Shown here: one piece after another, positions 1 to 32,281 of the stretch
Numbering within the stretch: the stretch's first letter is position 1
How the letters are laid out: every line of letters starts with the position of its first letter
NCBI GenBank assembly: GCA_027011225.1
Contig: JALVAK010000044.1
Coordinates: 1-32,281 of the forward strand
Source of the DNA: Nautiliaceae bacterium
GTDB taxonomy: Bacteria; Campylobacterota; Campylobacteria; Campylobacterales; Nautiliaceae
Direction: 5' to 3'
Length of the DNA: 32,281 nucleotides
The notes under the pieces: model-generated
What the model saw: the letters and a program-made list of their open reading frames with translations, nothing else
Told to the model about the DNA's origin: nothing
Database searches by the model: none
Made by a program: the position numbers and the translations under genes

Positions 1-2
1 CC

Positions 3-16
3 CCCTAAAATTAGGG
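3..16 (-). terminator. Possible carB terminator hairpin (cut by window edge)
   Basis: CCCTAA and TTAGGG form a 6-bp stem with a 2-base loop, 10 bases past the carB stop codon in the direction of carB transcription. Whether a U-run follows cannot be seen because the window ends. The stem is short and the call is tentative. Confidence 0.3.
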
Positions 17-26
17 AAATTGAAAT

Positions 27-3000
27 TTACTTTTTAAAATAATTTTGTATTGATTTTACAGATTTTGAATTTTTTTGTAAGAATTTAATAGCTTCAATTG
101 CAGCTTTAGCTCCAGCAATAGTAGTAAAATAAGGAATAGAATTATTTAAAACTTCTCTTCTTATAATTTTAGCATCATCTTTACTTGCTTTATTATCACT
201 TGTGTTAATTACAAGTGCAATTTCTTCATTTTTAATCATATCTATAATATTAGGTCTACCTTCGCTAACTTTTAAAACTTTTTCACACTCAATTCCTGCT
301 TCTTTTATAGTTTTATAAGTACCGCTTGTAGCTACAATATCAAAACCTAATTTTCTTAGCTCTTTTGCAATTTCTGGGGCATACTCTTTATCAAGGTCTG
401 TAAGAGAAATAAAAACTTTTCCGCTTGTTGGTAAAATATTCTTACAAGCTTCCTGAGCTTTTGCAAAACTCTCACCAAAACTTTCACTTATACCCATAAC
501 TTCACCTGTAGATTTCATTTCTGGTCCAAGTATTAAATCAGCACCTGGAAGTTTATTAAATGGAAACACTGCCTCTTTTACTGCAATATGTCCTTTTAAT
601 TTTGGCTTATATACATTTCCATCAAATTCTACTACATTATATTTATCATAAAATTTTAAAGCTTCTTCTAAAACTTTTCCATTATTAATATTAGGATTGT
701 ATGCTAAGTTCCACATAACCCTTGTAGCTACTTTTGCCATAGGCACACCTGTAGCCTTAGATACAAAAGGAACAGTCCTACTTGCTCTTGGATTTACTTC
801 TATTAAATAAAGTTTATCTTTATAAAGAGCGTATTGAATATTAAGAAGTCCTTTTACTCCAAGTTTAAGTGCAATTTTTTTAGTTACATTTTCTATTTCT
901 TTAATTTTTTCTTCACTAATACTAACTGCTGGTAAAGAACAAGCACTATCTCCACTATGAATTCCAGCTTCTTCAATATGTTGCATAATTCCACCAATAT
1001 AAACATCTTTTGTATCACTTATCGCATCTACATCAAGCTCTATTGCTCTATCTAAAAACTTATCAATTAAAACCGGAGATTCATTACTTACACTTACAGC
1101 TTCGTCCATATACTCTTTAAGCTCATCTTCATTATAAACAATTCTCATTGCCCTACCGCCTAGCACATAACTTGGTCTAACTAAAACTGGATAACCAATT
1201 TCATTAGCAATTTTATAAGCTTCTTCTTTTGTAAAAGCAGTTCCATTTGCTGGCTGATTAAGTCCAAGCTCAGCTATAAATTTTGCAAATTTTTCTCTAT
1301 CTTCTGCTTCATCAATTACCTCAGCAGAAGTTCCTATAATTTTTGCTCCAATTTTTGTTAAAGGTTTTGCAAGTTTAAGCGGAGTTTGTCCTCCAAATTG
1401 AACAATTACTCCATCAGGATTTTCTCTCTCAACTACATTTCTAACTCTTTCAAAATCAATAGGCTCAAAATACAAAACATCGCTCGTATCATAATCAGTT
1501 GAAACAGTCTCAGGGTTGCAGTTATACATAATAGTTTTAACACCTAAATCTTCTAAAGCAAATGCCGCATGAACACAACAATAATCAAATTCAATCCCCT
1601 GACCTATTCTATTTGGACCGCCTCCTAAAATCAAAGCTTTTTTATCATCAAAATCTGGTTTTCTAAGAGGAACATTTTTAGTAATATTTGTACTTGAATA
1701 AAGATAACTAGTAGTAGTATCAAATTCAGCCGCACAAGTGTCTACTTCATTGTAATCAATTTCAACTCCTAATTTTTTCCTTGCTTTATATACATCTTCT
1801 TCACTTACTCCTATAAGCTCAGCTAATTTAGCATCACTAAATCCATAAGTTTTAGCTTTTCTTAATTTATTTTCATCTTCTAAAATATTTTTATCAATCT
1901 CTTTTTCAAAATCTACTATTTCTTTAATTTGATTTAAAAACCATTTATCAATTTTTGAGAGCTCATATATTTCATCTACACTAAGCCCTTCTCTAAATCC
2001 TTGAGCTATATATAAAATTCTCTCATCATTTGGAATTCTAATTTTTTTCTTTAGTGTCTCAATATCGCACTTTCTCTCATCAAACCCTTTAAGACCAGTC
2101 TCTAAACTACATAGAGCTTTTTGAATAGATTCTTTAAAGGTTCTCCCAATTGCCATAACCTCACCAACACTTTTCATTGAAGTAGTCAATGTAGAATCTG
2201 CTTGTGGAAATTTTTCAAAAGTAAATCTAGGGATTTTTGTCACTATATAATCAATTACCGGCTCAAAACTAGCAGTAGTTCCTGTTATATCATTTTTAAT
2301 TTCATCTAATGTAAATCCTACTGCAAGTAAAGTTGCAACTTTTGCAATAGGATAACCTGTCGCTTTACTTGCAAGTGCTGAGCTTCTAGAAACTCTTGGG
2401 TTCATTTCAATTACTATCATTCTTCCATTTTCAGGATTTATTGCAAATTGAACGTTACTTCCACCAGTATCAACTCCAATTTCTCTTAAAATTTTAAAAG
2501 AAGCATCTCTCATTCTTTGATATTCTTTATCAGTAAGAGTAAGTGCTGGAGCTACTGTTATAGAATCTCCTGTATGAACTCCCATAGGGTCAAAATTTTC
2601 AATAGAGCATACTATAATACAGTTATCTTCCCTGTCACGGATAACTTCCATTTCATATTCTTTCCAACCAAGCATACTCTCCATAATCTCTATTTCGTGA
2701 ATTGGAGAAGCTTCAAGACCAGTCTTTGCAAGCTCTTTAAATTCATCCATATTATAAGCCACTCCGCTTCCAAGACCTCCAAGAGTAAAAGAAGCTCTAA
2801 CAATTACAGGAAATCCAATCTCTTTTACAAATTCAATTGCTTCATCAAGAGTTGTTACTGCTTTGCTTTTTGGCAAATCCATACCAATTTTTTGCATTGC
2901 TTCTTTAAAAGCGTCTCTATCTTCCCCTTTTTTAATAGCCTCAGGATTTGCTCCAAGAAATTCAACTCCCTCTAGCATTCCTTTTTCATACATTTCCATT

Positions 3001-3296
3001 GCAACATTTAGTGCAGTTTGTCCTCCCATAGTAGGCAGTATTGCATCAACATTCTCTTTTTTAATAATCTCAGCAATAATTTCAGGAGTTATTGGCTCAA
3101 TATATGTAGCATCTGCAAATTCTGGGTCAGTCATAATAGTTGCAGGATTTGAATTAACTAAAACAACTCTATATCCAAGAGATTTAAGTGTTTTTGCAGC
3201 TTGAACACCAGAGTAATCAAATTCACAAGCCTGACCAATTACTATTGGACCTGAGCCTATAAGGAGTATTGTGTGAATATCTTCTCTTTTTGGCAT
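27..3296 (-). CDS. carB: Carbamoyl-phosphate synthase large subunit
   Basis: The 1089-residue product makes carbamoyl phosphate from bicarbonate, ATP and ammonia supplied by CarA, feeding pyrimidine and arginine synthesis in the cytoplasm. It shows the duplicated CarB architecture: an ATP-grasp half at about residues 1-550, with [15 protein letters not shown] near the start, and a second half at about 560-940, with [16 protein letters not shown]-terminal MGS-like allosteric domain covers about 950-1089. The length is normal for full CarB. An AAGG motif lies 8 bases before the ATG. The gene stands alone on the minus strand and diverges from the exonuclease gene; its partner carA lies about 1.8 kb away behind the plus-strand exonuclease-uppP pair, so the two subunits are not in one simple operon. 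Confidence 0.98.
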
Positions 3297-3317
3297 AGAT
3301 AACCTTTTTTATATGTA

Positions 3318-3323
3318 ATTATA
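3318..3323 (-). promoter_or_regulatory. Putative carB promoter -10 box
   Basis: On the minus strand a perfect TATAAT lies 21 bases upstream of the carB ATG, preceded by a T-run (GCTTTTTTAGGG). A T-rich upstream region in place of a good -35 box is typical of sigma70 promoters in Campylobacter relatives. No convincing -35 hexamer is seen. The predicted transcript start gives a leader of about 15 bases, too short for an attenuator. Confidence 0.45.
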
Positions 3324-3346
3324 CCCTAAAAAAGCAATATAAAATT

Positions 3347-4192
3347 ATGTATAATTTTGCAAAAAGGACAAATTTGAACTTACCTCAAAAAATTGAAGCT
3401 TTGAGAAAAGCGAGTGTATTTAACAAAAAAACCAGAGAATACGCTCTAAAAGAGATAAAAAAAGATAAAAGCTATATATACAAATGTCTAAATGAAGATG
3501 TCAAAGAAGATACAATTTTTAGGAATTATGAAGATTATTTAGTCTCTTGTATACTAGAAAGAGATGGATTAATGAAAAGAGAAAAACCTCTAAAAAGACA
3601 AAAAGTATTCTCTAGTAAAGAATTTTTAAATTTTTATCTAGATGCACTTAAAAATACTCCAAAAGAAGCAAAAATCAAAAAAGTTGGAGTGTTTGATACA
3701 GAAACTACTGATATTTATGGATATATACTCTCATATGCATTTGTAATTCAAGATATGGAAACTTTTGAGACTAAAGAAATTTATGAATTATTAAATCCAA
3801 AAGCAAAAATTTCTAAAGAAGCTTATGAAGTTCATAAAATTTCCCAAGAAGATGTAAAAAATAAACCTACATTTGATGAAAAAAAAGAGTATATTTTAAA
3901 TCTTTTTAATGAAGTTGATATGGTAGTAGGTCACAACGTGTTTTTTGACTTTGGTGTATTAAAAAGAGAATTAGAGCGCTCAAAACATTTTCCGCATATT
4001 ATAAAAATACCAATATTTGATACTATGTTTTATTCATGGGATATAGTAGTACTTGATAAGAAAAAACAACCAAAACTAGAAGAAGCCGTTGCATTTTTTC
4101 TAGGAAAACAAAATGTAACTTATCATAATGCATTAGAGGATGTAAAAATGACTTTGAAAGTATTTAATAAACTATTAGAAGGCGCAAAATGA
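3347..4192 (+). CDS. DnaQ-like 3'-5' exonuclease (DEDDh family)
   Basis: This is a nuclease that probably removes nucleotides from DNA 3' ends, either as a polymerase III epsilon-type proofreader or as a stand-alone repair exonuclease. All five DEDDh residues are visible: Asp117 and Glu119 in FDTET, Asp201 in [10 protein letters not shown], His260 and Asp265 in YHNALED. The fold covers about residues 112-278. The first 110 residues are a Lys-rich extension I do not recognise. From ATG 3347 the protein has 281 residues. An in-frame TTG at 3374 has a good AAGGA ribosome site and a TATAAT just upstream, so the real protein may have 272. The stop overlaps the uppP start by 4 bases, so the two are likely cotranscribed. 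The precise family member is uncertain. Confidence 0.85.
3350..3355 (+). promoter_or_regulatory. Putative exonuclease promoter -10 box inside the longest reading frame
   Basis: A perfect TATAAT sits just after the first ATG of the exonuclease frame (3347) and 18 bases before an in-frame TTG codon at 3374. That TTG is preceded by AAGGA (3364-3368) with a 5-base gap. If this -10 box is used, transcription would start near 3362 and translation at the TTG, not at the ATG. The -35 region is weak. Confidence 0.4.
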
Positions 4193-4974
4193 CAATAATT
4201 GATAGCATTATCTTAGGAATTACTGAAGGAATTACCGAATTTTTACCAATTAGCTCAACTGCTCATTTAATTATAGTTTCTACTCTACTTGGATTAAAAC
4301 AGACTTTATCAAATGTAGCATTTGAAGTTATCATTCAACTAGGAGCTACTCTTGCAATTGTACTCATTTATCTTGATAAGATTAATTTCAAGGAAATTGA
4401 GCTTTGGAAAAAAGTTATATTGGCATTTGTACCACTTGCAATAATAGGATTTTTATTAAGGCATCAAATTAAAGAGCTTTTTAATTTATATACTGTCGCT
4501 TGGATGTTTATAATAGGTGGAATTGTATTTTTCATAGTAGAAAAAATTTACTCTGAAGATAAAATAAAAGTCAACAAAGTTGAAGATGTAACATATAAGC
4601 AAGCTTTAACAATTGGTTTTTTTCAGGTATTCGCACTAATTCCAGGAACTAGTAGAAGCGGTGCCACAATAGTTGGAGGAATGCTAAGTGGTCTAAGCAG
4701 AAAAACAGCAGCTGATTTTAGCTTTTTACTTGCAATTCCTACAATGTTGGCAGCAAGTGGATATGAGTTTGTTAAAAACATAAATTCATTCAAAGAGCAA
4801 AATTTTATAATACTAGCTATAGGTTTTATTGTAAGTTTTATAAGTTGCTACATTGCGGTTAAATGGTTTTTAAAATTTATATCAAAATACACTTTAATCC
4901 CATTTGGAGTTTATAGGATAATAGTAGGGATAATTTTACTTTATATGTTAAGCAAAGGTATTATTCATCAATAA
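4189..4974 (+). CDS. uppP: Undecaprenyl-diphosphatase UppP (BacA)
   Basis: This integral membrane phosphatase converts undecaprenyl diphosphate to the monophosphate lipid carrier that is recycled for peptidoglycan and surface polysaccharide synthesis. The N-terminal [15 protein letters not shown] motif (about residues 13-27) and the internal [13 protein letters not shown] motif (about 155-167) are the two family signatures carrying the catalytic Glu, Ser and Arg residues. Many hydrophobic segments follow. At 261 residues the length is normal. The ATG overlaps the exonuclease stop (ATGA). Its 3' end overlaps the convergent 57-residue minus-strand gene by 14 bases. The link with the exonuclease looks positional rather than functional. 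Confidence 0.96.
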
Positions 4975-5134
4975 AAGTTTTTAATGCAATAAAATAAGCT
5001 AAGTATAAACCTATTATAAATGTAACTATAGCTAAGAGAGTATTTGAAAAATACTCTCCTATTAACAACACAATAGAGACAAAAATTAAAAATAATGCAA
5101 AAACTAAAATTGCAATTTTGTGAATTAAATTCAT
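4961..5134 (-). CDS. 57-residue two-helix membrane miniprotein
   Basis: This small frame was read directly from the DNA. It begins with an ATG that overlaps the carA stop codon in an ATGA junction, the same coupling seen between many neighbours in this array, and ends at TAA 4961-4963. It encodes 57 residues. Two hydrophobic segments are predicted, about residues 7-25 and 32-51, separated by a short GEYFSN turn, with a charged TFIDE tail. No known family is recognised. It fills what would otherwise be an empty 156-base gap between carA and uppP, and it runs 14 bases into the 3' end of uppP on the opposite strand. Position and coupling support a real gene, but conservation has not been tested. 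Confidence 0.6.
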
Positions 5135-6255
5135 TTTACTATATTGTAAAATTCTTTAAAAATATATTTGCTATCATGAGGACCAGGAGATGCTTCTGGG
5201 TGATGTTGCACTGAAAAGACCGGCTCATTTTTATATTTAACACCCTCAATTGTGCCATCAAAAAGATTTTTATGAGTAACTTCTGCTATTTCTTCAATAT
5301 TTTCTGGCACATTATAATTATGATTTTGAGCTGTAATTTCTACAACTGGCTTTTTGCCTATATAATTTTTTACAGGATGATTTCCACCATGATGACCAAA
5401 TCTAAGTTTAAATGTAGGATAACCATGAGCTATACTTAAGAGCTGATGTCCTAGACAAATACCAAACATTGGAATTTTTTCTTCTAAAAGTTTTTGAATT
5501 TTTTTATGAATTTCTTTTAAAATAAGCGGGTCTCCTGGACCATTACTTAAGAAAACTCCTCCAATTTCACCATTTTTATACATTTTTATAATATCTTCAG
5601 CACTTGTAGTATGAGGTAAAACTAAACACTCCATCCCAGCTTCAGTTAGCTCATTTAAAATATTTCTTTTTACTCCAAAATCAAATACAGCTATTTTTTT
5701 ATCAGTTTTTTTAGGTTTATACTTAAGCTCTTTATCATCCCATGCACCATGAGGATGAATATAAGCTTTTTTGGTAGAAACTTCTTTTATGTAGTCAACT
5801 TCTTCAATTCTTGGAGAGTTTTTAAGAATTTTTTCAAGCTCATTTTTATCATGAATTTCGCTAGATGCTATCATCATCATAGCACCTTCATTTCTTATAA
5901 CTTTTGTAAGATATCTTGTATCAATATCACTAATTCCAAGAACATTTTGCTCTTTTAAAAATTCCCCTAAAGATTTTTCCCCTCTAAAATTTGAAAAGTT
6001 ATCTATATATTCTCTAACAATTATACCTTTTAGCCAAGCTTTTTGACTCTCCATATCATCTTTATTAACACCCACATTTCCAATTTCTGGCATAGTAAAT
6101 ACTACAAATTGTCCTGCATAGCTTGGGTCTGTAATAATTTCTTGATAACCTGTCATAGATGTATTAAATACTATCTCCCCCACTTCTGTTTTACTAGCAC
6201 CAAAACCTTTTGCTTCAAAAAACATACCATTTTCAAGTAAAATACTTACTTTCAT
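5131..6255 (-). CDS. carA: Carbamoyl-phosphate synthase small (glutaminase) subunit
   Basis: CarA hydrolyses glutamine and channels ammonia to CarB. The N-terminal CPSase small-chain domain covers about residues 1-150. The class I amidotransferase domain at about 185-370 has the nucleophile Cys267 in GICLGHQ and the catalytic His352 and Glu354 in HHPEASPGP. At 374 residues the length is normal. Its ATG overlaps the stop of the upstream DUF507 gene (ATGA), and its own stop overlaps the start of a 57-residue membrane protein. It sits at the end of a long minus-strand array, separated from carB by two plus-strand genes. Confidence 0.98.
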   Translation of the reverse strand: MKVSILLENGMFFEAKGFGASKTEVGEIVFNTSMTGYQEIITDPSYAGQFVVFTMPEIGNVGVNKDDMESQKAWLKGIIVREYIDNFSNFRGEKSLGEFLKEQNVLGISDIDTRYLTKVIRNEGAMMMIASSEIHDKNELEKILKNSPRIEEVDYIKEVSTKKAYIHPHGAWDDKELKYKPKKTDKKIAVFDFGVKRNILNELTEAGMECLVLPHTTSAEDIIKMYKNGEIGGVFLSNGPGDPLILKEIHKKIQKLLEEKIPMFGICLGHQLLSIAHGYPTFKLRFGHHGGNHPVKNYIGKKPVVEITAQNHNYNVPENIEEIAEVTHKNLFDGTIEGVKYKNEPVFSVQHHPEASPGPHDSKYIFKEFYNIVK

Positions 6256-6809
6256 ATCAGCCCTCTTTTTCTAAGTTCTTGCTCATAAATTCTTTGAAAA
6301 ACTAAATTAAACTCATCAGTACCTGGGATAAGTTTTCTTTTGTAGTGCTCTATTTTTTTAAAAGCTTCATCTCTTGCTTCTTTTTCTCTATTTAAAAATT
6401 CCATAATTGAATTAAAAATAATATTTTTTATCTTTCCATCTCTTACATCATAATCAATTAGCTCTTTATCCCATAACTCTTTTACTAAAAAATGAGATAA
6501 ATCTTCAATTCTTTCTTCTTTATTTATATTAAACCCTTCTTCTTCAGCTATCTTTTTTTTGATTAATTTAAAAACTTCTCTTCTATCTACATCATAAAAT
6601 AAAAATTCATTTTCTTCTTCTTGTTGAGCTAAAATTTCTCTTGCTTTATCTTCAATTTCTCTCTCCCAAAGGACATCATCCATTATAATCTCTTCAATCT
6701 CTTTTATAGCATTATCGATGCCTTTTGGAAAAGTTACATATCCGCTATTTAATAAATCATAAGCTATTTTTCTAGAAATAAACGGAACTTGAGCTTCTTT
6801 GATAAGCAT
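6252..6809 (-). CDS. DUF507 family protein
   Basis: The 185-residue protein resembles the DUF507 family as I recall it from Campylobacterota and Aquificota. It seems to be built from two related halves of about 90 residues: an N-terminal half beginning LIKEAQVPFISRKIAYDLL, and a second half starting near IKKKIAEEEGFNINKEERIEDL. It is highly charged, with no signal peptide or membrane segment, so it should be cytoplasmic. The function of the family is unknown. It has an AAGG ribosome site before the ATG and is coupled to carA by a 4-base overlap. The family call rests on recognition of its sequence character, not on a search. Confidence 0.8.
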   Translation of the reverse strand: MLIKEAQVPFISRKIAYDLLNSGYVTFPKGIDNAIKEIEEIIMDDVLWEREIEDKAREILAQQEEENEFLFYDVDRREVFKLIKKKIAEEEGFNINKEERIEDLSHFLVKELWDKELIDYDVRDGKIKNIIFNSIMEFLNREKEARDEAFKKIEHYKRKLIPGTDEFNLVFQRIYEQELRKRGLI

Positions 6810-6839
6810 ATTAAGCCTTTTTTTGTAATTATAACAATT

Positions 6840-7532
6840 TTATAACTTTTCTAACACCAAAGCATTGTATTTTTTAGCAAATTCAACAGCATGTTTTATA
6901 TTTTCTCCCTCTACTTCAAAAATTATTGCTCCTTGAGTATCCAAAATTCCTCCAGCAGCAATAATATGAGCCTTTAAATCAAATAAATCTCTAAAAGCTT
7001 CTATTTCAGTATACACTTCCCCATAAAAAAATCTAAGAAGAGCTACTTTATTGCCCATGGCAATATCTACATTTTGAGTTGCTGGATAATAAAAAGGTAT
7101 AAGCTTTTCATGTCCTACTGGTATTATAACCTCTGCACCTCTACAAGCGGCTTTGATATAAAAATTTCCAAAAGTACCACCATTTTTATCAGCGGCTAAT
7201 ACCGCAGCATGTTTAACTTCATTTTCATACCATAAAGCGTTTGCACCTTTAATAAAAATATCTTCACCTGTTATTTCAAAATCTTTAATATCAATTAGTT
7301 TTCCATTATGCAAAACTATTGGTTTTGCTCTATTTTCATTAACATTTAATATATGTTTAAAATTACATCCAGCTATATAATTTGAAACTTCTATCCCTAA
7401 ATGGTATAAAAGATACATATTTGTAGAGCCATAAGCGATATATATTCTCCTAGATAAATTAAGCTTTTTTAATAAGGCTTTTGCAATTAAATGTTTAGCC
7501 CCTGTGGGAGTTAAGAGGACTTGAGCTTTCAT
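6840..7532 (-). CDS. Conserved-looking protein of unknown function (230 aa)
   Basis: I do not recognise this family. The protein is 230 residues long, without signal peptide or clear membrane helix, and reads as a mixed alpha/beta soluble protein. Notable stretches are an N-terminal TPTGAKHLIAKALLK, a glycine turn in IYIAYGSTNMYLL, a central ADKNGGTFGNFYIKAACRGA, PVGHEKLIPFYYPA in the middle, and AAGGILDTQGA near the C-terminus. The Gly- and Thr-rich turns and the small AACRGA helix could suit nucleotide or CoA binding, as in NagB/RpiA/CoA-transferase-like folds, but that is only a guess. The ATG is well supported: AAGGA lies 5 bases before it. That start lies inside the 3' end of the MotE-like gene, a 38-base overlap. 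Confidence 0.75.
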   Translation of the reverse strand: MKAQVLLTPTGAKHLIAKALLKKLNLSRRIYIAYGSTNMYLLYHLGIEVSNYIAGCNFKHILNVNENRAKPIVLHNGKLIDIKDFEITGEDIFIKGANALWYENEVKHAAVLAADKNGGTFGNFYIKAACRGAEVIIPVGHEKLIPFYYPATQNVDIAMGNKVALLRFFYGEVYTEIEAFRDLFDLKAHIIAAGGILDTQGAIIFEVEGENIKHAVEFAKKYNALVLEKL

Positions 7533-8040
7533 TTACATCCTTTTGTAACATTTGAGTATACATGGCTGCTTTATCTGGGTCCATTTTTTCTAATATTTTT
7601 GAAAGAACTCTTGCAGGAAGTCTTTGTAAAATTTCTATTGCATCTTTTGGATTCATATCTTCTAAAATCTTTGCAGCATTTTTTGCTCTCATTTTTGCAT
7701 AACTTTTAGTTATCTTATCAAGCTTTGCATTTTTAATTTCTTCTAAAAGTTTTTGATACTTTTTAATTAAAGCTAAAAGCTGTTTTTTTTCTTCCTCTAT
7801 TTTTTTTAAAGTAGCATTAATTTCTTGCTCTTTTAATTTTAATATTTTTTCTTTTTTCTTAATCAGTGCCATATATGTATTTTTTAAAGCTTCTAAAGCT
7901 TCTTGTTTTTCTATTAAAGATTCAGCTTTTGCTTCAAGCTCTGCTTTTTTTTGCTCAAAAATTTTATAACAATCAAGAAGTTTTTGTTTATCAACAGCAA
8001 ATAAAGAAGAGATAAAAATTAAAATCAAAAAAAATCTCAA
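7495..8040 (-). CDS. MotE-like secreted coiled-coil protein with MgtE N-type domain
   Basis: The first 15 residues (MRFFLILIFISSLFA) form a signal peptide, followed by a long Glu/Lys-rich coiled coil at about residues 20-110. A helical domain at about 120-165 (AAKILEDMNPKDAIEILQRLPARVLSKIL) has the repeated DP/LP pattern of the MgtE N-terminal domain. This layout matches COG3334 MotE-type periplasmic chaperones of flagellar motor proteins, and related proteins occur in flagellated Campylobacterota. No other flagellar motor or basal-body gene lies nearby. The start codon is TTG, overlapping the psd stop (TTGA), with AGGAG 7 bases upstream. Its last 38 bases overlap the next gene. The family call is fairly safe; a role in motility is inference. 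Confidence 0.75.
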   Translation of the reverse strand: MRFFLILIFISSLFAVDKQKLLDCYKIFEQKKAELEAKAESLIEKQEALEALKNTYMALIKKKEKILKLKEQEINATLKKIEEEKKQLLALIKKYQKLLEEIKNAKLDKITKSYAKMRAKNAAKILEDMNPKDAIEILQRLPARVLSKILEKMDPDKAAMYTQMLQKDVNESSSPLNSHRG

Positions 8041-8825
8041 TATATCTCTCCTAAAATATCTCCAACTTCAACATACTCTTTTTGATTTAAATATTTAAAA
8101 TGCTCTGGTCCAAAAAAAAGCAAAATTGATGAGCCAAACTCAAATCTACCAAGCTCGTCACCTTTTTTAAGACTTATAGGCTCTTTATACTCAAAAGTTG
8201 TAATTTGCGGATAATCTTTAGATAGTCTTTCATCAAAATTCATCACAATTTTACCTATAATCATAGCTCCAACTGCTACAAAATAAAAAATTTTACCTTC
8301 TATATCTTGACATTCTAAAACAACTCTTTTATTTTTTGGAAAAACTAACTCTTTTTCTAAAAATTTTGGTTTTACAGGCTTTAAGTCTCCTGGAATAAAA
8401 GTCGCTTTTAAAATTTGCATATCAATTGGCACATGAAATCTATGATAATCTCTAGGAGAGAGATATAAATTTATAAAATAACCGCCATTAAGGTCTACAT
8501 CATAAGGAATTAATTCTTTAATAGAATATGGTTTGTTTTTTACTTGATAAACAATATCATTTTCAATCTCACCATCAGCTATAACCTCAGAATCACTTGG
8601 GCTAACCACTATTTCTTTATCTTCATAAAATTCAATATATTTTTTTTGTCTTATAAATAAGTCATTTAGTGTTTTATATTCGCAAGGGTCTTCAGGGATA
8701 TATTCACTCATATCAATATCATAAATTTTTACATACAATTTATTAATTAAACATTGAATTGGTTTTGGAAACGGAGTTCTTGCTATTTTTACAATAATTT
8801 TTGCAAGCAAACGGGAGGGGCTCAT
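8037..8825 (-). CDS. psd: Phosphatidylserine decarboxylase proenzyme (long form)
   Basis: Psd decarboxylates phosphatidylserine to phosphatidylethanolamine at the inner membrane and uses a pyruvoyl group formed by self-cleavage. The triad typical of the family is visible: Asp78 in SPSDSEVIADG, His131 in YHRFHVP, and the cleavage-site Ser232 in FGSS, which replaces the more usual LGST. The length is 262 residues. Its ATG overlaps the purM stop (ATGA) and its stop overlaps the TTG start of the MotE-like gene. A second, shorter Psd-type gene lies at 15495-16136 beside pssA, so the window carries two members of the family. Confidence 0.92.
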   Translation of the reverse strand: MSPSRLLAKIIVKIARTPFPKPIQCLINKLYVKIYDIDMSEYIPEDPCEYKTLNDLFIRQKKYIEFYEDKEIVVSPSDSEVIADGEIENDIVYQVKNKPYSIKELIPYDVDLNGGYFINLYLSPRDYHRFHVPIDMQILKATFIPGDLKPVKPKFLEKELVFPKNKRVVLECQDIEGKIFYFVAVGAMIIGKIVMNFDERLSKDYPQITTFEYKEPISLKKGDELGRFEFGSSILLFFGPEHFKYLNQKEYVEVGDILGEIY

Positions 8826-9808
8826 TGTAGTTTTACTCCTTTTTTACCTTTTTTAATTTTACCAATAATATATCCATCGCTATTTTGAAGAACATTATCT
8901 ACATTTTCCTCACTTACTGCTAAAATCATACCAACACCCATATTAAATGTTCTAAACATCTCTTCTTCATCTACATATTCTTTCATAAATTCAAAAATTG
9001 GAAGTACTTTTATTTTATCTTTATAAACCACAGCTTCAAGATTCTCTGGCAATATTCTTGGAAGATTCTCTACTATTCCTCCACCAGTAATGTGAGCAAG
9101 TGCATTAATAAAAGGTTTTAATCTTTTAAAATCTTTTACATAAATTCTAGTAGGAGTAAGAAGTATATCAATTAATTTTTTCCCATCAATTTCATCATCG
9201 AATTTCATTTTAAGTTTTTCAAAGAAAAGTTTTCTTACAAGAGAATAGCCATTTGAATGTATACCACTGCTAGGAAGTGCTATTAATATATCACCTTCTT
9301 TTACTTTTGGATTTAATTCATCTTCTTCTGCAATTCCTACTGCAAATCCTGCTAAATCAAAATCTTCTTCAGTATACATTCCAGGCATCTCAGCAGTTTC
9401 ACCACCAATTAAAGCACACTCAGCTTCTTTACATCCTTTTGCAATACCTTTAATAACTTCACTTGCAACATCAACATCAAGTTTTCCTGTAGCATAATAA
9501 TCTAAAAAAAACATAGGCTCACCGAAATTGCAAATCAAATCATTAACACACATAGCAACTAAATCAATCCCTATTGTGTCATATTTTTTTGCTTCAATCG
9601 CAAGTTTAAGCTTAGTTCCAACTCCATCAGTAGCAGAAAGAAGTACAGGATTTTTATATCCTTTAGGAAGTCTAAAAGCTCCTGCAAAACTTCCAATTCC
9701 TCCTATTACATTTTCATTAAATGTCTCTTTTACTACCGGTTTAATTTTCTCTACTAAAGAATTTCCGGCATCTATATCTACTCCACTATCTTTATAGCTT
9801 ATTTTCAT
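8822..9808 (-). CDS. purM: Phosphoribosylformylglycinamidine cyclo-ligase (AIR synthetase)
   Basis: PurM catalyses the ATP-dependent closure of the imidazole ring to give aminoimidazole ribonucleotide in purine synthesis. Family signatures are SYKDSGVDIDAG at the N-terminus, GGIGSFAGAFRLP, ATDGVGTKLKLA, LIGGETAEMPGMY and AHITGGGIVENLPR. The frame is open further upstream to ATG 9844, but I chose ATG 9808. It gives the standard MKISYKDSGVD N-terminus and a 328-residue protein, and it has AGGGAG a few bases upstream. This start overlaps the end of the DUF2892 gene by 17 bases. Its stop overlaps the psd start. Confidence 0.97.
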   Translation of the reverse strand: MKISYKDSGVDIDAGNSLVEKIKPVVKETFNENVIGGIGSFAGAFRLPKGYKNPVLLSATDGVGTKLKLAIEAKKYDTIGIDLVAMCVNDLICNFGEPMFFLDYYATGKLDVDVASEVIKGIAKGCKEAECALIGGETAEMPGMYTEEDFDLAGFAVGIAEEDELNPKVKEGDILIALPSSGIHSNGYSLVRKLFFEKLKMKFDDEIDGKKLIDILLTPTRIYVKDFKRLKPFINALAHITGGGIVENLPRILPENLEAVVYKDKIKVLPIFEFMKEYVDEEEMFRTFNMGVGMILAVSEENVDNVLQNSDGYIIGKIKKGKKGVKLQ

Positions 9809-10040
9809 TATTTTCTCCCTCACACTCACAATAACAACTTCCAAAGATTTTAGTTAAAACCCAAGTGCTTGGACAAAAATCAAAAGCAAAATAAATAAAT
9901 AACATAATAGACATAAACGCCAATAAAGCTAAAGCTGCCAGCGTAGCACCTTTTGCTAAAAGCATTAAAATAATCAAAGTAAAAATGCTCATCATAAGTC
10001 TTTGAATTCTCTCAGCACACCAAAATTTTTTAGTTTTCAT
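9792..10040 (-). CDS. DUF2892-like small inner-membrane protein
   Basis: This 82-residue protein has two adjacent hydrophobic segments at about residues 14-32 and 34-54. A cysteine-containing segment follows (DFCPSTWVLTKIFGSCYCEC) and then an acidic tail. The pattern of a short N-terminal CAERIQRL motif, two helices and then FCP with a further C-terminal Cys fits DUF2892 (YgaP-type) membrane domains. The function is unknown; the four late cysteines could bind metal or form disulfides. Its 3' end holds the ribosome site and start of purM. A 9-base gap separates it from the upstream trpS gene. Confidence 0.72.
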   Translation of the reverse strand: MKTKKFWCAERIQRLMMSIFTLIILMLLAKGATLAALALLAFMSIMLFIYFAFDFCPSTWVLTKIFGSCYCECEGENNENKL

Positions 10041-10049
10041 ATTACTCCT

Positions 10050-11018
10050 TTAAAAAATTATTTTATTAACTTCATTCATCTTTGAAGAAGCAATTTCTTT
10101 TGCTTTCTTATTTCCTTGATTAATTATATCTAAAATTTCTCCATCATTTAAAGAGGCTTTTTTTTCTCTAATTGGCTCTAAAATTTTATCAATATTACTA
10201 GCACATCTTTTTTTACACTCTACACATCCAATTGAGCCTTCTTTACATGCTTTTTCTATTTCGGCAACTTCTTGAGGGCTTGAGAAAGCTTTATGATAAT
10301 CAAAAACTATACAAACTTCAGGATGACCCGGGTCTGTTTTTTTAATTCTTGCTGGGTCTGTTTTTGCTTTTCTAACTTTAGCCCAAATTTCTTCAGGAGT
10401 GTCATCAAGATAAATTGCATTATTATAACTTTTACTCATTTTTCTACCATCAAGCCCTGGAAGTCTTGAAATTTGAGTTAAAAGCTCTTTTGGCTCTTTA
10501 AAAACTTCAGTTTTGTAAAGATAATGAAAATGTCTTACTATTTCTCTTGCAAGCTCAAGATGGGGTTTTTGGTCTTCACCAATTGGCACTAAATCTGCAT
10601 CATAAAGAACAATATCAGCAGTTTGAAGCACTGGATAAGTTAAAAATCCCGCATTATTTTTCTTTTTATATTCATCTTGAGCCATTGCATCTTTATAAGT
10701 CGGATTCCTCTCAAGCCAGCTAAGAGGTGTTATCATATTTAAAATTAAATAAAGCTCAGCATGCTCTTTTATACTACTTTGAATATAAAGATTTGTTTTT
10801 TCTGGCTCAATACCACATGCAATCCACTCTTTTACAAGCTCAATTGAAGATTCTTTTAGATTAATATTTTCATCAAATTTAGTAGTAAGCGCATGCCAAT
10901 CTGCTACAAAGAAAAAACATTCATAACTCTCTTGCAAATTAAGCCAGTTTTTTATAACTCCTATGTAATGTCCTAAATGAAGTTTTCCTGTTGGTCTCAT
11001 ACCACTAACAACTCTCAA
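10050..11018 (-). CDS. trpS: Tryptophanyl-tRNA synthetase
   Basis: TrpRS charges tRNA-Trp. It is a class I synthetase with the HIGH-type motif as HLGH at residues 14-17 (SGMRPTGKLHLGHYIG) and the KMSKS loop in GLDGRKMSKSYNN at about 195. The length of 322 residues is normal for bacterial TrpRS. The start codon is TTG, not ATG. It overlaps the stop of the upstream beta-barrel gene as TTGA, with AGGAG 7 bases ahead. No tryptophan biosynthetic genes lie beside it, and no leader or T-box-like element precedes it because the upstream gene abuts it. Confidence 0.97.
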   Translation of the reverse strand: MRVVSGMRPTGKLHLGHYIGVIKNWLNLQESYECFFFVADWHALTTKFDENINLKESSIELVKEWIACGIEPEKTNLYIQSSIKEHAELYLILNMITPLSWLERNPTYKDAMAQDEYKKKNNAGFLTYPVLQTADIVLYDADLVPIGEDQKPHLELAREIVRHFHYLYKTEVFKEPKELLTQISRLPGLDGRKMSKSYNNAIYLDDTPEEIWAKVRKAKTDPARIKKTDPGHPEVCIVFDYHKAFSSPQEVAEIEKACKEGSIGCVECKKRCASNIDKILEPIREKKASLNDGEILDIINQGNKKAKEIASSKMNEVNKIIF

Positions 11019-11815
11019 AATTTAGCTCCTATCTCAGCAAATGCGCCTTTATACTGTAGTTTTGTTGTATTATCTCCATCAACTCCATACGCTTCTTTGT
11101 ATCTATATCCAACTTTTATAAATGGATTAACAGGTCCTGGAATGTCAATTGTATATTTAATAGCTCCTAAATAATCATAATGGTGATTATCTCCAGCTTT
11201 TGCCCATTTAATATCTGCTAATGCGCTAAATCCAAAAATTTTCATTGTTTCAATATGTCCATAAACATAAGGTAAAATCACACTAAAACTTTGATTTACT
11301 ATTTCTTTATCACTTGTATTATCATAAATTTTAGTTTTACCATCCCATATATCAGCACCAGCTCCAACTTCTATATCTGCAAAAAAAGGATTAAATTCAT
11401 AAAATGCTGTAATATCATATGAATTTATATCCATTTTCGTATCTGCATTAGTTAAAGCTGTATTAATCCTTACATCATCAAAAATTTTCACATTACCTGC
11501 TACATAATTACTATGACCAGTTGAGTGATATTTTGTGTATTGAAACTTAATATTTGGAAGTATGGGGATTGGATGAATTATTTTTGCCCAAAAAAATGGA
11601 TTACTTTTATCTTTAAGCCCTAAATTACCTGTATTAGAATTACCATCTCTCTCAGCTGAAGGGTTGTTAAAATAGTTTATTGTATCACCATTTTTTACAT
11701 AGCCATCAATATTTTCTTGCCAAATACCAACTCCTGCGCTAAAGCTTAATACATCAGCACTTGCAAAACTAACACCACATACTAAAGTAGCTAAAATTAA
11801 ACTAATCTTTTTCAC
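11015..11815 (-). CDS. Outer-membrane beta-barrel protein, TIGR04219-like
   Basis: The 266-residue protein begins with a signal peptide (MKKISLILATLVCGVSFASA, cleavage about residue 20). It then shows alternating beta strands (DVLSFSAGVGIWQ, PFFWAKIIHPIPILPNIKFQYTK) and ends in Phe (AEIGAKF), as expected for insertion by the Bam complex. The opening motif and the IDIPGPVNPFIKVGYRYKE segment resemble the TIGR04219 family of putative outer-membrane barrels. The start is GTG with AAGGAG 7 bases upstream, lying inside the last 14 bases of der. A surface barrel inside an array of cytoplasmic housekeeping genes is unusual. Its ligand or role is unknown. Confidence 0.82.
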   Translation of the reverse strand: MKKISLILATLVCGVSFASADVLSFSAGVGIWQENIDGYVKNGDTINYFNNPSAERDGNSNTGNLGLKDKSNPFFWAKIIHPIPILPNIKFQYTKYHSTGHSNYVAGNVKIFDDVRINTALTNADTKMDINSYDITAFYEFNPFFADIEVGAGADIWDGKTKIYDNTSDKEIVNQSFSVILPYVYGHIETMKIFGFSALADIKWAKAGDNHHYDYLGAIKYTIDIPGPVNPFIKVGYRYKEAYGVDGDNTTKLQYKGAFAEIGAKF

Positions 11816-13184
11816 TTCTCTCTCCTTTTTCTCTTGGAATCAATACTATAGGTGTTCCTGTAAAATCCTCTTTTTGACGCAAAAAGTTTATCAAATATCT
11901 CTCATATGAAAAGTGAAGTTTAGGTTTATTCATAATAAGAGCAATTGTAGGAGGTTTTATTCCAAATTGAGTCGCATAATAAATCTTAATCTCTTTACCT
12001 CTAACATCTGTTGGAAGATTATGACGCATAGTAGCTTCTTTAATCCATTCATTTAATTTTGAAGTTGGAATTCTTTTTGTATAGTTTCCATACACATAAA
12101 CAATTTTTTCTTTTAATTTATCAATATTTCTTTTTGTTTTAGCGCTAACTACCATGAAAGGAGCATAATCTAAATATTTGAATCTATGCTTAACTTCTTT
12201 TTCAAATTTTTTATAATCCATTTTAGCTTCATCCCATTTGTTAGCAACAATTATACATGCATTTTTGTGTTTTTGAATAAGACCACCTATCTTTTCATCA
12301 AGCTCAACTATGCCATTTTCAGCATCAAGAACTAAAATTGCAACATCAGCTTCTTTAAGCACTTTTTCTGTACGCATTAGCGCATATTTTTCAATATCTT
12401 TTATTTTACCTCTTCTTCTAATTCCAGCTGTATCTACAAATGTTATATGATATCCATTAAAATAAATACTCTCATCAATAGGGTCTATTGTTGTCCCATC
12501 AACATCACTCACAATTGCTCTTTCACTCCCTACAAGTGCATTAAGAAGTGAGCTTTTTCCAACATTTACTCTTCCAACAATTGCTACTTTGATTTCTTTA
12601 AGATTTTCTAAATCTTCATTTTCTTCTTCACTAAATAAATCTTCTAATGGAATATCTTCTTCAATTGTATTAGCTTCTATTATCTTTTGTTTTTTTGGAA
12701 CAAATTCTTTAATTCTTTCAATAAGTTTTCCAACTCCTCTATTATGAGATACTGAAATTGGATAAATCTCTTCTACTCCAAGCTCATAAAAATCATAAAC
12801 TTTTTCCATCATTTTGTCGTTATCTACTTTATTAACTACCAAAATAATTGGTTTATTTAGCTTTTGCAAGCTTCTTATATATTTTTTTTCTTCCTCATCA
12901 GGAATAGTTTTAGCATCTACCATATAAATAATTAAATCTGCTTCTTTTGCAGCATCAAATGCTTTTTCTTTTACTTTATTAAATAATTCATCTCTCTCTT
13001 CTAACCCACCAGTATCAAGCAACACAATATCTTCAAGCTCATCATCAAGACTAACAACTCTTTTTTTAATATCTCTAGTAGTTCCTGCTTTATCAGAAAT
13101 AATTGCATCTTTTTCTCTTAATAACCTATTGAAAAAACTACTTTTACCTACATTTGGCTTTCCTAAAATCGCTACTTTAAACAT
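11802..13184 (-). CDS. der: Ribosome biogenesis GTPase Der (EngA)
   Basis: Der is an essential double GTPase that acts in maturation of the 50S ribosomal subunit. Two GTPase domains are visible. The first has GKPNVGKSS at about residues 8-16, DTGG and NKVD. The second has GRVNVGKSS near residue 200, DTAGIRRRGKI and NKWDEA. A C-terminal KH-like domain follows (FGIKPPTIALIMNKP). At 460 residues the length is normal. The ATG overlaps the leuA stop by one base (TAATG). Its last bases carry the ribosome site for the beta-barrel gene. Confidence 0.97.
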   Translation of the reverse strand: MFKVAILGKPNVGKSSFFNRLLREKDAIISDKAGTTRDIKKRVVSLDDELEDIVLLDTGGLEERDELFNKVKEKAFDAAKEADLIIYMVDAKTIPDEEEKKYIRSLQKLNKPIILVVNKVDNDKMMEKVYDFYELGVEEIYPISVSHNRGVGKLIERIKEFVPKKQKIIEANTIEEDIPLEDLFSEEENEDLENLKEIKVAIVGRVNVGKSSLLNALVGSERAIVSDVDGTTIDPIDESIYFNGYHITFVDTAGIRRRGKIKDIEKYALMRTEKVLKEADVAILVLDAENGIVELDEKIGGLIQKHKNACIIVANKWDEAKMDYKKFEKEVKHRFKYLDYAPFMVVSAKTKRNIDKLKEKIVYVYGNYTKRIPTSKLNEWIKEATMRHNLPTDVRGKEIKIYYATQFGIKPPTIALIMNKPKLHFSYERYLINFLRQKEDFTGTPIVLIPREKGERSEKD

Positions 13185-14737
13185 TAAATTGAATCCTTAT
13201 AACTAATTTTTTTAGCAAGTAAATCTTTCATATGCAAATAGTTATTTAGCGCATTTATATATGCTTTTGCACTTGCTAGCATTGTATCAATACTTAGCCC
13301 ATGCCCCATAACAGCAGGCTTGTTTTCATCAAAAATTACTTTTACCATAACTTTAGCTAAAGCATCTTTACCCTCACTTACCGCTTCAACTTTATAATCT
13401 AAAAGTCTTCCATTAATTCCGCTAATTCTATCAATTACTTTAAATACAGCATCAATTGTACCCTCACCTATTGCTGCATCTGTAAAAATCTTATCTTCAT
13501 ACTTAATTTTTGCAGCAGCACTTGGCATACCCTCACTACAATCACTTAGTTGAAGTGAAATAAGCTCATATACTTTTGGAGTCTTATCGCTTGCTTCGTT
13601 AATTAATGCTAAAATATCTTCATCATAAATCTCTTTTTTCTTATCAGCAAGTTTTTTGAATTTCATAAACAATTCATTAAGCTCATCTTCACTTATGTCG
13701 CTAAATCCAAGAGCTTCAAGTTTTTTCTTAAATGCATGACGACCGCTGTGTTTACCAAGGACAATAGTATCTTTTACATCAAGCCCAATATCTTCTGCTT
13801 TCATAATTTCATACGTCTCTTTGTGCTTAAGCACTCCATCTTGATGGATTCCACTCTCATGTGCAAATGCATTTCTTCCAACAATCGCTTTATTTGGCTG
13901 AGGCTCTATACCTGTAACTGATGCTACAAGTCTGCTTGTAGGATAAATTTCTTTTGTATTAATTCTTGTATCAATTCCATCAAATAAATCGCGTCTAACT
14001 TTTATTGCCATTACAATCTCTTCTAGTGCAGCATTTCCAGCTCTCTCACCTAGCCCATTTATAGTGCATTCAACTTGTCTTGCTCCATTTAAAATTGAAT
14101 AAAGTGAATTTGCAGTAGCAAGACCTAAGTCATTGTGACAATGAACTGAAAAAGTTATATCTTTTGGAAAATAATCAACTAATTCTTTTATCATTGCTCC
14201 CATTTCTGTTGGAAATCTGTATCCAACAGTATCAGGAATATTAATTGTTTTTGCTCCAGCTTCAATTACAGCGCTAATAATCTCTTTTAAAAAGCTCATT
14301 TCACTTCTTCCAGCATCTTCACAGCTAAATTCTACATCATCTACAAAACTCCTAGCATATTTAACTGCATCAACTGCTCTTTTTATAACTTCATCAGGAC
14401 TCATTCTAAGTTTGTATTTCATATGAATAGGGCTTGTTGCAATAAAAGTGTGAATTCTTTTTAATGGTGCTGGCTCAATTGCTTTTGCTGCTGCTTCAAT
14501 ATCTTTTTCTAACGCTCTTGCAAGTGAGCAGATAGTAGAATCTTTTACTTCTTTTGCAATCATATTAATAGCCTCAAAATCTCCTGGACTTGCCGCTGCA
14601 AAACCAGCTTCTATTATGTCTACTCTTAACTTTTCAAGCTGTTTTGCTACTTTAATTTTTTCTTCAATGGTCATACTAGCACCAGGAGATTGCTCTCCAT
14701 CTCTTAGGGTTGTATCAAAAATCTTAACCATCTCCAT
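13184..14737 (-). CDS. leuA: 2-isopropylmalate synthase
   Basis: LeuA condenses acetyl-CoA with 2-oxoisovalerate in the first committed step of leucine synthesis. It shows the DRE-TIM signature [16 protein letters not shown] at the N-terminus, the metal-binding HxH in [12 protein letters not shown], and the [14 protein letters not shown] motif. The C-terminal LeuA dimer or regulatory domain lies at about residues 385-500 and presumably gives leucine feedback control. The length is 517 residues. AAGGA lies 5 bases before ATG 14737. A consensus sigma70 promoter sits in the 66-base gap upstream and predicts a leader of only about 18 bases, so no leucine attenuator is present. No other leu genes are adjacent. 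A homocitrate or citramalate synthase is a less likely alternative. Confidence 0.93.
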
Positions 14738-14761
14738 ACTAATCCTTTATATATTTTTAAA

Positions 14762-14790
14762 ATTATACAAAAAAGTAAAATATTTGTCAA
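14762..14790 (-). promoter_or_regulatory. Consensus sigma70 promoter for leuA and downstream genes
   Basis: On the minus strand TTGACA (14790-14785) and TATAAT (14767-14762) are separated by exactly 17 bases, a perfect match to the sigma70 consensus. It lies between the pssA stop (14804) and the leuA ATG (14737). It predicts transcription from about 14755 through leuA, der and possibly on to carA. Good -35 boxes are uncommon in Campylobacterota, so this may be an unusually strong promoter. Confidence 0.75.
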
Positions 14791-14803
14791 AGGAAAAAAA
14801 TTA

Positions 14804-15505
14804 TTATTTAGTAATCTTTTGTGCTTTTAACATTCCTCTAATACCCCTAATTACCCCATAAAATGTATAAATAGTTAAAATAATGGCAATTGATTCTATT
14901 GGATATAAGTAAATAAGCGAAGCAATAATTATAATAAAAATCAGCACCTTAATAGCAACATTTTTATCAAAATTAATTTTTTTAAAACTTGGATATCTAA
15001 AATTACTCACCATCAAAAAAGCTAAAAATAAAGCTCCTATTAAAATTAACACATCAAAATTACCATTATATTTTACATCAAGCATAATCCAACTACTAAG
15101 TACTACTGCAGCAGTTGGAATAGGAAGCCCTATAAAATATCTAGGGTCACCAGTAGTAACATTAAATCTTGCAAGTCTAATAGCGCCAAATACAACAAAA
15201 AGCCCACTTACTAATGCCCCAAATTTACCATAATCTTTACCAATTGCAAAAAAAAGCATCATAGCAGGTGCTACTCCAAATGCTACTATATCTGCTAATG
15301 AATCAAATTCTACTCCAAATTTAGAAGTGGTATTTGTAAGTCTAGCAACCCTTCCATCAAGCCCATCTGCAATTAAAGACAATATTATATAAATAAATGC
15401 TTTTTCAAAATTTCCCTGAGATGAAGCTATTATACTCATAACCCCAAAGAAAATACTAAGCGCTGTAAAAAAATTTGGAAGTAGATATGCTAAATTAATT
15501 TTCAT
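14804..15505 (-). CDS. pssA: CDP-diacylglycerol-serine O-phosphatidyltransferase
   Basis: PssA makes phosphatidylserine from CDP-diacylglycerol and serine at the inner membrane. The full CDP-alcohol phosphotransferase signature is present with exact spacing: Asp47, Asp50-Gly51, Ala54-Arg55, Gly64, Asp68 and Asp72. Several hydrophobic helices occupy the rest of the 233 residues. The gene overlaps the upstream short psd gene by 11 bases, which couples the enzyme that makes phosphatidylserine to a Psd-type protein likely to decarboxylate it. This pair directly after ftsH matches the order I recall from Campylobacter. Confidence 0.95.
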   Translation of the reverse strand: MKINLAYLLPNFFTALSIFFGVMSIIASSQGNFEKAFIYIILSLIADGLDGRVARLTNTTSKFGVEFDSLADIVAFGVAPAMMLFFAIGKDYGKFGALVSGLFVVFGAIRLARFNVTTGDPRYFIGLPIPTAAVVLSSWIMLDVKYNGNFDVLILIGALFLAFLMVSNFRYPSFKKINFDKNVAIKVLIFIIIIASLIYLYPIESIAIILTIYTFYGVIRGIRGMLKAQKITK

Positions 15506-16136
15506 TAATATATCCTATTAAACTCTCACCTGCTTTTACTTTTTGAAATTCAGTTACTTTAAGTGTTGTGTTTTTAGGCAGATACACATCTACTTGAGAG
15601 CCAAATGTAATCATCCCATATCTTTCAGCTAACTTAATTGGACCTAAATCTCTAAACATAATTATCCTTCTTGTTATAAATCCTGCTATTTGGTTTACTA
15701 CAATAGAAGCTAATTCATTTTCAAAAAGAACTCTATTTTGCTCATTAAGCTCACTGGCTTTATTATCGCTTAAAAATAAAAATTCCCCATGAATATACTC
15801 TCTTGCTTTCATCTCACCTTCGATTGGACTTCTTTGTATATGCACATCAAAAAGTGAAAGTCTTATTGATAGTTTTGTTGATTCTTTTTTAGTAATAGGC
15901 GAAATTGCATCAGTTATTGAAATAATAGTGCCATCACTTGGTGAAATTATAGCATTAGGAGAAGTATCTTCTGGCACTCTTTCTGGATTTCTAAAAAAAT
16001 ATAAAAAAAACAAAAAAAGAGCAAAAAGCCCAATTTGAACAATTAAGGGAAAATGTAAAAGCAAAGATAATAAAAAAGCAATCCCACTAACAATTATATA
16101 AGGATACCCCTCTTTAAGAATTATTTCCGTTTTCAT
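15495..16136 (-). CDS. psd: Phosphatidylserine decarboxylase-type protein (short form)
   Basis: This is a member of the short bacterial/archaeal Psd branch. Two hydrophobic segments lie within about residues 11-48, followed by [13 protein letters not shown], His99 in FDVHIQRSP, and the cleavage-site Gly-Ser180 in [12 protein letters not shown], which would yield the pyruvoyl group. I chose ATG 16136 (213 residues) over ATG 16142 because AGAGG lies 6 bases before the inner ATG but directly abuts the outer one. The start lies within the last bases of ftsH and the end overlaps pssA. It should make phosphatidylethanolamine, or decarboxylate a related lipid. Its substrate relative to the long-form psd at 8037-8825 is unresolved. 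Confidence 0.88.
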
Positions 16137-18039
16137 TATCATCCTCTTTTATCTTTTTATCTTCATTTTTAGCATTATATTCTTTTATTACTTCTTCTAA
16201 TTTTCCTTCATCATATGCCTTTATAAGCTCTCTAACTCTTTTTCCTTCAATTACTTCTTGCTCATAAAGCTCTTTTACCATTTGCTCTATTACTGGAGCA
16301 TATTTTTTAAGTTTATCTTTAACTATTTTATATCTCTCATCTAAAAAGTTTTTAACAAATTCATCAACTTCTTGCTGTAATTTTTCAGAATAATCCTTAC
16401 TCTCAGCAAATCCGCCTAAAAATTTATTTGTTTGTTTCTCAAGCACCATAAGACCAGCAACATCGCTCATACCATACATTTTTACCATGCCTTTTATAAT
16501 ATCTGTAGCTCTTTCAAGGTCATTACTTGCACCTGTAGAAATTTCTCCTATAAAAATTTCTTCTGCCGCTCTTCCCCCAAGTAAAGTATCTACTTCTGCA
16601 ATAAGCTCATGTTTTTGCATCAAATATTTATCTTCTTCTGGCATATTTAGAGTATAACCAAGCGCCGCAAGACCCCTTGGAACAATTGAAACTTTTTTTA
16701 CTTTCCTAGCACCTTGGGTTGTTTCTGCGATTACTGCATGTCCGCTTTCATGATAAGCTACTATTTTTTTATCTTTTTCATTAAGCCTTCTAGATTTTTT
16801 CTCAAGCCCTGCTATTTGTCTCTCAACTGCTTCTAGAAAATCTTCTTGATTTACTTCTTTTTTGCCTTTTCTACCAGCAAGCAAAGCTGCTTCATTTACA
16901 ATATTTGCTAAATCTGCTCCTGCAAGCCCTGCAGTAATTCTTGCAATCTCTTCTAAATCTACATCTTTTCCTGCTTTTATTTTTTTAACATGTACTTTTA
17001 AAATTTGCACTCTTCCTTTAAAATCTGGTTTATCCACTAAAACTTGTCTATCAAATCTCCCGGGTCTAAGAAGTGCTGGGTCAAGAATTTCTGGTCTGTT
17101 TGTAGCAGCAAGAACAATTACCGGCTCATTTGAATCAAATCCATCCATCTCTGCTAAAAGCTGATTTAGAGTCTGCTCTCTTTCATCATTTCCCCCCATT
17201 GGACCACCAACTGCTCTAGACTTACCAATAGCATCAATCTCATCGATAAATATAATACTTGGCGCTTCTTTTTTTGCCTGATTAAATAAATCTCTCACTC
17301 TTGCAGCACCAACACCTACAAACATCTCTATAAAACTACTACCACTAACAGCAAAAAAAGGTACATTTGCCTCCCCTGCTACTGCTTTTGCAAGTAACGT
17401 CTTACCAGTACCCGGAGGACCTACAAGAAGTACACCTTTTGGAATTTTGGCACCAAGCTCAATATATCTATCAGGATTTTTAAGAAAATCAACTATCTCT
17501 TTTACTTCTTCTTTAGCTTCATCATTTCCTGCTACATCATCAAATTTAACATTTGGTTTTTCTGACTTTATAAGCCCTTTTGCACTCCCAAATCCAAGCA
17601 CTCCTCCCATACCTTTTTGCATCCTGCTTGCCAGAAACATCCAAATTGCAAAAAAGATAAAAATAGGGATAATCCAACCAAAAATTAAATCATTTAACCA
17701 GTTATTATCATTAATAGCACCATATGGCACATGATATTTATCTAATGTCTCTACTAATGTCGGGTCATTTGATACTTTTTGAATAGTAATAACTTCCCCT
17801 GTTTTTAACTTAGCTCTTATTATATTCTTACCAATTGCTACATAAGCTAATTTTCCTTCTTTTGCTAATCTTTTAATATCAGAGTAAGTATAAGCTATAA
17901 CTTTATTAGCAGAAGTTATATTGCGCACTTCATTTACTGGGGCTATACTTCTAAAAATCAATACAACTAAAATTGCAAAAATTATGAATAAAATTAAAGG
18001 ATTTTGATTAAAAAAATTATTGTTATTTTTCTTACTCAT
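16114..18039 (-). CDS. ftsH: ATP-dependent zinc metalloprotease FtsH
   Basis: FtsH is a membrane-anchored AAA+ protease that degrades damaged membrane proteins and selected regulators. Two transmembrane helices (about residues 14-32 and 117-137) flank a small periplasmic domain. The AAA module has Walker A GPPGTGKT at 207-214, Walker [10 protein letters not shown] at 262-270, and the second region of homology around [21 protein letters not shown]. The zinc site is HESGH at 430-434. At 641 residues the length is normal. AAGGA precedes the ATG, which directly abuts the prmA stop. The tail is highly charged and Asn-rich. Confidence 0.98.
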
Positions 18040-18861
18040 TTATTTCCTTTTTAATACTAAACTTACCCATTCATTTTCCTTTATTTCTTCAATTAACTCA
18101 AAATCTTTATATTTTTGTAAAACTTTGTCTTTGTATTTATCTATTATACCTGAAAGTATTAAAATATCGTTAACTTTTGATTTTATATCATCTGCTATAA
18201 AAATTAACACATCTGCTATAATATTGGCTACTACTACATCATATTTTTTATTGGTTTTATTAGCACTACCTTCCCAAATATTTTCATATTTTACATTATT
18301 AAGCTCAAAATTTTCTTTAGCACTTTTAACAGCTAATGGGTCTGTATCACACGCATCTACTTTTGCTCCAAGTTTGCTTGCAACAATTCCTAAAATACCA
18401 CTTCCGCAGCCAACATCAAGAAAAGTATTACCTTTTTTAACATATTTTTTAATAGCTTTTACACAGCTTTTTGTAGTTTCATGATGCCCACTTCCAAAAG
18501 CAAGAGCAGGGTCTATCATTATATTAATTTTATTTTTCTTTGGAGGATACCAACTTGGATGTATATAAAATTCATCAATCTCAACCGGTTTTATAGATTT
18601 TTTGTAATTTTCAATCCAATCTTTATTCTCTTTTTCTTTAATTTCAATTTCTAAATTAATCTTTTCATCAAATATTTCTTCTAAAGCTTTTACATAGGCT
18701 TTTAATTCTTCTATCAAATCATCTAATGGCTCATCACTTCTTAAAATTAAAGTATTGTTTTTCTCTTCTATTCCATTATTAAATCTCTCAATTAAAAAAT
18801 TACTAATCTCTTCTTTTTTAGAAGATGGGGTTATATAAATTTCGTAAAATATATTTTTCAT
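18040..18861 (-). CDS. prmA: Ribosomal protein L11 methyltransferase
   Basis: PrmA trimethylates amino groups of ribosomal protein L11. The N-terminal part (about residues 1-110) is the substrate-recognition region. The methyltransferase fold follows, with PALAFGSGHHETTKSC, the SAM-binding FLDVGCGSGILGIVASKLGA, and VVANIIADVLI corresponding to the NxL-type motif near the active site. The length is 273 residues. It lies between cheY, overlapping by 4 bases (ATGA), and ftsH, as I recall in Campylobacter jejuni. Confidence 0.94.
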   Translation of the reverse strand: MKNIFYEIYITPSSKKEEISNFLIERFNNGIEEKNNTLILRSDEPLDDLIEELKAYVKALEEIFDEKINLEIEIKEKENKDWIENYKKSIKPVEIDEFYIHPSWYPPKKNKINIMIDPALAFGSGHHETTKSCVKAIKKYVKKGNTFLDVGCGSGILGIVASKLGAKVDACDTDPLAVKSAKENFELNNVKYENIWEGSANKTNKKYDVVVANIIADVLIFIADDIKSKVNDILILSGIIDKYKDKVLQKYKDFELIEEIKENEWVSLVLKRK

Positions 18862-19337
18862 AGCATTTTTAACTGCTCTAGTTTTTCTCTAATTTTTTCT
18901 TCATTGAATGGCTTTACTATATAGCTATTAACCCCAGCTTGTACAGCTTTAAGCACTTCTGCTTTTCCACCCTCAGTAGTTACCATAATAATTTTAACAC
19001 CTTTTCCTTTTTTAATATCATAAATAAACTTGCTCATCTCTTTTACTTTACCATCTTTTCCTTTTATTTTTACTTTCTCATTTTTACTACCAATAACTCC
19101 TCTTGCAACCTCATCTGCTCTTACTGCTTTTAAAAAATCATATCCATTCATCTCTGGCATATTCCAATCAAGCAAAATTAAGTCTATATTATCTTTTTCT
19201 TTTTGCCATATCTCCCATGCTACTTTTCCATTTTCTGCTTCTAAAAAGTCATCTGGATTAAATTTTAGTTTTTTTAGAACATTTTTTATAATTCTTCTCA
19301 TGGTTGAAGAGTCATCTACAATTAAAATCTTACCCAT
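18858..19337 (-). CDS. cheY: CheY chemotaxis response regulator with a loop insertion
   Basis: This is a single receiver domain that, when phosphorylated by CheA, should bind the flagellar switch. It is close to Campylobacterota CheY: VDDSSTMRRIIKN at the N-terminus, phosphoacceptor Asp57 in LLDWNMPEMNG, Thr120 in MVTTEGGKAEV, and Lys142 in YIVKPF. The odd feature is size. The Asp-to-Thr distance is 63 residues instead of the 30 in E. coli CheY (Asp57-Thr87), while Thr-to-Lys (22) is unchanged. About 33 extra, Lys-rich residues therefore sit in the alpha3-beta4 loop (about 77-113). The protein has 159 residues rather than about 125-130. The start overlaps the hisA stop by one base. Confidence 0.92.
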   Translation of the reverse strand: MGKILIVDDSSTMRRIIKNVLKKLKFNPDDFLEAENGKVAWEIWQKEKDNIDLILLDWNMPEMNGYDFLKAVRADEVARGVIGSKNEKVKIKGKDGKVKEMSKFIYDIKKGKGVKIIMVTTEGGKAEVLKAVQAGVNSYIVKPFNEEKIREKLEQLKML

Positions 19338-20041
19338 TAGTAATCCTTTAAAATTTTTTCTAAATCAATTTTGCCCTCATAAAAAGCTTTACCAATGATT
19401 ACTCCATAAATTCCGTTTTCTTTTACTTTTTTTATATCTTCAACGCTTGCAACACCACCACTTGCAATAACAGGCTTTTTACTAGCATCTTGAATTTGCA
19501 AAATAAAATCTATATTAAGCCCGCTTAGTGTTCCATCTTTTGAAATATCTGTTGCAATTATACACTCTATTTTAGAATTTTCATACATTTTTGCAAGCTC
19601 TACAGCTTTAATACCTGCACTCTCTCCCCATCCATCAATAGCAACAAACCCATCTTTTGCATCAATTCCTACTGCTATAGGATATTTATCGGCAAGTTCT
19701 ATTACTTTTTGAGGCTCTTTAGCAGCAATACTTCCTAAAATCACTCTATTAATACCTAAATCTAAATACTTTTTTATTGTATCCTCATCTCTTATACCGC
19801 CACCTAATTGAATTTTTAAATTTGTATTCTCTCTAATTTTTTTGATTTGCTCTATATTTTTAGGCTCACCTGCAAATGCACCATTTAAATCTACAATATG
19901 AAGCCATCTAGCTCCCATTTCCTCAAATCTTTTTGCAAGCTCCCAAGGCTCATTACTATACACTTTTGCACTATCCATTATCCCTTTTGTAAGTCTTACA
20001 GCCTTGCCATCTTTTAAATCAATTGCTGGAAAAATTTCCAT
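19337..20041 (-). CDS. hisA: ProFAR isomerase HisA
   Basis: HisA carries out the Amadori rearrangement of ProFAR to PRFAR in histidine synthesis. It is a (beta/alpha)8 barrel with [15 protein letters not shown] holding catalytic Asp8, the phosphate-binding [26 protein letters not shown] with the second catalytic Asp near 127, [13 protein letters not shown], and [11 protein letters not shown]. At 234 residues the length is usual. It lies directly downstream of hisH with a 1-base gap; the product of HisA is the substrate of HisH-HisF. hisF and other his genes are not in the window. Confidence 0.97.
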
Positions 20042-20042
20042 A

Positions 20043-20654
20043 TTATACTCCTATATTTACAAAATTTTCTAAAATTTTAAGACCTTCATTATGAGACTTT
20101 TCAGGATGAGGTTGAAATCCAAAAATATTATCTTTATTTACTGCGCTTACAAATTCATATCCATAAATCGTCTTACCAATTGCATATTTATCATCACAAA
20201 CAACATGCAAAGAGTGCACAAAATATAAATAAGGATTATTAAGCCCTTTAAAAAGAGGTGAATTATTGTTAAAAAGTTTATTCCATCCCATATGAGGAAT
20301 TTTTCTCTCTCCTAGCTTTTTTTTATCAAAATAAACAACCTCTCCTTCTATAAAGCCAAGACCTTCATGCTCTCCAAATTCCTCTGATTTTTCAAACAAA
20401 AGCTGCATTCCAAGACAAACACCAAGCAAAAATTTACCACTTTTTACAAAATCTTTAATAGCTTCATCCATACCAGTAGATTTTAAATGCTGCATTGCAT
20501 CACCAAATGCACCAACTCCAGGAAGAATTAATTTATCATAATTTTTAATTTTATCAGGGCTATTAACAATCTTAGCATTAGCTCCAATTTTATCAAAAGC
20601 ATTTTTAACACTTGCCAAATTCCCCATATTATAATCAACTATACCTATTTTCAT
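20043..20654 (-). CDS. hisH: Imidazole glycerol phosphate synthase glutaminase subunit HisH
   Basis: HisH hydrolyses glutamine and passes ammonia to HisF for imidazole ring formation in histidine synthesis. It is a class I amidotransferase with [16 protein letters not shown] at the N-terminus, [11 protein letters not shown], nucleophile Cys80 in [11 protein letters not shown], and the His-Glu pair in FQPHPEKS near residue 183. The length is 203 residues. It overlaps the upstream PDC-domain gene by 4 bases and is followed by hisA after 1 base. Its HisF partner must be encoded elsewhere. Confidence 0.97.
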
Positions 20655-21547
20655 TTTATATCTTTCCCTACAGATTTCATATAATATGCAAGCCCAATTA
20701 AAAGTAAAGTTACAGCTCCAATTAATAATGAAGCATATATAAGCATTTTAGGGTCAATCATAGCAAACTTAAATACAAGCATTAGCCCTTCAATTGCTAA
20801 TGCAATTACAATACTTCCTAAAAATTTAATCATAGTTTTATGAATTGCAAATGGATGGTCTTCTTTCTCTCCTATGACTTCTTCAAAAAGTAAAGTCTTT
20901 ACTAAATCAAAAAGAGCAAGAGAGAGAGTAATTAAAATAGTAGATTCAAACATCTTTTTAACTTCAATGTTTGATAAGGTATACGTAAAAAACATTTTCA
21001 CACCATCAATAAAAAGCAATACACAAATTGCAAAAAGAGCTGCAGCAAAAATTCCATAAACTACTCTATTAAAAGTATAAGCCCAATTTTCACCTTTTTC
21101 TCTTTTTACAAATTTTAAAAGCTCATTTAAAGATATTTCAATAACTGCCACATAAAGCAATTCACCTTTATCATTAAAAATAGGCATAGCAGCACTTACT
21201 ACCATCTCTCCATCAAGCAAACTTGGATATGGGTCTGTTAAGATACATTTTCTCTCTTTAACTGCTTTATAAAAATATGTCCTATTTGCTTGATTATATT
21301 CTATTTTTACATCTTTAAGCTTTTCATTAAGAGTAATTATTTTACTAATCTGTTTACCTTGTGCATCTAAAATATAAGCTGCTCTTACTTGAGGAAGCTC
21401 ATGTACAATTCTCTCTAATCCTTCATAAACTACATCAATACTAATATTAGGAAGTCTATTTGGCAAATTTCTATGTAACAAATAACATAAATATGCTCTA
21501 GCCTCTTTTCTAATCTTTTGAAATTCTTGAATCTCTCTAATATGCAT
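20651..21547 (-). CDS. PDC sensor-domain membrane protein of unknown role
   Basis: The N-terminal half (about residues 1-155) reads as a PDC/Cache ligand-binding fold: AAYILDAQGKQIS, NRTYFYKAVKERK, LTDPYPSLLDGEMVVSAAMPIFNDKGELL. The C-terminal half has four predicted transmembrane helices at about 160-183, 197-215, 238-262 and 268-290. There is no signal peptide or helix before the PDC domain, so the domain should be cytoplasmic. That is unusual, because most PDC domains are extracytoplasmic and lie between two helices. No kinase, cyclase or methyl-accepting output domain is present. It overlaps hisH by 4 bases and maf by 11. The length is 298 residues. Similar PDC-domain proteins may exist in related vent bacteria, but I cannot confirm this. 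Confidence 0.75.
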   Translation of the reverse strand: MHIREIQEFQKIRKEARAYLCYLLHRNLPNRLPNISIDVVYEGLERIVHELPQVRAAYILDAQGKQISKIITLNEKLKDVKIEYNQANRTYFYKAVKERKCILTDPYPSLLDGEMVVSAAMPIFNDKGELLYVAVIEISLNELLKFVKREKGENWAYTFNRVVYGIFAAALFAICVLLFIDGVKMFFTYTLSNIEVKKMFESTILITLSLALFDLVKTLLFEEVIGEKEDHPFAIHKTMIKFLGSIVIALAIEGLMLVFKFAMIDPKMLIYASLLIGAVTLLLIGLAYYMKSVGKDIK

Positions 21548-22094
21548 ACTCTTCTCCTATTATTTTTAATAACTCTTCAATACAAAGCCCCATTGCAGTA
21601 GACTCATAACCTTTTACATTTTTTATATATTTTTTACAAAACCCCTCAACCATACAAGCTCCAGCTTTTCCAACCCACTCATTGCTATTTAAATAGTTTT
21701 CTAAATCTTTTTTTTCAAATTCCCTAAATTCATAAATAGTCTCATCAACTCTTCCAAAAACTTGCCCTTTAAATCTAACCCACATTGAAGTTATAATTTT
21801 TATCTTTTTTCCACTCTGAGCTAATAAAATTTGCTTTGCTTCTTCTTTATTTTTAGCTTTTCTTAAAATTTTTTCACCATCTGTTACAATAGTATCCGCT
21901 GTAACTATATCTTCATTTTTAAAACATTTCATACACTCTTTAAATTTTCCAAGACTTGCCAAAGTTACAAACTCATATGGCTCTTTACTTTTTATTTGCT
22001 CTTCATCAAAATTACAAGATTTTTGAATAAATTTTATTTTAGCTTTTCTTAAAAGTTCTGCTCTTGTATTAGAAGAGCTGCATAAAATCAACAT
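21537..22094 (-). CDS. maf: Maf-family nucleoside triphosphate pyrophosphatase
   Basis: Maf proteins hydrolyse non-canonical or specific nucleoside triphosphates to monophosphates; some affect septum formation. The 185-residue protein has the phosphate-loop-like SSSNTRAELL near its start, where the family usually has SxSPRR, and TADTIV in the middle. YLNSNEWVGKAGAC and VKGYESTAMGLCIEEL are in the C-terminal part, matching the family YxxTGEPxxKAGxY and GxxxxVxGLP positions with substitutions. The divergent motifs leave substrate preference open. The gene overlaps the PDC protein by 11 bases. The proximity of alaS, maf and a PBP gene is also what I recall from Campylobacter. Confidence 0.85.
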   Translation of the reverse strand: MLILCSSSNTRAELLRKAKIKFIQKSCNFDEEQIKSKEPYEFVTLASLGKFKECMKCFKNEDIVTADTIVTDGEKILRKAKNKEEAKQILLAQSGKKIKIITSMWVRFKGQVFGRVDETIYEFREFEKKDLENYLNSNEWVGKAGACMVEGFCKKYIKNVKGYESTAMGLCIEELLKIIGEEYAY

Positions 22095-22129
22095 TGAAAC
22101 CCTTAGAGATTTTTTATAATTGTAACAAA

Positions 22130-23974
22130 TTAATATTTAAAAATATATTCAAAAATATTTTTACCATTTTCAGAAATAACTTTATACTCAATATTATATT
22201 TTTCACAAATATTTTTAACAATATTAAGACCTATTCCAAGACCTCTTTTATGTACATATTCTCTATAATTTTTTTCAAAAATCTTCTTAGGATTTCGAAT
22301 TTTTTCTCCAAACGACTCTACCCTTAATACAAATCCATCATCTAATTTTTTTAATACTATTTTTATCTCTTTATTTTTAGAATAATCTATTGCATTAGAA
22401 ATATTATTATCAATAAGCCTCTCAAGCTCTACCTTATTTATATCAAAAAATATATCTTCATCAATATCAGATACTAAAACTTTATTTCTAGCTTTTGCAA
22501 GAGGCATAAAAAAATTTACTCTTTGCCTTGCAATTTCTGAAACATTTAATTTAACTGGCTTATATTCTATTGCATTTTGAGCAGCTAAATATGAAAGGTC
22601 TTCATATGAATTTGTAAGCATTGCAATTGCCGCTTCAATTTCGTTTAATATATATTCAAGATTCTTATCTTTTAATTGCATTTTTAAAAAATCACTATTT
22701 AAAGTAATTACACTAAGAGGCGTTTTTAACTGATGAACTGTATCTACAATAAATCTTTTATTCTCCATCAATAATTGTTGATTTTTTTCTATTTCTTGAT
22801 TTAATTTTTCTCTATATTCATTATAAGTTTTAACTAATTCATCAAATTCTTTTATAAAATAATTTGTCTTTTCAATTGGCATATTTTGCTTCATATGCTC
22901 AACAAGTATGCTTAATTGACGAGTGATATAATAAATAACAAATTTGACTAAAATAGCTAAAATGATTAAAGATAAAATCATTACTAAAAATCTATTTCTA
23001 ATTGCCTCTATATCTTTTTCTAAAATATAAGTAGAATATTCGCTTTTGATAATTAGCCTATTAGAAAAATTCTTAAAAAAGCCCTCTATTAAACTATAAG
23101 TAACAAATTCATGATTATTTAAATCTAACTTACTTATCCTATCGCCACTAACATGGAAAAAATTAATTACTCTTTTGCCTAAAACTTCTAATGAAAGATT
23201 TTTATCTACTTTTTTATTCATATCATTTAAAAATTGATAAAAAATATTAGTACTTTCTTTTATAACTTCTTCTATCTGTTTTTTATATTGATGACGTTTT
23301 TTTAGATTGATAGGATATATAAAATATTTATCCATAAAATATAGCTTAATTTCTCTTAAATCCCTAAATTTATTTAAAAATTCATAATATGCTTCTTTTA
23401 ATTTTGGATATATATCTACCACATAAGCTAATTGTAAAATATATTTTTTATCAGGAGAGCGAATCAAAAAATATTGGTTAAGACTAAAAGAGGAATAATC
23501 AAATATTAAATAAGATATATTAATTTTTTGCTTTCCATTAAAAATATCATCAAAAATTTTTTTATACTTTTTAAACTTGCCTAAATTAAGCCCTAAATCA
23601 GGTTTATAAGAAGCTTTTATGATTTTACCATTTTTATCAATTACAAATACTTCATATTTTCCAATTTTAATGCTCTTATTTAAAATATTTGCTATTTTAT
23701 TAGCATCAAATTTATCTATGCCATTATACATCAGATATAAAGTATTTAGCGCTTTTAAGTTTTCATCTAATTTACTCTTAAAAATTAACTCAATATTATC
23801 TAATATAGATTTAAATTTACTCTCAATTTGTAAAGATTTAGCATACTCTTCACTTTTATATTTATCAATTAAATTTTTTTTGCTGTATGTATATTGCAAA
23901 TAAAGTAAAATAGTAACAATAGCTATAATAAAAAGAATCAAAAAATCTTTTTGAAGCCTAATCTTCCACTTCAA
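22130..23974 (-). CDS. Membrane sensor histidine kinase
   Basis: This is a 614-residue two-component kinase. A first helix (about residues 10-29) and a second (about 330-350) enclose a sensor region of roughly 300 residues, large enough for a double Cache/PDC-type fold (VFVIDKNGKIIKASYKPDLG). A linker leads to the H-box, with phosphoacceptor His414 in VHQLKTPLSVI. The ATPase domain has an N-box (NNISNAIDYSKN) and a G-box (RGLGIGLNIV). The frame opens with TTG, overlapping the regulator gene by 17 bases, with AGGG 6 bases upstream and no alternative ATG for about 80 codons. The ligand is unknown; partner is the adjacent OmpR-type regulator. Confidence 0.9.
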   Translation of the reverse strand: MKWKIRLQKDFLILFIIAIVTILLYLQYTYSKKNLIDKYKSEEYAKSLQIESKFKSILDNIELIFKSKLDENLKALNTLYLMYNGIDKFDANKIANILNKSIKIGKYEVFVIDKNGKIIKASYKPDLGLNLGKFKKYKKIFDDIFNGKQKINISYLIFDYSSFSLNQYFLIRSPDKKYILQLAYVVDIYPKLKEAYYEFLNKFRDLREIKLYFMDKYFIYPINLKKRHQYKKQIEEVIKESTNIFYQFLNDMNKKVDKNLSLEVLGKRVINFFHVSGDRISKLDLNNHEFVTYSLIEGFFKNFSNRLIIKSEYSTYILEKDIEAIRNRFLVMILSLIILAILVKFVIYYITRQLSILVEHMKQNMPIEKTNYFIKEFDELVKTYNEYREKLNQEIEKNQQLLMENKRFIVDTVHQLKTPLSVITLNSDFLKMQLKDKNLEYILNEIEAAIAMLTNSYEDLSYLAAQNAIEYKPVKLNVSEIARQRVNFFMPLAKARNKVLVSDIDEDIFFDINKVELERLIDNNISNAIDYSKNKEIKIVLKKLDDGFVLRVESFGEKIRNPKKIFEKNYREYVHKRGLGIGLNIVKNICEKYNIEYKVISENGKNIFEYIFKY

Positions 23975-24605
23975 ACCTATAACCTATCCCTACAACTGTT
24001 TTAATATAATCTTTTTCAAATTTTTTCCTAAGCTCATTTACAAGCTGGCGCAAAGGATAATTGTCTTTTTTTTCGCCTTCCCATACATAATCTATAATTT
24101 TTTGATTATAAACTGTCCTATTTGCATTTTTTAATAAAATATTTAAAAGTCTTTTTTCTTTTTTTCTAAGAGGTATTCTCTTACCATTTTTAAATAATTC
24201 ATTATCTTCAAATCTAAATTCATATTCATCAAAAGTAAAAGATTTCTCTTTATTTAAAAGATGTTTGATTCTAACTTCAAGCTCTGTAATATGAAAAGGC
24301 TTTTTAATATAATCATCACATCCATACTCATAAGCCTTTTCAAAATAATATTCATCAACGCTTGCAGTAATCATAATAATAAATCCATCATCATATAATT
24401 CTCTTATATACTTTACTAATTCAAGCCCAGAAATGTTTGGGATATTAATATCGATTAAATATAAATCAAAAGCTCTTTCTTTAATCTTATCAACTGCTTT
24501 TAATCCATCATCAACTAATTCTACATCAAAACCTTTTGTTTCAAGAATTCTTTTAATAATTTTTGCAAGTTGCAAATCATCTTCTACCAATAAAACTGAT
24601 ATCAT
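23958..24605 (-). CDS. OmpR/PhoB-family response regulator
   Basis: The 215-residue DNA-binding regulator has a receiver domain at residues 1-115: acidic pocket VEDD at 7-10, phosphoacceptor Asp52 in LIDINIP, Thr80, and Lys102 in KKPF. A winged-helix effector domain follows at about 125-213 (LRKKEKRLLNILLKNANRTV, RQLVNELRKKFEKDYIKTVVGIGYRFE). It lies upstream of, and overlaps, the histidine kinase gene, so the two form a system. GAGGTG precedes the ATG. A -10 box and a tandem ATGTwAAA repeat upstream suggest its own promoter and possible autoregulation. The target genes are unknown. Confidence 0.93.
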   Translation of the reverse strand: MISVLLVEDDLQLAKIIKRILETKGFDVELVDDGLKAVDKIKERAFDLYLIDINIPNISGLELVKYIRELYDDGFIIMITASVDEYYFEKAYEYGCDDYIKKPFHITELEVRIKHLLNKEKSFTFDEYEFRFEDNELFKNGKRIPLRKKEKRLLNILLKNANRTVYNQKIIDYVWEGEKKDNYPLRQLVNELRKKFEKDYIKTVVGIGYRFEVED

Positions 24606-24624
24606 CTCACCTCTTTTTACTGCT

Positions 24625-24657
24625 ATTATATAAAAACGATGTTAAATTAATGTAAAA
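24625..24657 (-). promoter_or_regulatory. Putative promoter and tandem operator of the two-component operon
   Basis: On the minus strand TATAAT (24630-24625) lies 20 bases before the regulator ATG. Where a -35 box would sit there are two direct copies of an 8-base motif, written on the plus strand as ATGTTAAA (24639-24646) and ATGTAAAA (24650-24657), 11 bases apart start to start. That spacing is typical of OmpR/PhoB half-sites. The second copy overlaps the alaS stop codon, so coding constraint could explain part of it. Confidence 0.4.
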
Positions 24658-27184
24658 ATTTCTCTTTTGCTTTTTTTATTAATTCATCAATTTTACTTGC
24701 ATCTTTTCCGCCACCTTGAGCAAAATCACTCTTTCCGCCACCTTTTCCACCAACAATTGGTGCAAATTCTTTAATAATTTCACCTGCTTTTATTTCTGGC
24801 ACCTTACTTACTGCTACAATTTGAACTTTTCCTTTATTCTCACCTACAAGTAGTGCTACTAAATTATCAATTCTGCCTTTTAAATCAGTTGCAATCTCTC
24901 TTAAGTTTGCATTATCAATTCTCTCAATTACAAAATTAATTCCGTTTTTCTGAGTAGGCTTAATCTCTTTAACAGCTGCTTTTTGAAGATTTTTAATCTC
25001 TTCTTTTAATTTTTTAATCTCTTCTTTTTGTCTAGCAATAAACTCTTTTACATCTTTTGCTTTATTTTCCGCTTTAATCTCTTCTACTAAATTAATATGC
25101 TCTTTTGCAAAGTTATATGCACTAAGCCCTGCTACCGCTTCAATTCTCCTAACTCCAGCACTTACACCGCTTTCTTTTGTAATATAAAAACTTCCAATTT
25201 CAGCTGTATTTTTCACATGTGTTCCACCACAAAGCTCAACACTAAAATCACCAAATTCAACAACTCTTACAACATCTCCATACTTTTCACCAAAAAGTGC
25301 CATAGCTCCTTTAGATTTTGCTTCATCTATACTCATCTCTTGCGTTTTACCTTCAATTCCTCTAGCAATCACATTATTTACCATATCTTGAATTTTTTCT
25401 ATCTCTTCTTTAGTTAAAGCTTTTGGATGAGTAAAGTCAAATCTAAGTCTATTAGCTTCTACTAAAGAGCCAGCCTGAGTTACATGCTCTCCTAAAACTT
25501 TTCTAAGAGCTGAGTGAAGCAAGTGAGTAGCTGAGTGGTGTTTTGCAATTTCTCTTCTACTTTCATCAACAATTGCCTCAACCTCATCGCCTTTTTTTAA
25601 CTTAGCATCAACTACTTTTGATAAATTTCTCTCATCAAATTTTTGAGTATCAACTACTTTTGCACAAACTTCATCCCCACACTTAATAATTCCCTTATCT
25701 CCTATCTGACCTCCACTCTCAGCATAAAATGGAGTAACTTCTAGCATTACCCAACCAGTGCCGTTTAATTCATTTACTTCATTTAAATCTTCATCAAAAA
25801 GAGCTTTTACTTTTGTTTTTACTTTAGTTTTTTCATAGCCTACAAATTTATTTGGCTCATATTTTTCAAGGTCTTTTAGATTTATTTTTTTATCTCCGCT
25901 ACCTTTCCAATTTGCTCTAGCCCTTTGTTTTTGCTCTTGCATTAATTTATTAAATGCTTCAATATCTACTTTTTTTCCTGCTTCTCTTAACATATCTTCA
26001 GTCAAATCAAGAGGAAATCCATATGTATCATAAAGTTTAAATGCCACTTCTCCGCTAAAAATATCACCTGTAGTTTTAGCAAGTTCCTCTTTAAATAGAG
26101 CCATTCCTTTATCAATTGTTTCAAAAAATCTCTCTTCTTCTAATTTCATAGCTTCTTTAATAGCTTCTTTTTTCTCAATTAACTGAGGATAATGACCTCC
26201 CATTTGATTAGCCAAAGTATCAACTATTTTATACATAAAAGGGCTTCTTTGACCAAGAAGATACCCGTGTCTAACTCCACGTCTAAGAATTCTTCTTAAA
26301 ACATAACCTCTACCCTCTCTATCAAATCTAACACCCTCAGCTAGCAAGAAACTAACTGCTCTGATATGGTCAGCTATAACCCTGTGAGATGCTCCTCTTT
26401 TATCACTAAAATACTCTTTTCCTGTAATTTCTACTACTTTTTGAATTAATGGTCTAAAAATTGATGTTTCATAATTACTTTTTACACCCTCTTTAATTGC
26501 CGTAATTCTCTCTAATCCCATACCTGTATCAATACTTGGTTTTGGAAGAGGAGTTAGATTACCTTTTTCGTCTCTATTGTATTGCATAAATACTAAATTC
26601 CAAATTTCAAGAAATCTATCCCCTTCACCTCCTAAATAATCTTCAGGCGAATTAAACTCTTCTCCTTGGTCATAATGAATTTCACTACATGGACCACAAG
26701 GACCTGTATCTCCCATTTGCCAGAAGTTATCTTTATCTCCCATTTTTACTATGCGCTCTTTTGGTACATACTTCTCCCAAATTTTGCCCGCTTCATCATC
26801 ACTTTCGTGAATTGTAATCCAAAGCCTCTCTTTAGGTAGTTTAAGTACTTCTGTTACAAACTCCCAAGCATAAGCAATAGCCTCTTCTTTAAAATAATCC
26901 CCAAAAGAAAAATTCCCAAGCATTTCAAAAAGTGTATGATGGCGATTTGTATAACCTACATTTTCTAAATCATTATGCTTTCCCCCTGCTCTCATACATA
27001 ATTGCGCTGAAGTTGCTCTTGGTGGATTAGGTGGCTCTTTTTCACCAGTAAAAATTGGCTTAAATGGCACCATACCAGCATTTGTAAAAAGCAAAGTAGG
27101 GTCATCTGGCACAAGAGGAGCTGAAGGGTAAACTTTATGCCCTTTTTTAGCAAAAAAATCTAAAAACTCTTTTCTAATATCCAT
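24647..27184 (-). CDS. alaS: Alanyl-tRNA synthetase
   Basis: AlaRS charges tRNA-Ala and edits mischarged Ser and Gly. The class II catalytic core at the N-terminus contains [17 protein letters not shown] and [16 protein letters not shown]. The editing domain has the zinc-type HHSATHLLH and CGGTHV motifs. A coiled coil (about residues 715-745) leads to the C-terminal DHHA1-type domain, with [15 protein letters not shown] near the end. At 845 residues it is slightly shorter than the roughly 875 of E. coli but complete. It is the first gene of the long minus-strand array and diverges from the bioF-like gene across 50 bases holding TAAAAT-type -10 candidates for both directions. Confidence 0.98.
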
Positions 27185-27234
27185 AAATTACCTTTTTTGA
27201 TAAAATTTTAACATAATTAGCTATAAGGAAATAA

Positions 27235-28293
27235 ATGTATGAAAAAGAACTTCTAATTTTAGAAAAAAAAGATAGGCTAAGAGAGAAAAAAATATACAAA
27301 AATATAATTGATTTAGCAAGTAATGATTATCTATGTCTAGCAGAAAACAGACATATAAGAAAAAAGGCATTCAAAAAAGCTCTAAAATTACGCTCTCACA
27401 GCGCAAAAGCATCACTTTTGGTAAATGGATATACTAAAATCCATAAAGAATTTGAAGAATATTTATGCAAACTTAATAATTTTGAGGATGGAGTTATTGT
27501 AGGCAGCGGATTTTTAGCAAATTTAGCATTATTTGAGCTAGTTAGAAAAAAAGATTTAGCATTAATTGATGAAGAATATCATGCAAGCGGAATAGTTGGT
27601 AGCAAATTAACTCAAGGAGAAGTTAGATTTTTTAAACACAATGATTTAGAAGATTTGAAAGAAAAAAGCAAAGATTATAAAAATTTTAATAGAGTTTTTG
27701 TGTTTACTGAGGGGATTTTTTCTATGATGGGAGATAAAGTTAAAAAAGAAATTACCGACTATGCACAGCAAATTGGAACTTTAATAATTGATGAAGCTCA
27801 TAGTGTAGGAGTATGTGGCAATAGACTTCTTGGAATCACAGATGAATATAATTTAAATCCTAAAAAAACTATAAAAATGGGAACACTTGGAAAAGCTCTT
27901 GGAAGTTATGGAGCATATATTCTAGCAAATGAAGATATAATAAAATTTTTAATAAATAAGGCTAAAAGTATTATTTATACAACTGCTCTAAATCCTATAG
28001 ATATTTTACTAAGCTTTTATGGGCTAAAAGAGATACAAAATAATTTAAAGCATTATAAAAGCAAAATTAATAATAAAATGATAAAATTCAACACCCAAAG
28101 TTTAATTAAAATAGTACCTGCTAAAGATAATAAAGAAGTATTAAAAAAACAACAAGATTTATTACAAAAAGGAATTTTAATAGGAGCTATAAGACCTCCT
28201 AGCGTAAAAACACCGATTTTTAGAATAATTTTGAGAACATGTATTGATGATAAAATCATACAAAAAACACTAAATTTTTTGGAGAGTAAATGA
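27235..28293 (+). CDS. bioF: Alpha-oxoamine synthase, probably 8-amino-7-oxononanoate synthase
   Basis: This PLP enzyme of the fold-type I alpha-oxoamine synthase family would condense an amino acid with an acyl-CoA; BioF uses alanine and pimeloyl thioester in biotin synthesis. Visible features are ASNDYLCLAENRHI near the start, the Asp-His pair in IDEAHSVGVCG, and the PLP Lys220 in MGTLGKALGSYGAYI. It has 352 residues, about 30 fewer than E. coli BioF, mainly at the N-terminus. AAGGA lies 6 bases before the ATG, so this start looks real. No other bio gene is adjacent; it overlaps pbpA by 4 bases. Another alpha-oxoamine synthase, such as a Kbl-type enzyme, is possible. Confidence 0.75.
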   Translation: MYEKELLILEKKDRLREKKIYKNIIDLASNDYLCLAENRHIRKKAFKKALKLRSHSAKASLLVNGYTKIHKEFEEYLCKLNNFEDGVIVGSGFLANLALFELVRKKDLALIDEEYHASGIVGSKLTQGEVRFFKHNDLEDLKEKSKDYKNFNRVFVFTEGIFSMMGDKVKKEITDYAQQIGTLIIDEAHSVGVCGNRLLGITDEYNLNPKKTIKMGTLGKALGSYGAYILANEDIIKFLINKAKSIIYTTALNPIDILLSFYGLKEIQNNLKHYKSKINNKMIKFNTQSLIKIVPAKDNKEVLKKQQDLLQKGILIGAIRPPSVKTPIFRIILRTCIDDKIIQKTLNFLESK

Positions 28294-30224
28294 TAAAAAA
28301 AATATTTGGATTTTTATTAATATTAATTTTAATTGCTGTTTTAATAGGTGCATTTTATTTATATGATTTTTACAAATCTGTAAGCTTTAACGCAGATAAA
28401 ATCATTAATTATCATCCTTTTCAATCCGCTTTATTTTATGATAAAAATGAAAATTTAATTGATATAAGATACTCAAAAGAAAATAGAATTTATGTAAAAT
28501 ATGACAAAATCCCTGCAAGAATCATTGAAACACTAATAGCTACAGAAGATACTTCATTTTTTGAGCATACTGGAATAAATTTTAATGCGATTATAAGAGC
28601 CTTGGTTAAAGATATTAAAGCTGGTAAAAAAGTAGAAGGAGCATCTACTATCACTCAGCAACTTGTAAGAAATATATATTTAAACCGAAAAAAAACTATA
28701 AAAAGAAAATTAATTGAGATGATGATTGCTATGAAAGTAGAGCATATTTTAAGTAAAGAAGAGATACTTGAGAGATATTTAAATCAAATATATCTAGGAC
28801 ATGGATATTATGGAATAAAAACAGCAGCCCTAGGATATTTTCATAAAAACTTAGATGAATTATCTTTAAAAGAAATAGCAATGCTTATAGCACTTCCAAA
28901 AGCTCCAAGTCTATATGACCCAACAAAACATTATGAGCTAAACATAAAAAGAGCAAATTCTATCTTAAAAAGAATGTATAATTTAGGATGGATAACAAAA
29001 CAAGAATATGTAAATGCAATTCTTCAAAGACCAAAAGTATATAAAAAAATAATTTCTAAAGCTCCTTATGCAGTAGATACTGCAATAAAAAGACTTATAA
29101 AAAATTATCCTGATTTACTCACAAGAGGATATAAAATATATCTTACTATTGATATGCCAACACAAAAATTAGCTCAAGAAACATTAAAGTGGAATTACAA
29201 AAGAATTTTAAAATTAAACCCTAAATTAAATCCTGATAAACTAAATGGAGCTATGATATCTATAAATCAGCAAACCGGTGAAGTACTCGCAATAGTAGGA
29301 GGAGTGGATTATAACAAAAGCAAATTCAACAGAGCTTATCAGGCAAAAAGAAGTCTTGGAAGCTCAATAAAGCCTTTTATATATCAAATTGCGCTAAATC
29401 AAGGATTTAATCCTGGAAGTTTAATTCCTGATATTAATAGAAAATTTAAAATGGAGCAAATAGATGAAGATAAATATTGGAAACCAAAAAATTACGAAAA
29501 AAACTCATTAGGATTAATTACCTTAAGAGATGCTCTTGTACACTCAAGAAACTTAGCTACTATTAATCTTGCTCTAAATTTAGGGCTTAATAATATACTT
29601 AAAAATCTTTATAGCTTCGGCTTTGATAAAATGCCAAACAATCTCTCAATCGTACTTGGAAGTGCAGGTGAGAGTATGTGGAAAATGAGCGAGCTTTATA
29701 CAATATTTAGCAATTATGGAAAAAAATCCAAAATTCATATAGTGCGAAAAATAGTAATACCTCAAGAGGATATAACTATAATTCCAAAATATAAAAGTGA
29801 AGAAATTGAGCCTGATTATCAAGCATACTTAATTATTGATATTTTAAAAGATGTGGTAAAAAAAGGAACAGGAACAAATGCAAGAGTTAAAGGAATAGAA
29901 ATAGCAGGAAAAACTGGAACTACAAATAATTTTATAGATGCATGGTTTGATGGTTTTACTCCAGATACACAGACTCTTATCTGGTTTGGAAATGATGATT
30001 CTACTTCTCTTGGTAAAAAAATGCCAGCAGGAAAAGTTTCAGCACCTGCATTTAAATATTTTTATGAAAGACTTTTAAAAATACATCCTGAGCTTAAAAG
30101 AGTTTTTAAAGTACCTAAAGAAGTAAAAACATATATCACACCAGATGGTAAAAAAGAGCTATTTACTCCGCTATCTCCTCCTCCAAGCACAGAATCAACA
30201 ACTAATGAAGCTCCTATTTTTTAG
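28290..30224 (+). CDS. pbpA: Class A penicillin-binding protein (PBP1A type)
   Basis: This bifunctional peptidoglycan glycosyltransferase/transpeptidase is anchored in the inner membrane by one helix (about residues 4-24). The GT51 domain has catalytic Glu86 in ATEDTSFFEHTG, GASTITQQLVRN, and LNQIYLGHGYYGIKTAA. The transpeptidase domain has Ser358 in SSIK, SRN in VHSRNLATINL, and KTGT at 541-544. The length is 644 residues, with a Pro/Ser/Thr-rich tail. The start overlaps the bioF-like stop (ATGA). It ends convergently with the EamA gene, the two TAG stops interleaving over 11 bases with no terminator between them. Confidence 0.96.
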   Translation: MIKKIFGFLLILILIAVLIGAFYLYDFYKSVSFNADKIINYHPFQSALFYDKNENLIDIRYSKENRIYVKYDKIPARIIETLIATEDTSFFEHTGINFNAIIRALVKDIKAGKKVEGASTITQQLVRNIYLNRKKTIKRKLIEMMIAMKVEHILSKEEILERYLNQIYLGHGYYGIKTAALGYFHKNLDELSLKEIAMLIALPKAPSLYDPTKHYELNIKRANSILKRMYNLGWITKQEYVNAILQRPKVYKKIISKAPYAVDTAIKRLIKNYPDLLTRGYKIYLTIDMPTQKLAQETLKWNYKRILKLNPKLNPDKLNGAMISINQQTGEVLAIVGGVDYNKSKFNRAYQAKRSLGSSIKPFIYQIALNQGFNPGSLIPDINRKFKMEQIDEDKYWKPKNYEKNSLGLITLRDALVHSRNLATINLALNLGLNNILKNLYSFGFDKMPNNLSIVLGSAGESMWKMSELYTIFSNYGKKSKIHIVRKIVIPQEDITIIPKYKSEEIEPDYQAYLIIDILKDVVKKGTGTNARVKGIEIAGKTGTTNNFIDAWFDGFTPDTQTLIWFGNDDSTSLGKKMPAGKVSAPAFKYFYERLLKIHPELKRVFKVPKEVKTYITPDGKKELFTPLSPPPSTESTTNEAPIF

Positions 30225-31050
30225 CTCCTACTACCCCTGCTATTGCAATCAAAACACCGCCTATTAACTGATTAATACTTGGGATTTGATTTAAAAAAAG
30301 CCCAAAAAGCATTGCAAAGAAAATATCAAGGTATTGCAAAATCGAAGCAATGCCTACGCTTATGAAATTAAGCGAATCATACCACAAAAAAAGAGCCAAA
30401 GCCGTGTGGATAATACCTGCTATTAGCACTATAATCAATGTCGCAAAATTAAATTCAAAATCATTCAAAAATAAAAACGGAGCTGTTAAAATAATAGAAA
30501 TTAAAATCTGCCAAGCTGTAACACTCACAGCCCTATGATACATAGTAGCAATTTTTGAAAAAAATCCTAAAAATCCGTATGAAACACCTGCAAGCAAGGC
30601 AATAAACGCCCCGAAATTAAACTCAAATCCATTATCAAAATTACTTATCACAACTCCAATTAAAGCTAAAATTATGGCAATTAAAATAAATTTATTAAAC
30701 TCCTCTTTTAAAAAAAGAACTGCTAAAATAATTGAAACAATTGGACCTAAATAATACAACACTACAACCGTTGAAATAGTAGTAAGATTCAAAGCCCAAA
30801 AGAAAAATATCCAGTTAACAGCTAAAAAAACTCCACTAAGAAAAAGTGGCCAAAAAGGTTTTAATCTAAAAAACTCTTTAATCCCTGCTCTTTTAATGGC
30901 AAAATAAAATATAAAAGGAAAAGCAAACACTACCCTAAAAAATACAAACACGCCACTTGGTAAGTTTGAAAGTATCCCAACAATTGGCGTACTACCCCAA
31001 ATAAGAGTAGCACCTATCATTTCAATTAAACCTCGTTTTTTATTTTTCAC
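30214..31050 (-). CDS. EamA/DMT-superfamily transporter
   Basis: The 278-residue membrane protein has about ten predicted helices in two EamA repeats. The first opens with EMIGATLIWGSTPIVGIL and contains YYLGPIVSIILAVLFLKEE; the second contains ISVGIASILQYLDIFFAMLFG. This is the drug/metabolite exporter layout; the substrate cannot be deduced. The start is GTG 31050 with AGGG 6 bases upstream; the first in-frame ATG is at 31020, which is a possible alternative. Upstream is a long intergenic region with unusual composition. A reading frame of 11 codons ending across the GTG start (GTGA) may act as a leader peptide, though this is weak. Confidence 0.88.
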   Translation of the reverse strand: MKNKKRGLIEMIGATLIWGSTPIVGILSNLPSGVFVFFRVVFAFPFIFYFAIKRAGIKEFFRLKPFWPLFLSGVFLAVNWIFFFWALNLTTISTVVVLYYLGPIVSIILAVLFLKEEFNKFILIAIILALIGVVISNFDNGFEFNFGAFIALLAGVSYGFLGFFSKIATMYHRAVSVTAWQILISIILTAPFLFLNDFEFNFATLIIVLIAGIIHTALALFLWYDSLNFISVGIASILQYLDIFFAMLFGLFLNQIPSINQLIGGVLIAIAGVVGAKK

Positions 31051-31140
31051 TTTTTCCCTTTTTTATATTTTTTCACCCACAACTCATCTCCTTATACTTC
31101 ATCTCTCATATACTCATTCATTCATAAACAATAAAAAATT

Positions 31141-31156
31141 CACTTCACAAGAAGTG
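31141..31156. other. Small perfect hairpin overlapping the large one
   Basis: CACTTC and GAAGTG form a perfect 6-bp stem with the 4-base loop ACAA. Its right half (31151-31156) is also the outermost left arm of the large hairpin at 31151-31255, so the two folds exclude each other in an RNA copy. Confidence 0.5.
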
Positions 31157-31255
31157 CAAATTATTTACCGCTTATAAAAAGCTAAAAAGTGCAAACCGCT
31201 TTGCTTTAAATGCACTTTTTTTAACGCTTTTTATCCGCTAAATTTGCAACTCTTC
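31151..31255. repeat. Large nested imperfect inverted repeat
   Basis: Four stems nest inside each other: GAAG/CTTC (31151-31154 with 31252-31255), TGCAAATT/AATTTGCA (31155-31162 with 31241-31248), ATAAAAAGC/GCTTTTTAT (31174-31182 with 31226-31234), and AAAAAGTGCA/TGCACTTTTT (31184-31193 with 31211-31220). The loop has 17 bases. About 31 of a possible 52 base pairs form. It could be a structured RNA, a bidirectional terminator or a dispersed palindromic element. Confidence 0.65.
31184..31222 (+). terminator. Possible intrinsic terminator (inner hairpin plus T-run)
   Basis: A perfect 10-bp stem (31184-31193 with 31211-31220) is followed on the plus strand by a run of T to 31222. It could also act on the minus strand because the other arm ends in A-rich sequence. 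No protein-coding gene ends here on either strand, so if it works it would terminate a small RNA or a short leader transcript. Confidence 0.4.
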
Positions 31256-31349
31256 ATTTTTTTGTTTATTTAAAACTCTCCACTCAAAACTTAAAACTAT
31301 TTCTCCCTCTTCCCATCTTACCCATCCACTCATACACACACCCATTCTC

Positions 31350-31378
31350 TTGAAATCACCGAACAATTATAGTAAAAT
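31350..31378 (+). promoter_or_regulatory. Promoter of the XRE/cupin gene
   Basis: TTGAAA (31350-31355) and TAAAAT (31373-31378) are separated by 17 bases, a good sigma70 pair. Transcription would start near 31385, about 22 bases before the ATG at 31407. An alternative -10, TATAGT (31368-31373), has no suitable -35. Confidence 0.6.
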
Positions 31379-31384
31379 TTGTTC
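31361..31384. promoter_or_regulatory. Palindromic operator overlapping the XRE/cupin promoter
   Basis: GAACAA (31361-31366) and TTGTTC (31379-31384) are perfect inverted 6-mers separated by 12 AT-rich bases. They cover part of the spacer, all of the -10 box and the predicted start site. A site here would block RNA polymerase, and autorepression by the downstream XRE-type protein is the simplest explanation. No binding data support it. Confidence 0.5.
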
Positions 31385-31406
31385 TAAAAAACAAACAAGG
31401 AATAAA

Positions 31407-32281
31407 ATGAAACTACAAAACCTTGCAAAAAGAATAAAAAAATTAAGAGAAGAAAAAAATTATTCCTTAAGCGGTTTAGCTAAAAAAGCAGGAATTTCAA
31501 AATCAAATCTTTTAGGTATAGAAGAAGGCAAAACAAATCCAACTATTAACACTCTTTGGGCTATTGCAAATGCTTTAAATGTGCCTTTTGGAGAGCTTAT
31601 AGAAGATAAAATTATTGAAGAAAACATAGAAGTTAGTTTAATTGAAAAAGAAAAAAACATTGAAGTTTATAAAATGAAACTAAAAAATTATCACACCCAA
31701 AAAGCCGCTCCCCATCCAAAAAATACAAAAGAAGATATATTTGTAATAAATGGTGAAGTGTTAACAGGTCCTTTTGAAGAGCCAAAAATTTTAAAGTCAA
31801 GTGAAATCTATTCATTCAAAGCGGATAAAGCTCATATTTACAAAGCTATAAGCCAAAACGCAACTATAATTGTTACAATCCACTATCTTGAAAACAGATT
31901 TAAATTTTTTGAAGATGATATTTTTGATGATGATATAGAAATAGAAATAAATTCAGGTATCCCTATAAAAAGAACCGATAATTTAAACTACACTCCAAAA
32001 GATAAAACAATAAAAACAATAGAATATGACGGATGGCTTTATTGCTTTAAGCCAAAACCTTATAAAAGAAAACCTAATACAATTGATGTAATCGCTCCTT
32101 TTTCTACTAGTAAAGAGAAAAAAATAAATATAATAAAACACTTTTTACAGCTTATAATTGATAATGTTGAAGATGAAATTTTTGATAAAAAAATACTTTA
32201 TGCAAAATATGCTATTGAAAACGGGGATTTTGAAGAAGCTCTTGAAGTGATTAAAAGTATAAAAGTTATTGAAAATGAAAA
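31407..32281 (+). CDS. XRE-family regulator with cupin domain, 3' end outside window
   Basis: The open frame starts at ATG 31407 (AAGGA upstream) and runs to the window edge, giving at least 291 residues. Residues 5-60 form an XRE helix-turn-helix (AKRIKKLREEKNYSLSGLAKKAG, NPTINTLWAIANALNVP). Residues 75-157 fit a cupin sensor domain (APHPKNTKEDIFVINGEV, ADKAHIYKAISQNATIIV). Typical members of this family end soon after the cupin, at about 180-200 residues. Here at least 130 further residues continue, with an acidic FFEDDIFDDDIEIEIN stretch, a Pro/Lys-rich FKPKPYKRKPN segment and a helical C-terminal part. I do not recognise this extension. It diverges from the EamA gene, and many such regulators control a neighbouring exporter. 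Confidence 0.85.
   Translation, partial: MKLQNLAKRIKKLREEKNYSLSGLAKKAGISKSNLLGIEEGKTNPTINTLWAIANALNVPFGELIEDKIIEENIEVSLIEKEKNIEVYKMKLKNYHTQKAAPHPKNTKEDIFVINGEVLTGPFEEPKILKSSEIYSFKADKAHIYKAISQNATIIVTIHYLENRFKFFEDDIFDDDIEIEINSGIPIKRTDNLNYTPKDKTIKTIEYDGWLYCFKPKPYKRKPNTIDVIAPFSTSKEKKINIIKHFLQLIIDNVEDEIFDKKILYAKYAIENGDFEEALEVIKSIKVIENE

Follow-up and report, generated by a model that had tools for sequence, protein, structure and literature searches.

Short intergenic repeats without genes of their own are known from several bacteria, and some are linked to the insertion sequences (IS) thought to move them. RUP is such an element, and its ends match those of IS630-Spn1, its thought mobiliser (PMC2229807). 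The Nautiliaceae element described here is likewise gene-less and intergenic, with ends that match an IS; unlike RUP, which is 107 bp long and inserts at TA, it measures about 150 bp, is flanked by an 8-bp duplication, and has a partner of the IS1 family. It shares with ERIC and Correia elements (NEMIS) the form of an intergenic imperfect palindrome (about 107–155 bp in those) with terminal inverted repeats, although its sequence is unrelated, the target duplications differ, and those elements are without a nested core with AT-tracts. No matched IS is given for ERIC in a review of such elements. SPRITE, in Streptococcus pneumoniae, is also a dispersed repeat with a terminator-like sequence (PMC10969869), but it belongs to another organism, and the passages of its description consulted do not mention a shared core with different ends. 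QMITE2 of Coxiella burnetii has the same full anatomy of a MITE, with 7–9-bp direct repeats, terminal repeats, and a structured core, but its terminal repeats are longer and its core is unrelated. The partner resembles the IS1 family, as represented by an ISAba3-like IS (PMC6382973), in its 8-bp duplications and in a two-ORF transposase homologous to NF033558, but it ends in GGYACTGACTAAAT instead of the GGTGGTG/GGTGATG of that family and scores below the family cut-off.

Typical transposons were reported absent from the genome of Nautilia profundicola (PMC2628731), and no earlier description of the present repeat family was found in the literature searched; Nautiliaceae, bacteria of deep-sea vents, thereby gain a dispersed element that is probably driven by an IS1-family transposase. 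The best explanation as a whole, which we regard as very probable, is that the hairpin studied here represents a single copy of a MITE (a short transposable element that has inverted ends but no coding capacity), with an IS1-type mobiliser. As a MITE it is of an ordinary kind, in a group for which no report of one was found, and its unusual feature is a core common to elements with different ends.

The hairpin and its intergenic gap

The window (the whole stretch of 32,281 nucleotides analysed, from a Nautiliaceae bacterium) had been described in a preliminary description as containing nested stems of 4, 8, 9, and 10 bp round a 17-nt loop. All four stems are present at that locus (Table 1), as are three occurrences of CCGCT (31168, 31196, and 31235), a rival small hairpin at 31141–31156, and divergent flanking genes. 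Folded on both strands, the hairpin beats dinucleotide shuffles, with −25.8 kcal/mol on the + strand (z = −3.37) and −32.1 kcal/mol on the − strand (z = −2.85), and 2 of 200 shuffles equally good in each case. The element reaches beyond the extent first given, 31151–31255: outer inverted arms of 13 nt, 92% complementary and overlooked at first, align with the terminal inverted repeats of other copies, so the true element is longer. A covariance model of the family built from 21 copies matched the window at 31125–31275 (E = 2.4e-23). Across the roughly 142 bp of the element there is no ORF of at least 60 aa. The flanks (31081–31123 and 31271–31345) are of low complexity and pyrimidine-rich (ACTCATCTC, AAAACTC motifs), and short matches to query positions of approximately 121–145 are common throughout the window's genome.

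Table 1. Positions of the element, its parts, and the adjoining genes in the window
Feature	Position	Strand	Remarks
EamA transporter gene	from 31050	−	PF00892, E = 2.6e-36
Whole element (MITE copy)	31126–31267	+	boundaries approximate, by alignment to copies with ends fixed by target duplications
Left outer inverted repeat	31124–31136	.	diverged from consensus GGYACTGACTAAAT; partner 31257–31269
Outermost of the four noted stems, 4 bp	31149–31152/31251–31254
Subterminal arm TGCAAATT, conserved TGCAAATTT	31155–31162	+	8-bp stem
Core hairpin, common to MITEs with other ends	31167–31243	+	alignment z = 6 to 10 against structure-preserving shuffles
Core stem 1, 5' arm ATAAAAAGC	31174–31182	+	9 bp with 31226–31234
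T of 1x5 asymmetric internal loop	31183–31183	+	faces TTAAC; kept in all subfamilies
Core stem 2, 5' arm AAAAAGTGCA, A-tract and GC end	31184–31193	+	10 bp, 100% with 31211–31220
17-nt variable loop	31194–31210	+	in relatives, GC-rich mini-hairpins or an insert of ~105 nt (L043)
Core stem 2, 3' arm TGCACTTTTT	31211–31220	+	with the A-tract, terminator-like hairpin on both strands
TTAAC side of asymmetric internal loop	31221–31225	+	opposite T 31183
Core stem 1, 3' arm GCTTTTTAT	31226–31234	+	partner 31174–31182
Subterminal arm AATTTGCA	31241–31248	+	partner of 31155–31162
Right outer inverted repeat	31257–31269	.	pairs with 31124–31136
HTH_3 regulator gene	from 31407	+	E = 2.9e-16

The orthologous gap between EamA and the regulator was located in congeners through orthologues of the regulator. 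It holds no element in G006, whereas in G002, G004, and G005 it holds an internally deleted copy of about 95 nt in the opposite orientation, with ends ATACTGAC...GTCAGTAT, and in the window a full-length copy with ATAAACAATAAA ends. This pattern of presence, absence, and inversion indicates that elements have entered or left the gap since the genus arose. It had been suggested that the hairpin might be a switch-like leader for EamA, and its position in a divergent intergenic region would suit a cis-regulatory leader or switch of either EamA or the divergent regulator. Nonetheless, the gap is empty in one congener and filled by shortened and inverted copies in three, and copies elsewhere mostly adjoin other genes, many in number and in every arrangement, so that we consider this reading highly improbable. 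The space between EamA and the regulator would instead be a landing site for a MITE that serves neither gene.

A dispersed family and its probable IS1-type partner

Further copies were found in the window's own genome and in related genomes, with matches at the DNA level in 26 of 41 relatives. Using the covariance model, 19 of 21 Nautiliaceae genomes were positive, with up to 16 copies, as were 13 of 298 genomes of the class; matches fell in the host family f1 (taken as Nautiliaceae from matching coordinates), in a second Campylobacterota family (f18), and weakly in G168. Exact-pattern matches among named genomes came from Nautiliaceae or Campylobacterales metagenome assemblies, and the same pattern had no match among the virus contigs searched. 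Most copies other than the one in the window are 145–164 bp long. They are intergenic, and the 70 distinct copies examined for context lie between tandem genes (40, with 24 in the same and 16 in the opposite orientation), convergent genes (12), or divergent genes (11), or at a contig edge (7), showing no favoured orientation and no preference for convergent gene ends.

The terminal inverted repeats of the family are GGYACTGACTAAAT...ATTTAGTCAGTRCC. Exact target duplications are the mark of insertion by a DDE transposase, whether cut-and-paste or replicative. In a scan that varied both end position and duplication length, neither fixed beforehand, the register GGY|ACTGAC gave exact 8-bp duplications in 10 rows as against 0.14 expected from re-paired flanks, a count diluted by some redundant and spurious pairings among the rows. 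No other register showed a duplication peak, save a nested one of 6 bp. Examples of the 8-bp duplications are TTTTCTTT (L040), CTTTTCTT (L057), TTTATTTT (L036), AAATTAAA (L045), and AAACAATA (L174). The copy in the window forms a small subfamily with L031 and L056, in which the ends are changed on both sides to the ATAAACAATAAA type, not GGYACTGAC, and no target duplication is visible around it. Because of these diverged ends and the lack of a visible duplication, its own transposition is only inferred; it would have arisen like the rest of the family, with its ends diverging since.

A search for the family ends led to a 715-bp element (contig C10 of G032) with both ends intact and two ORFs, which match NF033558, the IS1 family transposase, in the correct order (E = 5.6e-7 for ORF A and 7.7e-8 for ORF B). 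Both scores lie below the 100-bit cut-off of that model, and the element is therefore taken as a divergent IS1 relative. The IS1 family has two ORFs joined by a frameshift at an A-run, and here the two frames overlap at a run of seven A (A7). The element is multicopy in its genome, with partial copies 93%–96% identical at contig ends. The same left end recurs in G001, a genome of the window's genus, on a partial copy (81%), and in G008 on a remnant (83%), which places IS1-type elements with family ends in three genera; the window's own genome, itself incomplete, yielded no intact IS with such ends. Only about 14 bp of sequence are common to the MITE and the IS. Because ends and duplication length agree, we infer that the MITE owes its mobility to an IS1-family transposase acting in trans. 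The preliminary suggestion of a mobile palindromic repeat was thus right at the level of the family, which is short and non-coding, has terminal inverted repeats and duplications fixed at 8 bp, is dispersed with presence and absence (including an empty orthologous site), and is accompanied by an autonomous IS1-family element with the same ends.

Other mobilisers were also considered. An IS1595 transposase (8-bp AT-rich target) does not occur in Nautiliaceae, and its two copies in f18 are without the family ends. A system of the REP/RAYT type, driven by the Y1 transposase of most Nautiliaceae, would fit the occurrence of a PF01797 gene in 18 of the 21 genomes of the family, mostly in single copy. 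However, four genomes (G037, G059, G061, and G279) carry the element without a Y1 gene, a distribution that speaks against this mobiliser, and exact target duplications were observed, which to our knowledge are not expected of Y1 transposases; such a system is very unlikely. The Y1 gene encodes approximately 250–270 aa (e.g., G008:C1:682803 and G000:C143:47568) and is possibly a domesticated RAYT-like transposase.

A core under three sets of ends

Two other types of element contain the core of the window element. Those in G016 and G020 have ends CAGGGYTGTTTCATGCT and exact 10-bp duplications in 8 of 13 cases (control 0), while those in G168 have ends CTGACCTTACGCAAAAT and 7-bp duplications in 9 of 26 (control 0.08). 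When the cores of the window, L057, G016, and G168 were aligned, every pairing outscored all 500 structure-preserving shuffles (z = 6.4–12.6); the only weak pairing was that of the divergent L047 class with G016 (z = 2.3). Four Nautiliaceae copies (L155, L156, L351, and L354) have IS1-type ends enclosing an interior of the G016 type, and L364 (G020:C19), with IS1-type ends and the 8-bp duplication TTAATTGA, has a fragment of a CAGGG-type MITE as its interior and is apparently a chimera or junction of two element types. The T/TWAAC asymmetric loop and the A5/T5 stem are fixed in all subfamilies, and the pairs flanking them change together (AAAAAGC/GCTTTTT, ATATC/GATAT, and TTTTGC/GCAAAA).

Judged by sequence, the occurrence of a core of about 80 nt under three end types suggests that different transposases carry one and the same module. 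The core could be a cargo, or a parasite of parasites, that swaps ends to use whichever transposase is available, in at least three systems (8, 10, and 7 bp), and is kept for a function, for example in bidirectional termination or as a hairpin that binds a protein; we give this proposal slightly less than an even chance. The shared core raises the question of whether MITE interiors are modules that evolve independently of the transposase, and for what the core is selected.

In G168 (f4; e.g., L197–L226), the end CTGACCTTACGCAAAAT matches approximately 150 times with up to 3 mismatches in a complete genome of 2.2 Mb. No transposase or coding partner is encoded in the G168 element regions examined. 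The matches are mostly MITEs of about 160–180 bp, and the core is found in some only.

Pairing, strand symmetry, and role of the core

Pairing within the family is preserved through two-sided changes and without strand bias. Among 79 distinct rows, 93.7% of cells were paired, a value that leans upward, since the rows include reverse-strand matches of copies already present and the structure itself guided the alignment; two-sided changes numbered 288, as against 92 in shuffled and at most 65 in slid controls. RNAalifold on a MAFFT alignment likewise found two-sided changes in 16 of 34 pairs. Single departures from pairing comprised 28 G-T and 30 A-C in helices 1, 2, 4, and 5, and 5 G-T and 15 A-C in the innermost stem in its correct register. 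This balance of G-U and A-C departures offers no indication that selection acts on the RNA of one strand.

The earlier proposal of a structured small RNA can be restated for the core, which would be a non-coding RNA or its gene, held as cargo under selection on the RNA and merely moved by the termini. Its retention across three end types, the strong covariation, the fixed 1x5 internal loop, and the many copies with UNCG-like loops (CCCTTCGGG and CCCTACGGG) agree with this. Against it, selection on an RNA strand should accept G-U more readily than A-C, but neither strand shows an excess of G-U, and orientation to genes is not fixed. Rfam, at gathering and permissive thresholds, has no match in the window and elsewhere just a tRNA edge in L046. 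We retain the RNA as an improbable rival. Complementarity of the arms could also be maintained by a non-selective route, either template switching or conversion of one arm by the other inside the palindrome, which would suit the strand symmetry of the pairing and the covariation of even the outermost arms despite their wide divergence (ATAAACAATAAA, GGYACTGAC, and CAACAGATTAAA). It leaves unexplained, however, why the 1x5 loop, the A5/T5 stem, and the CTAAAAA and AACG motifs are near-invariant while neighbouring pairs change, and we regard it as unlikely, if less so than an RNA.

The likeliest role considered for the core is that of a transcription terminator in both directions, a tentative reading drawn from motif and pairing that we hold to be plausible but short of probable. 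It is based on the presence of an A-tract and a T-tract together with a GC hairpin whose pairs can covary, the features required of a bidirectional intrinsic terminator. The core fits the intrinsic-terminator pattern of a GC hairpin followed by a T-run on both strands (AAAAAGTGCA/TGCACTTTTTTT), and at least 97% of the A5/T5 stem is paired while the adjoining stem covaries. Such a core would terminate transcription both ways, and the element would insulate the gap where it is inserted. A point against this is that copies are not in excess between convergent genes, and a terminator role leaves the outer stem and the fixed TTAAC loop unexplained. The variable loop carries an insert of approximately 100–105 nt (GGAGAGCCGTTAAAAAAACGACAACTGCTTGTCGTTTTTAGGC...) in L043 (G016), L176, and L351 (G009), which come from different genomes and have different interiors, and this insert may represent an ancestral long form of the element.
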